A program made the translations under genes and the position numbers. Below, in pieces: positions 1-64,000 of a stretch of 64,000 nt of DNA (the first letter of the stretch is position 1; the number at the start of each line of letters is the position of its first letter). The stretch spans positions 1-64,000 of the forward strand of contig NZ_PVNG01000003.1 of the NCBI RefSeq assembly GCF_003001935.1, in the 5' to 3' direction. The stretch is from Nonomuraea fuscirosea. GTDB taxonomy: Bacteria; Actinomycetota; Actinomycetes; Streptosporangiales; Streptosporangiaceae. The notes below the pieces were generated by a model. That model was not told the origin of the DNA. It worked only from the letters and a program-made list of their open reading frames with translations, and made no database searches.

Positions 1-159
1 TCCATGGTCCCGATCGTCGCGCTGGCGGTGGCCGGTGCGAGCCAGAACTTCCCGTTCGGAGGGACGAGCATTCTGATCATGGTAGGCGTCGGCCTTGACA
101 CGGTGAAGCAGATCGAGAGCCAGCTGCAGCAGCGTAACTACGAAGGTTTCCTGCGGTAG
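1..159 (+). CDS. secY: Preprotein translocase subunit SecY, C-terminal fragment
   Basis: The window opens inside this gene. The 52 visible codons encode the end of the last membrane helix and the cytoplasmic tail, with the typical sequence [20 protein letters not shown] just before the TAG stop. SecY forms the protein-conducting channel of the Sec translocon. The position immediately upstream of adk is the normal place for secY at the end of the spc operon. The stop codon shares one base with the GTG start of adk, so the two genes are translationally coupled. Confidence 0.95.
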
Positions 160-809
160 TGCGTCTCGTCTTGGTCGGGCCCCCCGGAGCGGGTAAGGGG
201 ACACAGGCCCAGTACATCGCATCGAACCTGTCCATCCCGAAAATCTCGACAGGTGACATCTTCCGTGCCAACGTCTCGGGCGGCACGGATCTCGGCAAGC
301 TGGCCAAGACGTTCATGGACCGTGGTGACCTGGTGCCCGACGAGGTCACCATCGCCATGGTCCGCGACCGTCTGTCCGAGGACGACGCGCAGGACGGTTT
401 CCTGCTCGACGGCTTCCCGAGGAACGTCGCGCAGGCGGAGATCCTGCGCGACATGCTCAAGGACTGGGGCCAGGCGCTCGACCTCGTTCTCGAGCTCGTC
501 GTGGACGACGACGAGGTGGTCAGGCGGCTGGCCGGCAGGCGTACCTGCAGCCAGTGCGGCCGTATCTGGCACGTCGAGTTCGACGACAAGAAGGACGACA
601 GGTGTGACGCGTGCGGGGGCGCGCTCTTCCAGCGTGACGACGACAAGGAGGAGACCGTCAGGCACCGCCTGGAGGTCTACCAGGAGCAGACGGCTCCGCT
701 GGTCTCCTACTACGCCGACGAGGGCATCCTGGTGGGCGTCGACGCGACCGGGCCGGTCGAGGAGGTCACGCAGCGGGCCATGGACGCGATCCGGCCGTTC
801 ATGGGCTGA
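159..809 (+). CDS. adk: Adenylate kinase
   Basis: Catalyses the reversible reaction ATP + AMP to 2 ADP in the cytoplasm. The 216-residue protein has the P-loop GPPGAGKGT at residues 7-15, the segment DGFPRN at 84-89, and a long LID domain. The LID carries four cysteines (C130, C133, C149, C152) in C-x2-C-x15-C-x2-C spacing, the zinc-binding form found in Gram-positive adenylate kinases. The GTG start overlaps the secY stop by one base. Length and order (secY-adk-map) are standard for actinobacteria. Confidence 0.98.
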
Positions 810-832
810 GCGCTTCATCCGACTGATTCGCG

Positions 833-860
833 GAGGTGGCACGGGTTTCCGTGCCACCTC
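833..860. terminator. Perfect 12-bp hairpin between adk and map
   Basis: Arms 833-844 and 849-860 pair perfectly around the loop GTTT. There is no T-tract after it; instead a TANNNT hexamer (TATTGT, 866-871) follows 5 nt downstream. It may be a terminator or attenuator followed by an internal promoter for map. A hairpin with the same core (GGCACGG, loop nTTT, CCGTGCC) lies between rpsD and rpoA at 5143-5170. Confidence 0.55.
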
Positions 861-921
861 GCGGCTATTGTGGGGGAATTGGGCTCCCACCGTGGCCCGT
901 TGAGACCCAGGGGGGCAAAAG

Positions 922-1731
922 ATGTTCAAACGCAACAGGCACGGCATCCAGATCAAGTCGCCGGAGCAGCTCGAGAAGATGCGCGCGGCGGGGCTGGTGG
1001 TCGGGCGCACGCTCGACCTGCTGCGGCGCTCGGTCGAGCCCGGGATGACGCCGCTCGACCTCGACGTGATCGCCGAGAAGGCGATCAGGGACGAGGGCGC
1101 GATCCCGTCGTTCAAGGGCTACCAGGGCTTTCCCGCGACGATCTGCGCGTCGGTCAACGACGAGGTCGTGCACGGCATCCCGACCGCCGTACGCAAGCTG
1201 CGCGAGGGCGACATCATCTCGATCGACTGCGGTGCGATCCTGGAGGGCTGGCACGGCGACTCCGCGGTCACGGTTCCGGTGGGTGAGGTGGACCCCAAGC
1301 TGACCGAGCTGATGCGGATCACGGAGGAGGCCATGTGGCGCGGCATCGCCGCGCTCAAGCCCGGCCGTCACCTGTCGGACATCGGCTTCGAGATCGAGCG
1401 CTACGTCAAGTCCCAGGGCCGCTTCGGCATCCCGCCCGAGTACGGCGGCCACGGCATCGGCACCGAGATGCACATGGACCCCTGGATCGCCAACCACGGC
1501 AAGCCGGGCCGGGGCCCGGCGCTCGAAGAGGGCATGTGCCTGGCCATCGAGCCCATGGTCAACCTGGGCACCGAGCGCACCCGCGTGCTGGCCGACGACT
1601 GGACCGTGGTGACGGTCGACGGGAAGTCCTCCGCACACTTCGAACACAGCGTCGCGGTGACACATAATGGACCTTGGGTGCTTACCGCCCTGGACGGGGG
1701 CGAAGAGCGCCTCGCTCAACTGCAGATCTAA
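922..1731 (+). CDS. map: Type I methionine aminopeptidase
   Basis: Removes the initiator methionine from nascent proteins. The 269-residue protein has the full set of pita-bread dimetal ligands: D102 (in SIDCG), D113 (in HGDSAV), H177 (in GGHGIG), E210 (in AIEPMV) and E241 (in FEHSVAV). The conserved substrate-side histidine is H84 in VVHGIP. Upstream lies AGGGGGGCAAAAG as a ribosome binding site. The gene follows adk as in most actinobacteria, but is separated from it by 112 bp with a hairpin and so may have its own promoter. Confidence 0.97.
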   Translation: MFKRNRHGIQIKSPEQLEKMRAAGLVVGRTLDLLRRSVEPGMTPLDLDVIAEKAIRDEGAIPSFKGYQGFPATICASVNDEVVHGIPTAVRKLREGDIISIDCGAILEGWHGDSAVTVPVGEVDPKLTELMRITEEAMWRGIAALKPGRHLSDIGFEIERYVKSQGRFGIPPEYGGHGIGTEMHMDPWIANHGKPGRGPALEEGMCLAIEPMVNLGTERTRVLADDWTVVTVDGKSSAHFEHSVAVTHNGPWVLTALDGGEERLAQLQI

Positions 1732-1746
1732 CCCGGGAGTGGTGGG

Positions 1747-2178
1747 ATGGCGAACAGCCCCGAGATGCGTGCCTCCGACGCCGACCGCGACCGGGTCGCC
1801 GCCATCCTCCGCGAGCACACCGCGCAGGGCCGCATCACCATGGACGAGTTCAACGAGCGGCTGGAGTCGCTCTACAAGGCCAAGACCTATGGTGAGCTGG
1901 CCAAACTGACCTCGGACCTCCCCGACGTCGACCTGCGGCGTCTGCCGGCCAAGGCCACGTCCGCGGCGCCCGAGCGGCGCGGCATGCACCCCGGCATGAA
2001 GGCCGCCTGGAGCGCCTGGGCGGCGGTGGCCGGCATCAACTGGACGGTCTGGGTGATCGTGGCCCTCACGAGCGGCCACCTGGTCTATCCGTGGCCGCTG
2101 TGGGTGATGGGTCCGTGGGGCGTGATCCTGCTGGTGAGCACCATCTTCGGCGGCGACGCGAACAAGAAGAGCTCCTAG
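1747..2178 (+). CDS. DUF1707 domain protein with two membrane segments
   Basis: The N-terminal 60 residues match the DUF1707/SHOCT-like pattern (MRASDADRDRVAAILREH, then MDEFNERLESLYKAKTYGEL, then DLPD). A basic linker follows and then two hydrophobic helices, about residues 90-108 and 112-130, which makes it a 2TM-type membrane protein of 143 aa. Function unknown; such proteins are common in actinobacteria. It starts 15 bp after map, with GGGAGTGGTGGG as ribosome binding site, so it is probably co-transcribed. Its presence between map and infA is unusual. Confidence 0.85.
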   Translation: MANSPEMRASDADRDRVAAILREHTAQGRITMDEFNERLESLYKAKTYGELAKLTSDLPDVDLRRLPAKATSAAPERRGMHPGMKAAWSAWAAVAGINWTVWVIVALTSGHLVYPWPLWVMGPWGVILLVSTIFGGDANKKSS

Positions 2179-2179
2179 C

Positions 2180-2235
2180 GGGACGGTCGCCGGGAAGAGT
2201 TCCTGGAGGGACGGTCGCCGGGGAGTGCTCTTGGA
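2180..2235. repeat. Tandem pair of 28-bp direct repeats
   Basis: Copies at 2180-2207 and 2208-2235 begin with GGGACGGTCGCCGGG and differ at four positions. They lie directly after the stop codon of the DUF1707 gene. No coding role is visible. Confidence 0.75.
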
Positions 2236-2359
2236 GGCCGCGCGCCGTCTTCGGCGGTTTCTGTGCTGTTGTGCACTCTGTGCATTCGTGCGCAGTCCGG
2301 ATCCGGCCGGATTCCTAACGTGAGGTGTGTCGAACAGCACGACTCACGGAGGAGCTCTC

Positions 2360-2782
2360 ATGCGTAAGATCCTTGCGGCCGCCGCCATCGCCGGCTCCGT
2401 CACCGTCGCCGGTCTGGCCGCGGCCCCCGCCGCGCAGGCCACCACGAGCACGGCCGGCAGCACGGTCAGCAGCGCCGCCGCCGCCGGCTCTCAGGGCGGC
2501 TGGGGCAAGTACTACTCCAGCAACCACAAGGCCTACACCTACGGCAAGACCTACAAGTCCTACGGCAAGGTCTACACCCACTGGTACGGCAAGGAGTACT
2601 CGCCCAAGTACGGCTACGTCTGGTTCAAGTACTACGCCGGCGGCAAGTGGTACAAGTTCTCCCACCGGTGGAACGGCTCGTACGACACGACCTGGTCGGG
2701 CAAGGGGATCAAGAAGATCTACACCTACACGTGCTGGGGCGGGAAGTACAAGTACTGCGGCCCCTCCCACCGCATCTACTAG
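2360..2782 (+). CDS. Small secreted Tyr/Gly/Lys-rich protein
   Basis: A 140-residue preprotein with a Sec signal peptide (MRKI, hydrophobic stretch, APAAQA cleavage-like site around residue 30). The mature part is very rich in Tyr, Lys, Gly and Trp, with repeated YGK/YKSYGK units and one potential disulfide (CWGGKYKYC). I do not recognise the family. The ATG is chosen because GGAGGA (2348-2353) sits 6 nt upstream; an in-frame TTG at 2327 lacks such a site and would bury the signal peptide. The gene is followed by a strong hairpin and is monocistronic, inserted between map and infA. Confidence 0.75.
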   Translation: MRKILAAAAIAGSVTVAGLAAAPAAQATTSTAGSTVSSAAAAGSQGGWGKYYSSNHKAYTYGKTYKSYGKVYTHWYGKEYSPKYGYVWFKYYAGGKWYKFSHRWNGSYDTTWSGKGIKKIYTYTCWGGKYKYCGPSHRIY

Positions 2783-2803
2783 ATGTTCCCGCAGAGGGAC
2801 GGA

Positions 2804-2841
2804 GCGAGGCCCGCCGGGCGGAAACCCCCGGCGGGCCTCGC
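2804..2841 (+). terminator. Rho-independent-like terminator after the secreted protein gene
   Basis: Fifteen-base arms 2804-2818 and 2827-2841 pair perfectly with an 8-nt loop. It lacks a long T-tract, as many high-GC actinobacterial terminators do. It separates the secreted-protein gene from the infA operon. Confidence 0.75.
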
Positions 2842-2872
2842 GTCGTGTGTCCTGAGGATTCGACACGTGGGG

Positions 2873-2878
2873 TAGACT
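2873..2878 (+). promoter_or_regulatory. Candidate -10 element of the infA-alpha operon promoter
   Basis: TAGACT in the context GGGGTAGACTC lies about 200 bp before infA, just after the preceding terminator. The same GGGTAGACTC string occurs upstream of rplM (15255-15260), and TAGACT upstream of guaB (43070-43075). No convincing -35 hexamer is visible at 17-18 bp, so this is a tentative call. Confidence 0.4.
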
Positions 2879-2896
2879 CTTACATGGTTGTGTCAG

Positions 2897-2935
2897 GACA
2901 CCTGGCACGCGTTTCGCGTTTTTGGCTCAGGTGTC
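2897..2935 (+). promoter_or_regulatory. Nested dyad in the infA leader
   Basis: GACACCTG (2897-2904) and CAGGTGTC (2928-2935) form an 8-bp inverted repeat. Inside it ACGCG (2907-2911) and CGCGT (2915-2919) form a small hairpin followed directly by TTTTT (2919-2923), a miniature terminator-like shape. The two structures could be alternative folds of the infA leader RNA. No known leader family is recognised. Confidence 0.4.
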
Positions 2936-3074
2936 GTACACTCCTTAGTCGGCTCACTATGACTTTTCACGCGTCGGCGGCCCTCGTCGGCCGTCGCTCT
3001 CTTCGAAGCGTGAAGGTCGCGGCTGCGTAGTGAACCGGAGCCTCAGACGACCGATCAGTGAAACGCGAGGAATT

Positions 3075-3296
3075 TTGGCCAAGAAAGACGGCGCCATCGA
3101 GATCGAGGGCACTGTGGTCGAATCGCTCCCGAACGCCATGTTCCGGGTGCAGCTCGACAACGGCCACAAAGTCCTGGCCCACATCAGCGGACGCATGCGG
3201 ATGCACTACATCCGGATTCTTCCCGACGACCGGGTAGTCGTTGAACTGAGCCCCTACGACCTCAGTCGTGGGCGGATCGTCTACCGATACAAGTAA
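3075..3296 (+). CDS. infA: Translation initiation factor IF-1
   Basis: IF-1 binds the ribosomal A site during initiation. The 73-residue product starts [19 protein letters not shown] and ends [11 protein letters not shown], full length for the S1-like OB-fold family. The start is a TTG codon: the protein family begins exactly there, and GCGAGGA lies just upstream, though spacing is short (4 nt). The in-frame upstream extension MNRSLRRP has no counterpart in IF-1. The weak start codon may limit IF-1 synthesis. First gene of the infA-rpmJ-rpsM-rpsK-rpsD-rpoA-rplQ cluster. Confidence 0.95.
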
Positions 3297-3318
3297 GACG
3301 TCTGAGGAACAAAGGACA

Positions 3319-3432
3319 ATGAAGGTAAAGCCGAGCGTCAAGAAGATCTGCGACAAGTGCAAGGTGATCCGCCGGCACGGTCGCGTCATGGTGATCTGCG
3401 ACAACCTGCGCCACAAGCAGCGTCAGGGTTAG
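3319..3432 (+). CDS. rpmJ: 50S ribosomal protein L36 (zinc-binding type)
   Basis: A 37-residue protein, too short for routine gene finding: [20 protein letters not shown] followed by [18 protein letters not shown]11, C14, C27 and H32 form the CCCH zinc ribbon of the zinc-dependent L36. AAAGGA (3311-3316) precedes the ATG by 2-3 nt. The position between infA and rpsM is canonical. Zinc-starved actinobacteria often carry a second, cysteine-free L36 elsewhere; none is in this window. Confidence 0.97.
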
Positions 3433-3440
3433 TCGCCGCA

Positions 3441-3583
3441 AGGCTTCTCCGAGTCCGCCCCGGCAGGGTGCGGGCTCGACGTATGAGAAGCCTGCATCAG
3501 TAGTCGCGTCACACACCTGAACAGGCGGCCGCTTCGCGTGAAGCGTCCGAACCGTTCAGGAGACCCCCGGTCGGAGGCCGGGG
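3441..3583 (+). promoter_or_regulatory. Structured leader between rpmJ and rpsM
   Basis: The 223-bp gap before rpsM contains three consecutive foldable elements. H1 has outer arms 3441-3449/3485-3493 and inner arms 3451-3458/3470-3477. H2 has outer arms 3516-3522/3554-3560 and inner arms 3531-3535/3540-3544. H3 has arms 3565-3570/3578-3583. The ribosome binding site AAGAAGGAGA (3636-3645) follows. This position corresponds to the place where S4 regulates the alpha operon in enterobacteria, but I see no evidence that it is the same RNA family. Confidence 0.5.
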
Positions 3584-3655
3584 CCCTCACCCCGGGCATT
3601 GGGGAGGGGTAGTGCGGCGCAAGACCTCCGCCACAAAGAAGGAGAATGCCCGACC

Positions 3656-4036
3656 ATGGCTCGCCTGGTTGGCGTCGACCTCCCCCGCGACAAGCGGCTG
3701 GAGATCGCTCTCACCTACATCTACGGAATCGGCCGCACCCGCGCCCTGGAGATCCTCCAGGCCACCGGCGTGAGCGGCGACCTCCGCGTGCACCAGCTCT
3801 CCGACACCGAGCTCGTCCCGATGCGTGACTACATCGAGGCGAACTACAAGATCGAGGGTGACCTGCGCCGCGAGGTCCAGGCCGACATCCGTCGCAAGAT
3901 CGAAATCGGTTGCTACCAGGGCATCAGGCACCGCAAGGGTCTGCCCGTCCACGGTCAGCGCACCCAGACGAACGCGCGCACCCGTAAGGGCAAGAAGAAG
4001 ACCGTCGCCGGCAAGAAGAAGCCCGGTAAGAAGTAG
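3656..4036 (+). CDS. rpsM: 30S ribosomal protein S13
   Basis: Full-length uS13 of 126 residues: begins [20 protein letters not shown], contains GIGRTRA and the conserved C-terminal [14 protein letters not shown] segment (here [19 protein letters not shown]), and ends in a lysine-rich tail that contacts 16S and P-site tRNA. The ATG at 3656 follows AAGAAGGAGA with an 10-nt spacing. An in-frame extension back to 3599 is not part of the family. Head of the rpsM-rpsK-rpsD group. Confidence 0.97.
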
Positions 4037-4081
4037 TCCTCGCAGCCGCAGGACCGAAGACCTCAGGAGTGAAGGCCAAGG

Positions 4082-4486
4082 ATGCCTCCTAAGAGCCGCC
4101 AGGGTGCGCCGAAGAAGGTGCGCCGCAAGGAGAAGAAGAACGTCGCTCATGGGCACGCCCACATCAAGAGCACGTTCAACAACACGATCGTTTCGATCAC
4201 CGACCCCAACGGGAACGTGATCTCCTGGGCCAGCGCCGGCCACGTGGGTTTCAAGGGCTCCCGTAAGTCCACCCCGTTCGCCGCTCAGATGGCCGCCGAG
4301 AACGCCGCCCGCCGCGCCATGGAGCACGGCATGCGTAAGGTCGACGTCTTCGTGAAGGGTCCCGGCTCCGGCCGTGAGACCGCGATCCGCTCGCTGCAGG
4401 CCACCGGCCTCGAAGTGGGTTCGATCCAGGACGTCACCCCCGTTCCGCACAACGGTTGCCGGCCGCCGAAGCGCCGCCGCGTCTGA
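4082..4486 (+). CDS. rpsK: 30S ribosomal protein S11
   Basis: uS11, 134 residues, with the family core [29 protein letters not shown] and the C-terminal [18 protein letters not shown]. It sits 45 bp after rpsM and 23 bp before rpsD in the usual order. S11 forms part of the mRNA exit channel on the platform of the small subunit. Nothing unusual is seen. Confidence 0.98.
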
Positions 4487-4509
4487 CTCAGCCCAGGAGA
4501 TAGTGAGAA

Positions 4510-5136
4510 ATGGCTCGTTACACGGGCGCGGACTGCAAGCTCTGCCGTCGCGAGAAGACCAAGCTCTTCCTCAAGGGCAGCAAGTGCGAGTCCGCCAAGT
4601 GCCCCATCGAAATCCGTCCTTACCCCCCGGGTGAGCACGGCCGCGGTCGTCCAAAGGACACCGAGTACCAGCTTCAGCTTCGCGAGAAGCAGAAGACCCG
4701 CCGCATCTACGGCGTCCTCGAGAAGCAGTTCCACAACTACTACGAGGAGGCCGCGGGCAAGAGCGGCAAGTCGGGTGAGGTGCTCCTCCAGATCCTGGAG
4801 AGCCGTCTCGACAACGTCGTCTACCGCGCCGGGTTCGCGCAGTCGCGTGACGCCGCTCGCCAGCAGGTCCGTCACGGGCACATCGTGGTGAACGGCAAGA
4901 AGGTCGACATCCCGTCCTACCGCGTTCGCGAGCACGACATCATCGAGGTCCGCGAGAGCAAGCGCAACCTGCTGCCGTACGAGGTGGCCCGCGCCACCGC
5001 CGGCGAGCGCACGGTTCCCGCGTGGCTCGGCGTCGTGCCGGACAAGCTCCGCATCCTGGTGCACCAGCTGCCGGTTCGCCAGCAGATCGACACCCAGGTT
5101 CAGGAGCAGCTCATCGTCGAGTACTACTCGAAGTGA
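4510..5136 (+). CDS. rpsD: 30S ribosomal protein S4 (zinc-binding type)
   Basis: uS4 of 208 residues. The N-terminus carries a C-x2-C-x13-C-x4-C zinc finger (C9, C12, C26, C31), i.e. the zinc-containing paralogue type, as for L36 in the same operon. An S4 RNA-binding domain follows (LDNVVYRAGFAQSRDAARQQ, VNGKKVDIPSYRV). S4 is a primary 16S rRNA binder and an autoregulator of its operon in several bacteria. A hairpin follows the stop codon by 6 bp. Confidence 0.98.
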   Translation: MARYTGADCKLCRREKTKLFLKGSKCESAKCPIEIRPYPPGEHGRGRPKDTEYQLQLREKQKTRRIYGVLEKQFHNYYEEAAGKSGKSGEVLLQILESRLDNVVYRAGFAQSRDAARQQVRHGHIVVNGKKVDIPSYRVREHDIIEVRESKRNLLPYEVARATAGERTVPAWLGVVPDKLRILVHQLPVRQQIDTQVQEQLIVEYYSK

Positions 5137-5142
5137 GTGGTG

Positions 5143-5170
5143 GTTGAGGCACGGATTTCCGTGCCTCAAC
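5143..5170 (+). terminator. Perfect 12-bp hairpin between rpsD and rpoA
   Basis: Arms 5143-5154 and 5159-5170 pair perfectly around ATTT; a short TTTT follows at 5177-5180. The inner seven base pairs and loop nearly equal the adk-map hairpin at 833-860. A TANNNT hexamer (TATGCT, 5171-5176) follows at once. It could be a partial terminator that sets the ratio of ribosomal protein to rpoA mRNA, with rpoA transcription restarting downstream. Confidence 0.55.
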
Positions 5171-5233
5171 TATGCTTTTCATCGGAGTGGCGTCATATAG
5201 CGGTCGCCACACGAAAAAGGGGAGAACCCACAC

Positions 5234-6250
5234 ATGCTGATCGCTCAGCGCCCGACTCTCCTCGAAGAGTCGATCGACGACACCCGGTCCCGATTCGTCA
5301 TCGAGCCGCTGGAGCCGGGTTTCGGCTACACCATCGGCAACTCGCTGCGCCGCACGCTGCTGTCGTCCATTCCGGGCGCGGCCGTGACGAGCATTCGCAT
5401 CGAGGGCGTGCTGCACGAGTTCTCGACCGTTCCCGGGGTCAAGGAAGACGTCACCGACATCATCCTCAACCTCAAGGAACTGGTCGTCTCCTCCGAGCAC
5501 GACGAGCCGGTCGTGATGTACCTGCGCAAGCAGGGCCCGGGTGAGGTCACCGCCGCCGACATCGCGCCTCCGGCCGGTGTCGAGGTGCACAACCCCGAGC
5601 TGCGCATCGCCACGCTCAACGGCAAGGCGAAGCTGGAGATGGAGCTGACCGTCGAGCGCGGTCGCGGTTACGTCTCCGCCGCGCAGAACAAGCAGCCGGG
5701 CCAGGAGATCGGCCGGATTCCGATCGACTCGATCTACTCCCCGGTGCTCAAGGTCACCTACAAGGTCGAGGCGACCCGAGTCGAGCAGCGTACCGACTTC
5801 GACCGTCTCATCCTCGACGTCGAGACCAAGCCCGCGATGAAGCCCCGCGACGCGGTGGCCTCCGCCGGCAAGACCCTCGTCGAGCTCTTCGGCCTGGCCC
5901 GTGAGCTCAACGTCGAGGCCGAGGGCATCGACATCGGCCCGTCGCCGACCGACGCCGCCCTGGCGGCCGACCTGGCGCTGCCGATCGAGGAGCTGAACCT
6001 GACCGTTCGCTCCTACAACTGCCTCAAGCGCGAGGGCATCCACACCGTGGGTGAGCTCGTCGCCCGCAGCGAGCAGGACCTTCTCGATATAAGGAATTTC
6101 GGCGCCAAGTCGATCGAAGAGGTCAAGCAGAAGCTGCACGAGATGTCGCTGGCGCTCAAGGACTCCCCGCCCGGGTTCGACCCGAGCGCGGTGGCCGGCG
6201 GCGGCTACGACGACGACGACAGCGCGTACGTCGAGACCGAGCAGTACTGA
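5234..6250 (+). CDS. rpoA: RNA polymerase alpha subunit
   Basis: 338-residue alpha subunit. The N-terminal assembly domain has [20 protein letters not shown] and later [14 protein letters not shown]. The C-terminal domain has [20 protein letters not shown] and [15 protein letters not shown], the DNA/activator-contacting alphaCTD. An acidic tail ([15 protein letters not shown]) ends the protein. AAAAAGGGGAG precedes the ATG. Located between rpsD and rplQ as in nearly all bacteria. Confidence 0.99.
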
Positions 6251-6344
6251 TCCAGATAGCGCGGGCCCCCTTCAACGGGGGGCCTGGCGGCCCGACCCCG
6301 GTACCTGGCACGGCCGGGGCGGGTGAACCCCAAGGAGAGATGAC

Positions 6345-6890
6345 ATGCCCAAGCCCACCAAGGGTGCGCGTCTTGGCGGAAGCCCGGCGCACGAGCGGCT
6401 GATCCTGGCGAACCTCGCCACCGATCTGTTCCGCCACGGCCGGATCCGCACGACGGTGACCAAGGCCAAGCGCCTGCGTCCCGTCGCGGAGCGCCTGATC
6501 ACCAAGGCGAAGAAGGGCGACATCCACAACCGTCGCCAGGTCCTGACCGTCGTTCGGGACAAGGGCGTGGTCCACCACCTCTTCACCGAGATCGCGACGA
6601 CGTTCGCCGAGCGTCCCGGCGGCTACACCCGCATCACCAAGATCGGTGCGCGTAAGGGCGACAACGCCCCGATGGCGATCATCGAACTGGTGAGCGAGCC
6701 GCTGGGTGGCGTCACGACCCGCGCCACCGAGGCTCCCGCCGCCGAGACCGCCCCTGCGGCTCCGGCTGCCGAGGCTGCTACGGAGACTGAGGCTCCCGCG
6801 GAGGCCAAGGCCAAGGCCGAGACCGCCGAGGCTCCTGAGGCCGCCGCCGAGGAGGCCCCGGCTGCCGAGGCGAAGAAGGACGAAGCCTGA
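6345..6890 (+). CDS. rplQ: 50S ribosomal protein L17 with long Ala/Glu tail
   Basis: bL17 core at residues 1-120 ([60 protein letters not shown]). This is followed by a 60-residue low-complexity tail of Ala, Glu, Pro and Lys. Tails of this kind are common in actinobacterial L17; their role is unknown. AAGGAGAGATGAC places the ribosome binding site ahead of the ATG. Last gene of the alpha operon; a strong terminator follows. Confidence 0.97.
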
Positions 6891-6930
6891 GCTTTCGGAC
6901 CTTCAGGTTCTAGCTCGCAGAACGGCTGAG

Positions 6931-6970
6931 ACGGGCCCGGATCCCCTGACGGGGGTCCGGGCCCGTTTTT
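6931..6970 (+). terminator. Intrinsic terminator of the alpha operon
   Basis: Sixteen-base arms (6931-6946 and 6951-6966) with one G-U wobble and a 4-nt loop, followed by TTTT(T). It lies 40 bp after rplQ and 20 bp before truA, so truA depends on read-through or a promoter within the terminator region. Confidence 0.9.
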
Positions 6971-6990
6971 CATCCCCGGGAGGGAACATC

Positions 6991-7857
6991 GTGGTACGGC
7001 TCCGCCTCGACCTCGCGTACGACGGGACCGGCTTCTCCGGCTGGGCCAGGCAGCCGGGGCTGCGTACGGTCCAGGGGGAGATCGAGCAGGCAATCGGACG
7101 AATCCTGCGCCTCGGCGAGCCGGCCATGCTGACCGTGGCCGGGCGTACCGACGCGGGGGTGCACGCGCGGGGGCAGGTGGCTCACGTGGACGTGCCGGAG
7201 GACAGGCTGGGGGAGCTCGACGGGAACCGGGGGCCTCTGTCCATCGATGAGAGGCTCGCTGCGCTCGTCAGACGGTTCGGTGGTGTCCTGGGCCCAGATG
7301 TACGGATATATCGGGTCTCCGTGGCTCCTGAGGGCTTTGACGCACGGTTCTCGGCGATGTTCCGGCGGTACGCGTACCGCGTGAGTGACGCGCCGGGAGG
7401 CGTCGACCCGCTGCGCCGCTGGGAGATCGTCTGGCACAACCGGCCGCTGGACCTCGGCGCGCTCAACGCCGCCGCCGCGCGGCTGCTCGGCGAGCACGAC
7501 TTCGCCGCCTTCTGCAAGAAGCGCGAAGGCGCCACCACGATCAGGGAACTGCAGCGGCTGGACTGGGTGCGCGGGCCGGACGGGGTGCTGGTCGCCACCG
7601 TCGTCGCCGACGCCTTCTGCCACTCCATGGTCCGAGCCCTGGTCGGCTCGCTGCTGGCGGCCGCGGACGGTCGACGGCCGGTCGAGTGGCCGGGGGAGGT
7701 GCTGCGGCGGGGGGTGCGCGACTCGGGGGTGCACGTGGCTCCGGCGCACGGGCTCTGTCTGGAAGAGGTGGGCTACCCGGCCCCGTCCAACCTCGCGGCC
7801 CGCGCCGTGGCTACGCGACGGGTCCGGACGGTGACCGAGCAGCTCCCGTCCGAGTAG
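6991..7857 (+). CDS. truA: tRNA pseudouridine(38-40) synthase
   Basis: 288 residues. TruA isomerises uridines 38-40 in the anticodon arm of tRNA. The N-terminal [20 protein letters not shown] and the catalytic aspartate motif [13 protein letters not shown] are intact, as are FRRYAYRV and [15 protein letters not shown]. The GTG start at 6991 is chosen because GGGAGGG (6978-6984) lies 6 nt upstream and homologues start there; the frame is open further upstream only because it overlaps rplQ. Usual neighbour of rplQ. Confidence 0.96.
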
Positions 7858-8190
7858 CGCCCGGCCGGTAGCGTCCGGGCGGGCGGCTACGGTTCGAGGC
7901 GCGCCCGTATGGGTGGCTCCGGTCGGGTGGCGCCGCCCGGCCGAGTTGCGCGCGTCCGAGTAGCGCAGCCCATCCGGGGGAGCCGGTCCGAGGAGCACCG
8001 GTCCGAGGAGCACCCGTCCAGGCAGCGCCGGTCCAGGGAGCGTCGGTCCGTAATGAACCCGCTCGAGATGTGTCGGCTTGGGTGGTACCCGTCTGGGTTG
8101 GGCCGGTCCGAATTGCGCACGGCCGGGTAGTACTTGGCCAACGAGCTCCCGGCCGGTTGGTGTACGGCCGGGAGGGTGTTGGTGGGGTGG
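7845..8190. repeat. Degenerate 15-bp tandem repeat array in the truA downstream region
   Basis: The 347-bp gap between truA and the convergent gene ending at 8205 is almost entirely a degenerate 15-bp periodic array. Read on the minus strand the unit is about GTGCTCCTCGGACCG; two perfect adjacent copies and close variants lie at about 7980-8055, and more diverged units extend to both sides (about 20 in all). Because the period is a multiple of three, all frames stay open, but no start with ribosome binding site and no recognisable protein family is seen. No other gene or RNA is visible in this gap. Confidence 0.6.
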
Positions 8191-8204
8191 TTGCCGGCTG
8201 GGGG

Positions 8205-11200
8205 TCAGCCCTTGGTGATGCGGCGTTCCAGGACGAGGGTGATCTGGTCTCTGAACGCGCCGCTGACCTTCGGCAGCGTCTTCTCCTTGGCCGTCGGTGT
8301 GTGGCCGTCGGCGTAGGTGGCGTAGCTGAAGACGATGTAGCGGCCCCAGACGAGGCCCGCCGCGTAACCGCCGGCGATGTGCACGCGCTCGCCGCCCGAT
8401 CCGGACGCGCCGGGGAGCGGGCGGAACCAGACGTTACGCGACAGGTCCTTCGCCTGGTCGACCGTGGCGGCGGCGTTCTTGTCCGGCAGGACGGCCAGGC
8501 CCGTGGTGACGGCGTAGCGGCGCTTGCTGTCGACGTACGTCGCCCTGAGCACCCGGCTGCACTTCTGCTCCTTCAGCGCGTCGGCGAAGGCGCCGGTCGC
8601 GGCCTTGTCGCAGGTCGTCTCCATGTGGGCCTTGACCCTGGTGAATGTCGTGCCCGCCGCACTCACCTTCTTCTTCGGGAACGCCTCCGACAGCGACAGC
8701 TTCTGCGGATCGCTCTGCTCGGAGTCGAGCATCGACGTGCCCGCGAGGTCGGCCGGCGGGACCGCGGACTCCTCGGCGACACTCGGACTCGTCGGCGCGG
8801 GCGTGGCGGCCACCGGGGGCGGCGCGGCGGAGTTCATCGCCTGAACGGCGAAGAACCCACCCGTCGCCACGCCGGCCAGGGCCAGCGCGCCGAGCGTGAC
8901 GAGCAACGCCCGTTTGCTCCTGGGCGGGGGAGGTGGTGGTGGCGGGGTCTGGAACGGGGGCTGCTTGAACGCTCCTGGCGGGAACGCTGGGCCGCCCGCT
9001 GGGGGCTTGGGGAGATCGAAAGAGGTCGAGGGCTTGTGACCCCAGGTGTCTCTCGAAAACGGGAGCTCGGGCAGTTTGTCACCGGTCGGAGAATTGGGGG
9101 GCCAGACGGGTACGTCGCCTGGCTCCGGGGGGCGGACGGATGGGTTGGTGGAGCTGGGGTCGAAGGGCGGATTCTGGGAGGCGGCCGATTCGGTCTTGGC
9201 CGCGTTGGGGTCGAAGTAGTGGGCCGGTTTGGCGGTGGTGTCGCGGGTGGACGCGATGGGGGCGGGGAGGTAAGGGAGTTTGGACGGCTTCGAACCGGGC
9301 CCTTGCAGGCCATGCTCGGCTCCCTGGCCTGACTCTTGATCGGATCCCTGTCCTGGTCCCTGGCCGGATGCTTGGTCGTGGGAGGGGTGTGGGTCGGTGG
9401 TGCGGGGGTCGCCTGGGTGAGCGCCCTTGGGGGTCGCGCGGCCGGGGACGGTGAAGCCGGGACGGAGGCCACCGGGCACCGTGTCGGCGGGCTCGGGGCC
9501 ATCGTGGCCCGCGAAGCCTTCTGAGCGGTCGGATGCCTGCTCGCCATGCGCCGAATCCGAGGCCTGCCCGCCAAAGGTGGCATGCGCTGACGCCGAGGCG
9601 TGCTCGCCGGGGACGGCATGCGGTGACCCTGGGGCGTGCCCGGTGGGTGTGGTGTGCGGTGACCCTGGGGCGAGCCCGCCGGGCGTGGTGTGCGGTGACC
9701 CTGGGGCGAGCCCGCCGGGCGTGGTGTGCGCCGACTCCGGGGAGTGTCCGCCCGGGGCGGTGTGGTCCGGTGGCTGCTGGTCGTGGGCGGTGTGACCGGA
9801 GGGTTGCGTGGCCTGCCGGTCATGCGTGGCGGACGACGAGGCCGCCCGATCGTGCTCGGTCTGCGTCAGGCGCTGGCCGCCGTGGCCCGGTGGGTCCTGG
9901 AGTTGCCGGTCGTGCGGGAGCGCGGTGCTTGGAGGCGTTCCCGGATGGCTTTCGGTGCCCGTGCCCGGATGATCTGCTGCACCAGGGTGTCCCGGGGCGC
10001 TGGGGTGGCCGGCTGCGTCGGGATGACCGGATGCGCCGGAGTGGCCTTCGGCGCTCGGTCGGCCGGATACGCCCGAGATGCCCGAATGGTCCGGGGTGTC
10101 GGCGTGCCCTGCTGCGTCGGGATGGCCCAGGGCGCCGGGGTGACCCGTGGCGTCGGGATGGCCTGGGGCGCCGGGGTGACCAGTAGCGTCCGGATGGCCT
10201 GGGGCGCCCGCTGGGCCGTTGGGCGTGGATGGGTGGGCGGGTATGCCGTCGGGAGGCGTGTCGTCCGCGTGGAGATGGCGGGTGGCGTCCTGTTGCGTAG
10301 CGTCCGGGTCGAAGTAGTGAGCCGGGTGGGAGAGGCCCTCCGGTTGGGTGGCGCTCGCGTCGAAGGGCGTGGGCAGCTGGCCCGGCTCGTCAGAGTCGGG
10401 CTCGGCCACCAGCTCGCCCGTGGCGGCCGGCCAGGGAGGCACGGCGTGCGGATCGGAGAGGGGCGCGGGCCACACCGGCATGCCCGCCGCAGCGGCGGTG
10501 AAGGCGGGCGGGGGCTCCCAGGGCGGCGCACCGGGCACCACGGGCTCCACCGGCCAGGCACCGGCCTGCCCACCGGGACCACTGGCCAGTCCGCCGGGAC
10601 CGCCAGCTCGCCCACCAGGACCGCTGGTCTGCCCACCAGGACCGCCAACTTGCCCACCGTGGCCGCTGGCGTGCCCACCGGGACCGCCGGGCTGCGCACC
10701 GGGATCCTCACCGGCGGCGTCCCACGGCCGCATCTCATGAATCCGTCCTGGTCGGACCTGGTTACTCTCGGCCTGGGGGTGGTGCGGTGCCGGCCATGGC
10801 TGGTCGCTTCCGGCGTGGGGCGGGGGCGACCATGGCTGGTTGGCGTCGGGTGCGGCGTTGTGGGGAGCTGCCCAGGGTTGGCCGGTCTCGGCTCCGGGGT
10901 GGTGTGGCGGTGACCATGGCTGGTTGGCGTCGGGTTGGGCGTTGGGGGTGCCCGCCCAGGGTTGGCCGGTTTCGGCTTGGGGGTGGTGCGGTGCCGGCCA
11001 CGGCTGGTCGCTTCCGGCGTGAGGTGGGGGCGACCATGGCTGGTCGGGTTCGGGCTGGGCGGCGGCTGCCCACGGTTGGTCGGTTCCGGCCTGGGAGTGT
11101 GGCGGTGACCACGGCTGGTTGGCCCCTGGCTCGGCCTGGGACTGGTGGGGTGCCGGCCATGGTTGGTCGGCACCGGTCTGCAGGGGAGGCGGCGACCACG

Positions 11201-12413
11201 GTTGGTTGGCGTCGGGTTGGGCGTTGTGGGTGGTTGCCCAAGGTTGGCCGGTGTCGGCTTGGGGGTGGTGCGGTGCAGGCCACGACTGGTCGGCTTGGGC
11301 GTGGGGTGGGGGCGACCATGGCTGGTCGGGTTCGGGCTGGGCGGTGGTTTCCCAGGGTTGGCCGGTCTCGGCTCCGGGGTGGCGTGGGGGTGACCATGGC
11401 TGGTTGGCGGTGGGGGTGGCCGCCCAGGGTTGGCCGGAGTCGGTCTGGGGGTGGTGCGGTGTCGGCCACGGTTGGTCGGTCGCGGGCTGAGAATGCGACG
11501 GTGACCACGGCTGGCCGGGTTCGGCTCCGGGGTGGTGTGGTGTCGGCCATGGTTGGCCGGAGCCGGAGCCGGAGCCGGAGCCAGGACCGGGCTGGGTGTG
11601 GTGCGGGGTTGGCCAGGAGGGGTCGGTGGAGGGTTGGCCGAAGGAGGAGCTGGGCGAGGACGGTGCGTGCGGCTGGTGGCCGGGGTGCGGGGCGCCGGAG
11701 GGCTCCGCGGCTGCGGGGCCGGGGTCGGTGGGGTCGGAGTACCAGTCGTAGGGGGCGGCGTCGTCGCCCGGTACCTCCCACGGCTGAGCGGCGCCGGACG
11801 GCTCCTCCGGATCTCCCTGCCGCCCCTGGAAGGCCGAGGCGACAGGCGACGCCTCGGCATCGGCTGACCCACCCGCCGGGAAGCCGCTCGGAGCACCGGA
11901 CGCGGCATCCGCAGGGAAACCACTGGCGGTGCCGGTAGAGGCGTCGGCCGGCAAGCCGCTCGGCGTTCCGGTGGAGGCGTCGACCGGGAAACCACTAGGG
12001 GTTCCGGTGGAGGCGTCGGTCGGGAAACCACTAGAGGTGCTGGTGGAGGCGTCGGTCGGGAAGCCGGGTGCAGCGCCGATCGAGGCGTCCGCAGGGAAGC
12101 TGCTGGGGGCGCCGGAGGTGGCGTCGGCCGGCAAGCCGCTCGGGGTTCCGGTCGAGGGGTCGGCCGGGAAGCCGCCCCGGGTGCCGGGGGCGGCATCGGT
12201 TGGGGCGCCGGACGCGGGTCCGGGTGCTGGGGTGCCGGTCGAGGGGTCGGTCGGCTCGCCGGTTCGGGGGTCGGTTGAGGGGTCGGTCGGAGGGAACGCC
12301 GGTGGAACGTCTCGCCCGTTGGTCTGGCCGAAGCTCGGCGGTGGCGTCACAGGTGCGGCCGAGCGTTCGGCTTCCCTGTGATCGTGCTCAGACCCGGGTT
12401 CCTGGCCACGCAT
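8205..12413 (-). CDS. Giant repetitive single-pass membrane protein (paralogue of the next gene)
   Basis: 1402 residues, function unknown. Residues 1-1150 are low-complexity and rich in Pro, Gly, Ser, Thr, Ala and His. They include 12-residue ASTGTPSGFPxD-type repeats (about 60-180), about 20 DQPWxxPxHxP-type tryptophan repeats (about 287-545), then GHPGAPGHPDAT and HTTPGGLAPGSP repeats. A basic RSKR precedes one membrane helix at about 1168-1190. The last 210 residues are a globular-looking extracytoplasmic domain with two cysteines 17 apart (about 1268, 1285). That domain resembles the C-terminus of the adjacent 626-aa protein. With N-in topology the repeats are cytoplasmic. The start ATG has TAGGCT six bases upstream and no ribosome binding site, suggesting a leaderless message. 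Confidence 0.7.
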   Translation of the reverse strand: MRGQEPGSEHDHREAERSAAPVTPPPSFGQTNGRDVPPAFPPTDPSTDPRTGEPTDPSTGTPAPGPASGAPTDAAPGTRGGFPADPSTGTPSGLPADATSGAPSSFPADASIGAAPGFPTDASTSTSSGFPTDASTGTPSGFPVDASTGTPSGLPADASTGTASGFPADAASGAPSGFPAGGSADAEASPVASAFQGRQGDPEEPSGAAQPWEVPGDDAAPYDWYSDPTDPGPAAAEPSGAPHPGHQPHAPSSPSSSFGQPSTDPSWPTPHHTQPGPGSGSGSGSGQPWPTPHHPGAEPGQPWSPSHSQPATDQPWPTPHHPQTDSGQPWAATPTANQPWSPPRHPGAETGQPWETTAQPEPDQPWSPPPHAQADQSWPAPHHPQADTGQPWATTHNAQPDANQPWSPPPLQTGADQPWPAPHQSQAEPGANQPWSPPHSQAGTDQPWAAAAQPEPDQPWSPPPHAGSDQPWPAPHHPQAETGQPWAGTPNAQPDANQPWSPPHHPGAETGQPWAAPHNAAPDANQPWSPPPHAGSDQPWPAPHHPQAESNQVRPGRIHEMRPWDAAGEDPGAQPGGPGGHASGHGGQVGGPGGQTSGPGGRAGGPGGLASGPGGQAGAWPVEPVVPGAPPWEPPPAFTAAAAGMPVWPAPLSDPHAVPPWPAATGELVAEPDSDEPGQLPTPFDASATQPEGLSHPAHYFDPDATQQDATRHLHADDTPPDGIPAHPSTPNGPAGAPGHPDATGHPGAPGHPDATGHPGALGHPDAAGHADTPDHSGISGVSGRPSAEGHSGASGHPDAAGHPSAPGHPGAADHPGTGTESHPGTPPSTALPHDRQLQDPPGHGGQRLTQTEHDRAASSSATHDRQATQPSGHTAHDQQPPDHTAPGGHSPESAHTTPGGLAPGSPHTTPGGLAPGSPHTTPTGHAPGSPHAVPGEHASASAHATFGGQASDSAHGEQASDRSEGFAGHDGPEPADTVPGGLRPGFTVPGRATPKGAHPGDPRTTDPHPSHDQASGQGPGQGSDQESGQGAEHGLQGPGSKPSKLPYLPAPIASTRDTTAKPAHYFDPNAAKTESAASQNPPFDPSSTNPSVRPPEPGDVPVWPPNSPTGDKLPELPFSRDTWGHKPSTSFDLPKPPAGGPAFPPGAFKQPPFQTPPPPPPPPRSKRALLVTLGALALAGVATGGFFAVQAMNSAAPPPVAATPAPTSPSVAEESAVPPADLAGTSMLDSEQSDPQKLSLSEAFPKKKVSAAGTTFTRVKAHMETTCDKAATGAFADALKEQKCSRVLRATYVDSKRRYAVTTGLAVLPDKNAAATVDQAKDLSRNVWFRPLPGASGSGGERVHIAGGYAAGLVWGRYIVFSYATYADGHTPTAKEKTLPKVSGAFRDQITLVLERRITKG
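9623..9730. repeat. Three tandem 36-bp repeats inside the giant membrane protein gene
   Basis: Copies at 9623-9658, 9659-9694 and 9695-9730; the second and third are almost identical. On the minus strand each encodes the 12-residue unit HTTPGGLAPGSP. The near-identity indicates recent expansion by slippage or recombination. Confidence 0.85.
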
Positions 12414-12419
12414 AGCTGG

Positions 12420-12425
12420 AGCCTA
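12420..12425 (-). promoter_or_regulatory. Candidate leaderless -10 element of the giant membrane protein gene
   Basis: On the minus strand TAGGCT is followed by CCAGCT and the ATG at 12413, so transcription would start at or next to the start codon. No ribosome binding site is present. The identical hexamer precedes tsaB and acpS at 8 and 6 nt. Confidence 0.5.
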
Positions 12426-12512
12426 GCGAGAGTAGCGAGATCGTTATGTCGGTATGGATGTTCCCAGCAGCATCACGAGTCCCGTACCGGCGCTTATGTC
12501 CCACAATGCCGA

Positions 12513-14393
12513 TCAGCCCGCCCGGCTTCCGGTGAGCGCGCGGTTGTCGAGGGCGGGGAAGACGGTGGCCTTGGAGATGTCGTTGATGGCCTGTGCGATC
12601 CGCTTCGTCCCCTTCGCGTCGGGCTTCGTGCCGTCCTTGTTCTGGAACCAGAACAGGATCGCGTAGTGGCCGTACGTCGAGATCTTCGCGCCGCCGCTGC
12701 CCGAGCCGAGGAACTTCGTGACGGTGTCCTTGCCCGCGAGTGGCTTGACGTAGTTCTTGGTGTCGCCGGCCTTGGCCACCTTGGCCGCCAGCTTGCTCGT
12801 CTTGAGGTTGGCCACGCCGACCGTGCCGATCACCTTGGCGGACTTGTCGCGGAAGCTCGCCCGGACGAACTGGGTGCACTTGGCGGACTTGAGCGCCTTC
12901 TGGAGGGTGTCGCCAAGAGCGCCGTCATTGCACTTCTTGTCCTTGCTGGTGATCGTCATCTCGTAGCTGCGGCCCGAGATGGTGATCTTCTTCCGCTTCC
13001 CGAACACCTCCTTGACCGTGATCGCGTCAGGGTCGGTGGTGCGCGCGGCCGCGAAGCCGTACTTGCCGGCCGGGACCGACGGCAGCGGCGCCGAGGTCTG
13101 GCGGGTGTTGGCGGTCTCGGCCGTCACGGGGCCGTCGGCGTTCCACATCAGGGCCAGGCCGCCGCCGAGCAGGCCGAGCACCAGCACTCCGCCGATCGCG
13201 AACCAGAGCGGGGCGCGGGAGCGCTGATCCTCGTCGTACGGGCTCCAGCCCACCTTGCTCTGCGGCGCCCTCGGGGTGTCGTCGCCGGCGTCGTCCTTGT
13301 TCTTCTTCTTGGACGCGTCCTTGGCCTTGGCGGGGTCCTTGTCGCCCTTGTCGGCCTTGCCCCTTCGGGAACGGCGGCCCTTGCCGGTCGCCGATTTGTC
13401 GTCGTCCGGCGCGCCGGAGTCGGGGTTTCCGCCGCCAGGGCCGCCAGGGCCGCCGGGACCGCCTGGTCCCGGGTTGACGCCGAACGCGCCGCTGTCGCCG
13501 CCGAACGGGTCGCCACCGCCGAAGGAACCGCCGCCGAACGGACTGCCTCCGGCCCTGCGTCCACCGGAACGGCCTCCGCCCGGCCGGTCGCCGCCGGATG
13601 GGTCACCGCCGGACCGGTCGTCTCCGGAACGGCCGCCTCCGGACGGGCCGCCACCTGAGGGGCCTCCGCCGAAGAAGCCGCCCCCGGGGTCACCCCCCGG
13701 GCCGCCGCCTCCGCCGGGGCCTCCCGGACCGCCCGCGCCGTGCGAACCGCCAGAAGGACCGCCGCGTGCGCGTCTGCCTCGGCTGGGAAGCCCTTCAGAC
13801 GGGCCACCGCCACCAGGGCCACCGCCGCCGGGGCCGCCACCTCCAGGGCCACCACCCCCAGGACCGCCGCCGTGACTGCCGCTACCAGGACCGCCGCCGT
13901 GGCCACCGCCACCAGGACCGCTGCCCCCAGGACCGCCGCCCCCCGGGCCGCCGATCATGAAGGCGCCGCTCGTGGGCCCGCCACCGCTGGAACCGCCGTT
14001 GAAGTCACCGATGAAGCCACCGCTCGCGGGTCCACCACCGTTGGGGCCGCCGTTCGCGGGCGCGCCGTGGGCGCCGCCGCCGTTCAGCGGCCCGCCGTTC
14101 AGCGGCCCGCCGTTCAGCGGCCCGCCGTTCAGCGGCCCGCCGTTCAGCGGCCCGCCGTTCAGCGGCCCGCCGTTCAGCGGCCCGCCGTTCAGGGGTCCGC
14201 TGTCGAAGGGGTCGCCGTTCACCGGCCTGCCCCCCGAGGGTCCCGCGGCCGCGTGCGAGCCGCCCGCGGGCGCGCCGCCTCGGGGCGCGCCGCCCATTCC
14301 GTAGGGGGCGCCACCGGCGGGACCGGGGCCGAAAGGGGCGAAGGGGGCATCGCCCGTGCCGTTCTCGCGTTCCCTATCGCCGTTGGAAACCAT
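12513..14393 (-). CDS. Glycine/proline-rich single-pass membrane protein (paralogue)
   Basis: 626 residues, function unknown. The N-terminal region is Gly/Pro/Ser-rich with eight GPLNG pentapeptides, then long GGP/GGG runs, then a charged stretch (KGRRSRRGKADKGDKDPAKA). One membrane helix lies at about 395-417. The C-terminal 200 residues form an extracytoplasmic domain with cysteines at about 488 and 506. Aligned features shared with the 1402-aa protein include a V/EAFxKKK-like segment, the C-x17-C region ending in KC(S/T), R(A)(S/T)(Y/F)xD, and GSGSGG followed by GxY/GHYAIxF. Two genes of the same architecture side by side point to a tandem duplication with divergent repeats. TAGTGT six bases before the ATG suggests leaderless transcription. 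Confidence 0.75.
   Translation of the reverse strand: MVSNGDRERENGTGDAPFAPFGPGPAGGAPYGMGGAPRGGAPAGGSHAAAGPSGGRPVNGDPFDSGPLNGGPLNGGPLNGGPLNGGPLNGGPLNGGPLNGGPLNGGGAHGAPANGGPNGGGPASGGFIGDFNGGSSGGGPTSGAFMIGGPGGGGPGGSGPGGGGHGGGPGSGSHGGGPGGGGPGGGGPGGGGPGGGGPSEGLPSRGRRARGGPSGGSHGAGGPGGPGGGGGPGGDPGGGFFGGGPSGGGPSGGGRSGDDRSGGDPSGGDRPGGGRSGGRRAGGSPFGGGSFGGGDPFGGDSGAFGVNPGPGGPGGPGGPGGGNPDSGAPDDDKSATGKGRRSRRGKADKGDKDPAKAKDASKKKNKDDAGDDTPRAPQSKVGWSPYDEDQRSRAPLWFAIGGVLVLGLLGGGLALMWNADGPVTAETANTRQTSAPLPSVPAGKYGFAAARTTDPDAITVKEVFGKRKKITISGRSYEMTITSKDKKCNDGALGDTLQKALKSAKCTQFVRASFRDKSAKVIGTVGVANLKTSKLAAKVAKAGDTKNYVKPLAGKDTVTKFLGSGSGGAKISTYGHYAILFWFQNKDGTKPDAKGTKRIAQAINDISKATVFPALDNRALTGSRAG
14081..14200. repeat. 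Eight tandem 15-bp repeats (GPLNG codons)
   Basis: Seven perfect copies of CGTTCAGCGGCCCGC start at 14081, 14096, 14111, 14126, 14141, 14156 and 14171; an eighth at 14186 has two mismatches. They encode the GPLNG pentapeptide array of the 626-aa membrane protein. Identity at the DNA level marks it as a hypervariable minisatellite. Confidence 0.95.
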
Positions 14394-14399
14394 GCGGCG

Positions 14400-14405
14400 A
14401 CACTA
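14400..14405 (-). promoter_or_regulatory. Candidate leaderless -10 element of the 626-aa membrane protein gene
   Basis: Minus-strand TAGTGT followed by CGCCGC and the ATG at 14393. It lies between the CAP-domain gene (ends 14418) and this gene, so the downstream gene could be transcribed separately from its neighbour. Confidence 0.45.
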
Positions 14406-14417
14406 CCGTGATGTTTG

Positions 14418-15173
14418 TCATTGGGTTCCGAAGTCCTGGGTCCACCATGGTCCGCCGGGGCCCGACGCGACGCCCACGCCGATGGCCCGCAGGCGGCAGT
14501 CGAGGATGTTCCTGCGGTGGTCGGGGCTGTCCAGCCAGCCGCGTACGGCCTCGTCGGCGGTGCCGTAGCCGGCGCCGATGTTCTCGGCGGCGCCCCAGCG
14601 GTATCCGGCGCGCTCCATCCGGTCCCACGGCGAGGCGCCGTCGGGGGAGTTGTGCGTGAGCTGCCCGGTGCGGGCCATCTCCAGTGAGTGCGCACGCGCG
14701 GAACGGGTGAGCCCGCCGTCCACCCGCAGCGGCGCGCAACCGCGCCTGGACCTGGCCGAGTTCGTCAGGGAGACCACCCGCGAGGCGACGCCGGCCAGCA
14801 CCTGTACGCCGCCGTCCTCGCCGCCGAGCACCCGCGTCCTGTCCTCGGAGGCGAAGCCCGGGATCTGGTCCTTCGACGACCTGGTCGGCCTGGGCGTCGG
14901 GGCGCCGCTGGGCAGCTTCTTGGTCGTGACGCCCCTGGGGATGCTTTCGAGCTGCTGCGCCTTCCGCGCCGCCGTCGGCGCGGGGTTGGCGGTGGCGGCC
15001 GCGGGCGGGACGGTCTCTTCGAGGTAGACGTGCCGGGCCGGGTCGGGATCGGTGGTGAGCCGGCCGATCAGCACACCGGTGAAGAGCACGGCCATGAGGC
15101 AGGCCAGCACACCCAGGTGACTCCGGCGCCGATGGCCGCGCTGGGTTTGCCGGGTGCGAGAGTTCTGCCACAT
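14418..15173 (-). CDS. CAP (SCP-like) domain extracytoplasmic protein
   Basis: 251 residues. An N-terminal basic region and one hydrophobic segment (about 21-40, LGVLACLMAVLFTGVLIG) anchor or export the protein. A Pro/Thr-rich linker follows, and the C-terminal 125 residues are a CAP domain: VVSLTNSARSRRGCAPLRVD, RSARAHSLEMARTGQLTH, WDRMERAGYRWGAAENIGAG, WLDSPDHRRNIL. Bacterial CAP proteins act outside the membrane; their biochemical role is largely unsettled. It ends 24 bp before the 626-aa membrane protein gene and reads in the same direction, so the three genes may work together at the cell surface. Confidence 0.88.
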   Translation of the reverse strand: MWQNSRTRQTQRGHRRRSHLGVLACLMAVLFTGVLIGRLTTDPDPARHVYLEETVPPAAATANPAPTAARKAQQLESIPRGVTTKKLPSGAPTPRPTRSSKDQIPGFASEDRTRVLGGEDGGVQVLAGVASRVVSLTNSARSRRGCAPLRVDGGLTRSARAHSLEMARTGQLTHNSPDGASPWDRMERAGYRWGAAENIGAGYGTADEAVRGWLDSPDHRRNILDCRLRAIGVGVASGPGGPWWTQDFGTQ

Positions 15174-15183
15174 ACCGTCGCCA

Positions 15184-15189
15184 ACGATA
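15184..15189 (-). promoter_or_regulatory. Candidate -10 element of the CAP-domain gene
   Basis: Minus-strand TATCGT lies 10 nt before the ATG at 15173, with no ribosome binding site between them. A start site about 7 nt downstream would leave only a 3-nt leader. Confidence 0.35.
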
Positions 15190-15280
15190 GGGATGTCTGG
15201 TCCTGGGAAAGAAGGGGTCCCAGGGAAACGAAATCGAACCGTTCTGCGGTCGGGTAGACTCGCACAGGGTTACCGGTCTT

Positions 15281-15310
15281 TTGACCTGCACGCCTCAGGG
15301 CGGGTAGCTT
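15281..15310 (+). promoter_or_regulatory. Candidate promoter of the rplM-rpsI-glmM operon
   Basis: TTGACC (15281-15286) and TAGCTT (15305-15310) are 18 bp apart, about 170 bp before rplM. A second -10-like TAGACT sits at 15255-15260. The 306-bp gap between the CAP gene and rplM holds these promoters and the rplM leader; no other gene is visible in it. Confidence 0.55.
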
Positions 15311-15479
15311 AGGTTCGTTGTGTGCATAGGTCCAGCGCGACCAATGCGCGGCGCGTCCGGCGTCATCTCCCGTGTTGCGGAGACGGAAGGTCCGGGCCGT
15401 CGTGTGCCCGCACCGACCGACCAATGTAGCTGTCACATCCGACAGCGCCGAAGACGCGAGCATAAAGAAGGCTACGACC

Positions 15480-15923
15480 GTGCGCACGTACTCACCGAAG
15501 CCCGCCGACGTCCAGCGTCAGTGGTACGTCATCGACGCGACCGATGTCGTGCTGGGCCGGCTGGCCAGCCACGTCGCGACCCTGCTCCGCGGCAAGCACA
15601 AGCCGATCTTCGCCAACCACGTCGACACCGGTGACTTCGTCATCGTCATCAATGCCGACAAGATCGCGCTGAGCGGCAACAAGCGTGAGCAGAAGAAGGC
15701 GTACCGCCACTCGGGCTACCCGGGCGGTCTGCGTTCCGTCAGCTATGGCGAGCTCATGGACAAGCGGCCCGACAAGGCAGTGGAGAAGGCCGTCAAGGGC
15801 ATGCTGCCGAAGAACTCCCTCGGCCGGAAGATGGCCAAGAAGCTGAAGGTCTACGCGGGTTCTGAGCACCCGCACCAGGCCCAGCAGCCGGTGCCGTTCG
15901 AGATCACCCAGATCGCCCAGTAG
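15480..15923 (+). CDS. rplM: 50S ribosomal protein L13
   Basis: uL13 of 147 residues beginning [20 protein letters not shown], with DVVLGRLAS and [20 protein letters not shown]. The GTG start at 15480 has AAGAAGG (15465-15471) 8 nt upstream and matches the family N-terminus. An extended frame back to 15372 is not part of the family. First gene of the rplM-rpsI-glmM unit; rpsI begins 26 bp later. Confidence 0.96.
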
Positions 15924-15949
15924 TAGTTCGAAAGAGTTAGAGGAGAACC

Positions 15950-16474
15950 GTGGCTGAGCCCACTGGTGTCGAGACGGCCGTAGAGACGGCCGAGGTGGAG
16001 GACTTCTCCGGCGAGGAGTTCCCGTCCGAGTACACCACCGAATCCACCGCCAGCGCTGACGCCCCCGTGCGCAAGCCCGTCACCACGGGCAACTCGTACG
16101 GCACCGGCCGCCGTAAGGAGGCGATCGCCCGCGTGCGCATCGTCCCCGGCACCGGCAAGTGGACGATCAACGGTCGTTCGCTGGACGCGTACTTCCCGAA
16201 CAAGGTCCACCAGCAGATCGTCAACGAGCCCTTCGTGGTGCTCGGCGCCGAGGAGGCGTTCGACGTCATCGCGCGCATCGACGGCGGCGGCGTGACCGGC
16301 CAGGCCGGCGCGCTGCGCATGGGCCTGTCCCGCGCCCTGGCGGTCCTGGACGTCGAGGTCAACCGCCCGCCGCTGAAGAAGGCCGGCTTCCTCACCCGTG
16401 ACGCCCGCGCCACGGAGCGGAAGAAGTACGGCCTCAAGAAGGCCCGCAAGGCTCCGCAGTACAGCAAGCGCTAA
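15950..16474 (+). CDS. rpsI: 30S ribosomal protein S9 with acidic N-terminal extension
   Basis: 174 residues. Residues 46-174 are canonical uS9 ([19 protein letters not shown] to the C-terminal [11 protein letters not shown], whose final Arg reaches the P-site tRNA). The first 45 residues are an acidic, Glu/Thr/Ser-rich extension of the type seen in actinobacterial S9. GTG start with GAGGAG six bases upstream. It is followed one base after the stop by the likely TTG start of glmM, so the two are translationally linked. Confidence 0.96.
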
Positions 16475-16475
16475 G

Positions 16476-17831
16476 TTGGCGCGCCTTTTCGGCACCGACG
16501 GGGTACGTGGGGTCGCGGGCCGCGACCTCACGGCGGAGCTCGCCATGGACTTGTCCGTGGCGGCCGCTCACGTCCTCGGCGATGCAGGCGCGTTCTCCGC
16601 CACCGGATCCGGTAAACACCGGCCGGTGGCGGTCGTGGGCCGGGACCCGCGTGCCTCGGGAGAGTTTCTCGAGGCCGCCGTGGTCGCCGGCCTCGCGGCG
16701 TCTGGAGTGGATGTGCTGCGCCTCGGCGTGCTGCCCACCCCGGCCGTCGCCCACCTCACCGCCGCGCTCGGCGCCGACCTCGGCGTCATGCTCTCGGCGT
16801 CGCACAACCCGGCGCCCGACAACGGCATCAAGTTCCTGGCCCGCGGCGGCTTCAAGCTGTCCGACGCGGACGAGGACGAGATCGAGCGGCGGCTGGGGGA
16901 GGAGTGGAGCTTCCCCGTCGGCTCCGGCGTCGGGCGCGTGCGCGACGCGTACGGAGAGGCGGACCGCTACATCTCCCACGTGCTGACCACGATGACCGCG
17001 GCCCTCGACGGCCTGAACGTCGTGGTCGACTGCGCTCACGGGGCCGCCCACATGGTGGCGCCCGAGGCGCTGGTGCGCGCGGGAGCCAGGGTCGAGGCCA
17101 TCGGCGCCAGGCCCGACGGGCTGAACATCAACGACGGCCACGGCTCGACCCACCTGGACAAGCTCCGTCAGGTGGTCATCTCGCGCGGGGCCGACCTCGG
17201 CGTGGCCTACGACGGCGACGCCGACCGCTGCCTCGCGGTCGACCACACGGGCGCCGTCGTCGACGGCGACCACATCATGGCCGTGCTGGCCGCGGCCATG
17301 CACGGCGAGGGCCTGCTGGCCAAGGACACCGTGGTCGCGACCGTGATGTCCAACCTGGGCTTCAAGCTGGCGATGCGCGATGCGGGGATCACCGTGGTGG
17401 AGACCTCGGTGGGCGACCGCTACGTGCTGGAGCGGATGAAGTCCGACGGCTTCAACCTGGGCGGCGAGCAGTCGGGGCACGTCATCATGCTCGACCACGC
17501 CACCACCGGCGACGGCCTGCTCACCTCCCTGCACCTGCTGGGCGTGGTGGCCAAGTCCGGGGTGCCGCTGAAGGAGCTGGCCGCGGTGATGACGCCGCTG
17601 CCGCAGATCCTGATCAACGTCAAGGACGTCGACCGGGGCAAGGCCTCGGTGCCCGAGCTCGTCGCGGCCGTCGCCGAGGCGGAGGCGGAGCTGGGAGAGG
17701 CCGGCCGGGTTCTGATCAGGCCGAGCGGGACCGAGCCGATGATCCGGGTCATGGTCGAGGCCGCGTCGGAGGAGCACGCCACGCAGGTGGCGGGCCGTCT
17801 GGCCGCCGTGGTCCGTACGGCCTGCGTCTGA
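16476..17831 (+). CDS. glmM: Phosphoglucosamine mutase
   Basis: Converts glucosamine-6-phosphate to glucosamine-1-phosphate on the way to UDP-GlcNAc. The 451-residue protein starts [12 protein letters not shown] from a TTG codon placed one base after the rpsI stop; an in-frame upstream ATG lies inside rpsI and would add 26 unrelated residues. The phosphoserine loop is SASHNP (about Ser109), the metal loop is DGDADRC, and the sugar- and phosphate-binding segments GGEQSGH and [12 protein letters not shown] are present. Usually glmS is close by in actinobacteria; here it is not in the window. Confidence 0.95.
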
Positions 17832-17836
17832 CGAAC

Positions 17837-17876
17837 GACCGTCCATCGGGCGCCTCGGTGCGCCCGATGGACGGTC
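17837..17876. terminator. Bidirectional terminator between glmM and the ABC exporter operon
   Basis: Perfect 17-bp arms (17837-17853 and 17860-17876) with a 6-nt loop, 5 bp after glmM and 21 bp before the end of the convergent permease gene. It can serve both operons. Confidence 0.88.
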
Positions 17877-17897
17877 GGTTCTCTCAGCGAGAAGAGC

Positions 17898-18614
17898 TCA
17901 CTCGTCTCCGGTCAGGGAGAACGCGCGCAGCCGCTGCCCGGCCCAGAGGACCGCGCCGACGGTGACGATGATCAGCGCCGGGATGGCGAAGCTCAGCGAG
18001 ACGTCCGCCTGGAAGAACGGCGAGTCGGAGATCTGCGCGGCGATCGCCTGCCCCCAGTGCTGGATCGACCAGGTACGGGCGCCGGCCAGCAGGTTGCCCA
18101 CCAGGCTCTCCCAGACCAGCGCGTAGATGATGCCGATCGTGACCGCGTGCCGGGTGACCACGCCGAGCAGCAGGAAGACGGCGGCGTACGCGATGCCGGC
18201 CACGAGCGAGCCCAGCGCGAACCCGGGCGCGATGCCGTCCTCGTTGCCGACCAGGATCCAGGCCGCCACGTACGTCGGCACCGCCGCGAACACGGCCAGC
18301 AGTGAGGCGGCGACCAGGAACTTCGTCTGCGCGATGACCGGGCGGGAGATCGGCTTGGACATCAGGTGGATGATCGTGCCGTCGTCGATCTCCGGCGCGA
18401 TGACGCCCGTGCCCGCGATGAGGCCCAGCAGCGGCAGCATGGTGCCGATCGCGAAGTTCTTCATCAGCAGCACGGTCGTGGACTGGTCGTCGGCGCTGAA
18501 CAGGCGCAGCAGCACGGCCAGGCCGATCAGGGCCAGCGGCAGCAGCAGAAGCAGGATGATCCGCCGCCGGCCCAGCAGGGCGCGGTAGGTGATGCCCGCT
18601 ACGACGGTGTTCAT
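17898..18614 (-). CDS. ABC-2 type exporter permease
   Basis: 238 residues with six predicted hydrophobic helices, no signal peptide, and the ABC-2 layout (TM1 near residues 17-38, a loop containing APEIDDGTI, TM pairs to the end). Last gene of a four-gene minus-strand operon; its ATG overlaps the stop of the upstream ATPase gene by one base, so it probably pairs with that ATPase. Substrate unknown. Confidence 0.88.
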   Translation of the reverse strand: MNTVVAGITYRALLGRRRIILLLLLPLALIGLAVLLRLFSADDQSTTVLLMKNFAIGTMLPLLGLIAGTGVIAPEIDDGTIIHLMSKPISRPVIAQTKFLVAASLLAVFAAVPTYVAAWILVGNEDGIAPGFALGSLVAGIAYAAVFLLLGVVTRHAVTIGIIYALVWESLVGNLLAGARTWSIQHWGQAIAAQISDSPFFQADVSLSFAIPALIIVTVGAVLWAGQRLRAFSLTGDE

Positions 18615-19528
18615 CAGCTGCTCCGGTTGATCAGATAGGAGAAGACGCTCTCCAGGTCCTCGTCCGCCGGGGAGACCTGGTGCAGGCGTACACCCTCGGT
18701 CTTGGCGACCTGGGGCAGCAGCCGGGCGAAGCGGCGGAACTCGGTGGCCTGGACCTCCAGCCCGTCGGGGCGCAGCGTGATGCCGCCGGTCGAGTCGTCG
18801 CGGACCAGGGCCGCGGCGAGCCGCCTGTCGTCGCTGGAGCGGATCATGAACAGGTGGGGCCGGTCGGTCATCAGCCGCCGGATCTCCCGGAAGTTGCCGG
18901 ACGCCGCGTGCCGGCCCGCGACCAGCACCTCGATGTGCTGGGCGACCCGCTCGACCTCCTCCAGGATGTGGGAGCTGAACAGGATCGTCTTGCCGCCGGT
19001 GCCCATCGTGCGGATCAGGTCCATCAGGTGCAGGCGCTGGCGCGGGTCCATGCCGTTGAACGGCTCGTCGAGCAGCAGCACGGGCGGGTCGTGGACGAGC
19101 GCGGCGGCGACCTTGACGCGCTGCCGCATGCCCTTGGAGTACGTCTCCACCCGCCGGTCCTTCGGCTCTTCCATCTCCACCGTGGCCAGGGCCTTGCGGG
19201 CGGCCTCGATGGGGTCGGGCAGGCCGTGCAGGCGGGCGGCCGAGAGGACGAACTGCCAGCCGGTCAGGAAGCCGTACACGCCCTCTCTTTCAGGAACTAG
19301 GCCGATATTTCGGTAAATATGGTGGTTCTTCCAGACCTTGGTGCCGTCGAGCGTGACCGAGCCGCCCGACGGGGCCAGGAAGCCGGCCATCATGTGCAGC
19401 AGCGTCGACTTGCCCGCGCCGTTGGGGCCGAGCAGCCCCGTGACGCCGGGGCCGATGGTCATCGTGACGTCGTTGACCGCCACCACGTTGCCGTACCAGC
19501 GGGAAACCTGCGAGAGCTCGATCTTCAT
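18614..19528 (-). CDS. ABC transporter ATP-binding protein
   Basis: 304 residues. Walker A GPNGAGKST, signature YSKGMRQRVKVAAAL, Walker B LLLDEPFNGMDP and the SSHILEEVER H-loop are all present; the C-terminal 90 residues form the extra domain typical of ABC-2/CcmA-like exporters. The ATG at 19528 (MKIELSQVSRWYGN) is chosen because it overlaps the upstream permease stop by 4 bp; the longer frame runs into that gene. Energises the permease at 17898-18614. Confidence 0.93.
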   Translation of the reverse strand: MKIELSQVSRWYGNVVAVNDVTMTIGPGVTGLLGPNGAGKSTLLHMMAGFLAPSGGSVTLDGTKVWKNHHIYRNIGLVPEREGVYGFLTGWQFVLSAARLHGLPDPIEAARKALATVEMEEPKDRRVETYSKGMRQRVKVAAALVHDPPVLLLDEPFNGMDPRQRLHLMDLIRTMGTGGKTILFSSHILEEVERVAQHIEVLVAGRHAASGNFREIRRLMTDRPHLFMIRSSDDRRLAAALVRDDSTGGITLRPDGLEVQATEFRRFARLLPQVAKTEGVRLHQVSPADEDLESVFSYLINRSS

Positions 19529-20382
19529 CGCGCGGCCGCCTTCCTGTAGCGCAGCGCCAGGGCGAGCATGGCGACGGCGAGCAGCACCACGAGGAGCAGC
19601 GCCGAGACGGGCCCGCTGGGGTAGTCGCCCTCGATGGAGTGCGGCGGGGTGCCGAACAGCCAGTGCTGGACGGAGTCGACCAGCCAGAACGGGTTCGCCA
19701 GCCAGGCCCACTTGGCCGTCTCCACGTTGCCGGTCTCGGCGAAGGTGGCGTAGATCACCGGCACCGACGCCGACGACAGCAGGTAGACCGTGATCACCGA
19801 GGCCACGCCGAGCCCGCGCCGGGGCGTGAACGAGGCCAGCGCCAGCCCGAACGCCGACAGCAGCAGGGACAGCACGAGCGCCATCAGCATCGCGCCCAGG
19901 TATTCGCCGGTGGCCGGCGGCCCGGGCATGTCCACGACCAGCTCACCCACGTACGCCAGCGTGAGCGGCCCCGCGATCAGCGCGAACACCGCCACGGTCA
20001 TCGCCGTGACCTTCGCGCCGACGTACTCGGCGATCGAGACCGGCCGCGACAGGTAGAGCGGCAGCACGCGGTAACGCAGGTCGGGCGCGACGACCGCGGG
20101 GGCCTGCGCGGCCAGGAAGATCGCCACCACGGCCTGCATGACGACCGCGAAGCCGCTGTAGGGGATGCCGCGCTGCTGAGCCAGCGCCATGATGGCGATG
20201 CTCACGATCGAGGGGATGAACATGATGCCGACCAGCGCGAACGGCACGATCTTGCTGCGCGCGGGGCGGCCGAGTCCGAAGACGCCGCGCAGGCTGTGTA
20301 CGGCCAGCGCCCTGGTCGAGTGGCCGCGGCCGAGCCGGGGGCCGTCGTAGTGGCGGTACCCGATGTCGTAGATCTCAGACAT
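19525..20382 (-). CDS. ABC-2 type exporter permease
   Basis: 285 residues with about six membrane helices; N-terminal cytoplasmic segment MSEIYDIGYRHYDGPRLGRG is characteristic of a group of actinobacterial ABC-2 permeases. Overlaps the upstream ATPase gene by 8 bp and the downstream one by 4 bp. Probably the partner of the ATPase at 20375-21283. Substrate unknown. Confidence 0.9.
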   Translation of the reverse strand: MSEIYDIGYRHYDGPRLGRGHSTRALAVHSLRGVFGLGRPARSKIVPFALVGIMFIPSIVSIAIMALAQQRGIPYSGFAVVMQAVVAIFLAAQAPAVVAPDLRYRVLPLYLSRPVSIAEYVGAKVTAMTVAVFALIAGPLTLAYVGELVVDMPGPPATGEYLGAMLMALVLSLLLSAFGLALASFTPRRGLGVASVITVYLLSSASVPVIYATFAETGNVETAKWAWLANPFWLVDSVQHWLFGTPPHSIEGDYPSGPVSALLLVVLLAVAMLALALRYRKAAAR

Positions 20383-21283
20383 GTGCGACCTCGTCCCTGA
20401 AGACGTCCTCGATGCGGTGGCGTCCCTGTTCGAGGCGGATGAGACACAGGCCCAGCTCGGCGGTGGCGTCGCGGATGGCGTCGTAGGACTCCGGCCCCGT
20501 GACCTTGACCACGAGCAGGCGTCCCTGCCGCGAGACGGCCTGGCCGCCGGCGACGAGATGGGCGGCCAGGTCGTCGAGGCCCTCGTCGACCTCGACCTCG
20601 ACGGTCTGCGTGACCTGCGTGAACTCCCCGATCGCGGACGAGCGCAGCAGCCGTCCGGCGTCGATGACGATCACGTGGTCGCAGATGCGTTCGAGCTCGC
20701 CCAGCAGGTGGGAGGTGACCAGCACGCTGATGCCGAACTCGGCGCCGATGCGCCTGATCAGCGTCAGCATCTCGTCGCGCCCGCGCGGGTCGAGCCCGTT
20801 GGTGGGCTCGTCGAGGAAGATCAGCTTCGGATCGTGGACGAGCGCCTGGGCCAGCTTGACCCGCTGCTTCATGCCGGTGGAGTAGGTGCCGACCGGCCGG
20901 TAGCGCTCTTCGGCCAGCCCGACGTGACGCAGCACGTCGGCGGCGCGCTCGCGGGCGGCCGTACGGGGCAGCCCGGACATCCGGGCGAAATGGACGATTA
21001 ATTCGGTGGCGGAGACGTCGGGGGGCAGGCATTCGTGCTCGGGCATGTAACCGACGAGCCTGCGAATGTCGGCGCCGCGCGCGGTGACGTCGAGATCGAG
21101 CACGCGCGCGCTGCCGCCGGACGGCGGCAGCAGGCCGAGCAGGATCTTGATCAGCGTCGACTTGCCGGCGCCGTTCGCCCCGACCAGACCGGTGACCCCG
21201 GGGCCCACGGTGACCGTGAGCTGGTCGACCGCGGTGACGGTGGGGAAGCGTTTGGTCAGCCCCTCGGTGGCGAGGATGTGCAT
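20375..21283 (-). CDS. ABC transporter ATP-binding protein
   Basis: 302 residues with Walker A GANGAGKST, signature YSTGMKQRVKLAQAL, Walker B LIFLDEPTNGLDP, and a C-terminal accessory domain. First gene of a tight ATPase-permease-ATPase-permease operon that probably encodes either two exporters or one heteromeric system. The ATG has TAGTGT 7 nt upstream and no ribosome binding site, consistent with leaderless transcription. Confidence 0.93.
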   Translation of the reverse strand: MHILATEGLTKRFPTVTAVDQLTVTVGPGVTGLVGANGAGKSTLIKILLGLLPPSGGSARVLDLDVTARGADIRRLVGYMPEHECLPPDVSATELIVHFARMSGLPRTAARERAADVLRHVGLAEERYRPVGTYSTGMKQRVKLAQALVHDPKLIFLDEPTNGLDPRGRDEMLTLIRRIGAEFGISVLVTSHLLGELERICDHVIVIDAGRLLRSSAIGEFTQVTQTVEVEVDEGLDDLAAHLVAGGQAVSRQGRLLVVKVTGPESYDAIRDATAELGLCLIRLEQGRHRIEDVFRDEVAHV

Positions 21284-21290
21284 GAGCCGG

Positions 21291-21296
21291 ACACTA
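21291..21296 (-). promoter_or_regulatory. Candidate leaderless -10 element of the ABC exporter operon
   Basis: Minus-strand TAGTGT followed by 7 nt and the ATG at 21283. The same hexamer precedes the 626-aa membrane protein gene at 6 nt. Confidence 0.5.
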
Positions 21297-21323
21297 CCGG
21301 TGCGCTCACGGGCGGCGCCTCAG

Positions 21324-22340
21324 TCATACGGATGAACGGCGTCCTACCTGAGGCCAGAATTTTCGCTGGACCAGGAGGGTGAGAGTGCCCGCGATGACCA
21401 TCCCCGCGAGGTTCACCGCGAGCTGGGCGACCGAGCCCGCCACCTCGCTCCAGTCGCCCAGCGCCGAGGCGACGGCCACGAAGCCGGCCACGGGGACCGT
21501 GGTGACCGAGATGAACACGCCGATCAGGGCCGACGACTTGCCCGCCGTGATCGACAGCACTCCCGCCGCGCCCGCCAGCAGGGCGACGATGAACGACCAG
21601 CGATCGGGCTTGACGATGAAGTGGAACTCCGCGCTGGTGTCGAGGTCGCCGGGGACGATCCAGCCCAGCCAGTACGAGACGAGCGCGCACGCGTACGTGA
21701 TCGCCATCGCCACCCCGAACCCGACGACCAGCGTCCGCAGCGCGTTGACGATCAGATGGCCGTTGCGGTGCAGCAGGCCGAAGCAGATGGCCGCGACCGC
21801 GCCGAACTCGGGCCCGAGCACCATCGCGCCGACGATGAGGATGAGGGAGTCCTGGAGCACGGCGATGCCGGAGAGCTGGGTGGCGATGGCGAGGAAGGCC
21901 AGGTAGGCCCATGTGATGCGGGAATCGGCGTAGACCTTCTGCGACAACTGCTCCCAGATCACCGCGTCGTCCGGCTCGCCCGGCGCCTCGTGGACGGCGT
22001 CGCGCGCGGCCTCCGACAGCGACAGCTCGATCTGCTCGGCCGCGATGGAGCCCTCGGTCTCCAGCCATTTCAGCCGGCCGAGCACCTCGTTGGCCGACTC
22101 CCTGGCGGCGTCGCAGAGCACGACGTCGCCCTTGGGGTCGCGGCCCGCACCCGGCAGGACGACGATGTTGGTGACGCCGGGGCAGTCCTCCAACACCGCC
22201 GTCGCCTCCTCGGTGCGCGCGGCGGGGACGATCAGTCGCAGATGCAGCACGTGACCATTGTCGTCGATCGGACGTTGACGATGTGTTGACGCGGATACGC
22301 GAGGCTTTTTCGCATGATCGCGTTCATGTGTCACGACCAT
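21324..22340 (-). CDS. DUF389 family integral membrane protein
   Basis: 338 residues. The N-terminal soluble part (about 30-130) carries VLHLRLIVPAARTEEATAVL and DVVLCDAARESANEVL; the rest has about six membrane helices with ILIVGAMVLGPEFGAVAAI and SITAGKSSALIGVFISVTTV, the conserved DUF389 segments. Function unknown. The ATG at 22340 lacks a ribosome binding site; an in-frame GTG at 22250 (MLHLRLIVP) would fit the domain boundary and would clear the short frame on the other strand, so the start is uncertain. Forty bp separate it from the ABC operon. Confidence 0.85.
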   Translation of the reverse strand: MVVTHERDHAKKPRVSASTHRQRPIDDNGHVLHLRLIVPAARTEEATAVLEDCPGVTNIVVLPGAGRDPKGDVVLCDAARESANEVLGRLKWLETEGSIAAEQIELSLSEAARDAVHEAPGEPDDAVIWEQLSQKVYADSRITWAYLAFLAIATQLSGIAVLQDSLILIVGAMVLGPEFGAVAAICFGLLHRNGHLIVNALRTLVVGFGVAMAITYACALVSYWLGWIVPGDLDTSAEFHFIVKPDRWSFIVALLAGAAGVLSITAGKSSALIGVFISVTTVPVAGFVAVASALGDWSEVAGSVAQLAVNLAGMVIAGTLTLLVQRKFWPQVGRRSSV

Positions 22341-22472
22341 GGTGAGGAGTGCTGGTTCGCCGACATCGACGACCAGGAGTGCGCGGGCAGGTTCGGGCGT
22401 TACCTGTTCGAGGAGGTCTTCATGTCTGGCGGAGGCGTACCCGCCGTACCGAGTGGTCGGCGCCCTTCTTGA
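22314..22472 (+). CDS. Possible small Cys/His-rich protein (52 aa)
   Basis: A 52-codon frame in the gap between two minus-strand genes: begins [20 protein letters not shown], with C6, H7, H9, C13 and C23 close together, then ends in a Gly/Pro tail. GCGAGG (22299-22304) lies 9 nt before the ATG, and two TTGACG hexamers (22275-22280, 22286-22291) lie further upstream. The 3' end overlaps the end of coaA on the other strand by 53 bp and the 5' end overlaps the annotated start of the DUF389 gene. I do not recognise a family; it may be chance. Confidence 0.3.
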
Positions 22473-23373
22473 GGACGAGGTCCGCGCGGCCCCTGGTGGG
22501 GGCGATGTTCTCGATCAGGTTGCGTTCGTTGATGTCGCGCCAGACGTTGACGGCGAAGGCCGTGGCCTCCTCGTACGACATCTCCGCGATGTGCCGGAAG
22601 TACGACTTCGGATCTTCGAAGGCCGTGCGGCGCAGTTTGTGGAAGCGGTCGACGTACCAGGTGCGGATGTCCTCGACCTTGGCGTCGACGTAGATGGAGA
22701 AGTCGAAGTAGTCGTTGACCGCGAGGGACGTGGGCGGGGCCGGTTGGAGGACGTTGAGGCCCTCGATGATCAGAATGTCAGGATTTTTCACGGTCTGTTT
22801 GGCGCCGGGGACGATGTCGTACTCAAGGTGGCTGTAGACGGGTGCGTGCACCTCGGCCACGCCCGCCTTCACCTCCGCCACGAATCGGACCAGGGCCCGC
22901 CGGTCGTAGCTCTCGGGGAAGCCCTTGCGATGCATGATCTTCCTGGATTCGAGCATCGCGTTGGGGTACAGGAAGCTGTCGGTGGTGATCAGCTCCACGC
23001 GCGGGTGCTCGGGCCAGCGGGCGAGGAGGGTGTGCAGCAGGCGGGCGGTGGTCGACTTGCCGACCGCGACGCTGCCCGCGATGCCCAGGATGTAGGGGAC
23101 GCGCTGCCCGGCGTGGCCGAGGAACGCGCTCAGCACGCTGCTGCGCTGCTTGGACCCGGTGAAGTGCAGGTTGAGCAGCCGGGTCAGGGGGAGGTAGATG
23201 TCGGTGACCTCGGTGAGGTCGATGGGGTCGTCGAGGCCGCGTAGTTCTTCCAGCTCGTCTGCGGTGAGAGTCAAGGGCGTGTTCTTGCGGAGCTCGCTCC
23301 ACTGCTCCCTGCTCAGGTCCACGTAGCCGTTGTTCACCTTGGCAGCGTAGCGATGCGGGACAAAGGGGATCAT
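22420..23373 (-). CDS. coaA: Type I pantothenate kinase
   Basis: First step of coenzyme A synthesis. The 317-residue protein has the P-loop [17 protein letters not shown] (about 97-113), [25 protein letters not shown] and [13 protein letters not shown], all diagnostic of bacterial CoaA. The ATG at 23373 gives the usual family length and has GAGGG about 11 nt upstream; a GTG 24 bp earlier is possible. Divergent from the PhoX-like gene; acpS, another CoA-dependent step, lies just beyond. Confidence 0.95.
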
Positions 23374-23514
23374 GGGCGGGGGTCGCCCTCGATCCACAGC
23401 CTGTGGACGAAGACGTGGGATTACCGCGACTCCGTTCGGGGAAAGGGAACTCGTCTCGCCGAAGCCGTGCTGAAACGGATGGCGGGCGGCTACTGTCCGG
23501 ACGGGAGGTTATCC

Positions 23515-24921
23515 GTGGACCGTCGTCGCTTCATCTCCAACATGGTCGCCGGGATCGCCGGGCCCTTCGCCGGGGTCGCGTGCGCGGGAGCCAGGGGCGG
23601 GGCCGAGCCCGTGTCCGGCTACGGCCCGCTGCGCCCGGTCAAGGATCTGCGTGACGGCAAGGTGCGGCTGCACCTGCCCGACGGCTTCAAGTACCGCTCG
23701 TTCAGCGTGGCCGGCGACAAGTACGACGACGGCTCCACCGTGCCGGGCCGGCACGACGGCATGGCGGCCTTCTCCGGCCCGAAGGGCAGCGCCGTCCTGA
23801 TCCGCAATCACGAGGTCAACGGGCCCGTGGGCGCGTTCGGCGACAAGGACAAGGCGTACGACCCGATGGCCGGCGGCGGCACCTCCACGCTGCGGGTCAC
23901 CCGTTACGGCGAGGTGATCACCAGCGCGCCCTCGCTCACCGGCACCATGATGAACTGCTCCGGCGGCCCCATGGCCTGGCGCGCCTGGGTGAGCTGCGAG
24001 GAGACGGTCAACGGGCCCGACGTGGGCGACGACTTCTCCGGCGGCGACAACTCCAAGCTGACCCGCAAGCACGGCTACATCTTCGAGGTGCCGATCGGGC
24101 GCGCGGCCAGTGCCAGGCCGATCAAGGCCGCCGGTCGCTTCCCGCACGAGTCGGCCGCCTTCGACCCCTCCTCCGGCGCGATCTACCTGACCGAGGACAA
24201 CTTCGGCTTCCCGTCCGGCTTCTACCGCTACCTCCCGCCGAAGCACCCGATCCTGGCGGGGCGGCTGCTCGACGGCGGGCGGCTGCAGATGCTCGCCGTC
24301 AAGGGCGCCGAGCGCAAGGACCTGTCCGAGGGGCAGGAGCCGGGCGCCGCGTACGCGGCCACGTGGGTGGACATCGACGACCCCGACCCCGAGTTCAAGG
24401 GCAGGCCGTCCAACGACGTGGCCGTCCAGGCCGTGGGCAAGCAGGGCCGGCGGAAGGGGGCGGCGATCTTCTCCAGGCTGGAGGGGGCGGTGCACCACCA
24501 GGGGACGATCTACTTCGTCTCCACCCAGGGCGGGGCCACCGCGCCGGGCGACACCGCGCCCGACGGGTTCGGCCAGGGGCGCGGGCAGGTGTGGGCGTAC
24601 GAGACGTGGAGCGGTCGGCTCAAGCTCGCCTACGAATCGCCCCGCGCCTCCGTGCTCGACCTGCCCGACAACGTCACCGCCAGCCGGCGCGGCACCCTGG
24701 TGCTGTGTGAGGACGGTGACGGCGACAACTACCTGCGCGGCCTCAGCAAGGCGGGGCAGATCTTCGACTTCTGCCGGCTGCAGCCGATCCCCGACGACGC
24801 GGGCGCCGAGTTCGCCGGCTCCACGTTCGGCCCCGGCGGTCACACCCTCTACGTCAACGTGCAGGCCAGACAGGGCATGTCCATCGCGATCTGGGGTCCG
24901 TGGGAGCGCGGGCCGTTCTGA
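23515..24921 (+). CDS. PhoX-like (DUF839) secreted protein with Tat-type signal
   Basis: 468 residues. The GTG start at 23515 has GGGAGG (23503-23508) 6 nt upstream and gives an N-terminus MDRRRFISNMVAGIAGPFAG, a twin-arginine-like export signal. The body has DUF839/PhoX hallmarks: LPDGFKYRSFSVAGD, LIRNHEVNG, SCEETVNGP, RFPHESAAFDP, YLTEDN and LCEDGDGDN. PhoX enzymes are calcium/iron-dependent alkaline phosphatases; whether this member is a phosphatase is not certain. Single gene, divergent from coaA, with acpS 13 bp downstream under a separate start signal. Confidence 0.85.
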   Translation: MDRRRFISNMVAGIAGPFAGVACAGARGGAEPVSGYGPLRPVKDLRDGKVRLHLPDGFKYRSFSVAGDKYDDGSTVPGRHDGMAAFSGPKGSAVLIRNHEVNGPVGAFGDKDKAYDPMAGGGTSTLRVTRYGEVITSAPSLTGTMMNCSGGPMAWRAWVSCEETVNGPDVGDDFSGGDNSKLTRKHGYIFEVPIGRAASARPIKAAGRFPHESAAFDPSSGAIYLTEDNFGFPSGFYRYLPPKHPILAGRLLDGGRLQMLAVKGAERKDLSEGQEPGAAYAATWVDIDDPDPEFKGRPSNDVAVQAVGKQGRRKGAAIFSRLEGAVHHQGTIYFVSTQGGATAPGDTAPDGFGQGRGQVWAYETWSGRLKLAYESPRASVLDLPDNVTASRRGTLVLCEDGDGDNYLRGLSKAGQIFDFCRLQPIPDDAGAEFAGSTFGPGGHTLYVNVQARQGMSIAIWGPWERGPF

Positions 24922-24922
24922 G

Positions 24923-24928
24923 TAGGCT
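24923..24928 (+). promoter_or_regulatory. Candidate leaderless -10 element of acpS
   Basis: TAGGCT, then GGGACG, then the ATG of acpS at 24935. It begins two bases after the last base of the upstream stop codon. GGGACG is a poor ribosome binding site, so a leaderless message is the likeliest reading. Confidence 0.5.
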
Positions 24929-24934
24929 GGGACG

Positions 24935-25285
24935 ATGATCCTGGGAATCGGCGTGGACGTCGTCGACATCGCCCGCTTCGAGGCCGCGCTCGACCGTACG
25001 CCGCAGCTCAGGGACCGGCTGTTCACCGAGGTCGAGCGGCCGCTGGCGGTGCACTCCCTGGCCGCCAGGTTCGCCGCAAAGGAGGCGGTGGCCAAGGCGC
25101 TCGGCGCGCCGAAGGGTCTCGGTCATCTGGAGGCCGAGGTGCACTGTGATGAGCTGGGCAAGCCCGAGTTGCGGGTCTCGGGGAGGGTGGCGGAGGTGGC
25201 GTACGAGCTGGGGGTCAAGCGCTGGCACGTCTCCCTCAGCCACGACGCCGGCGTGGCCGTCGCGTACGTGATCGCCGAGGGATGA
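24935..25285 (+). CDS. acpS: Holo-[acyl-carrier-protein] synthase
   Basis: Transfers 4-phosphopantetheine from CoA to acyl carrier protein. 116 residues, normal for the trimeric AcpS family. The magnesium-binding D8 lies in [13 protein letters not shown] and E50 in [12 protein letters not shown]; the C-terminal [17 protein letters not shown] closes the fold. Located before the nnr gene as is standard in actinobacteria. Confidence 0.95.
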
Positions 25286-25412
25286 TCCGCGAGGGAGTGC
25301 CGTCGCCTGGAGGAGCGGCGGGAGCACAGCGACCGGAGCGGGGGAAGGCGGCGGCATCGGGCGACCGAGCCCGCCGCACGCAGTGCGGCAAATCAGACAG
25401 GGGAGTCAGGGC

Positions 25413-26864
25413 GTGAAGACGGCTTATACCGCCGACCAGATCCGGGGTGCTGAGCGGGCGCTCATGGCGCTGCTGCCCGAGGGGACGCTGATGCAGCGGG
25501 CCGCGACCGGGCTCGCCGCCGTCTGTGCCGACCTGCTCGGGCGCGTGTACGGAAGACGAATCGTGCTGCTCGTCGGCAGCGGCGACAACGGCGGCGACGC
25601 GCTCTACGCGGGCGAGCGGCTGGCCAGGCGCGGCGCGTGGGTGGGCGCCGTGCTCGCCGGGTCGAAGACGCACGAGGCGGGGCTGCGGGCGCTGCTCGAC
25701 GCGGGCGGGCGGGTGGTCGAGCCGCCGGAGCTCGACCGGGCCGACCTGATCATCGACGGCCTCGTGGGGATCGGCGCCTCGGGGGCGTTGCGCGAGCCGT
25801 ACGCGCGCCTGGCCGAGACGGCGAACGCGGCTCCCGGCCCGGTCGTGGCCGTGGACGTGCCCAGCGGGGCCGACGCGAGCACCGGGCAGGTGGCGGGCGC
25901 TGCGGTCAGGGCCAGGGTGACCGTGACCATGGGGGCGTACAAGACGGGGCTGCTGGTCGATCCTGGAGCCTCCGTCGCGGGGGACGTCCGGCTGATCGAC
26001 ATCGGGCTGGGCGAGCACCTGCCCGATCCCGACGTCGCCGCGCTGACCGGCGGCGACGTGGACGCCCTCATGCCCAGGCCGGGCGCCGAGTCGGACAAAT
26101 ACCGCAGGGGAGTGCTCGGCGTGGCGGCGGGCGGCGACCAGTTCACCGGCGCCGCCGTGCTGGCCGTCGGCGGCGCGCTGCGGGCCGGAGCCGGCATGGT
26201 GCGGTACGCCGGCCGCGAAGGGCCGGTCGCCCAGGTGCGCGCCCACTGGCCGGAGGCCGTGGTGACGCCGCTGGACGAGCCCGTCATCGACCACGTCGGG
26301 CGGGTGCAGGCCTGGGTGCTCGGCCCCGGTCTCGGCACCGACGACTGGGCGCACGAGCTGGCGGCCAGGGTGCTCGGCTCCGGCGTGCCCGTGCTGGTCG
26401 ACGCCGACGCCCTGACGCTGGTGGCGCGGGACCCCGGGCTGCTGCGCAGGGACGCGCCCGTGCTGCTCACGCCGCACGCGGGTGAGCTGGCCAGGCTGAT
26501 CAGGGCCGAGCGCGACGACATCGAGGCGGCCAGGCTGGAGCACGTCCGCAGGGCGGCGGCGGAGCTGGGCGCGACCGTGCTGCTCAAGGGCTCGACCACG
26601 GTGGTGGCCGAGGACGCGCGACCGGTGCGGGTCAACCTCACCGGCACCTCCTGGCTGGCCACCGGCGGCACCGGCGACGTGCTGGCCGGCGTCGCGGGCG
26701 CGCTGCTCGCGCAGGGGCTGAGCTGCTACGACGCCGCATCCTGCGGCGCGTACCTGCACGGGCTGGCCGGACGGCTGGCCGCCGACGGCGCGCCCCTCGC
26801 GGCGGCCGACGTCGCCACTGCGGTTCCCGCGGCGATCCGGGCCGTGACCAGCGCGACCTCATGA
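25413..26864 (+). CDS. nnr: Bifunctional NAD(P)H-hydrate epimerase / ADP-dependent dehydratase
   Basis: Repairs damaged NAD(P)H hydrates. 483 residues from a GTG preceded by GGGAG. The N-terminal YjeF_N epimerase domain (about 1-210) has LLVGSGDNGGDALYAGERL and VDVPSGADASTG. The C-terminal YjeF_C kinase-like dehydratase domain (about 220-483) has LGPGLGTDDW, DADALTLVA, LTPHAGELARL, LKGSTTVV and ATGGTGDVLAG. Sits between acpS and alr in the conserved order. Confidence 0.94.
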   Translation: MKTAYTADQIRGAERALMALLPEGTLMQRAATGLAAVCADLLGRVYGRRIVLLVGSGDNGGDALYAGERLARRGAWVGAVLAGSKTHEAGLRALLDAGGRVVEPPELDRADLIIDGLVGIGASGALREPYARLAETANAAPGPVVAVDVPSGADASTGQVAGAAVRARVTVTMGAYKTGLLVDPGASVAGDVRLIDIGLGEHLPDPDVAALTGGDVDALMPRPGAESDKYRRGVLGVAAGGDQFTGAAVLAVGGALRAGAGMVRYAGREGPVAQVRAHWPEAVVTPLDEPVIDHVGRVQAWVLGPGLGTDDWAHELAARVLGSGVPVLVDADALTLVARDPGLLRRDAPVLLTPHAGELARLIRAERDDIEAARLEHVRRAAAELGATVLLKGSTTVVAEDARPVRVNLTGTSWLATGGTGDVLAGVAGALLAQGLSCYDAASCGAYLHGLAGRLAADGAPLAAADVATAVPAAIRAVTSATS

Positions 26865-26920
26865 GAGACCGGCCATGAGAACGGCGCCCGAGCACGTGCG
26901 CGAGCTGCCACACTAGAAGG

Positions 26921-28054
26921 ATGTACTCTCCGCGCGCCACGCCCGCCGAGGCACGGGTCGACCTGGCCGCCATCGGGCACAACGTGGGTCTGATCAAGGA
27001 CGCCGCCGGCGGCGCCGAGCTCATGGCCGCGGTCAAGGCCGACTCCTACGGGCACGGCCTGGTGCCGGTCTCCGAGGCCGTGCTGGGCGCCGGGGTGAGC
27101 CGGCTCGGCACCGCGTTCGTCAGAGAGGCGCTCGCGCTGCGCGAGGCCGGCGTGACCGCGCCGATCCTGTCCTGGCTGATCACGCCGGACGAGCCGCTCG
27201 ACGAGGCGCTGACCCACGACGTCGAGCTGTCGGCGTCCGACGTGCGGCTGCTCGGCGAGATCGCCGCCGCCGCCCGCCGCACCGGCCGCACCGCGACGCT
27301 GCACCTGGAGGCCGACACCGGCATGAGCAGAGGCGGCTCCCCGCTGGCCGCCTGGCCGGCGCTGCTGGCCAGGGCGCTGGAGCTGCGCGCCGAGGGCGTG
27401 ATCGAGATCGCCGGGCTCTGGTCCCACTTCGCCTGCGCCGACATCCCCGGGCATCCGTCGATCGCCAGGCAGCTGGAGGCGTTCGAGACGGCGCTGAAGC
27501 TGGCCGAGCAGGCCGGTGCCGGCGGCTCCCACGTGATCAGGCACATCGCCAACTCGGCCGCCACGATGACGCTGCCCGAGGCCCGCTACGACATGGTCAG
27601 AAGCGGCATCGCGATGTACGGCCTGAGCCCCGTCCCCGAGCTGGGCGACTTCGGCCTCAGGCAGGCGATGACGCTGGTGGCCAGGGTCGGGCTGGCCAAG
27701 CGGGTCACCGAGGACTCGGGCGTCTCCTACGGCCACCTCTACACCACCGAGCGCGAGACCACGCTCGGCCTCGTTCCCCTCGGGTACGCCGACGGGATAC
27801 TCCGGCACGCGACGGGGCGGGCCGAGGTGCTGGCGGGCGGACGCCGCAGGCTGATCGCCGGCCGGGTGTGCATGGACCAGTTCATGATCGACATGGGCGA
27901 CGACCCGCTGGCGGCGGGTGACGAGGTCGTGCTGTTCGGGCCGGGCGACGAGGGCGAGCCGACCGCTCAGGAGTGGGCGGATTCCCTCGGCACGATCACG
28001 CATGAGATCGTGACCAGGATCGGTGCGCGGGTGCCCAGGGTCTATCGAGGGTGA
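26921..28054 (+). CDS. alr: Alanine racemase
   Basis: PLP-dependent conversion of L- to D-alanine for peptidoglycan. 377 residues. The PLP lysine is K39 (AVKADSYGHG) and the opposing catalytic tyrosine is Y270 (SGVSYGHLY); GLVPLGYADG and GRVCMDQFMIDMGD are also conserved. The ATG follows AGAAGG with no spacing, which is poor for ribosome binding; CACACT 6 nt upstream resembles the leaderless arrangement seen at neighbouring genes. Followed 45 bp later by the hydrolase gene. Confidence 0.96.
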   Translation: MYSPRATPAEARVDLAAIGHNVGLIKDAAGGAELMAAVKADSYGHGLVPVSEAVLGAGVSRLGTAFVREALALREAGVTAPILSWLITPDEPLDEALTHDVELSASDVRLLGEIAAAARRTGRTATLHLEADTGMSRGGSPLAAWPALLARALELRAEGVIEIAGLWSHFACADIPGHPSIARQLEAFETALKLAEQAGAGGSHVIRHIANSAATMTLPEARYDMVRSGIAMYGLSPVPELGDFGLRQAMTLVARVGLAKRVTEDSGVSYGHLYTTERETTLGLVPLGYADGILRHATGRAEVLAGGRRRLIAGRVCMDQFMIDMGDDPLAAGDEVVLFGPGDEGEPTAQEWADSLGTITHEIVTRIGARVPRVYRG

Positions 28055-28099
28055 CGGCGGGCACATCGCGGCGGCCATGAGCGGAGAAGGATCGGGGAC

Positions 28100-29149
28100 A
28101 TGACGACGACAACACGGCGCAGGGTGGGCATCGCCGGCGCGCTCGTCGGTGCGGCATCCGCCGGTGTCGCGGCGGCGGCGCTGGCCAAGCGGTACGCGGT
28201 CGGCCGCATCAGGCTGCGCCCCGACACCGAGGCGAGCGAGCCGTTCGGCGAGCTGCGCGGCCGGGAGCGCACCCTCGTCACCTCCGACGGCAAGGCGCTG
28301 CACATCGTCATCGACGGCCCCGAGGACGCGCCGCTGACGGTCGTGTTCTGCCACGGCTACTGCCTCAACCTCGAATCCTGGCACTACCAGCGCAAGGACC
28401 TGCGGGAGAACTACCGGATCGTCCTGTGGGACCAGCGCTCCCACGGGCGCTCCCAGCGGGCCGGCGCCGACGACAGCACGATCGACCGCCTGGGCGAGGA
28501 CCTGGCCGAGGTGATCGAGCAGTTCGTGCCCGGCCCGTGCGTGCTGGTCGGCCACTCCATGGGCGGCATGACGATCATGGCGCTGGCCGACCGCCGCCCC
28601 GACCTGTTCGGCGACAAGATCCGCGCGGTGTCGCTCATCTCGACCTCGGCCGGCAAGCTCGCCGAGCTCACCCTGGGCCTGCCCGCGATGTTGTCCAAGG
28701 TCGTGCACAAGGTGGCGCCCACCACCGTGTCGATGCTGGGCAAACGGGGCGCCCTGGCCGACAGGGCCCGCAACGCGGGCAGCGACATCGCGTTCCTGAT
28801 CACCCGTTTCGTCGGCTTCGGCGACTCCAAGAACGTCAGCCCGACCGTGGTCGACTTCGCCGAGTCGATGATCAGGGCGACCCCGACCGAGGTGGTCGCC
28901 GACTTCTACCCCGCGCTGATGAACCACGACAAGCTCTCCGCCCTCGACGTGCTCGACCCGGTGCCCACCGTGATCCTGGTCGGCGACCGCGACTGGCTGA
29001 CCCCGCCCGACCACAGCAAGGCCATGGCCGCCGCGCTGCCCAAGGCCCAGCTCACCGAGGTGCCCGACACCTCGCACCTGATCCAGCTGGAGCGGCCCGG
29101 CGTCGTCAACGACGCGCTGCGCGACCTGCTGAAGCGGGTGGACCTGTGA
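28100..29149 (+). CDS. Alpha/beta-fold hydrolase, membrane-anchored
   Basis: 349 residues. An N-terminal hydrophobic helix (about 8-29) anchors or exports the protein. The hydrolase domain has FCHGYCLNLESWHYQ (oxyanion region), the nucleophile elbow GHSMGGM with S153, an acidic residue in VGDRDW (D296 or D298) and H326 in DTSHLIQLE. Substrate unknown. Located between alr and tsaE, a place held by the same kind of hydrolase in other actinobacteria. Its TGA stop shares bases with the first of two short upstream frames of tsaE. Confidence 0.9.
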   Translation: MTTTTRRRVGIAGALVGAASAGVAAAALAKRYAVGRIRLRPDTEASEPFGELRGRERTLVTSDGKALHIVIDGPEDAPLTVVFCHGYCLNLESWHYQRKDLRENYRIVLWDQRSHGRSQRAGADDSTIDRLGEDLAEVIEQFVPGPCVLVGHSMGGMTIMALADRRPDLFGDKIRAVSLISTSAGKLAELTLGLPAMLSKVVHKVAPTTVSMLGKRGALADRARNAGSDIAFLITRFVGFGDSKNVSPTVVDFAESMIRATPTEVVADFYPALMNHDKLSALDVLDPVPTVILVGDRDWLTPPDHSKAMAAALPKAQLTEVPDTSHLIQLERPGVVNDALRDLLKRVDL

Positions 29150-29228
29150 CGCGCCGGGGCACGTCCGAGGAGGAGGCAGGGCTGTGACGCGACTGGCCAC
29201 GCCCGAGGGGAAGGGGGCAGGGTTGTGA
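29146..29228 (+). repeat. Tandem copies of the tsaE start region forming two coupled mini-frames
   Basis: The first codons of tsaE (GTGACGCGACTGGC...) are preceded by two diverged tandem copies of about 38-41 bp. Frame 1, 29146-29187, encodes 13 residues (MTRRGTSEEEAGL). Frame 2, 29184-29228, encodes 14 residues (MTRLATPEGKGAGL). Each stop overlaps the next GTG as GTGA, so hydrolase, frame 1, frame 2 and tsaE form a chain of four coupled starts, each one reading frame apart. AG-rich ribosome binding sites precede each GTG. Confidence 0.8.
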
Positions 29229-29698
29229 CGCGACTGGCGACGCCCGAGGACATGCGCGCGTACGGGGCCCGCCTGGCCGCCCGGCTGCGCCCTGGAGACC
29301 TGCTCGTGCTGTCCGGCCCGCTCGGCGCCGGCAAGACCACGCTCGTGCAGGGCATCGCGGAGGGGCTGAAGGTACGCGGCCCGATCACCTCGCCCACGTT
29401 CGTGATCGCCAGGGTGCATCCCTCGCTGCGCCAGGGCCCGCCGCTCGTGCACGTGGACGCCTACCGGCTCGGCGGCGACCTGGAGGTCGACGATCTCGAC
29501 CTGGACGCCTCGCTGGAGGACTCGGTCACCGTCGTCGAGTGGGGCGAGGGGCTGGTCGAAGGGCTGGCCGAGGACCGGCTGGAGATCCACATCGACCGTG
29601 AGGCCGGCGACGAGGCCCGGATCGTGACCCTGCGCGGCGTGGGCTCCCGATGGAGTGACGGGTGGAGCGACACGCCGTCTGATCCGCCAGAAGAGTAA
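29225..29698 (+). CDS. tsaE: tRNA threonylcarbamoyladenosine biosynthesis ATPase TsaE
   Basis: Works with TsaB and TsaD, encoded 1.5-3 kb downstream, in making t6A37 of tRNA. 157 residues. The P-loop SGPLGAGKTTL lies at residues 30-40; GPITSPTFVI, LVHVDAYRLGG and VEWGEG are further TsaE motifs. The GTG start at 29225 overlaps the stop of a short upstream frame. The last 15 residues are a non-conserved tail. Separated from tsaB by the lipoprotein-sortase pair. Confidence 0.94.
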   Translation: MTRLATPEDMRAYGARLAARLRPGDLLVLSGPLGAGKTTLVQGIAEGLKVRGPITSPTFVIARVHPSLRQGPPLVHVDAYRLGGDLEVDDLDLDASLEDSVTVVEWGEGLVEGLAEDRLEIHIDREAGDEARIVTLRGVGSRWSDGWSDTPSDPPEE

Positions 29699-29731
29699 AA
29701 CGACGGTCAAAGCCCGGTATGGCTGGCACCC

Positions 29732-29830
29732 TTGACGTACCGGGCCGATGATTTAAATCATGATCGTCGGTCAGGGATTCGCCCAGAATTTCTGGGTATC
29801 AGGAGGGGCGACATCCACATTTTTGGTGGA
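29732..29830 (+). promoter_or_regulatory. Promoter/operator region with several palindromes before the lipoprotein-sortase pair
   Basis: TTGACG (29732-29737) resembles a -35 hexamer. A perfect 14-bp palindrome ATGATTTAAATCAT (29748-29761), AT-rich in a GC-rich genome, covers the expected -10 region and looks like a repressor operator. Downstream are CCCAGA/TCTGGG with a 3-nt loop (about 29780-29794) and CATCCAC/GTGGATG around a T-rich loop (about 29814-29834). The gap from 29699 to 29866 holds no other gene. Confidence 0.5.
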
Positions 29831-29866
29831 TGCTGGGTTGTAAGACGGCAAAGTGGGGTGCGGCCG

Positions 29867-30565
29867 GTGCTCAGGGTCAGGCGTGTCGCGTACGCGGGAG
29901 CCATCGTCATGGTCGGTCTGACCGGCTGCTCGGCCTCGGCCGATTCCGATCCAACAGCCACAGCGACGCCTCCGGCCAGCGGCACGGCCACCACCACGGC
30001 GACAGCCACCGCCACCGCGACGACGACCGCCACCCCGCGCACGACCACCACCAGGCAGACCATCAACGTCCAGCTCAACCCCGACCGCGTCACCGCCGGC
30101 GAGACGTCCAGGGTGTGGATCCTGGCCAACTGCCCGGTCCCGACCGGCGGTCCCGCCCACACCGGCACCGCCACGTCCAAGGCGTTCGTCAACGGCGTCA
30201 CGCTCAACCCGGTCCCGGCGGCCTCGGCCAGTCCCACCCCGACCGGCACGACCGCAGGCTCCCCGTGGGTGCGCGGCGAGGCGCAGGTCTCGGGAACGAT
30301 CCGACGCGGCAGCTACCGGGTGGACGTCAAGTGCGACGGCACCAACGACACCGGCAGGGCCACGCTCAGGGTGGCCGCGGCCGAGTCCGAGCCCGAGCCG
30401 ACCCGGACGGTGCCCACCAGGGCACCACGGGCCGGCGGCGGCGGCACGTACGCCCAGGACGCCTCCGAGGAGTCCTCCATCCCGCTCGGTCCGGCCGGCG
30501 CGCTGATCGCCCTGGCCCTGGCCGGAGGCATCGGCTTCGCGGTCAAGCGGCGCAACCGGGCCTGA
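29867..30565 (+). CDS. Putative lipoprotein with C-terminal membrane anchor, next to a sortase
   Basis: 232 residues. The N-terminus is a lipoprotein signal (RRVAYAGAIVMVGLTGC, lipobox LTGC with C21). A long Thr/Ala/Pro-rich stretch follows, then an Ig-like segment (TRQTINVQLNPDRVTAGETS to VDVKCDGTND) with two cysteines. A second Pro/Thr linker leads to a hydrophobic segment flanked by KRRNRA, which looks like a cell-wall sorting tail; no LPxTG is seen, only IPLGPAG just before the helix. The GTG start is chosen for AGTGGGG upstream. The sortase gene starts 4 bp after the stop. Confidence 0.7.
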   Translation: MLRVRRVAYAGAIVMVGLTGCSASADSDPTATATPPASGTATTTATATATATTTATPRTTTTRQTINVQLNPDRVTAGETSRVWILANCPVPTGGPAHTGTATSKAFVNGVTLNPVPAASASPTPTGTTAGSPWVRGEAQVSGTIRRGSYRVDVKCDGTNDTGRATLRVAAAESEPEPTRTVPTRAPRAGGGGTYAQDASEESSIPLGPAGALIALALAGGIGFAVKRRNRA

Positions 30566-30568
30566 CCC

Positions 30569-31108
30569 ATGGCCCGGACAGGACGGGTGGTGCTCGCGGG
30601 CGCCGTCACGGGCCTGGTGCTGGTCGCGTTCGGCAAGAACATGGAGACCGGCACGACCAAGCCCGCCGCCGCGGTCGTGCCCAAGAGCATCGACATCCCC
30701 TCGATCGAGGTCGAGGCCGACCTGATGAAGCTCGGCCTGCAGAAGAACGGCGAGGTCGAGCTGCCGCCGTACGAGAAGCCGAAGCTGGCCGGCTGGTACA
30801 CCGGCAGCGCGGTGCCCGGCGAGAAGGGCCCCTCGGTGATCATCGGCCACGTCGACACGAAGACCGCCCCCGCCGTCTTCTACAAGCTCAGGCAGTTACG
30901 CAAGGGCCAGACCGTCAAGGTCGAACGCAGCGACGGCAAGGTCGTGTCGTTCAAGGTGGACTCGATCGAGCAGGTGCACAAGGACAGCTTCCCCACCGAA
31001 CGGGTCTACCTGGAGGACGGGCTCAAGCTGGTCACCTGCGGCGGCAAGTTCGACTACGCGTCGGGCGAATACGTCGACAACATCATCGTGTACGCCTCCC
31101 AGGCCTGA
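30569..31108 (+). CDS. Class E/F-type sortase
   Basis: 179 residues. A short N-terminal hydrophobic helix (about 6-21) anchors a sortase domain with catalytic H94 in VIIGHVDT and C157 in LVTCGG. The usual region of the third catalytic residue reads GEYVDNIIVYA, with Val at a place where an arginine may be expected; R145 or another residue may serve instead. Probably acts on the protein encoded 4 bp upstream. Leu110 is encoded by TTA (30896-30898), a rare codon in such genomes and a possible bldA-type control point. Confidence 0.88.
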   Translation: MARTGRVVLAGAVTGLVLVAFGKNMETGTTKPAAAVVPKSIDIPSIEVEADLMKLGLQKNGEVELPPYEKPKLAGWYTGSAVPGEKGPSVIIGHVDTKTAPAVFYKLRQLRKGQTVKVERSDGKVVSFKVDSIEQVHKDSFPTERVYLEDGLKLVTCGGKFDYASGEYVDNIIVYASQA

Positions 31109-31164
31109 GCGGCCGCGTTCAGGCGTGAAACGGCGTACCGGCCAGGCGTGACCCGCGCGGCGGG

Positions 31165-31170
31165 TAGGCT
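31165..31170 (+). promoter_or_regulatory. Candidate leaderless -10 element of the tsaB-rimI-tsaD operon
   Basis: TAGGCT followed by AAACAGTC and the GTG start of tsaB at 31179. There is no ribosome binding site. Spacing fits transcription starting at the G of the start codon. Confidence 0.55.
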
Positions 31171-31178
31171 AAACAGTC

Positions 31179-31826
31179 GTGCTGGTCCTGGCCTTTGATA
31201 CCGCAACCCCCGCCGTCACCGCCGCGCTCCACGACGGGGAGGGCGTGCTCGCCGAGTCGACCACGATCGACGCCCGGCGCCACGGCGAGTTGCTCGTGCC
31301 CACCATCGAGTCCGTGCTCAGCGAGGCGGGCGTGCGGCTGCGCGAGGTGAGCGCCGTCGTGGCCGGCAGCGGCCCCGGCCCCTACACCGGGCTCCGGGTC
31401 GGGCTGATGACCGCCCAGGGCCTGTCGACCACGCTGGGCGTGCCCGCGTACGGGATCTGCACGCTCGACGCCGTCGCCTACGCCTCAGGGCTCGGCGAGC
31501 CCTTCCTCGTGGCCACCGACGCGCGGCGCAAAGAGGTGTTCTGGGCGCGTTACACCGACTGCCGCACCCGCGCCGAGGGCCCCTTCGTCGACCGGCCCGC
31601 CGACGTGCCCGTCCAGGGCCTGCCGGTCGTCGGCGCGGGCGCCGGGCTCTACCCCGACCTGCTGGGCGACGGCGGCGACGCGCCGCCCTACCCCTACGCG
31701 GGCGCCCTGGCCGCGCTGGCGGCGCTCCGGCTCGGCGAGGGCGTGCCGCTCGACCCCCCGCGACCGATCTACCTGCGCAGGCCCGACGCCGTGGTGCCGG
31801 GCGCGCCCAAGAAGGTGACGGCGTGA
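31179..31826 (+). CDS. tsaB: tRNA threonylcarbamoyladenosine biosynthesis protein TsaB
   Basis: Non-catalytic partner of TsaD in t6A synthesis. 215 residues of the ASKHA fold: LVLAFDTATPAVTAAL, ARRHGELLVPTIESVL, VVAGSGPGPYTGLRVG. The GTG start sits 8 nt after TAGGCT. The stop overlaps the GTG of rimI by 4 bp. Confidence 0.95.
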   Translation: MLVLAFDTATPAVTAALHDGEGVLAESTTIDARRHGELLVPTIESVLSEAGVRLREVSAVVAGSGPGPYTGLRVGLMTAQGLSTTLGVPAYGICTLDAVAYASGLGEPFLVATDARRKEVFWARYTDCRTRAEGPFVDRPADVPVQGLPVVGAGAGLYPDLLGDGGDAPPYPYAGALAALAALRLGEGVPLDPPRPIYLRRPDAVVPGAPKKVTA

Positions 31827-32269
31827 ACCTCAGGCCGATGACCGAGGCCGACCTCCCGGCCGTCATGGCGATCGAGCGCGCCACGTTCCCGCTCGACGCC
31901 TGGAGCGAGGGCATGATGCGCGGCGAGCTGGCCGACATGCCGCGCACCCGCCACTACGTGGTGGTCACCGTGGACGACGAGATCGTGGCCTACGCGGGCC
32001 TGGCCGCCGCGGCCGACCAGGCCGACGTGCAGACCATCGCCGTGCTGGAGAAGCACCAGGGCACCGGCCTCGGCAGCGCGATGCTGACCGAGCTGCTGGC
32101 CGAGGCGACCCGCCGCGGCGCGCGCGAGATCTTCCTGGAAGTACGCGCCGACAATCCCCACGCGCAGGCGGTCTACCGGCATTTCGGGTTCGAGGGGATC
32201 GGCACCCGCCGCCGCTACTACGACGACGGCACCGACGCGATCATGATGAGAAGGAAGCTTGGTGACTGA
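31823..32269 (+). CDS. rimI: Ribosomal protein S18 alanine N-acetyltransferase
   Basis: 148-residue GNAT protein. The acetyl-CoA loop is [15 protein letters not shown] (Q/RxxGxG/A), followed by [23 protein letters not shown] and [15 protein letters not shown]. Placed between tsaB and tsaD as in many actinobacteria; the start overlaps tsaB by 4 bp and the stop overlaps the tsaD start region by 8 bp. Acetylation of S18 is the family assignment, not shown here. Confidence 0.92.
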
Positions 32270-33293
32270 CGCACCCCTGGTCCTGGGCATCGAAACGTCC
32301 TGCGACGAGACCGGCATCGGCATCGTCAGAGGTCACACGCTGCTGGCCAACACGATCGCCTCCAGCATGGACGAGCACGCCAGGTTCGGCGGCGTGGTGC
32401 CCGAGGTCGCCTCGCGCGCCCACCTGGAGGCCATGACGCCCACCGTGGAGGCCGCGCTGGCCGAGGCCGGGCTCACGTTCGCCGACATCGACGCCATCGC
32501 CGTGACGGCCGGTCCCGGCCTCGCCGGAGCGCTGCTGGTCGGCGTGGCCGCGGCCAAGTCCTACGCGCTCGGCCTCGGCGTGCCCCTCTACGGCGTCAAC
32601 CACCTGGCCGCCCACGTCGCGGTCGACCAGCTGGAGCACGGGCCGCTGCCCAAGCCGTGCATCGCCATGCTGGTCTCCGGCGGGCACTCCTCGCTGCTGC
32701 TCGTGCCCGACGTAGCCGGCGACGTGATCTCGCTCGGCTCCACCGTGGACGACGCGGCCGGCGAGGCGTTCGACAAGGTCGCTCGGGTGCTGGGGCTGCC
32801 CTTCCCCGGCGGCCCGTACATCGACAGGGCCGCGCGCGACGGGTCGGGGGCGGCCATCGCGTTCCCGCGCGGCAAGATCGACGACGGCACGCTCGACTTC
32901 TCCTTCTCCGGGCTCAAGACGGCCGTCGCCCGGTGGGTCGAGGCCCGCGAGGCGTCCGGGCAGTCCGTGCACGTGCCCGACGTGGCCGCCTCCTTCCAGG
33001 AGGCCGTGGTCGACGTGCTGACCCGCAAGGCGCTGCAGGCGTGCCGGAAATACGACGTGCACGACCTGCTGATCGGGGGCGGGGTGGCGGCCAACTCGCG
33101 GCTGCGCGCGCTGGCCCAGGAGCGGTGCGAGGCGGCCGGCGTACGGCTGCGGGTGCCTCGTCCCGGGCTGTGCACCGACAACGGGGCCATGGTCGCCGCG
33201 CTCGGCTCCGACCTGGTCGCGGCCGGGGTGACGCCGTCGACGCTGGCGATCCCGGCCGACTCGTCGCTGCCGATCACGACCGTGCACGTCTGA
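32262..33293 (+). CDS. tsaD: tRNA N6-adenosine threonylcarbamoyltransferase TsaD
   Basis: Catalytic subunit that transfers the threonylcarbamoyl group to A37. 343 residues. [15 protein letters not shown], the metal-binding [36 protein letters not shown] and [12 protein letters not shown] are the defining motifs. GTG at 32262 is chosen over the TTG at 32259 because AAGGA (32251-32255) then has a 6-nt spacing. Confidence 0.96.
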
Positions 33294-33295
33294 CC

Positions 33296-33326
33296 GGCCG
33301 CCCCCGCCCGCGTGGCGAGGGCGGCC
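33296..33326. terminator. Hairpin between convergent tsaD and the coiled-coil gene
   Basis: Eight-bp arms (33296-33303 and 33319-33326) with a GC-rich 15-nt loop in the 39-bp convergent gap. No T-tract. Probably a shared terminator. Confidence 0.55.
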
Positions 33327-33332
33327 TGTCGC

Positions 33333-35174
33333 TCACTCCTTGGGGCGGGTCGGGCGCAGGAGGGCTTCGGCCAGGGCCAGCATGGTCTCCTCCAGGGCGC
33401 CCAGGCGCTTGGTCAGGTCGTCCGTCGCGGGGTTGACGATGCCGGAGACCGTGCCGGCCAGCTCGTCGTGGTCGGGGCGGGACCGTACGAGCTCGGTGAG
33501 CGCCTCGGTGGCGGCGGTGAGACGCTCGGCCTGCTCGCCCGAGTGGGTCTGGATCAGCTCGCCGACCTGCTCGGGGATGGCCAGGGTGGCCGGGAGCTGG
33601 GTCATGCGCTCGTTGACGGCCTCGATCCGGTCGTCGACCGACTCCAGGTGCGCGCCGGCCTGCTCGGCGCGGGTGGCCAGGCCGTTGAGGTGGGTGTCGA
33701 GGCCGTTGAAGCGGGTGTCGAGCCCGCCGAAGTGGCCGTCCACGGCGTCGAACCGGCTGCTCATGTGCTCTTCCGCCTCGCCGAGCCGCTCGTCGATGGC
33801 GTCGATCTGGTTGTCCAGCTTGTTGAAGCGGCCCTCGTTGCGGGTGGCGGTCTCGCTGACGTGCTGGTCGGTGGTGGCCATGCGCTCGTCGAGCGAGGCG
33901 AAGCGGGCGTCCACGCGTACGTCGAGCGCGTCGAAGCGGTCGTCGTGGCGGCCCAGGTGGCCGTCCAGGGTGCCCAGGCGCTTGTCCACCGCGCCGAGCC
34001 GCCCGTCCATGGACAGCAGCCGCTGGTCGACCCCGCCGATCCGGCCGTCGAGGCCGTCGAGCCTGGTGTCGATGTCGGCCAGACCCTCGTCCGCGGACTC
34101 CAGCCGGCTGTCGAACCCGGTGAGCCGGGAGTCGAGCCCCTGCAGTCTGCCCTCGGCCCGGTCGAGCCGGGCGTCCACGCCGCTGAGGCGGGCCGTCAGG
34201 CGCTGCTCGCTCTCGCCGAGCTGCACGGCGAGGTGCTGGTCGGTCTCGTCGAGCCTGGTGGTCAGGCGCTGCTCGACGCTGGTCAGACGGCCGGTGAGCT
34301 GCTCGTCGGCCTCCTTGAGCCGGCTGACGAGGCGCTCGTCGGCCTCCAGGAGCGCGGTGGCCAGGCGCTGGTCGGTCTCGTCGAGCCGGACCGCGAGGCG
34401 CTGGTCGGTCTGGTCGAGCCGGGTCGTGAGCCGCTGGTCCGCCTCGTCGAGCCGGGCGGTGACGCGCTGCTCGCTCGCCTCGACCCGGCCGGTCAACTGG
34501 TCGGTGGTGCTCTGCAGCTGCTCGGTGACGTTTTCCGACAGGTCGCTCATCGCGACCTCGACCCGGTCGGTACGGGTGGTCAGATCGGACATCGACTTGT
34601 CGAGCCGGGTGAAGCGGCTGGCCGCGGCCTCCATGCTGGAGTTGAGCGTGGCCAGCCTGGCGGAGAACTCGGACATGCCCTTGGTGATGCCGTCGGTGCT
34701 GTCGAGCACCGTCTGCAGCCGGTTGAGCGCCTCGTCCACGCTCTCGCCCACGGTGCCGAGGTCGGCCCACAGGCTCGGCAACTCGGCGACGGGGGCCACC
34801 CGGGCGTCCACGTCGCCGACCTTCGCGTCGACGTCGCCCACCTTGGCGCCCACGGCGTCCACGTGGTCGCGTACGGCCTCGACGTGCTGTGCCAGGCCCT
34901 CCGCCCACATCGGCGGCTTGGCGGAGATCTCCTCCAGCCGCCCGCTCACCGACTCCAGCGTGCCGCTGAGCCCGCCCAGCTCGCGCTCGCGCACCTCGCG
35001 CAGCAGCCACTCCATGCCTTCGAGCCGCTGGCGGATCTCGTCGAGCACGGCGCCCTGGGTGCGCTGCTCGTAGACGTGGTCCTGGGCGGCCCGCGCGAGC
35101 AGGTCGCGCATTCTCTTGGGTACGGCGTCATGCGCGCCCGTCTGAAGCAGGGTGGTGTGGTTGGAATGGTCCAC
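33333..35174 (-). CDS. Long coiled-coil protein with hendecad then heptad repeats
   Basis: 613 residues, no signal peptide or membrane helix, function unknown. Residues 226-335 are ten consecutive 11-residue repeats of the form RLTTRLDETDQ. From 336 the period changes to seven (RLDGLDG, RIGGVDQ, RLLSMDG, RLGAVDK) for at least twelve units. Hendecads favour a right-handed and heptads a left-handed supercoil, so one rod would contain both. The N-terminal 90 residues are also helical. GTG start with GAAGGAG 6 nt upstream. A cytoskeletal or chromosome-associated role is possible but not shown. Confidence 0.85.
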   Translation of the reverse strand: MDHSNHTTLLQTGAHDAVPKRMRDLLARAAQDHVYEQRTQGAVLDEIRQRLEGMEWLLREVRERELGGLSGTLESVSGRLEEISAKPPMWAEGLAQHVEAVRDHVDAVGAKVGDVDAKVGDVDARVAPVAELPSLWADLGTVGESVDEALNRLQTVLDSTDGITKGMSEFSARLATLNSSMEAAASRFTRLDKSMSDLTTRTDRVEVAMSDLSENVTEQLQSTTDQLTGRVEASEQRVTARLDEADQRLTTRLDQTDQRLAVRLDETDQRLATALLEADERLVSRLKEADEQLTGRLTSVEQRLTTRLDETDQHLAVQLGESEQRLTARLSGVDARLDRAEGRLQGLDSRLTGFDSRLESADEGLADIDTRLDGLDGRIGGVDQRLLSMDGRLGAVDKRLGTLDGHLGRHDDRFDALDVRVDARFASLDERMATTDQHVSETATRNEGRFNKLDNQIDAIDERLGEAEEHMSSRFDAVDGHFGGLDTRFNGLDTHLNGLATRAEQAGAHLESVDDRIEAVNERMTQLPATLAIPEQVGELIQTHSGEQAERLTAATEALTELVRSRPDHDELAGTVSGIVNPATDDLTKRLGALEETMLALAEALLRPTRPKE

Positions 35175-35368
35175 CGAAAGCTCCTTCGCTCGCCGACGGT
35201 CTGCCGCGCAGCGGTGGGGTTGGTCCGGTTCAACTGAAAGAGCGAGAACGCGGGTGACCGCATTAAGGGGGGAGAACTCCCGCCCGCCAACCTTAGCCCT
35301 TCGATCAAGGTCCGTCAGGGCCGAAGTGAAAGATCGCCGTTAACGCGCGGATGACTGAGATTGGGGGT

Positions 35369-36556
35369 TCAGGCAGGTGAGAGGGGTTTGCAGAGAAGAA
35401 CCGATGGTTTGTCGAGAATGCGGGTCAAGATGACGACGGCCGAGTTGTCGCCTTTGAGGCGTAGGTCGGCGCGGAGGCGTTCGATGTCGACGGCTGAGCC
35501 CCGTTTTTTGATGGTGACATTGCCGATTTGTCGCTCACGCAGTAGCGCGCGGAGTTTTTTCAGAGAGAACGGAAGAATGTCCTCTATTTCGTATCTGGTG
35601 GCCCATGGGGTGTCCACCGGATCGTCCGCGGTGATGTAGGCGATCAGCGGGTCGAGTAGCCTGCCGCCGACCATCTCGGCCACCTCGGCGACGAGGTGGG
35701 CGCGGACGGCGGCGCCGTCGGGTTCGTAGACGTACCGGCCGGCCGGGCCCACCGGCGCGGCGGTGGCTTCGCTGCCGTGGGCGGTCAGGGCGTGGCCGCC
35801 GGGCAGCAGCGTGGCGCGCCGGCCGCCGCCCTGGCCGGTCCAGATCGTGGCCTCCTTGACCTCGCCCTTGTACGACACCCACTCCGCCTGCGCGCCCTCG
35901 GGGATGAACTCGTACGGGATGCCGGGCGCGACCTTGACGCAGGCCAGGCGGGCGCGCGAGATCAGGTCGAGCACCACGGGCCAGGGCGGGGAGTAGGCCA
36001 TGGGATCGAACGTCCTGCCCCTGCCGGTCCGCCTTGCCGGGTCGGCGAACAGCACGTCGTACTCCTCCGGACTGATCTCCGCCGCGTCGCCCACGCGCAC
36101 CGTCACCCGGTCGGCCACGCCGAGCGCGCGGGCGTTGGCCGCGGCCACGGCGGCGGTCAGCGGGTCGGTGTCGACGGCGGTCACGGCGCAGCCGGCGCGG
36201 GCCAGCGCGAGCAGGTCGCCGCCGATGCCGCAGCAGGCGTCCGCCACCGCGGGCGCGGCCGGCGGTTCGATCATCTTCATGAGTCGGTGTGCGCGGTGCT
36301 CGGCGACCTCCGTCCTGGTGGACTGCTCCAGGCCATGGGGGGTGAAATACATCACGGTCGCGTCCCGGCCGAACTTGGCCTTCGCCCGTTCCCTGAGCCC
36401 CGCCTGGGTGAGCGCGGCGGAGGTGAGGGCGGCGTCGTACGTCCTGCGCAGCGCGGTCGCGGCGGCGACCGGGTCGGCGCCGGCGAGCTCCCCGGCCCGC
36501 GCCAACGCCTCCTGGCCGCGCGGGGTCAGCAACTCGGTGAAGGCGTCGAGGTCCAC
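35369..36556 (-). CDS. THUMP-like domain class I methyltransferase
   Basis: 395 residues. The central SAM-binding domain has DACCGIGGDLLALARAG (motif I), AVDTDPLTAAVAAANARALG and LFADPARRTGRGRT, a DPxR variant of the catalytic loop. The C-terminal 100 residues form a THUMP-like domain (EIEDILPFSLKKLRALLRER, IGNVTIKKRG). RNA is the likely substrate. The GTG at 36556 (MDLDAFTELLT) matches the family N-terminus and has TAACGT 8 nt upstream; longer frames upstream lack support. A 194-bp gap separates it from the coiled-coil gene downstream. Confidence 0.85.
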   Translation of the reverse strand: MDLDAFTELLTPRGQEALARAGELAGADPVAAATALRRTYDAALTSAALTQAGLRERAKAKFGRDATVMYFTPHGLEQSTRTEVAEHRAHRLMKMIEPPAAPAVADACCGIGGDLLALARAGCAVTAVDTDPLTAAVAAANARALGVADRVTVRVGDAAEISPEEYDVLFADPARRTGRGRTFDPMAYSPPWPVVLDLISRARLACVKVAPGIPYEFIPEGAQAEWVSYKGEVKEATIWTGQGGGRRATLLPGGHALTAHGSEATAAPVGPAGRYVYEPDGAAVRAHLVAEVAEMVGGRLLDPLIAYITADDPVDTPWATRYEIEDILPFSLKKLRALLRERQIGNVTIKKRGSAVDIERLRADLRLKGDNSAVVILTRILDKPSVLLCKPLSPA

Positions 36557-36564
36557 GTCGTCCG

Positions 36565-36570
36565 ACGTTA
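36565..36570 (-). promoter_or_regulatory. Candidate leaderless -10 element of the THUMP-like methyltransferase gene
   Basis: Minus-strand TAACGT, 8 nt, then the GTG start at 36556. Same geometry as tsaB. Confidence 0.5.
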
Positions 36571-36745
36571 GCGCCACGGCGTACCCGGATCGTCCCGCGA
36601 GCCGCTGCCCGTCCCGCTGCCCATGCGGCATGGGCAGCAGGACAGCGGACGGATGGCATGGGCGGGATGGGGGTATTCGTCCACGTGGAAGACTTGACGA
36701 AGGCCAGGCTTTGACGCCTGATCGCTCAGAGCAGACGCGTTCGTG

Positions 36746-36774
36746 TTGACTGTCAAGCCCCTCTTGCATATGTT
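36746..36774 (+). promoter_or_regulatory. Vegetative promoter of groES-groEL
   Basis: TTGACT (36746-36751), 17-bp spacer, TATGTT (36769-36774): a near-consensus sigma-70 promoter. The CIRCE operator begins 5 bp downstream and covers the start site. Confidence 0.85.
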
Positions 36775-36779
36775 TCGTG

Positions 36780-36806
36780 TTGGCACTCTCCCCTTGAGAG
36801 TGCCAA
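36780..36806 (+). promoter_or_regulatory. CIRCE operator (HrcA binding site)
   Basis: TTGGCACTC and GAGTGCCAA form a perfect 9-9-9 inverted repeat, one base per arm away from the consensus TTAGCACTC. HrcA represses groE through CIRCE until heat stress, which is established for actinobacteria. Confidence 0.95.
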
Positions 36807-36894
36807 CGTGCGACGAGGCAGGTCTGACACCCGCGACGGCAGGCCCAGCTGGTCGCCTCTTCTGATCATTCAAATCTGAAGGGGAGGTCCGATC

Positions 36895-38897
<2,003 letters not shown>

Positions 38898-38916
38898 CCC
38901 CACGCCCGACCCGTTT

Positions 38917-38959
38917 CACGGCCCGTCCCCACCGGGGGTGCGGGCCGTGACGCGTTTTT
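38917..38959 (+). terminator. Intrinsic terminator of groES-groEL
   Basis: Nine-bp outer stem (38917-38925 with 38941-38949) extended inward by five pairs with a small bulge, then GCGTTTTT. Twenty bp after the groEL stop. Confidence 0.85.
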
Positions 38960-39082
38960 GGAGTGTGGGGGCCGTGCGGGCCGGGAGGCGTCAGCGAAGT
39001 GCTGGGTGCGTGCGGGCTGTGGTGCGTTTCTGGAGCGCCGGGCGACATGCGGGCGTGAGGCGTTCCTCGACATCTCGGTGGC
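38938..39082. repeat. Degenerate 36-bp tandem repeats downstream of groEL
   Basis: Four diverged units start at 38938, 38974, 39010 and about 39047, each beginning with GTGCGGGCC or a close variant, most followed by a (T)GCGTTT...TGGAG segment. The first unit overlaps the right arm of the groEL terminator. No coding function is seen. Confidence 0.55.
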
Positions 39083-39135
39083 GTGTGAGCAGGTCGTACG
39101 CTGGGCGCTGACTCGACGTGGGGAGGGTGGCGCGG

Positions 39136-39750
39136 ATGCAGTATCGGCGGGCTGTGGAGCGGTTGCGGATGCTCGCGGAGGCCTGCGAGCAGACCCGGCG
39201 CGTGCCGGCGGACGAGCCGTTCCTGCGGGAGGCGTACGTCTTCGGTGACCTGCTGGAGGGGACCGACCCGATCGAGGCGATCGAGGTCGTCTTCGTGCTG
39301 AATCTGCCGTCCGAGGACGTGTCGTGGGGCTCCCACCCACCCGGCACCGCCTGGCTGGTGGACTTCCTGCACCTGGACAAGGGCGGGATCGCGTACTGGT
39401 GGCGCTCCCACCGGGATCCGGTGGCCAACCATCGCATTCACGAGCCCGTCCGGTTCTGGTCGCTGGCCGGGATCGAGACCGAGGTGCTGGAGGCGCTGGC
39501 TGAGCGCCGGTTCTCGTCGGCCCGCCGGCAGACGACCGCCCCCCGCAGGCCGCCGGCCGAGGTGGAAGCCGAGCTGAAGACGACCCTGGACCACCTGAGA
39601 TCGGTCCACGCGGCGTACTGGGACCGGCGATGGCGCCGCGCACACCGGGGACTGAGCCGCTACCCGGAGCACCACCTGTGGGAGGCGGTGCGAGGCTACC
39701 TCGAACTCCTCGACGAGCGTGACAAGCGCGCCGGGCCCGACGAAGGCTGA
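39136..39750 (+). CDS. Conserved actinobacterial protein of unknown function
   Basis: 204 residues, soluble, no signal peptide. Begins MQYRRAVERLRMLAEACEQT and contains EAYVFGDLLEGTDPIEAIEV, WLVDFLHLDKGGIAYWWRSH and a basic C-terminal helix. It resembles the actinobacterial DUF7711 group, recalled only loosely. The ATG at 39136 follows GGGGAGGG; an in-frame ATG/GTG 18 bp earlier is weaker. Possibly co-regulated with nothing nearby: a terminator precedes it and a 611-bp gap follows. Confidence 0.7.
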   Translation: MQYRRAVERLRMLAEACEQTRRVPADEPFLREAYVFGDLLEGTDPIEAIEVVFVLNLPSEDVSWGSHPPGTAWLVDFLHLDKGGIAYWWRSHRDPVANHRIHEPVRFWSLAGIETEVLEALAERRFSSARRQTTAPRRPPAEVEAELKTTLDHLRSVHAAYWDRRWRRAHRGLSRYPEHHLWEAVRGYLELLDERDKRAGPDEG

Positions 39751-40361
39751 GAACGTCACCAGGACGTCACCACACCGCGAGCGGCCCGGTCGCAACCCGA
39801 GTGAGCGTGGTGCGGGCGATGACCGAGCGGCGGCCTGCCACAGCAGCAGCCCAGTCCGACAGCCCAACCAAGCCCGGCCGTCCGGCCCAGCCCGGCCCGG
39901 TCAGGCAGCGCAGCCCGGGCCCAGCCCATCTGCTCAGCTCAGTCCGGCCGGTCAGCCCGGCAGTCCATGCACCCCCGACTGGGTGCCCCAAACCTCGGGG
40001 CGCGAGGCCGTACCTTCGCGGTTCTGGAGTCGGAGGCGTGAGCCGTAGCGGGTGGGGCTGGATTGGGGGCCGGGTGTCGTGGGGGGTGGGAAGGGTCCGA
40101 TGTTTGCCGGCGTGGGTGGGTCGGGGGGCTGGGTTCGCAAGGGGGAGTTTCGGGGGGTGGAGGGCTGGGTTGGGGGTAATTGGGGGAAAAGGTGGAAAGT
40201 TGGAGTAAACCGAGCATGGGCGATAAGCGTCTGTGGCGTGACAAATGTCGTGCATTCCGGGTTATCAGGTGAAATATTATGTCAGCATTAAGGCTTAGTG
40301 TGGTCGTGCGATTACTGACAGTTATCGTCGCTTCAATGTGACCAATCCGTAGCCGTTCGCT
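39751..40361. other. 611-bp non-coding region before the sigma factor, with a G-rich block
   Basis: No convincing gene is seen. The left part (39830-39990) consists of irregular AGCCCGGCC-type short repeats. Positions 40050-40196 on the plus strand are strongly G-biased, with many runs of 3-6 G (for example around 40081-40092, 40123-40133 and 40152-40185), enough for several potential G-quadruplexes. The last 120 bp before the sigma factor gene are unusually AT-rich and probably contain its promoter, though I cannot fix the -10 and -35. Confidence 0.5.
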
Positions 40362-41027
40362 ATGACGACAGGCAGGATCAGTGCGGGCATCATGCCTATC
40401 GTGAGCGAGGGAAGCGTCGCCGACGCCAAAATTGGGGTAAGGCTCGCGTCGAGACTTCCGGCACGGACGGATGACTCCGACCTTAGGGAACTGACGAGCC
40501 TCGCCGTGCAGGGGGATCGCAGTGCGATCGAATCTCTGCTCGGTGAGTTGCGTCCGATGGTGGTGCGCTATTGCCGCGCCAGGCTGGGCAGGGTTTCAGG
40601 GCAATATCACATTGCCGATGACGTAGCCCAGGAGGTGTGCATCGCGGTGTTGTCCGCGCTGCCGCGATACCGCGACATGGGGCGGCCTTTCGCGTCGTTC
40701 GTGTTCGGGATCGCCTCGCACAAGGTGGCCGACGCGCTACGGAGCTCGGTGCGCTCCGCGGTGCCGACCCAGGATCTGCCCGACGGGCCCGACGACGGGC
40801 CGGGGCCTGAGGAGACGGTGGTCCGCTACATCGAGGTGGAGCACGCCCGGCGGTTACTGGCCAGGCTTCCCGACAATCAGCGCGAGTTGCTGCTGCTGCG
40901 GGTGGTGTCGGGGTTGTCGGCCGAGGAGACCGGTAATGTACTCGGTATGTCACCGGGTGCGGTCCGCGTCGCCCAGCATCGGGCGCTGGCCAGGTTGAGG
41001 CAGATGGCCGAGCTGGAGTCGGCTTGA
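40362..41027 (+). CDS. shbA: Sigma-70 family RNA polymerase sigma factor, ShbA/SigD type
   Basis: 221 residues. Region 2 has [31 protein letters not shown] and [18 protein letters not shown]; region 4 has [40 protein letters not shown] and HRALARLRQ. No region 1.1 or 3. The location between groEL and guaB equals that of ShbA in Streptomyces and SigD in mycobacteria. Start at ATG 40362 is tentative; ATG 40392 is possible. Leu165 is a rare TTA codon (40854-40856). A short anti-sigma-like frame overlaps the stop codon. Confidence 0.93.
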
Positions 41028-41176
41028 CGCCTGAGGACGAGACCGACGCGCTGCTCGACGCGCTCGGTCGTGGACAGTCGCCTGAATCAGGCGATCCAGC
41101 GGCGCGGTTGCTGGCCGCGCTGCTCGAAGACGTCGGTCAGCGGCGCTCCTCCGTGTCGATGACGCCGTCGACGTAG
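41024..41176 (+). pseudogene. Short frame resembling the N-terminus of RsdA-type anti-sigma factor
   Basis: Fifty codons from TTG 41024, overlapping the sigma factor stop by 4 bp (TTGA): starts [20 protein letters not shown] and continues AARLLAALLEDV before running out at TAG 41174. The DALLDALGRG...AARLLAALLxDV pattern resembles the sigma-binding N-terminal segment of RsdA-type anti-sigma-D factors, which normally continue with a membrane helix and an extracytoplasmic part; those are absent. The 3' end overlaps the end of the convergent DUF5319 gene by 40 bp. Either a truncated remnant or a minimal soluble anti-sigma peptide. Confidence 0.55.
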
Positions 41177-41514
41177 CCTCTGGCGTAGTCCCAGCTGACG
41201 TAGTCGGCGGGGTCAGGGTGGAAGGCCGGCTCGTGCACCTGCGGCTGGCCTTTCTCGATCATCTGCTTCAGGTTGCCGCGCAGCAGCTCCCAGTCGAAGA
41301 AGTGCTGCTCGCCGCATTCCGGGCAGTCGAGTACGAGCCCCAGAACCCCCTGCGGTTCGAGCAGGGAGCGGAAGACCTCGACGTCGGCGAGGTCGGTGAT
41401 GGCCTCGTCGCGTTCGGCCGCCGTCAGTGGCTCGGCGTCGTCGAGTGCGCCCATCGCTGAGGAAGGGTCGTTCGGATCGTCCGCGAACGGATCGCGGGGG
41501 ACGTCTTCCAGCAC
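41137..41514 (-). CDS. DUF5319 family protein
   Basis: 125 residues, acidic and soluble: RDPFADDPNDPSSA, AERDEAITDLADVEVFRSLL, LGLVLDCPECGEQHFFDWEL and DPADYVSWDYARGYVDGVID. The single CPEC pair may hold a metal only as a dimer. This is the conserved neighbour of the SigD-type sigma factor in mycobacteria and Streptomyces; function unknown. GTG start with TATGGT 6 nt upstream; GGGAAG directly abuts the start and is too close to be a normal ribosome binding site. Confidence 0.88.
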   Translation of the reverse strand: MLEDVPRDPFADDPNDPSSAMGALDDAEPLTAAERDEAITDLADVEVFRSLLEPQGVLGLVLDCPECGEQHFFDWELLRGNLKQMIEKGQPQVHEPAFHPDPADYVSWDYARGYVDGVIDTEERR

Positions 41515-41520
41515 CTTCCC

Positions 41521-41526
41521 ACCATA
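41521..41526 (-). promoter_or_regulatory. Candidate leaderless -10 element of the DUF5319 gene
   Basis: Minus-strand TATGGT, then GGGAAG, then the GTG at 41514. Lies in the 39-bp gap after the LuxR-type regulator gene. Confidence 0.45.
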
Positions 41527-41553
41527 TGACCGAAGCGGCCCCAGCGGTGGGCT

Positions 41554-42570
41554 TTACCTCAGCCATCCGCGTCTGGCGGCCTCCACACCTGCGTGGAAGC
41601 GGGATTGAGCGCCCAACTCGGTCATGGCCTCGGCGAATCTGGCGCGTACGGTGCGTACCGACACGCCGAGCTGCCGGGCGATCGAGTCGTCGCACATGCC
41701 CTGGGCGGCCAGCCGCAGCACCTGGACCATGGCGTCGCTCCGGCCGCTCCAGGGGAGGGGCAGCGCGCGGGCCCACAGCTCGTCGAAGAGCGAGCTGAGC
41801 ATGCCGACCACGACGGACGTGCGGACCAGGTAGAAGTTGTAGGCGTGGTCGGGCAGGTTGCCGCCCCAGAGCGCGGGCAGGCCCGCGACCTCGGTGCCGG
41901 CCGTCATGAACCAGCTCGGCAGCCGGTCGAGCGTGCGTACCTGGCCGCCCGTCTCGGTCAGCTCGGTCAGCTGGTCGCGTACGCCGGGAAGCACGAGGCT
42001 GGAGACCGGAATGATCGCGCGAACCGTGAGAAGGTTTCGTTTTTGCGCGTCAATCCATGGATCCGCAAATTTCCGCGCAAAGTCGGTCATAGTGCGATCG
42101 TCGGGAACGGCGGTCAGTAATTTCATCGGCGGCGAATGGGACTGCACGGCGATGCCCACCACGCTCTCGTACAGGACGTCCGCGCCGCTGGCCATCTCCA
42201 CCGTGAAATGGCCGCTACGGTAGTCGCGTCCGGCGTCGTAGTCGCGGATCAGGCTGCGAATGGACCCGAGCGCCGAGTCGATCATGCGACTCTCCTCGGC
42301 CAGCCGGTCGAGACGCTCGGCGATCACCCTGCCGAGCGCGGCCGCGGGATGGCGGGCCAGGTACTGGCCGGACTGCTCGTCGATCACCCCCAGTTTCACG
42401 AGGTCGTCGAGCTGGCGGCCGACCTTCTCGACCGGGCCGTCCATGGCCTGGGCGAGGTCGGTACGGCTGGCTTTGTGCAGCCGCAGCACCGCCGAGTACA
42501 GCGCGGTCTGAGCCTGGTCGAGGCCCAGCGTCTCGAAGGGATCGGACACGGTTCGGGGCTCGTTGCGCAT
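41554..42570 (-). CDS. LuxR-type regulator with TrmB-like N-terminus
   Basis: 338 residues. The N-terminal 70 residues look like a TrmB-type winged helix (LGLDQAQTALYSAVLRLHKA, LDDLVKLGVID). The middle is a ligand or phospholipase-D-like sensing region (LTAVPDDRTM, WIDAQKRNLLTVRAIIP). The C-terminus is a LuxR HTH (VLRLAAQGMCDDSIARQLGV, SVRTVRARFAEAM). Signal and targets unknown. Two perfect palindromes lie 105-140 bp upstream of its start and are candidate autoregulatory sites. Confidence 0.88.
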   Translation of the reverse strand: MRNEPRTVSDPFETLGLDQAQTALYSAVLRLHKASRTDLAQAMDGPVEKVGRQLDDLVKLGVIDEQSGQYLARHPAAALGRVIAERLDRLAEESRMIDSALGSIRSLIRDYDAGRDYRSGHFTVEMASGADVLYESVVGIAVQSHSPPMKLLTAVPDDRTMTDFARKFADPWIDAQKRNLLTVRAIIPVSSLVLPGVRDQLTELTETGGQVRTLDRLPSWFMTAGTEVAGLPALWGGNLPDHAYNFYLVRTSVVVGMLSSLFDELWARALPLPWSGRSDAMVQVLRLAAQGMCDDSIARQLGVSVRTVRARFAEAMTELGAQSRFHAGVEAARRGWLR

Positions 42571-42674
42571 TTTCTGCGGCTCCGGTGGGGGGTCACGGGC
42601 GTGCCGCGAGGATAACTCCGTATTACGCCTGTGTCCGCGTGTTGCGCCGACTCGTCAGACGCCTGGTGCAACTT

Positions 42675-42707
42675 CGTGCAATTGCACGTTTGCACATTGC
42701 AATGTGC
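42675..42707. promoter_or_regulatory. Paired perfect palindromes upstream of the LuxR-type regulator
   Basis: CGTGCAATTGCACG (42675-42688) and GCACATTGCAATGTGC (42692-42707) are perfect 14- and 16-bp palindromes 3 bp apart, both built from TTGCA/TGCAA half-sites. A further TGCAA precedes them at 42667-42671. Such an array is most simply a cooperative operator. Located in the 541-bp gap before guaB. Confidence 0.7.
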
Positions 42708-42828
42708 CGGTGAGTAACGCATTCTTTACCTAGCGTCGGCATCCAGGTAGGGCGCGGCAGCGCCGGCCATCAGGACGCGGAGGGGGGTTCGGTGGTTGCG
42801 TTGCGCTGCCGCACCCGGATGCCGGTGG

Positions 42829-42930
42829 CCGGGGGATGGGACGGATCACCGACCGTCCCATCCCCCGGCACTTCGATGATGCCGGGAGTACGACGGACCG
42901 TGGGGGCCCGTTGTGCTCCCGGCATCATCG
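42829..42930. terminator. Two large perfect hairpins in the regulator-guaB gap
   Basis: Hairpin one has 16-bp arms 42829-42844 and 42853-42868 with an 8-nt loop. Hairpin two has 15-bp arms 42874-42888 and 42916-42930 with a 27-nt loop that can pair further. Neither has a T-tract. They lie 180-280 bp before guaB; no gene is visible between 42571 and 43111. They could be terminators facing either way, or a leader structure of guaB if transcription starts upstream. Confidence 0.55.
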
Positions 42931-43069
42931 TTATCCACGCCCGGGTACGGGGTCCGGGTGCTGGGGGCCGCGCCGGTGCTCCATGGCGGCACGCCCGTCC
43001 GCATGGGCGCCCAGCGACGGCTCCTGTGGTGAGCGGTGAGGCCGTGCGGGGTGTTTTGGAGGCAGGCCC

Positions 43070-44593
<1,524 letters not shown>

Positions 44594-44596
44594 GTC

Positions 44597-45718
44597 ATGA
44601 CTCAGCAGGTGGAGATCGGCCGGGGGAAGACCGGGCGCCGGGCGTACTCGCTTGACGAGATCGGCCTGGTGCCCTCGCGGCGCACCCGCGACCCGGAGGA
44701 GGTCTCGATCGCCTGGCAGATCGACGCCTACCGGTTCGAGCTGCCCGTGCTCGTCGCTCCCATGGACAGCGTGGTGTCCCCGGCGACCGCCATCGAGATC
44801 GGCCGGCTCGGCGGCCTGGCCCCGCTCGACCTCGAAGGACTCTGGACGCGCTACGAGGACCCGCTGCCGCTGCTGGAGGAGTGCTCCGCCCTCGACCAGG
44901 CGGCGGCGACCAAGCGGTTGCAGGAGATCTACGCGGCGCCGATCCAGGAAGAGCTGATCGGCCGCAGGATCGAGGAGATCCGCGCCTCCGGCGTGACCAC
45001 CGCCGTGCGCCTGTCACCGCAGCGTACGGTCCAATACCACAAGACCGTGATCGACGCCGGCGTCGACCTCTTCGTCATCCGCGGCACGACGGTCTCGGCC
45101 GAGCACGTGTCGGGGCGGGCCGAGCCGCTCAACCTCAAGCAGTTCATCTACGAGCTCGACGTGCCGGTCATCGTCGGCGGCTGCGCCACCTACACCGCCG
45201 CGCTCCACCTCATGCGCACCGGCGCGGCCGGCGTGCTGGTGGGCTTCGGCGGGGGCGCCTCGCACACGACGCGCACCGTGCTGGGCGTGGCGGTGCCGAT
45301 GGCCACGGCGATCTCCGACGTCGCGGCGGCCCGGCGCGACTACATGGACGAGTCCGGCGGCCGCTACGTGCACGTCATCGCCGACGGCGGCATGGGCACC
45401 TCCGGTGACATCGCCAAGGCCATCGCCTGCGGCGCGGACGCCGTCATGGTCGGCTCGCCGCTGGCCCGCGCCGCCGAGGCGCCCGGTCACGGGTTCCACT
45501 GGGGGTCCGAGGCGCACCACCCCGACCTGCCGCGCGGGCGCCGGGTCGGCTTCGGGACGGTGGGGACGCTGGAGCAGATCCTGCACGGGCCCTCCAGCGT
45601 CGCGGACGGGTCGATGAACCTCATGGGCGCGCTCAAGCGGACCATGGCGTCCACCGGCTACTCCGACATCAAGGAGTTCCAGCGGGTCGAGGTCGTGGTC
45701 GCACCCATCCAGCGCTGA
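44597..45718 (+). CDS. GuaB3 family IMP dehydrogenase-related protein
   Basis: 373 residues of the same TIM-barrel fold without CBS domains: KTGRRAYSLDEIGLVPSRRT, VLVAPMDSVVSPATAIEIGR, GVLVGFGGGASHTTRTVLGV, YVHVIADGGMGTSGDIAKAI. The region that holds the catalytic Cys in GuaB reads GGASHTTR here, so the usual IMPDH chemistry is doubtful; the family (GuaB3) is partnered with guaB throughout actinobacteria and its activity is not settled. Confidence 0.93.
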   Translation: MTQQVEIGRGKTGRRAYSLDEIGLVPSRRTRDPEEVSIAWQIDAYRFELPVLVAPMDSVVSPATAIEIGRLGGLAPLDLEGLWTRYEDPLPLLEECSALDQAAATKRLQEIYAAPIQEELIGRRIEEIRASGVTTAVRLSPQRTVQYHKTVIDAGVDLFVIRGTTVSAEHVSGRAEPLNLKQFIYELDVPVIVGGCATYTAALHLMRTGAAGVLVGFGGGASHTTRTVLGVAVPMATAISDVAAARRDYMDESGGRYVHVIADGGMGTSGDIAKAIACGADAVMVGSPLARAAEAPGHGFHWGSEAHHPDLPRGRRVGFGTVGTLEQILHGPSSVADGSMNLMGALKRTMASTGYSDIKEFQRVEVVVAPIQR

Positions 45719-45857
45719 CTCCGGCCGATCTTCCGGGCGGGCCCCCAGCGGGTCCTCCCGGTCGGAACCCGCCCCGGCGGGTCCTCCCAGCCGATCTTCG
45801 GGCCGCTCCTCCTGGTGAGGGGTGGCCCGTATTCGTGTGTTGAGTAGGGTTCCTGCC
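45719..45857. other. Repeat-containing gap after guaB3
   Basis: GCGGGTCCTCCC occurs at 45748-45759 and 45777-45788, and CCGATCTTC at 45725-45733 and 45791-45799. The segment 45748-45772 can fold into a hairpin with one mismatch in its 8-bp stem and may terminate guaB3 transcription. Confidence 0.45.
45845..45850 (+). promoter_or_regulatory. Candidate leaderless -10 element of the L7/L12-like gene
   Basis: TAGGGT, then TCCTGCC, then the ATG at 45858. No ribosome binding site. Confidence 0.5.
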
Positions 45858-46112
45858 ATGGAATCCCTTGAAGAGAGGCTCGCCCGGCTGGAGCAGCAGG
45901 TCGCGTACCTTCAGCGTCATGTCGGCATCGACCCCGACACCGGCGAGGCCCCGGGCGGCGGCCCTGAGCTGCCGCCGCGGTTCTACCAGGAGTTGCGTGA
46001 CGGCAAGCTGATCAGGGCCATCAAGACCTACCGCGAGTCGACCGGCGCCTCGCTGGTCGTCGCCAAGAACGCCGTGGAGTCCATGGCGCGCCGGCTCAAG
46101 GCCGGCGGCTAG
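45858..46112 (+). CDS. Small protein with ribosomal L7/L12 C-terminal-like domain
   Basis: 84 residues. A short coiled-coil N-terminus (MESLEERLARLEQQVAYLQR) is followed by a Pro/Gly linker and a 35-residue segment, DGKLIRAIKTYRESTGASLV and AKNAVESMARRL, that matches the helix-turn-helix part of the L7/L12 C-terminal domain. Not the ribosomal stalk protein itself. Role unknown; such small proteins are frequent in actinobacteria. The ATG at 45858 fits the leaderless spacing; an upstream in-frame start at 45822 adds an unsupported MARIRVLSRVPA. Confidence 0.8.
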   Translation: MESLEERLARLEQQVAYLQRHVGIDPDTGEAPGGGPELPPRFYQELRDGKLIRAIKTYRESTGASLVVAKNAVESMARRLKAGG

Positions 46113-46117
46113 GGGCC

Positions 46118-46699
46118 TCACCCGGCCGTCTCGGGGCGGCGGTAGGTCATCAGGACGGTGCCGTTGCCGAACGTACGGGTGCCGGTCAGGGTGAACGTGG
46201 CCGGGGCGAATCCGCCGTGGAAGGCCGGGATGCCCGCCCCCGCCACGACCGGGTAGCACTTGACGATCAGCTCGTCGATCTCGGGCAGGAGCTGGGCGGC
46301 CAGGTTGCCGCCGCCGCACAGGTAGATGTTCAGGCCGTCCTCCTGCTTGAGCCGGCGGACGAGACCGAGCGGGTCGCCGGGGACGAGCTTCACGGCCGGG
46401 TCGTCGATGCTCTTGATGGTGCTGGAGACGACGTACTGGCGCAGGTGCGCGTACGGGCTGGTGACGCCGGCGGCCAGTCCTGGCTCGTAGGAGCCGCGGC
46501 CCATGACGACCGTGTCGAAGGTCTTGTTCGGGACGTCGAGGCCGACGTGGGCGCGGATGTGGGTGGGGATGGTCTCGGGGTATTCGCTGTTGAGGTAGGC
46601 CGCCATGTCGTCGGCCACGGGGTAGAAGTCGTACTCGCCGTTCGGTCCGGCGATGTAGCCGTCGATCGAGGTGGCGATGTAGTAGACGAGCTTTCGCAT
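46118..46699 (-). CDS. Dihydrofolate reductase / RibD C-terminal family protein
   Basis: 193 residues: MRKLVYYIATSIDGYIAGPN, TVVMGRGSYEPGL, INIYLCGGGNLAAQLL-type segment (here NIYLCGGGNLAAQL), ELIVKCYPVVAGAGIPAF. This is the pyrimidine-reductase/DHFR fold common in uncharacterised actinobacterial reductases. The ATG at 46699 is chosen because GGAG lies 8 nt upstream. Divergent from a TetR gene with an operator between them, so probably its target. Confidence 0.86.
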   Translation of the reverse strand: MRKLVYYIATSIDGYIAGPNGEYDFYPVADDMAAYLNSEYPETIPTHIRAHVGLDVPNKTFDTVVMGRGSYEPGLAAGVTSPYAHLRQYVVSSTIKSIDDPAVKLVPGDPLGLVRRLKQEDGLNIYLCGGGNLAAQLLPEIDELIVKCYPVVAGAGIPAFHGGFAPATFTLTGTRTFGNGTVLMTYRRPETAG

Positions 46700-46710
46700 A
46701 CGAATGAACT

Positions 46711-46760
46711 CCATCTGAAGTACTATGGCTGAAGTGGTTTGACCGTAGTACTACAGATGG
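46711..46760. promoter_or_regulatory. Operator between the RibD-like gene and tetR
   Basis: CCATCTGAAGTACTA (46711-46725) and TAGTACTACAGATGG (46746-46760) form an inverted repeat matching at 14 of 15 positions with a 20-bp spacer; the inner parts contain the palindromes AGTACT and TAGTACTA. It covers both divergent promoter regions, the classic place for a TetR-family operator. Confidence 0.75.
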
Positions 46761-46772
46761 AGTGGTGTCAAG

Positions 46773-47345
46773 GTGGTCAGGCAGAATGTGGCCCGGCGGG
46801 CGGCGCTGATCGACGCCGCGATCGAGGTGCTGGCCAGGGAGGGCGCCCGCGGGCTGACGTTCAGGGCGGTGGACGCGCAGGCGGAGGTGCCCACCGGCAC
46901 CGCCTCCAACTACTTCGCCAGCCGCGACGACCTGCTCACCCAGGCGGGCGGCCGGATCTACGAGCGGCTGCAGCCCGACCCGGCGACGGTGGCCGACAGT
47001 CTCAGCGGGCCGCGCGACCGCGACCGGGTCGCCGTGCTGATCCAGGAGGTGGTGGATCGCGTCTCGTCGTTCAGGTCCGGCTACCTGGCCCTGCTGGAGC
47101 TGCGGCTGGAGGCCACCAGGCGGCCCGAGCTGCGCGCCGTGCTGACCGGGCACATCCGGGCCGACGTCGACGCCAACGTCCGCCACCACCTCGACTCGGG
47201 GCTGCCGGGCGACGCCGACACCGTGGTGCTGCTCTACCTGGCGATGAACTGGCTGGTGCTCGAACGGCTCACGCTGCCCGACGTGTTCGGCGAGGAGGAG
47301 ATCGGCAGGCTCGTGACCAGCGCCGTCGAACGGCTGGTGCCCTAG
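46773..47345 (+). CDS. TetR family transcriptional regulator
   Basis: 190 residues from GTG. The N-terminal HTH is RRAALIDAAIEVLAREGARG, LTFRAVDAQAEVPTGTASNY and FASRDDLLTQAG. The C-terminal ligand-binding part is all helical. Likely represses itself and the divergent reductase gene through the 46711-46760 operator. Its stop codon lies in the first of three tandem 39-bp repeats. Confidence 0.92.
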   Translation: MVRQNVARRAALIDAAIEVLAREGARGLTFRAVDAQAEVPTGTASNYFASRDDLLTQAGGRIYERLQPDPATVADSLSGPRDRDRVAVLIQEVVDRVSSFRSGYLALLELRLEATRRPELRAVLTGHIRADVDANVRHHLDSGLPGDADTVVLLYLAMNWLVLERLTLPDVFGEEEIGRLVTSAVERLVP

Positions 47346-47453
47346 CGTGCGGCCATGGCGGATCCTCGACGGCCGGTGTCCTGGCGTGCGGCCTTGGCCG
47401 ATCTTCGACGGCCGGTGTCCTAGCATGCGGCCATGGCCGATCTTCAGCACACG
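47337..47453 (+). repeat. Three tandem 39-bp repeats carrying a start signal
   Basis: Copies at 47337-47375, 47376-47414 and 47415-47453. The third contains TAGCATGCGGCC and the ATG of the APH-like gene; the first contains TAGCGTGCGGCC and its own ATG (47355). Thus a leaderless-type promoter plus start codon has been multiplied. The upstream ATG opens a 22-codon frame, MADPRRPVSWRAALADLRRP.., ending at TAG 47421-47423, 9 bp before the real start. Confidence 0.85.
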
Positions 47454-48209
47454 CACGAGCTGGTCTACGACGGCGACCGCGTCAGCAAGCGCTACGTGGA
47501 CGGCAAGCCCGGCGCCGCCGAGCGTGAGTGGCGGGCGCTGACGCTGCTGGCCGAGCATGCTCCCGGCCTGGCGCCCGAGCCGATCGCGTACGAGGACGGC
47601 GTCGTGATCATGTCGAGGATCGGCGGCGCGTCGCTGCGCGGGCTGCCGGCCAGGGACGTGCACGTCGCGGCCATGGCCGCGACCCTCGCCGAGCTGCACG
47701 CCGCGGTGCCCGAGCGGGTCCTGCGCGACGTGCCCGTACGTCCCTGGCAGCGGGAGGCGCTGGTCGACTGGGTCCTGCGGCGGTGCGCGGCGTGGCAGCC
47801 GCGGGAACCGCCGGCCGACCGGGCCGTCAAGGAGGGGCTGCGGTGGCTGGAGAGCTGGTCGCCGGGAGAGTCGGGGGTCAGGCCCGCGTTCGGGGCGGGT
47901 GACGGCAACCTGGCGAACTTCCTGTGGGACGGCGTCCGGGTGCGGGTCGTCGACTTCGAGGACTCCGGGCGCAGCGACGTGGCGTGGGAGCTGGCCGAAC
48001 TGGCCGAGCATGTGTCGATGTGGGTGGACGGGGAGGTGGAGATCGCGCGCAGGTTCGAGCTGAGCCCGCAGGAGGAGCGGCGGCTGCGGGAGTGCCGCAG
48101 GGTGCACGCGCTCACCTGGCTCTTCCTGCTCTCCCACGAGAGCCCGCGCAACCCGCCGGGGACTTTCGAGCGGCAGGTCGAACGGGCACTCGCGATTCTG
48201 GAGGCGTGA
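47433..48209 (+). CDS. Aminoglycoside phosphotransferase (APH) family kinase-like protein
   Basis: 258 residues. The C-terminal kinase part has FGAGDGNLANFLWDG (equivalent of the HGDxxxxN catalytic loop, with Ala-Gly replacing His) and VRVVDFEDSGRSDVAWELAE (metal-binding DFE). The N-terminal lobe has VSKRYVDGKPGAAEREWRAL and a VIMSRIGG hinge. Substrate unknown; such proteins phosphorylate many small molecules and need not confer resistance. The start lies in the third copy of a 39-bp repeat, 6 nt after TAGCAT. Confidence 0.85.
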   Translation: MADLQHTHELVYDGDRVSKRYVDGKPGAAEREWRALTLLAEHAPGLAPEPIAYEDGVVIMSRIGGASLRGLPARDVHVAAMAATLAELHAAVPERVLRDVPVRPWQREALVDWVLRRCAAWQPREPPADRAVKEGLRWLESWSPGESGVRPAFGAGDGNLANFLWDGVRVRVVDFEDSGRSDVAWELAELAEHVSMWVDGEVEIARRFELSPQEERRLRECRRVHALTWLFLLSHESPRNPPGTFERQVERALAILEA

Positions 48210-48298
48210 CGCCGGCGCGCGGGCTCCGGCCCTGCCACCGAGCCGGCCGGTGAAGGGCGGCCGGTGGAGGGCGCGGCGGTCCTGGGCGGAGCGGCCGG

Positions 48299-49123
48299 TC
48301 AGCCCGTCAGGACGCCCAGGAGGTGGGTGACCTCGCGGGCCACCGCGTCCCGGCCTGCCTTGAGGTATTTGCGGGAGTCGACGACTCGTTCGTCGTGTGC
48401 CAGGTAGTCGCGTACGGCCCCGGTGAACGCCTTGTTCAGGTGGGTCGCGATGTTGATCTTCTTCATGCCCTGCCGTACGGCCTCGCGCAGCACGTCGTCC
48501 GGCACCCCCGAGGAGCCGTGCAGCACCAGCGGCACCGGCACGGCCGCCCGCAGCTCGGCGATGAGCTCCAGGTCCAGCACCGCGTCCTTGGTGGTCATCG
48601 CGTGGGAGGTGCCGACCGCCACGGCCAGCGCGTCCACGCCGGTCCTGGCCACGTAGTCGACCGCCTCGTGCGGCTTGGTCCTGGCACCCGGGGCGTGCAC
48701 GCCGTCCTTGCCTCCGACCTCTCCCAGCTCGGCCTCCACCCAGACGCCGCGCTCGTGGCACCAGGCCGCGACCTCGGCCGTGGCGGTCACGTTCGCCTCG
48801 TCGGGCAGGGCCGAGGCGTCGTACATGACCGAGCCCAGGCCCAGCCCGACCGCCTCCTCGACGAGCGCGCGGTCGGTGGCGTGGTCGAGGTGCACGGCCA
48901 CCGGGACGTCGGCGCGCCTGGCCACGGCGAGGCAGGCGAGCGCGATCGGCTCCAGGGCGCCGTGGTAGCGCACGCAGTTCTCGCTGATCTGGAGCACGAC
49001 CGGCAGCGCGAGGGCCTCGGCGCCGGTGACGATCGCGGTGGCGTGCTCCAGCTGGATCACGTTGAACGCGCCCACCCCAGCGGGTGACTGGCTGACGATG
49101 TCGCCGATGCTGGCGAGGGGCAT
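48299..49123 (-). CDS. Class II fructose/tagatose-bisphosphate aldolase
   Basis: 274 residues. Zinc aldolase of the KbaY/GatY/Fba type: GVGAFNVIQLEHATAIVTGA, VAVHLDHATD (zinc His), YDASALPDEANVTATAEVAA, EAELGEVGGKDG, VDALAVAVGTSHAM, LVLHGSSGVPDDVLREAVRQ and GMKKINIATHLN. The ATG at 49123 follows AAGGAG; a longer frame upstream runs into pfkB. Last gene of a minus-strand amino-sugar operon, so tagatose-1,6-bisphosphate is a plausible substrate. Confidence 0.9.
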   Translation of the reverse strand: MPLASIGDIVSQSPAGVGAFNVIQLEHATAIVTGAEALALPVVLQISENCVRYHGALEPIALACLAVARRADVPVAVHLDHATDRALVEEAVGLGLGSVMYDASALPDEANVTATAEVAAWCHERGVWVEAELGEVGGKDGVHAPGARTKPHEAVDYVARTGVDALAVAVGTSHAMTTKDAVLDLELIAELRAAVPVPLVLHGSSGVPDDVLREAVRQGMKKINIATHLNKAFTGAVRDYLAHDERVVDSRKYLKAGRDAVAREVTHLLGVLTG

Positions 49124-49133
49124 GGAGTGCTCC

Positions 49134-50153
49134 TTACGTGATGATGATCTGAGGGTGGATGTCGGCGTACACGTCGGGGTCGAAGTCTCCGGCCACGGGC
49201 GTGGCCACGGCCGCCGCGCCGAGCGCGGCGGCGCGCCTGAGCCGGGCCGGCCAGGGCTCGGCCTCGACCAGGCCCAGCGCCAGCCCCGCCACCAGCGAGT
49301 CGCCCGCTCCCGTCGGGTTGCCGCGCACGGTGTACGGCATCCGTGCCCTGAACGTACCCTCACCGGTCACGGCCAGCAGTCCCTCCGCGCCCATGGACAC
49401 GACCACGGCCTGCGCGCCCTGCCCGCGCAGGGCCTGCGCGCCCTCGGCAGGACTGCCGCCGGGCACCGCCCTGGCCAGTTCCTCCGCGTTGGGCTTGACG
49501 ATGGCGGGCCGGCCCTTCGGGGCGTGACGCAGGGGGTCGCCGTCGGCGTCCACGATGGCGGGCACGCCCTTACCGGCCGCGACCGCCGCCAGCGCCGCGT
49601 AGGTGTCGGCCGGGACGCCGCGCGGCAGGCTGCCCGAGAGGACGACCGCGTCCGCGGCGTCGAGCAGCGACTCGAAGTGCCGCAGGAAACCGGCCAGCTC
49701 GTCGGCCGTCACCTCGGGCCCGGGCTCGTTGAACAGCGCCGTCCGCGCCTCACCGGCAGCTCCGTCGGATCCGGGCTCGCCGGCGGATCCGGGCTCGCCG
49801 GTCGGCGCCGGCCGGGGATCGCCGGAAGCGGTGGGTTCGGCGGGCGGAGTCGTTCCCGAGACGGGGAGGTCGGAGACGGTCAGGGTGGTGCGGGAGTCGC
49901 CGGCGATGGGGTGGAGTGCGGCGGGCAGGCCGGCCGCGCGCAGGTCGGCCTCGACGGCCCGCCCTGTGGGGCCGCCCGCCAGGCCCGTGACCAGCACGTC
50001 GTGGCCGAGCGCCGCCAGCACCCTGGCCACGTTGACCCCCTTGCCGCCCGCCCGCCGGTGCACGGCGCTGACCCGGTTGACCCCGTCCCAGTCGACGCCG
50101 GGCACCTGGTAGGTCACGTCGAGCGCGAGGTTGAGCGTCACCGTGAGAATCAT
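49134..50153 (-). CDS. PfkB-type sugar-phosphate kinase (1-phosphofructokinase / tagatose-6-phosphate kinase like)
   Basis: 339 residues. N-terminal signature AGGKGVNVARVLAALG and C-terminal GNPTGAGDSLVAGLALG with the catalytic Asp. About residues 97-137 (GTTPPAEPTASGDPRPAPTG, EPGSAGEPGSDGAAGEA) are a low-complexity insertion within the sugar-binding lid region, not seen in typical family members. The stop lies 10 bp before the aldolase start; the ATG overlaps the nagA stop by one base. Probably makes the bisphosphate for the aldolase. Confidence 0.9.
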   Translation of the reverse strand: MILTVTLNLALDVTYQVPGVDWDGVNRVSAVHRRAGGKGVNVARVLAALGHDVLVTGLAGGPTGRAVEADLRAAGLPAALHPIAGDSRTTLTVSDLPVSGTTPPAEPTASGDPRPAPTGEPGSAGEPGSDGAAGEARTALFNEPGPEVTADELAGFLRHFESLLDAADAVVLSGSLPRGVPADTYAALAAVAAGKGVPAIVDADGDPLRHAPKGRPAIVKPNAEELARAVPGGSPAEGAQALRGQGAQAVVVSMGAEGLLAVTGEGTFRARMPYTVRGNPTGAGDSLVAGLALGLVEAEPWPARLRRAAALGAAAVATPVAGDFDPDVYADIHPQIIIT

Positions 50154-51286
50154 CAGGGCTCCGTGATCCAGACGCCGTCCTTCATGACGCCGTCCACCTC
50201 CAGGGAATCCGACAGCACCACCAGGTCGGCCGCCTTGCCGACGGCGATCGAGCCGATCCGGCCGGCCAGGCCGAGCACGCGCGCGGGCGTGAGCGAGGCC
50301 ACCTGGACCGCGTCGGGCAGCGACATGCCCACCTCCTGGACGGCGCGCCGGAAGGCGACGTCCATGGTGAGCGTGGAGCCGGCGATCGAGCCGCCCTCGG
50401 CCAGGCGCGCCACGCCGTCACGCACGTGCACTCGCATGGAGCCGAGGGCGTAGTCGCCGTCGCCGAGGCCGGTGGCCGACATCGCGTCCGTGATCAGCAC
50501 GGTCCTGCCGGGCCCGGCCACCTCGTACGCCAGCCGCAGCATCGCCGCGTGCACGTGCACCCCGTCGTTGACCAGCTCGACCGTCACCCGCTCGTCGTCG
50601 AGCAGCGCCGCCACGGGCCCGGGGGCGCGGTGGCCGAGCGGCGGCATCGCGTTGTAGAGGTGGGTGGCCACGCTCGCGCCGGCCTCGATGCCGACGATCG
50701 TCTGCTCGTAGTCGGCGTCGCTGTGGCCGATGGCGGCGATGACGCCCTCGGCCACGGCCATCCTGATCGTGTCGAGCGCGCCGGGCAGCTCGGGCGCGAT
50801 GGTGAGCATGCGGATGTGGCCGCGCCCGGCCTTGATCAGCCCGGCCAGCTCCTGCGGCGACGGCTCACGTAGCAGCGCGGGGTCGTGCGCCCCGCAGCGC
50901 GCCCTGGAGATGTACGGGCCCTCCAGGTGGAGGCCGGCCAGCAACCCCTCCTCGCACAGCTCGGCCAGCGAGGCCGCCGCCCTGGTCAGGCCCTCGATCG
51001 AGTCGGTGACCAGGCTGCCCACGGTGGTGGTGGTGCCGTGGCGGCGGTGCAGCGCCACGGCGTCACGAGCCCTGTCCTGCTCGCCGGTGGGGAAAGAGCC
51101 GCCCGCGCCGCCGTGGTTGTGCAGGTCGACGAAGCCGGGCACGACGTGCCGGCCGCCCACGCTGAGGCCGGCACGCGGGGCGGATCCGTGGCCGACATGC
51201 GTGATGCGGCCGTCTTCTATGGTCAGCCACCCCTCGTGCACTCCCTCGGGGGTCACGATCCTGGCGTCGGCAAGAGTAAGGCTCAT
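50153..51286 (-). CDS. nagA: N-acetylhexosamine-6-phosphate deacetylase
   Basis: 377 residues of the amidohydrolase superfamily: VVPGFVDLHNHGGAGG (metal HxH), TTTVGSLVTDS, LAGLHLEGPYISRARCGAHD, IGHSDADYEQ, VATHLYNAMPPLGHR, ELVNDGVHVH, and ITDAMSATGLGDGDY with the catalytic Asp. The ATG at 51286 overlaps the SIS gene by 4 bp. Deacetylates GlcNAc-6-P or GalNAc-6-P; the neighbouring genes favour the galactosamine branch. Confidence 0.94.
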   Translation of the reverse strand: MSLTLADARIVTPEGVHEGWLTIEDGRITHVGHGSAPRAGLSVGGRHVVPGFVDLHNHGGAGGSFPTGEQDRARDAVALHRRHGTTTTVGSLVTDSIEGLTRAAASLAELCEEGLLAGLHLEGPYISRARCGAHDPALLREPSPQELAGLIKAGRGHIRMLTIAPELPGALDTIRMAVAEGVIAAIGHSDADYEQTIVGIEAGASVATHLYNAMPPLGHRAPGPVAALLDDERVTVELVNDGVHVHAAMLRLAYEVAGPGRTVLITDAMSATGLGDGDYALGSMRVHVRDGVARLAEGGSIAGSTLTMDVAFRRAVQEVGMSLPDAVQVASLTPARVLGLAGRIGSIAVGKAADLVVLSDSLEVDGVMKDGVWITEP

Positions 51287-52155
51287 GGAGAAAGGATCAC
51301 AGATCGCGTGAGGTGCATGGGCTCGTCGGGGTCGAGCCCGCGGGCGAAGGCCCGCGCCACGGCCACCCGCTGGGCGCGGATCAGCTCGGCCATCGGGTCG
51401 AGCGCGCTCTCCACGAATGTCGCGCCGGTCGCCTCGACCTGCTCCCGCAGCCCGTCGGGGGCGGCGCCGAGCATCCACGTCACGCGGCCGGGCGCGGCGA
51501 TGCTGATCGGGCCGTGCCGGTATTCCATCGCCGGGTACGCCTCCGTCCACGAGCGGGACGCCTCGCGCATCTTGAGCGCCGCCTCCTGGGCCAGCCCCAC
51601 CGACCAGCCGGTGCCGAGGAAGCTGAACTGCTCGGCCTCGACCAGCCCGGCGGGCAGCGGCGCGGCCACGGCCTCCTCGGCGTCGGCCACGGCCTGCGTG
51701 AGGTCCTCGCCCAGGGCGGCGCGGAGCATGGCGAGCTGCGTGGTGGCGAACCTGGTCTGCACGACCGAGCGCTCGTCGGCGTAGTCGAGCACGACGACCT
51801 CGTCGGCGGCCGACATGATCGGCGTGCCTGGGTCGGCCGTGATGGCCGTGGACCTGGTGGAGGTCTTCGCCAGCAGGTCGAGGACCTCGGTCGTGGTGCC
51901 CGAGCGCGACAGCGCCAGCACGCGGTCGTAGCCGCGGCCCTCGGGGAACTCGGAGGCGGCGAAGGCGTCGGTCTCGCCGTGCCCGGCCCGCTCGCGCAGC
52001 ACCGCGTACGCCATCGCGACGAACCACGACGTGCCGCAGCCGACGACGGCGACCCGCTCACCCCGTCGCGGGAGCGCGCCGGCGGGGACGTCGGCGACGG
52101 CGCGGCGCCAGCACGACGGCTGGGACGCGATCTCGGCCTCGGTGTGGCTGGTCAC
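51283..52155 (-). CDS. SIS domain sugar isomerase/deaminase (AgaS-like)
   Basis: 290 residues with two SIS domains: RVAVVGCGTSWFVAMAYAVL, VLALSRSGTTTEVLDLLAKT, FLGTGWSVGLAQEAALKMRE, AYPAMEYRHGP. It lacks the glutaminase domain of GlmS, so it is an isomerase/deaminase of the AgaS/FrlB kind. GTG start with GGAGG 6 nt upstream. First gene of the SIS-nagA-pfkB-aldolase operon, divergent from a DeoR regulator. Confidence 0.9.
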   Translation of the reverse strand: MTSHTEAEIASQPSCWRRAVADVPAGALPRRGERVAVVGCGTSWFVAMAYAVLRERAGHGETDAFAASEFPEGRGYDRVLALSRSGTTTEVLDLLAKTSTRSTAITADPGTPIMSAADEVVVLDYADERSVVQTRFATTQLAMLRAALGEDLTQAVADAEEAVAAPLPAGLVEAEQFSFLGTGWSVGLAQEAALKMREASRSWTEAYPAMEYRHGPISIAAPGRVTWMLGAAPDGLREQVEATGATFVESALDPMAELIRAQRVAVARAFARGLDPDEPMHLTRSVILSP

Positions 52156-52181
52156 CGATTACCTCCGGAAAATTGATTGTT

Positions 52182-52209
52182 TCTGCTCTTTTTATATCAG
52201 CAGAGAGCA
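52182..52209. promoter_or_regulatory. Operator region between the amino-sugar operon and deoR
   Basis: An AT-rich stretch with overlapping inverted half-sites: TCTGCT (52182-52187) and AGCAGA (52199-52204), and TGCTCT (52184-52189) and AGAGCA (52204-52209), around TTTTTATATC. The gap (52156-52285) separates divergent genes, and the AT-rich repeats suit a DeoR-family regulator. Confidence 0.6.
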
Positions 52210-52285
52210 AGAATGAACACTGATAGCCCTGGCGTCCCAGCCTGTGCCACGCTTGCTCCTGTCCTCGTCCCTCAGGGAGGCCCAC

Positions 52286-53056
52286 GTGTCCCGCTACGAC
52301 CGCTGGAACGCCATCCTCGAACTGCTGGCGCAGGAGGGAAGGCTGTCGGTGGAGGAGGCCGCTCAGGCGCTCGACGTCTCCACGGCGACGATCAGGCGGG
52401 ACTTCGACCAGCTCGCCCAGCAGCAGATGCTCATGCGCACGCGCGGCGGCGCGGTGGCGCAGAGCGTGAGTTACGACCTGCCGCTGCGGTACAAGACGGC
52501 CAGGCACGCCGGCGAGAAGCACCGCATCGCGGCCGCGGCGGCCGAACTGGTGACGCCGGGGGCGGTGATCGGGCTCAACGGCGGCACGACCACCTCCGAG
52601 CTGGCCCGCGTCCTCGCCACGCGCTCCACGCTGGAGAGCGGCTTCACGATCGTGACGAACGCGCTCAACATCGCCGCGGAGCTCACCGTCCGGCAGCACG
52701 TCAAGATCGTGGTCACCGGCGGGGTGGCCAGGCAGCAGTCCTACGAGCTCATCGGGCCGCTGGCCGGCGGCGTGCTGGAGCAGGTGACGCTGGACGTGGC
52801 CTTCCTGGGCGTGGACGCGCTGGACGTCTCGCTGGGCGCCTCGGCCCACCACGAGGGCGAGGCCAGCGTCAACAACCTGCTGATCAGCCGGGCCGCCCAG
52901 GTCGTGGTGGTGGCCGACTCGTCCAAGGTGGGCAAGCGGGCCTTCTCGCGGATCTGCCCGATCGGCGGGATCGACACGCTCGTCACCGACGCCCAGCTGT
53001 CCGATGCGCTGGCGAACGAACTGGCGGACGCCGGGGTGAAGGTGATCAGGACGTGA
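52286..53056 (+). CDS. DeoR/GlpR family transcriptional regulator
   Basis: 256 residues. N-terminal HTH: RYDRWNAILELLAQEGRLSV, EEAAQALDVSTATIRRDFDQ, with the family signature STATIRRDFDQL; C-terminal sugar-phosphate sensing domain with GLNGGTTTSELAR, VTNALNIAAEL, VVTGGVARQQSYELIGP, FLGVDALD and ADSSKVGKRAF. The GTG at 52286 has AGGGAGG 6 nt upstream; an in-frame start at 52244 is less likely. Probable repressor of the divergent amino-sugar operon, induced by a phosphorylated intermediate. Confidence 0.92.
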   Translation: MSRYDRWNAILELLAQEGRLSVEEAAQALDVSTATIRRDFDQLAQQQMLMRTRGGAVAQSVSYDLPLRYKTARHAGEKHRIAAAAAELVTPGAVIGLNGGTTTSELARVLATRSTLESGFTIVTNALNIAAELTVRQHVKIVVTGGVARQQSYELIGPLAGGVLEQVTLDVAFLGVDALDVSLGASAHHEGEASVNNLLISRAAQVVVVADSSKVGKRAFSRICPIGGIDTLVTDAQLSDALANELADAGVKVIRT

Positions 53057-53173
53057 GCGTCCTGTTCGTCGCGTTCCGTTACGCCAGGGGCTGATCGGTC
53101 CCCGCGTTACTGGTCCGGCTTCGGGCGGGTAGGTACTGGGACGCAAGGCGACGATGCCGTGTCAGGGGGAGTT

Positions 53174-54910
53174 ATGACGTCGGGAAGAAGCGCGGCCCGG
53201 CTCGGGCCCGCCGAGCGGGCCGGGGCGTTGGAGCGCATGACGGCCCAGGAGCTCGACGTGGTCGTGGTCGGCGGCGGCGTCGTGGGCGCGGGCATCGCGC
53301 TCGACGCGGCCACGCGCGGCCTCGACGTGGGCCTGGTGGAGGCCCGCGACTTCGCCTCCGGCACCTCCTCGCGCTCGTCCAAGCTCATCCACGGCGGCCT
53401 GCGCTACCTGGAGCAGCTCAACTTCGAGCTGGTCCGCGAGGCGCTGCAGGAGCGGGCGCTGCTGCTGCAACGCATCGCGCCGCACCTGGTCAGGCCGGTG
53501 CCGTTCCTGTTCCCGCTGACCCACTACGCCTGGGAGCGTCCCTACGTGGGCGCGGGCGTGGCCCTCTACGACACGCTCGGCTTCGCGACCGGGGTGACCA
53601 GAGGCGTGCCCGGCCACCGCCACCTGTCCAGGTCGCGGGCGCTGCGGCTGTCTCCCGCGCTGAAGAAGTCCGCCTTCACCGGCGCCATCCAATACTGGGA
53701 CGCCCAGGTCGACGACGCCCGCTTCGTGATGACCACGCTGCGCACGGCGGTCACCTACGGCGCGCACGTCGTGCCCAGGGCGCAGGTCGTGGGGTTCCTG
53801 CGCGAGGGCGAGCGGGTCACCGGCGTGCGCGTGCGCGACCTCGAGTGCGGCGAGGAGTTCGAGGTGCGGGCCCGGCAGGTCGTCAACGCCACCGGGGTGT
53901 GGACCGACGACATCCAGGAGCTGGTCGGCGGGCGCGGCCAGATCCACGTCCGCGCCTCCAAGGGCATCCACCTCGTCGTGCCGCGCGACCGCATCCACTC
54001 GCTGACCGGCATCATCCTGCGCACGGAGAAGTCCGTGCTCTTCGTGATCCCGTGGGGCCGCCACTGGATCGTCGGCACCACCGACACGGAGTGGACGCTC
54101 GACAAGAGCCACCCCGCCGCCTCCCGCACCGACATCGACTACCTGCTCGACCACGTCAACGCCGTGCTGTCGGTGCCGCTCTCGCGCGACGACGTCGAGG
54201 GCGTCTACGCCGGGCTGCGGCCGCTGCTGTCGGGCGAGTCCGACGAGACCTCGAAGCTGTCCAGAGAGCACGTGGTGGCCCATCCCGTGCCGGGGCTGGT
54301 GATGATCGCCGGCGGCAAATACACGACCTACCGGGTGATGGCCAAGGACGCGGTCGACGCCGTGGCGCACGGCCTCGACCAGCGGGTGCCGCGCTCGTGC
54401 ACCGACCGCATCCCGCTCGTGGGCGCCGAGGGCTACCAGGCCCTGTGGAACTCCAGGCATCGCATCGCCCACGACTCCGGGCTCCACGTGGCCAGGATCG
54501 AGCATCTGCTCCAGCGCTACGGCTCGCTGATCGACGAGCTGCTGGGCCTGATCGACGACGATCCTTCACTGGGCCGGCCGCTGTCCGGGGCCGACGACTA
54601 CCTGCGGGCCGAGATCGTCTACGCCGCCACCCACGAGGGCGCCCGCCACCTCAACGACGTGCTGACCCGGCGCACGCGCATCTCCATCGAGACCTTCCAC
54701 CGCGGGGTGGCGGTGGCGCAGGAGGCCGCCGAACTGCTGGCCGGGCCGCTCGGCTGGGACGGCGAGCAGGTGAAGCGAGAGGTCGAGTACTACACGAAGC
54801 GGGTCGAGGCCGAGCGGCGCTCGCAGGAGCAGGACTCCGATCACGAGGCCGACGCGATCCGGCTGGGCGCGCCGGAGATCGTCCCGGTCGTCGCGCCGGA
54901 GCCGATGTGA
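53174..54910 (+). CDS. glpD: Glycerol-3-phosphate dehydrogenase (FAD, aerobic type)
   Basis: 578 residues. FAD-binding VVVVGGGVVGAGIALDAATR near residues 29-48, GTSSRSSKLIHGGLRYLEQL, NATGVWTDDIQ, SKGIHLVVPRDR, VIPWGRHWIVGTTDTEW and YAGLRPLL identify GlpD; the C-terminal DAO_C domain contains RYGSLIDELL and EIVYAATHEGARHLNDVLTR. The ATG at 53174 follows GGGGGAG. Oxidises glycerol-3-phosphate to dihydroxyacetone phosphate at the membrane, feeding the respiratory chain. Its product is also the product of the aldolase encoded nearby. Confidence 0.96.
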   Translation: MTSGRSAARLGPAERAGALERMTAQELDVVVVGGGVVGAGIALDAATRGLDVGLVEARDFASGTSSRSSKLIHGGLRYLEQLNFELVREALQERALLLQRIAPHLVRPVPFLFPLTHYAWERPYVGAGVALYDTLGFATGVTRGVPGHRHLSRSRALRLSPALKKSAFTGAIQYWDAQVDDARFVMTTLRTAVTYGAHVVPRAQVVGFLREGERVTGVRVRDLECGEEFEVRARQVVNATGVWTDDIQELVGGRGQIHVRASKGIHLVVPRDRIHSLTGIILRTEKSVLFVIPWGRHWIVGTTDTEWTLDKSHPAASRTDIDYLLDHVNAVLSVPLSRDDVEGVYAGLRPLLSGESDETSKLSREHVVAHPVPGLVMIAGGKYTTYRVMAKDAVDAVAHGLDQRVPRSCTDRIPLVGAEGYQALWNSRHRIAHDSGLHVARIEHLLQRYGSLIDELLGLIDDDPSLGRPLSGADDYLRAEIVYAATHEGARHLNDVLTRRTRISIETFHRGVAVAQEAAELLAGPLGWDGEQVKREVEYYTKRVEAERRSQEQDSDHEADAIRLGAPEIVPVVAPEPM

Positions 54911-54937
54911 CCTGAAAGCGTCGCGGGGTCGTGGAGA

Positions 54938-54979
54938 GGGGCGGCCCGCGGCGCTGCGGGGTCCGCGGACCGCCCTTTC
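54938..54979 (+). terminator. Terminator of glpD
   Basis: Arms 54940-54951 and 54963-54974 pair with a single C-A mismatch around a GC-rich loop; CTTTCC follows. Located 28 bp after glpD in a convergent gap. Confidence 0.7.
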
Positions 54980-55010
54980 CAGGATGGTTCTCCGAGCCGG
55001 CTCACGACCT

Positions 55011-55034
55011 GCTCATGAGCTCATGAGCTCATGA
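55011..55034. repeat. Triple 8-bp repeat GCTCATGA overlapping the subtilase stop
   Basis: Three perfect copies of GCTCATGA; each junction makes GAGCTC and each unit contains TCATGA, so the block is also self-complementary. It overlaps the stop codon of the minus-strand subtilase gene (55029-55031). Confidence 0.8.
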
Positions 55035-56279
55035 CGGGGGGTAGCGCGTCGCGTCGTGCACGTCGAGCAGCGGCTCCTTGACACCGTCGCCCGAGTCGTC
55101 GGTCCAGTTGCTGTTGCCGGTCGAGATCAGCGCGCTGCGCACCGCCAGCGATCCCGTCCGGTTCGTCGGCTTGTTGGCGCCCGAGGTGAGCAGCCCGGCC
55201 GCGCCCGCCACGTGCGGGCTGGCCATCGAGGTGCCGCTGATCGTGGCGTAGCCGCCGTTGCGGTAGGTCGAGTAGATGCAGGTGCCGGGCGCGGTGATCT
55301 CGACGGTCGAGCCGAAGTTCGAGTAGAACGCCGACGTGTCGTCCAGGTCGCTCTCGCTGCGGCACGACAGCGTGCTGCCTCCGGCTCCGCCGGCCAGGCC
55401 GTCGTTGTCGGTCAGCGCCGAGACGGTGACCACGTCGGGGTGGTTGGCGGGGAAGAAGCCCGAGGTGTTGGCGTGGCTGTTGCCCGCGGCCACCACGACG
55501 ACGATGCCGGCGTTGACCGCGTTCGTGATCGCCGTGCTGATCGCGCTGCTCGAACAGCCGCTGCAGCCCAGGCTCAGGTTGATCACCTCGATGGTGGACG
55601 CGCGCGCCACCACCCAGTTGAGGCCCGCGGCGATGCCGGACAGGGTGCCGGAGCCGGCCGCGTTGAGGACCTTGACGCCGTGGATGCGGGCGCCGGGCGC
55701 GACGCCCACCGGGCCGATGGTGTTGTCGAGGGCGCCGACGGTGCCCGCGACGTGGGAGCCGTGGCCGTTGTCGTCCACGCCGGAGTTGTTGACGCAGACG
55801 CCGGTCTGGCAGTTGGTCCGCGCGACCACGTTCAGATCGGGGTGGGTGTTGTCCACGCCGGTGTCCACGACGGCCACGTCCACGTCGATGCGGACGTCGT
55901 CGACGCCGTCGATGTCCAGGTTGGGGTTGCTCGGGCCGAAGATCCGGCGTACGCCGGTGGGCACGGTCTGGACGAACGCCTTGACCTCGGCGTCGGGCTC
56001 CACGCTGAGCACGTTCGGGTTCTGCTTGAGCTTCTCGGCCGCCGCGGCGCTCAGGCGGGCGGTGTAGCCCTTGAACGCGTGCTCGTACACGCCGACGAGC
56101 TCGCCGCCGGCCTGTGACACCTGGTCGGACGCGACGCCGTGCGGGGCGCGCATCGCGGGGTTGAGCTGGACGATGTACGTGCCGTCCGGAGCCGCGGTGG
56201 CGGCAGAGACCGGGAGCGGCGCGGCGAATAACGCCAGCGCGCCGACGAGCGATGCGAGCAGGGGGGTGCGTGTTCGCAT
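55029..56279 (-). CDS. Secreted subtilisin-like serine protease (S8)
   Basis: 416-residue preproprotein. Signal peptide at about 1-28 (RTRTPLLASLVGALALFAAP), I9-type propeptide at about 34-105 (GTYIVQLNP, YTARLSAAAAEKLKQNPNVL), catalytic domain with D139 (VAVVDTGVD), H173 (NGHGSHVAGT), oxyanion N267 (AAGNSHAN) and S351 (SGTSMASPHVAG). Several cysteine pairs suggest disulfides. The ATG at 56279 is chosen as the start of the signal peptide; a longer frame adds 23 polar residues. Single gene. Confidence 0.94.
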   Translation of the reverse strand: MRTRTPLLASLVGALALFAAPLPVSAATAAPDGTYIVQLNPAMRAPHGVASDQVSQAGGELVGVYEHAFKGYTARLSAAAAEKLKQNPNVLSVEPDAEVKAFVQTVPTGVRRIFGPSNPNLDIDGVDDVRIDVDVAVVDTGVDNTHPDLNVVARTNCQTGVCVNNSGVDDNGHGSHVAGTVGALDNTIGPVGVAPGARIHGVKVLNAAGSGTLSGIAAGLNWVVARASTIEVINLSLGCSGCSSSAISTAITNAVNAGIVVVVAAGNSHANTSGFFPANHPDVVTVSALTDNDGLAGGAGGSTLSCRSESDLDDTSAFYSNFGSTVEITAPGTCIYSTYRNGGYATISGTSMASPHVAGAAGLLTSGANKPTNRTGSLAVRSALISTGNSNWTDDSGDGVKEPLLDVHDATRYPPS

Positions 56280-56389
56280 GGCAGCGTGGGCCCCTTTCTG
56301 GGGTCGTGGACCACGGGCCCGCCCTGACGCGGACTCCCGGTCCGACATGACTTTGTTAGTAAAGCTTTCACCAGATGTCGGGATATGTC

Positions 56390-56425
56390 CATAAAAAAGG
56401 TGCCGATTCGCTACGAATCGGCACC
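56390..56425 (-). terminator. Intrinsic terminator of the beta-propeller lipoprotein gene
   Basis: Perfect 12-bp arms (56399-56410 and 56414-56425) with a 3-nt loop; on the minus strand the stem is followed by TTTTTTAT (complement of 56391-56398). It lies 10 bp after the stop of the minus-strand gene ending at 56436. Confidence 0.92.
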
Positions 56426-56435
56426 CTTTGGTTGC

Positions 56436-58589
56436 TTAACGGAGTGGGATCCAGGATTGTGCGGCGAGCCTGGTCAGGTCGTTGACCTGCACGCCCTCGT
56501 ACGAGAGCGTCCAGAGCGAGTCGCCGATGATCAGCGAGCGCTGGATGCCCGGCTGATAGGCGTAACCGCCCTCCTGGCGCTGCGTCGGATGCTTGATCAG
56601 CCCGAGCTTCTGTACCCCGGAGTCCTCGATCTTGAGCACGAGCGCGCCCGACTCCTCCCGCTGCGTCAGCGGGATCACCGACAGGCCGGTCTTCGGCCAG
56701 TACAGGAACGCGTGCGGGTCCCACTCGGCCCCCGAGCCCGAGTCCTTCTGGAACAGCCGCGACAGGCGGCGCGGGCCGGTCGGGTCGCTGACGTCGAACA
56801 GCGAGACCTGCGTGCCGAGCGTCCTGCCCTTCTCGCTGGCCTCCTGGCCGATGCCGATGAGCCGGCCCTCGGCGCCGGGATGCAGGTACGCCGAGTAGCC
56901 CGTGATCTTCAGCTCACCCGTCACCTTGGGCGCCGCCGGGTCGCGCAGGTCCAGCGTGTAGAGCGGGTCGACCTGGCGGAACGTGACGCAGTAGCCGATC
57001 GGGCCGATGAACCTGACCGAGTAGATGCGCTCGCCCTTGCCCAGGCCGCCGACCTCGCCGACCTTGGCCATGGTGTCGGCCTTGAGCACGTAGACGGCGC
57101 TGGAGCTGCCTTCGCCGTCGCCCGGGTCGCGGGTGGTGGCGATGCGGAGGTGGCCGTCGTGCTCCGAGAGCGAGTACTGGTTCAGCAGCCGTCCCGGCAC
57201 CTTGCCCGAGGCCACGTAGACGGGCGCGCCGGGGGCGGTGATGTCGAACCGGTGCACCTCGGTCTCTTCCGGCGGGGCCGTGGGCGTCGGCAACGGGCTC
57301 GGCTCAGCGGAGGAAGGGGTGGCGGGGTCGTCGGACGCGGAGGCGCTGGGCACGTCGGGCGCGGGCGTGGCGGTGCTCGGCTCGTCAGGCGCGGGTGTGG
57401 CCGTACCGGTCGGCGGGGAGACGGGGACGCTGGGGTCGGTCGGGGTGGGCTCCTCGGCCGGGGCGACGGGGGAATCCGCCGGGGTCGAGTCCGCGGGGGC
57501 CGAGTCCGCTGGGGCTGAGGCCGTCGCGGGCGGGGTCGTGGCGGGGGGCGGGGGCTCGTCGATCGGCATCGGGCGTACCGGGAACCACCAGCGTGGGTTG
57601 CTGGCCACGTACAGGCTCTGCCCGGTGCCGTAGACGATGTCGCCGTCGGCGGCCAGCACGATCGGGTCGGTGCCCGCCGCCGTGACCCCCTCCGCCAGGT
57701 CGATGGTGTGCACGGTCAGCATCGAGGTGCCGGTGTAGTCGGCCGGATGGCTGACCCGCTCGCACGGGACGGTGCTCTTGGTGACGGCGCCGGACGCGTC
57801 CGTGATCTCGATCTTCGGCAGCCACGCTTCGGCCGGCGCCTGCCGGACCGCGGCCTGGTTCGCCTTGAGGCGCTCGGCCTCGGTGGCCTCGCCCTTGGGC
57901 TCGGGGAAGGTGACGTCGGGCTGGCTGCGGGTGACGAGCCGCACGGTGGAGCCGACCATCCTGGCGTCCACGTACGAGCCCTGCGGCTTGATCGTGCTCA
58001 GCACCTTGGGCTCGCCCGACAGGTCGACGACCACGTAGCGGGTGTCGCTGGGCGGCCCGATGGGCCTGGCGGTCTTGTACATGATGTCGCCGCCGCGCAT
58101 GAGCACCAGCGCGCGGTCCCCGGAGAGCAGCAGGTCGGACGGGATGCCGGGGCCGTCGTGCTCGGTCAGCTTGAGCGACGCGGTGATCTTCCTGGTGGCC
58201 GTGTCGATGATCCGCAGAGTGCCGTCGGAGACCGTGATGACCCGGTTGCCGTCGGTCTTGACCAGGTCGGGCTCGTCCACGCCGGCTTCGTGCACGTTCG
58301 TGGTGGAGTGCTCGGGCGCCGACTTCCCCTCGGGCACGCTCGCCCTGGCGTCCCTGGCGAGTGCCATCGGCATGGCGCCGCCGAACCCGTACGGGCTGAC
58401 GTTCTTGACGGCCTGCTCGCGCAGGCCGGCCAGCAGGTCGTCACAGCTGCTGTAGGCCACCAGACGGACGGCGCCGAGGTCCGCCCGCACGGGCGGCGGG
58501 TTCCTGGTCCCTCCTGTCGAGGAGGTGCAGGCGGCCGTGACCGCCGCGAGTGCCGCGGCGGTCACAGCCGTGCGGATCATCGTCTTCAT
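56436..58589 (-). CDS. Beta-propeller domain lipoprotein
   Basis: 717 residues. Lipoprotein signal MKTMIRTAVTAAALAAVTAA then C21. The body carries repeated propeller-like blades (VITVSDGTLRIIDTATRKIT, YVVVDLSGEPKVLSTIKPQG, LYTLDLRDPAAPKVTGELKI, SLFDVSDPTGPRRLSRLF) and matches the secreted beta-propeller family with C-terminal YAYQPGIQRSLIIGDSLWTL. About residues 345-445 are a Pro/Ala/Ser/Thr-rich insertion. Function unknown; presumably outside the membrane. Transcribed in the same direction as the kinase gene upstream, 31 bp apart, so possibly one operon. Confidence 0.85.
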   Translation of the reverse strand: MKTMIRTAVTAAALAAVTAACTSSTGGTRNPPPVRADLGAVRLVAYSSCDDLLAGLREQAVKNVSPYGFGGAMPMALARDARASVPEGKSAPEHSTTNVHEAGVDEPDLVKTDGNRVITVSDGTLRIIDTATRKITASLKLTEHDGPGIPSDLLLSGDRALVLMRGGDIMYKTARPIGPPSDTRYVVVDLSGEPKVLSTIKPQGSYVDARMVGSTVRLVTRSQPDVTFPEPKGEATEAERLKANQAAVRQAPAEAWLPKIEITDASGAVTKSTVPCERVSHPADYTGTSMLTVHTIDLAEGVTAAGTDPIVLAADGDIVYGTGQSLYVASNPRWWFPVRPMPIDEPPPPATTPPATASAPADSAPADSTPADSPVAPAEEPTPTDPSVPVSPPTGTATPAPDEPSTATPAPDVPSASASDDPATPSSAEPSPLPTPTAPPEETEVHRFDITAPGAPVYVASGKVPGRLLNQYSLSEHDGHLRIATTRDPGDGEGSSSAVYVLKADTMAKVGEVGGLGKGERIYSVRFIGPIGYCVTFRQVDPLYTLDLRDPAAPKVTGELKITGYSAYLHPGAEGRLIGIGQEASEKGRTLGTQVSLFDVSDPTGPRRLSRLFQKDSGSGAEWDPHAFLYWPKTGLSVIPLTQREESGALVLKIEDSGVQKLGLIKHPTQRQEGGYAYQPGIQRSLIIGDSLWTLSYEGVQVNDLTRLAAQSWIPLR

Positions 58590-58620
58590 GCCCTCATCAC
58601 GGCTGCGCGGCCGGGATGGT

Positions 58621-60912
58621 TCAGGAGCCCTTGTTCAGGTTGAAGGTGAACGCGGGGCTGAAGTTGAGCTTGTCGGGGACCTGGAGCATCTTGCGGATCA
58701 GCTTGCCGTTGAAGTCGACGACCTGGATCTCGTCGTCGGTCGCGTTGTCCTGCTCCCAGCAGAACAGGTGCTCCTCGTCGTAGAAGCCGAGGACCTTGTC
58801 GCAGTCGGAGACGAACTTCTGCAGCCGTTCGCCGGTGGCGGTGTCCCAGACGCAGTGGTCGCCGTCGCCGCCGCCGGGGCAGTTGGTGACGAACGCCTTG
58901 CCGGAGGGCGAGAAGATGTCCTGCGTGCCGGCGGACAGCGTGCCGATGCCCTTCAGGGTGCGGGTGGCCTTGCCCGAGGTGTCGAAGAAGCGCAGGTCGA
59001 GGTTCTTCTCGTCGCCCCTGATGTTGACCGCGCCCTTGTCGTCGCCGTCGAAGCCGAAGGCGGTCTCGCGGATGGAGGTGTCGGAGACGTTGACCACGTC
59101 GGCGGTCTCGCCGGCCACCTCGATGACGACGAAGCCCAGGTAGAGCCAGTCGTCGCCGTTCTTCTTCTCGATGTTCAGCAGGATCCTGGAGCCGTCCTTC
59201 GACCAGCCCCTGATGCTGCTGATCAGCGGTTCCTTGACGGTCTTGACCGTGGTGCGCCGGTTGTTGCGCCGGTCGGTGATGACGACGAAGTCGTAGTCGT
59301 CGGAGCTGTAGCTCCTGCCCCTGGACGCCAGCAGGTGGCCGTCGGGGGAGACCATCGACTCCCAGTTCTCCTCGTACTTCTTGAACGTCCCGCGCAACGA
59401 TCCTCTGGCGTAGTCGATCCAGTCGTCGCCCTTCTGGATCTCGTACGAGGTCAGGACGATGGCGTCGCCCGGGTTCTCGTACAGGGAGATCGACCCGCCG
59501 GGCAGGGTCCGTTTCGTGCCGGTGCGCGGCACTCCCACCTGCGTGGCCGTGGGGCTCGGCGCCCGCGTCGTGCTCCTCGTCCTGGATGGGGAGGGCGACG
59601 GGGTGGGACCGGCCAGCGAGGCCTTGTCCATCCGGATGACCACGAACACGCCGGCGAGCAGCAGCAGCGCGACGGCCACCGTGATGCCGGCGACCAGCGG
59701 GGCCTTGCTCTTGCGCGGCGGCTGCGGGTAGCCGCCCTGCTGCCCGCCGTACGGCGGCACGTGGCCGGACTGGGGGTAGCGGCCGGAGACCGTCGGTGAA
59801 GGAGGGCCGTAGGGAACGCTGGAGGGAGGACCGTACGAGGGGCCGGACGGGGGCCCGGACGGAGGCCCGTACGGGGATCCTGAGGGCGGTCCCTGATGGC
59901 CGTACGAGGCGCCGGACGGCACCCCCTGGCTGTGCGGCGCCCCCTGCGGCCCGCTGGACAGCGGGCCGTGATGGCTTTGGGGGCCACCGGACGGCGGGCC
60001 CTGGTGGCTGTGCGGCCCGTTCGAGGGTGGTCCCTGGGGGCCGCCTGAGGGCGGGAAGTGGGCCTCCGCCGCACCTTGCGCCAGCATGCCGTTGTTGGCC
60101 GCCGGCTGGTGCAGCAGCCGCATGATGACCTGCTCGGCCGTGGGCCGCTGCGCCGGGTCCTTGGCCAGGCAGGCGGCCACGACGTCACGCAGCGTGCCCT
60201 CCTCCAGCGCGCCCAGGTCGGGCTGCTGGTTGAGCACCCGGTTGATCACCGCGGGCATGGTGTCGCTGCCGAACGGCGCCCGCCCTGAGGCGGCGAAGAC
60301 CATGGCGCTGCCCCACGAGAACATGTCGGCGGCGGGCCCGACGGTGTGTCCCATGATCTGCTCGGGCGGCATGTACGCCGGCGTGCCCACGACCGTGCCG
60401 CTGATCGTGGCGGTGGCGTTGAGCGCCCGCGCGATGCCGAAGTCGATCACCCGCGGCCCGTCGGTGCCGATGATCACGTTGGCCGGTTTGAAGTCGCGGT
60501 GCACGATGCCGGCCTGGTGGATGGCCGCCAGGGCGGTGGCCGTGCCGATGGCCAGCCGGTGCAGCACGGAGCCGGTGCGCGGCCCCTCCTCCTGCACCAC
60601 CCGGTGTAAGGAGGGGCCCTCGATGAACTCGCTGACGATGTACGGCCGGTCCTGCTCCACCCCGGTGCCCAGCACGGCGGCGGTGCAGAACGGCGCCACC
60701 TGCTGGGCCACCTGGACCTCGCGCAGGAACCTCTCCACGCTCACCTGGTCACCGGACAGGTCGGGCCGCAGCCACTTGACCGCCACGTTGGTGCCAGAAT
60801 GATCTTTGGCGAGGTAGACGACGCCTTGACCGCCCTCGCCGAGCCGGCCGAGAAGCTCCATGCCCCCGAGCCGCTGTGGATCTCCGGATCGGAGCGGAGC
60901 GAAGGATGCCAT
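58621..60912 (-). CDS. Transmembrane Ser/Thr protein kinase with extracellular propeller-like region
   Basis: 763 residues. Kinase domain 15-265: GRLGEGGQGVVYLAKD, K46, catalytic VHRDFKPANV with D140, DFG at 157-159. Residues 270-400 are a Pro/Gly/Ser linker with GPPSGxPYGPPSGP repeats. Membrane helix at about 404-427. The extracellular part has a Ser/Thr/Pro stalk and WD40/TolB-like repeats ending YDEEHLFCWEQDNATDDEIQ. A PknB-like receptor kinase architecture. Start ATG 60912 (MASFAPLRSGDP); the longer upstream frame crosses the promoter region of the divergent dehydrogenase. Confidence 0.9.
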   Translation of the reverse strand: MASFAPLRSGDPQRLGGMELLGRLGEGGQGVVYLAKDHSGTNVAVKWLRPDLSGDQVSVERFLREVQVAQQVAPFCTAAVLGTGVEQDRPYIVSEFIEGPSLHRVVQEEGPRTGSVLHRLAIGTATALAAIHQAGIVHRDFKPANVIIGTDGPRVIDFGIARALNATATISGTVVGTPAYMPPEQIMGHTVGPAADMFSWGSAMVFAASGRAPFGSDTMPAVINRVLNQQPDLGALEEGTLRDVVAACLAKDPAQRPTAEQVIMRLLHQPAANNGMLAQGAAEAHFPPSGGPQGPPSNGPHSHQGPPSGGPQSHHGPLSSGPQGAPHSQGVPSGASYGHQGPPSGSPYGPPSGPPSGPSYGPPSSVPYGPPSPTVSGRYPQSGHVPPYGGQQGGYPQPPRKSKAPLVAGITVAVALLLLAGVFVVIRMDKASLAGPTPSPSPSRTRSTTRAPSPTATQVGVPRTGTKRTLPGGSISLYENPGDAIVLTSYEIQKGDDWIDYARGSLRGTFKKYEENWESMVSPDGHLLASRGRSYSSDDYDFVVITDRRNNRRTTVKTVKEPLISSIRGWSKDGSRILLNIEKKNGDDWLYLGFVVIEVAGETADVVNVSDTSIRETAFGFDGDDKGAVNIRGDEKNLDLRFFDTSGKATRTLKGIGTLSAGTQDIFSPSGKAFVTNCPGGGDGDHCVWDTATGERLQKFVSDCDKVLGFYDEEHLFCWEQDNATDDEIQVVDFNGKLIRKMLQVPDKLNFSPAFTFNLNKGS

Positions 60913-60949
60913 GTAGGGATTCTGGCCCCCGCGCGGGCTTCCGCAAAAA

Positions 60950-60963
60950 CTACCCGTGGGTAG
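60950..60963. promoter_or_regulatory. Short dyad in the kinase-dehydrogenase divergent region
   Basis: CTACCC and GGGTAG arms with GT between them (14 bp). It lies at the expected -35 region for the dehydrogenase gene and 38 bp before the kinase start. Possible operator. Confidence 0.45.
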
Positions 60964-60973
60964 GGCCGCCGAA

Positions 60974-60979
60974 TATCCT
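60974..60979 (+). promoter_or_regulatory. Candidate leaderless -10 element of the semialdehyde dehydrogenase gene
   Basis: TATCCT, then TCTGTC, then the ATG at 60986. No ribosome binding site. Confidence 0.5.
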
Positions 60980-60985
60980 TCTGTC

Positions 60986-62491
60986 ATGAAGGTGACGTCC
61001 AGCGGTAGGACAAGGCCCATCATCGCCCCCTTTAGCGGCGAAACCCTCGCTGAGCTGCCCATTTCGGATGTCGAAGACGTACGGGCGGCGTACGGACGGG
61101 CCAGGGCCGCCCAGCTCGACTGGGCCGGCAGACCGGCCGCGGAACGGGCGAAACCGTTTCTGCTCCTGCACGACGCGATCCTCGACCGCAGGGACGAGAT
61201 CCTCGACATCGTCCAGAACGAGACCGGCAAGGCCCGCAAGCACGCCTTCGAGGAGGTGCTCGACGTCGCGGGCTGCAGCCTCTACTACGCCCGCCGCGCG
61301 CCGCGCCTGCTCGCCCCGCGCGCCCGCAAGGGCGTCTTCCCGGTGGCCACCCGCGTGACGGAGCTGCGCCGGCCCAAGGGCGTCGTCGCGCTGATCACCC
61401 CGTGGAACTACCCGCTCGCGCTGGGCGTCACCGACGCGCTGCCCGCGCTGCTGGCCGGCAACGCGATCGTGCACAAGCCGGACACCCAGACCGCCCTGTC
61501 CACGCTGTGGACGATCGACCTGCTGGCCGAGCTGGGCCTGCCGCGCGAGGTCTGGCAGGTCGTGCTCGGCGAGCCGGCCGAGATCGGCGACGCGCTGCTC
61601 GACCACGCCGACTACGTGGGCTTCACCGGCTCCACCCGGGGCGGCAGGAAGATCGCCGAGGAGGCGGCCAAGCGGCTCATCGGCTGCTCGCTGGAGCTCG
61701 GCGGCAAGAACCCGATGGTGGTGCTGGACGACGCCGCCCTCGACGTGGCCGTCCAGGGCGCCCTGCGCGCCTGCTTCACCAACGCCGGCCAGCTCTGCCT
61801 GTCGATCGAACGCCTCTACGTGCACGAATCCGTCTTCGACGCGTTCGCCGAACGCTTCGCCGCCCAGGCCGGGGCGCTCAAGCTGGGCGCCGGCCACGAC
61901 TGGTCGGTGCAGATGGGCTCGCTCACCTCGCGCCGCCAGCTCGACACGGTCACCGCGCACGTGGACGACGCCGTGGCCAAGGGCGCGAAGGTGCTGACCG
62001 GCGGCCGGGCCAGGCCCGACCTCGGCCCGCTGTTCTACGAGCCGACCGTGCTCACCGGCGTGCACGACGGCATGGAGCTGTGCCGCGGCGAGACGTTCGG
62101 CCCCGTGGTGGCGCTCTACCCGTTCGGCACCGACGACCAGGCGGTCGAGCTGGCCAACGACACCGCGTACGGGCTGAACGCGTCCATCTGGAGCTCCGAC
62201 CTGCCGCGCGCCCGCCGCCTGGCCGCCCGGATCAAGGCCGGCACGGTCAACATCAACGAGGGGTACGCCTCCGCCTACGCCTCCTACGACGTCCCCATGG
62301 GCGGGATGAAGGCGTCGGGGCTCGGGCGCAGGCACGGCGCGGAAGGGCTGCTGCGTTACACCGAGGTCCAGGCCGTGGCCTCCCAGGCGGGCTGGCTGGG
62401 GTTCGAGCCGCCGGGCGGGATCACGTACGAGCGGTGGGCCGGCACGCTGGCGGGCGCGCTCAAGGCGATGCGCAGGCTCAGGCTGAAGTGA
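60986..62491 (+). CDS. Succinate-semialdehyde dehydrogenase-like aldehyde dehydrogenase
   Basis: 501 residues of the NAD(P)-dependent ALDH superfamily. ITPWNYPLALGVTDALPALLAGNAIVHKP-type cofactor region (seen as GVVALITPWNYPLAL), GFTGSTRGGRKI, general base E237 in LELGGKNPM and nucleophile C271 in FTNAGQLCLSIERLYV. The sequence is closest to the actinobacterial GabD2 group, in which the substrate is succinate semialdehyde; that is inferred. The TetR gene starts 32 bp later and the MBL gene overlaps it. Confidence 0.9.
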   Translation: MKVTSSGRTRPIIAPFSGETLAELPISDVEDVRAAYGRARAAQLDWAGRPAAERAKPFLLLHDAILDRRDEILDIVQNETGKARKHAFEEVLDVAGCSLYYARRAPRLLAPRARKGVFPVATRVTELRRPKGVVALITPWNYPLALGVTDALPALLAGNAIVHKPDTQTALSTLWTIDLLAELGLPREVWQVVLGEPAEIGDALLDHADYVGFTGSTRGGRKIAEEAAKRLIGCSLELGGKNPMVVLDDAALDVAVQGALRACFTNAGQLCLSIERLYVHESVFDAFAERFAAQAGALKLGAGHDWSVQMGSLTSRRQLDTVTAHVDDAVAKGAKVLTGGRARPDLGPLFYEPTVLTGVHDGMELCRGETFGPVVALYPFGTDDQAVELANDTAYGLNASIWSSDLPRARRLAARIKAGTVNINEGYASAYASYDVPMGGMKASGLGRRHGAEGLLRYTEVQAVASQAGWLGFEPPGGITYERWAGTLAGALKAMRRLRLK

Positions 62492-62511
62492 GTCCCGCCG
62501 GAGCGGCTGTC

Positions 62512-62517
62512 TACGCT
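62512..62517 (+). promoter_or_regulatory. Candidate leaderless -10 element of tetR
   Basis: TACGCT, then GTAAAC, then the GTG at 62524. Confidence 0.45.
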
Positions 62518-62523
62518 GTAAAC

Positions 62524-63120
62524 GTGAACGAACAGGGGACGGCCGCGCGGATCGTCGCCGTGGCCGAGCGCATCCTGCGCGACGAAGGGGCCGACGCGGT
62601 CAGCATGCGGCGCGTCGGGCAGGCCGTGGGCGTCACCGCCATGGCCATCTACCGGCACTACCCCAGCAGGGAGGCGCTGCTGCGCGCCGTCGCCGACCGC
62701 GGCGCCCGCGCCCTGGCCGAACGGTGGCTCCGGCACGCGCCGCCCTGCGGCGGGCTGGAGGAGCGGATGTCGGCCGCGCTCGACGGCTTCCTCGACTTCG
62801 CGCTCGGCGACCCGCACCTGTACCGGTTCCTGATCCTGGACGCCTGGGAGGGGGTGCGGCGCTTCCCCGAGGACTTCCGCGACGGGCAGGGGCCGCCGTT
62901 CAGCGTCGTCACGGCGCTGGTGGAAGAGGGCATGCGGACGGGCTTCCTGCGCGCGGACGACCCGCTGGAGGTCGCGATGACGGTCACCTCGGCGACTCAG
63001 GGGCTGGTGCAGCAGTATCTGAGCGGCCGCATCGGCATGGACGAGGCCGACTTCCGCGCGCTCTGCCACCGGTCCACGTGGCGGGTCGTCAACGGACTGA
63101 GATCGAAGACGGAGGCATGA
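62524..63120 (+). CDS. TetR family transcriptional regulator
   Basis: 198 residues. HTH: ARIVAVAERILRDEGADAVS, MRRVGQAVGVTAMAIYRHYP, SREALLRAVADRGARAL. The C-terminal half is helical with a conserved tail (MTVTSATQGLVQQYLSGRIG). The GTG start fits the leaderless spacing; the longer frame upstream lies inside the dehydrogenase gene in another frame. May control the dehydrogenase or the MBL-fold gene that overlaps its stop. Confidence 0.9.
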   Translation: MNEQGTAARIVAVAERILRDEGADAVSMRRVGQAVGVTAMAIYRHYPSREALLRAVADRGARALAERWLRHAPPCGGLEERMSAALDGFLDFALGDPHLYRFLILDAWEGVRRFPEDFRDGQGPPFSVVTALVEEGMRTGFLRADDPLEVAMTVTSATQGLVQQYLSGRIGMDEADFRALCHRSTWRVVNGLRSKTEA

Positions 63121-63857
63121 TGGAGATTCGTTACGCCGGAGGCCCCACGGCCGTGCTGGAGCTCGGCGGGGTGCGGCTGCTGACCGACCCCACGTTCGAC
63201 GGGCCGGGCGAGCACCCGATCGGCGATCGCGCGCTCACGAAGACCCAGGGCCCCGCGTTCGAGGCGGACGAGGCGGGGCCGGTGGACGCGGTGCTGCTCT
63301 CGCACGACCAGCATCCGGACAACCTTGACCGGGCCGGGCGGGCCTACCTGTCCACCGTGCCGCTGGTCCTGTCGACCGGCTCGGCCGCCGCCCGCGTCGG
63401 CGAGCCGGTACGGGCCCTGCCCAACTGGACGTCCGTGGACGTCGGCCCCGTACGGGTGACCGGCGTGCCGGCGCAGCACGGGCCCGACGGGACCGAGCAC
63501 CTGGTGGGGGAGGTGACCGGGTTCGTGCTGTCCGGCGAAGGGCTGCCGACCGTGTACGTGAGCGGCGACAACGCCTCGCTCGACGTCGTACGGGCGGTGG
63601 CGGAGCGCGTCGGTCAGGTGGACGTGGCGCTGCTGTTCATGGGCGGGGCCAGGACGCCGCTCGTGGACGGCTACCTGACGCTGACCAGCGAGGACGGGGT
63701 GGCCGCCGCGCGCATCCTGGGTGCCCGCCACGTCGTGCCGCTGCACTTCGAGCACTGGGCGCACTTCACGCAGGGCAGGGAGAGCGTGATGAAGGCGTTC
63801 GCGTCGTTCGGGGACGGGCTGCGGCTGCTCGCGCCCGGCGAGCGTACGGAGGTGTGA
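63120..63857 (+). CDS. MBL-fold metal-dependent hydrolase
   Basis: 245 residues. RLLTDPTFDGPGEHPIGDRA, metal motif SHDQHPDNLD (a variant of HxHxDH with Asn), VPAQHGP, SGDNASLD, and HVVPLHFEHWAHFTQG mark a UlaG/L-ascorbate-lactonase-like beta-lactamase fold. Substrate unknown. The ATG at 63120 overlaps the tetR stop as TGATG; ATG 63117 is an alternative but GGAGG would then be too close. Confidence 0.88.
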   Translation: MEIRYAGGPTAVLELGGVRLLTDPTFDGPGEHPIGDRALTKTQGPAFEADEAGPVDAVLLSHDQHPDNLDRAGRAYLSTVPLVLSTGSAAARVGEPVRALPNWTSVDVGPVRVTGVPAQHGPDGTEHLVGEVTGFVLSGEGLPTVYVSGDNASLDVVRAVAERVGQVDVALLFMGGARTPLVDGYLTLTSEDGVAAARILGARHVVPLHFEHWAHFTQGRESVMKAFASFGDGLRLLAPGERTEV

Positions 63858-63875
63858 GGCCGTCTCAGGCAGAGG

Positions 63876-64000
63876 TCAGCCCAAGGGGTGGGTGACCCAG
63901 ACGTTCGGCTCCACGTAGACGGCGTGGTCGTGGTCCGGGTCGCAGTGGACGGGGGTGAGCGCGCCCGGCACCTCGACCGGCCCAGGACGGTCGAACGGCA
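63876..64000 (-). CDS. Partial CDS cut by the window edge (C-terminal 41 codons)
   Basis: Minus-strand frame ending at 63876 with the C-terminal sequence PFDRPGPVEVPGALTPVHCD, then PDHDHAVYVEPNVWVTHPLG. Open to the end of the window. Convergent with the MBL-fold gene, 18 bp apart. The fragment is too short for a family call. Confidence 0.55.
   Translation of the reverse strand, partial: PFDRPGPVEVPGALTPVHCDPDHDHAVYVEPNVWVTHPLG

What the first reader, a model, noticed from the sequence alone, without database searches (positions are those of the whole stretch)
8205..14393. Tandem pair of giant low-complexity membrane proteins sharing an extracytoplasmic domain
Two adjacent minus-strand genes (1402 and 626 aa) have the same plan: a very long repetitive Pro/Gly-rich N-terminal part, one membrane helix, and a 200-residue C-terminal domain. 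The C-terminal domains align by eye (a KKK segment, two cysteines 17-18 apart with the second in KC(S/T), GSGSGG, a hydrophobic strand near the end). The repeats differ completely: DQPW-type tryptophan repeats in one, GPLNG/GGP in the other. Helix position predicts repeats inside and the shared domain outside. A CAP-domain protein lies upstream in the same direction. The block is inserted between truA and rplM. I know of no described family with this plan; it could be a cell-envelope assembly or condensate-forming receptor pair.
Basis: partly seen in the sequence, partly recalled or inferred. Interest (0 to 1): 0.8.

Follow-up and report, generated by a model that had tools for sequence, protein, structure and literature searches.

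The report
Conserved sensor-like pair with disordered arms
Next to a ribosomal-protein gene, a soil actinobacterium encodes two membrane proteins that pair a small folded outer domain of the kind seen in mycobacterial sensor proteins with very long unstructured inner arms, and this unannotated gene block is kept in many related bacteria.

The parts
8205..12413 (-). DOMa: 1402-aa single-pass membrane protein (giant arm, helix, PknH-like domain)
8205..8825 (-). DOMa C-terminal extracytoplasmic domain (206 aa and stop); modelled at pLDDT 84.8, closest fold PknH extracellular domain
8844..8903 (-). DOMa membrane helix (residues 1171-1190), basic residues on the N-terminal side
8559..8612 (-). DOMa cysteines C1268 and C1285 (first and last codon of the stretch), the only two in the protein
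8910..12413 (-). DOMa cytoplasmic low-complexity arm (Pro/Ala/Gly-rich, QPW repeats, net acidic)
12378..12413 (-). conserved head of the arm, MRGQEPGSEHDH
   Evidence: head motif in 23 of 23
12324..12359 (-). conserved arm motif AAPVTPPPSFGQ
   Evidence: PPxSFG in 21 of 23
10485..10520 (-). conserved arm motif WEPPPAFTAAAA
   Evidence: 12 of 23
9090..9125 (-). conserved arm motif EPGDVPVWPPNS
   Evidence: 18 of 23
12513..14393 (-). DOMb: 626-aa single-pass membrane protein (arm, helix, PknH-like domain)
12513..13103 (-). DOMb C-terminal extracytoplasmic domain (196 aa and stop); modelled at pLDDT 93.6
13149..13208 (-). DOMb membrane helix (residues 396-415)
12876..12932 (-). DOMb cysteines C488 and C506 (first and last codon of the stretch)
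13209..14393 (-). DOMb cytoplasmic low-complexity arm (GPLNG, GGGP repeats)
13230..13247 (-). conserved WSPYDE motif just before the DOMb helix
   Evidence: 10 of 24
14418..15173 (-). CAP-domain protein with N-terminal hydrophobic segment (by eye), first gene of the block
6706..7857 (+). truA ORF (flank; convergent)
15372..15923 (+). rplM ORF (flank; divergent)

Best explanation
The CAP protein, DOMb and DOMa are made from one block and act together at the cell envelope. DOMa and DOMb cross the membrane once with the N-terminus inside. Outside, each shows a PknH/TiME/RseB-like domain held by one disulfide, which binds an envelope ligand or a partner protein, possibly the CAP protein or each other. 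Inside, a flexible disordered arm of hundreds of residues works as a multivalent tether that collects cytoplasmic partners through conserved short motifs (MRGQ head, PPPSFG, PVWPP, FTAAAA). Thus outer binding is passed to an inner scaffold instead of to a kinase. Shown by computation here: homology of the domains, predicted fold, topology by charge, conserved gene block, conserved arm motifs. Inferred: co-transcription, disulfide, disorder of the arms (from composition), complex formation, ligand, partners, signalling.
For: Fold: both models rank PknH extracellular domain, TiME, Rv0999 orthologue and MucB/RseB at the top; in two of eight genomes the best PknH_C Pfam hit falls on a moeZ-locus member of this family. 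Two or more Cys in 112 of 112 domains of the tree set (3 short matches of 115 were dropped). Helix with 3.7 K/R before and 0.7 after on average in 23 DOMa, 2.7 and 1.0 in 23 DOMb (one truncated or short protein of 24 dropped in each). Arm motifs: excess scores 31.5, 29.5, 26.5, 23.0 against a maximum of 10.5 in ten shuffled references. Block CAP-DOMb-DOMa in every pair-bearing locus read, as far as the stretches reach (L163). CAP found in 25 of 25 stretches with DOMb and in 0 of 13 single-DOM loci.
Against: No ligand, partner or phenotype was found for any member (paper searches). A shared fold shows no function; Foldseek alone gave no match at E 0.001 or better for DOMb. In six of the eight genomes PknH_C has its best hit elsewhere (own genome included) or no hit. 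The motif patterns were written after seeing the sequences, and about half of DOMa arms lack FTAAAA or WPAATGE (12 of 23 each have them). Streptomyces has one member near rplM, a short arm and no CAP gene found there. Loci for one search were picked because they hold the pair, so they do not estimate how common pairs are; CAP was sought with the window's CAP only, so a diverged one could be missed.
Confidence: 0.45

Rival explanations
1. The family is built around mycosin-like proteases: the outer domain is a partner, regulator or substrate of membrane-anchored mycosins that stand outside type VII loci. Binding or cleavage outside controls the protein, much as RseB/MucB guards an anti-sigma factor from its protease (recalled). 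The truA-rplM pair would be members served by proteases encoded elsewhere.
For: moeZ-DOM-mycosin-DOM-mycosin in 17 of 17 two-domain moeZ stretches, 1+1 in G220; DOM-mycosin also on own contig C27 and, weakly, in three of four Streptomyces stretches near infC. In the own genome, of five mycosin places over 230 bits, the three away from EccC all lie beside a DOM gene. First mycosin keeps D/H/S in 17 of 17; the second lost all three in 7 of 17. MucB/RseB is among the fold matches.
Against: No mycosin found in the truA-rplM and lgt stretches. The stretches around the two own mycosins near EccC (L110, L111) show no DOM. The infC members score only 24-33 bits, and one of the four stretches shows none. 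The moeZ stretches were chosen for having two domains.
Confidence: 0.25
2. Only the outer domain matters, as an envelope carrier or accessory protein like TiME; the arms are loosely constrained spacers that swell by repeat expansion in GC-rich DNA.
For: Frame length ranges from 693 to 1439 aa in DOMa and 258 to 744 in DOMb; the window arms are full of DNA tandem repeats; moeZ members mostly have short arms; TiME is a close fold match.
Against: Short motifs persist far beyond shuffled expectation, the head in 23 of 23; DOMa is the longer one in all 23 two-gene loci.
Confidence: 0.22
3. The long N-terminal frames are not translated and the real genes start near the helix.
For: GC-rich DNA keeps long spurious frames open; arm GC3 (0.78-0.81) is lower than domain GC3 (0.94-0.96).
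Against: The start peptide MRGQ and inner motifs are conserved across genera.
Confidence: 0.02
4. Inverted topology: arm outside as a wall-spanning surface fibre, domain inside.
For: Pro/Gly/Trp repeats resemble wall-spanning stretches (general knowledge, no call).
Against: K/R distribution; conserved Cys pair fits an oxidising outside; the top fold matches are extracytoplasmic domains by their titles.
Confidence: 0.05

Closest known systems
Extracellular domain of PknH of Mycobacterium tuberculosis (PDB 4esq; Pfam PF14032 PknH_C)
   Different: No kinase domain found: the inner part is a low-complexity arm. Identity 6-10% in the structural alignment; PknH_C cut-off not reached
TiME soluble domain (PDB 7cu9, 7cu8; I recall this as TtfA, the MmpL3 partner)
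   Different: MsTtfA has its helix at residues 2-24 and a disordered C-terminus (PMC6593404, passages), not a giant N-terminal arm; no MmpL3 link tested here
MucB/RseB
   Different: Soluble periplasmic proteins of proteobacteria (recalled); only part of the fold aligned
Type VII mycosin operons
   Same: Paralogues of DOM are encoded with mycosin-like proteases (TIGR03921 269.3 bits, cut-off 278.75)
   Different: No EccB/C/D or Esx genes recognised by eye at these loci; own EccC-bearing stretches show no DOM
CwsA (PF10814)
   Same: Weak Pfam match in 17 of 45 members
   Different: In the members inspected the match covers the helix region only and stays below cut-off (best 23.5 against 26.7)

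Membership tests
PknH_C (PF14032) | Pfam score over curated cut-off (27 bits) | tested here: not met
   best 24.9 bits (G141 moeZ locus) in 8 genomes, none over cut-off; P0142 18.5 bits; window proteins not listed at E up to 1
PknH_C (PF14032) | fold of the PknH extracellular domain | tested here: met
PknH | cytoplasmic Ser/Thr kinase domain | tested here: not met
   no kinase family in P0002 or P0003 at E up to 1
TiME/TtfA | fold of the soluble domain | tested here: met
TiME/TtfA | complex with MmpL3 and role in mycolate transport | not testable with these tools
   needs bench work; role seen in passages and abstract of PMC6593404 only
Type VII secretion component | lies in a locus with EccC | tested here: not met
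   own stretches around the mycosins near EccC (L110, L111) show no DOM; DOM blocks show no Ecc gene recognised by eye
Mycosin (neighbour at moeZ locus) | TIGR03921 over cut-off and catalytic triad | tested here: inconclusive
   269.3 bits against 278.75; triad kept in first copy 17 of 17, lost in 7 of 17 second copies
CAP superfamily (PF00188) | Pfam score over cut-off | tested here: met
   85.8 bits against 21.1 for window 14418-15173
DUF3558 | Pfam match | tested here: not met
   not among the 15 families matched by any of 45 members at E up to 1; one source names P0018 so
CwsA (PF10814) | Pfam score over cut-off | tested here: not met
   best 23.5 against 26.7, helix region

The most novel reading that the evidence does not exclude
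An undescribed actinobacterial system of kinase-less PknH-type receptors: paired outer sensor domains, read out either by giant motif-bearing disordered cytoplasmic arms (truA-rplM and lgt loci) or by partner mycosin proteases and mycosin pseudoproteases (moeZ locus), so that signal transfer runs through scaffold assembly and regulated proteolysis instead of phosphorylation.
Probability: 0.15. Interest if true: 0.85.

Novelty: new variant of a known kind. Interest (0 to 1): 0.6.

Why it matters
A domain found in each of 61 genomes sampled across the family, and in Streptomyces, reaches no family model in the libraries tried and no paper on it came up in the searches made, though it sits beside ribosomal-protein genes. 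The work gives it a fold, a conserved partner gene, a protease association and arm motifs that can be tested directly. It also gives cases of bacterial membrane proteins with about a thousand low-complexity residues in which short motifs, not length or repeats, are conserved.

Tried and rejected
Family libraries: PHROGs and PADLOC gave nothing at E 0.01 (of DOMa only its domain was given). PDB by sequence gave nothing for the DOMb domain; for profile A2 six rows at E 0.029 to 0.63, best an extracellular haem-binding protein over helix and linker, not pursued. Weak NCBIfam rows over A2 (CU044_5270 in 19 and Rv1815 in 16 of 45 members, best E 8.3e-5 and 1.9e-4; T7SS_Rv3446c in one at 0.08) were set aside because members were scanned whole and arm or helix may produce them; that was not checked. 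Foldseek alone found no match at E 0.001 or better for DOMb; the fold statement rests on VIA-align rows.

Idea that one ancestral gene has stayed at truA-rplM: the tree does not show it. The 13 single members need four label changes; Streptomyces ones group with the moeZ set (a join flagged as long-branch), those of f15 and f32 lie on the DOMb/lgt side. I therefore speak of relatives, not orthologues, outside family f1.

Idea that the family descends from the ESX-4 block: in 9 genomes of another family (f4), a mycosin listed (capped list) lies within 15 kb of rplM in 5 (G043, G070, G102, G112, G122). EccC was recognised by NCBIfam in the 4 large ORFs tried near rplM. No credible DOM was found in the 8 stretches read (profile hits there cover helix and linker or a short piece). 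So descent is not supported.

First look by pattern suggested that 15 of 17 second mycosins lack the catalytic Asp; the alignment corrected this to 7 of 17 lacking all three residues, 9 keeping all, one cut by a contig end.

Charge complementarity of the two arms: DOMa is more acidic than DOMb in 21 of 22 loci, but opposite signs hold in only 6 of 22, so electrostatic pairing is not claimed. Promoter and terminator scan was uninformative. Paper searches: none for truA/rplM with Streptomyces membrane protein, none for disordered single-pass proteins of Streptosporangiales, no 'PknH-like' in the ten papers listed; some searches were read as listings only, apart from passages of PMC10924467 and PMC6593404. 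Six Streptomyces coelicolor gene numbers guessed from memory gave one transcriptome paper (PMC3610822, passages), not used because the numbers were not tied to this family.
Full report
What is there. The two ORFs are as described. I call the 1402-aa protein DOMa and the 626-aa protein DOMb. Their last 206 and 196 residues align at 29% identity over 153 residues, E 2e-15. Each protein has only two cysteines, both in this domain. The domain codons carry strong coding bias (GC3 0.94-0.96) and change less at amino-acid than at silent sites against same-genus relatives (dN 0.14-0.20, dS 0.34-0.53). No Pfam or NCBIfam family reaches its cut-off on either DOM protein; PHROGs and PADLOC gave nothing for DOMb and the DOMa domain. 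The gene upstream in the same direction is a CAP protein. The block is convergent with truA and divergent from rplM.

The organism. Closest named relatives of DOMb are Nonomuraea proteins (up to 84% over the domain), so the window probably comes from Nonomuraea or a near relative; family f1 of the genome set is then Streptosporangiaceae or close to it (inference from these names). Family f16 is Streptomyces by the names. The labels moeZ, lgt, gltB, VIT and infC used below were given by eye.

Spread. A search with the DOMb domain hit 61 of 61 genomes sampled from the family. A profile of six own-genome copies hit 88 of 296 genomes of the class. The own genome has six clear copies at three loci and a seventh weaker one: the truA-rplM pair; a pair between lgt and gltB (one with a frame of up to 1318 aa); two at moeZ; one on contig C27.

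The truA-rplM block. I read 25 stretches from 24 genomes, the window included, chosen because they hold this pair. All five genes (truA, DOMa, DOMb, CAP, rplM) are present in the same order in 22; in one (L132) the stretch ends before truA; G114 is split over two contigs, each showing its part. A further genome (G220, L163) also has all five. DOMa is the longer protein in all 23 two-gene loci (frames of 693-1439 aa). Thirteen single-member loci from four families (f1, f16, f15, f32) were read: rplM was found on the stretch in 11 of 13, truA in 11 of 13, and CAP in none at BLAST E 1e-15 with the window's CAP; in the 25 stretches with DOMb a CAP gene is present in 25. A tree of 112 domains (3 short matches of 115 dropped) puts DOMa and DOMb in separate groups: 24 DOMb together at 100/99, all 25 at only 77/50; the 25 DOMa with the two single f1 members at 97/87. 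So the pair is not a recent duplication. The other single members do not form one group with either, so common descent of all rplM-linked members is not shown.

The arms. The arms diverge in length and repeats, yet DOMa keeps a head M(R/S)G(Q/K)(D/E) in 23 of 23, PPxSFG in 21, a (V/T)xVWPP-type motif in 18, YxW(F/Y/H) in 13, FTAAAA in 12 and WPAATGE in 12 of 23, with shuffled expectations of 0.08 genomes or fewer; a looser PVW motif has 20 of 23 against 6.74. The patterns were written after the scan. Four 12-mers of the window arm have excess conservation of 31.5 to 23.0 against a largest value of 10.5 in ten shuffled references; the next ones (12.5 to 10) are close to that limit. DOMb keeps WSPYDE before the helix in 10 of 24, a basic head motif in 14 of 24 (shuffled 0.98) and a W(F/Y) motif in 14 of 24 (shuffled 1.24). 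Four Streptomyces relatives that I read have short arms with SFGQ and W-P motifs; relation to the DOMa motifs was not tested. This argues that the frames are translated and that short motifs, not repeats, are kept.

Topology. The most hydrophobic segment before the domain has 3.7 K/R before and 0.7 after it on average in 23 DOMa, and 2.7 and 1.0 in 23 DOMb. By the positive-inside rule the arm is inside and the domain outside.

The protease link. At moeZ, 17 of 17 stretches with two domains read DOM-mycosin-DOM-mycosin, and G220 has one of each. The stretches were chosen for having two domains. The first protease of the own genome scores 269.3 bits to the mycosin model (cut-off 278.75); this first copy keeps Asp/His/Ser in 17 of 17; the second has lost all three in 7 of 17, keeps all in 9, and is cut in one. 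A weaker DOM lies by a mycosin on own contig C27 and in three of four Streptomyces stretches near infC, at 24-33 bits. Of five mycosin places over 230 bits in the own genome, two lie by EccC and three by DOM genes. The truA-rplM and lgt stretches show no mycosin.

How it probably works. I favour an envelope complex of CAP, DOMa and DOMb in which PknH/RseB-like outer domains bind a ligand or partner and the arms inside serve as multivalent tethers. A protease-centred reading is the main rival and could be joined to it. All steps after anatomy are inference. No paper on the family came up in the searches made.

Verdict. The finding is real and wider than reported: a conserved, unannotated family with a known type of outer fold and an unusual inner part. 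I rate it a new variant of a known kind, interest 0.6.

Noticed in passing
L146-L149, L155, L160, L074 (moeZ locus of related genomes): Second mycosin-like protein of the DOM-mycosin-DOM-mycosin block has lost Asp, His and Ser of the catalytic triad (pseudoprotease) in 7 of 17 loci.
   Followed up: partly
L175-L180 (rplM regions of family f4): The region next to rplM, where DOM genes lie here, holds type VII genes (EccC in four ORFs tried, mycosin in five stretches) in genomes of another family.
   Followed up: partly
L007:2016-10419 (own genome, lgt locus): A further giant low-complexity DOM protein (frame up to 1318 aa) and a second DOM gene whose start overlaps its stop follow a MauE-like protein, a DsbA-like thioredoxin, lgt and a VIT-like gene (labels by eye).
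   Followed up: partly
L008:1407-3892 (own genome, before moeZ): Three small secreted-looking paralogues rich in Trp, His, Gly or Asn (107, 99, 115 aa) with a shared MPKLKSV start.
   Followed up: no
window 55023-55883 -: A subtilase match (94 bits to the mycosin model) with one TGA inside the matched frame.
   Followed up: no
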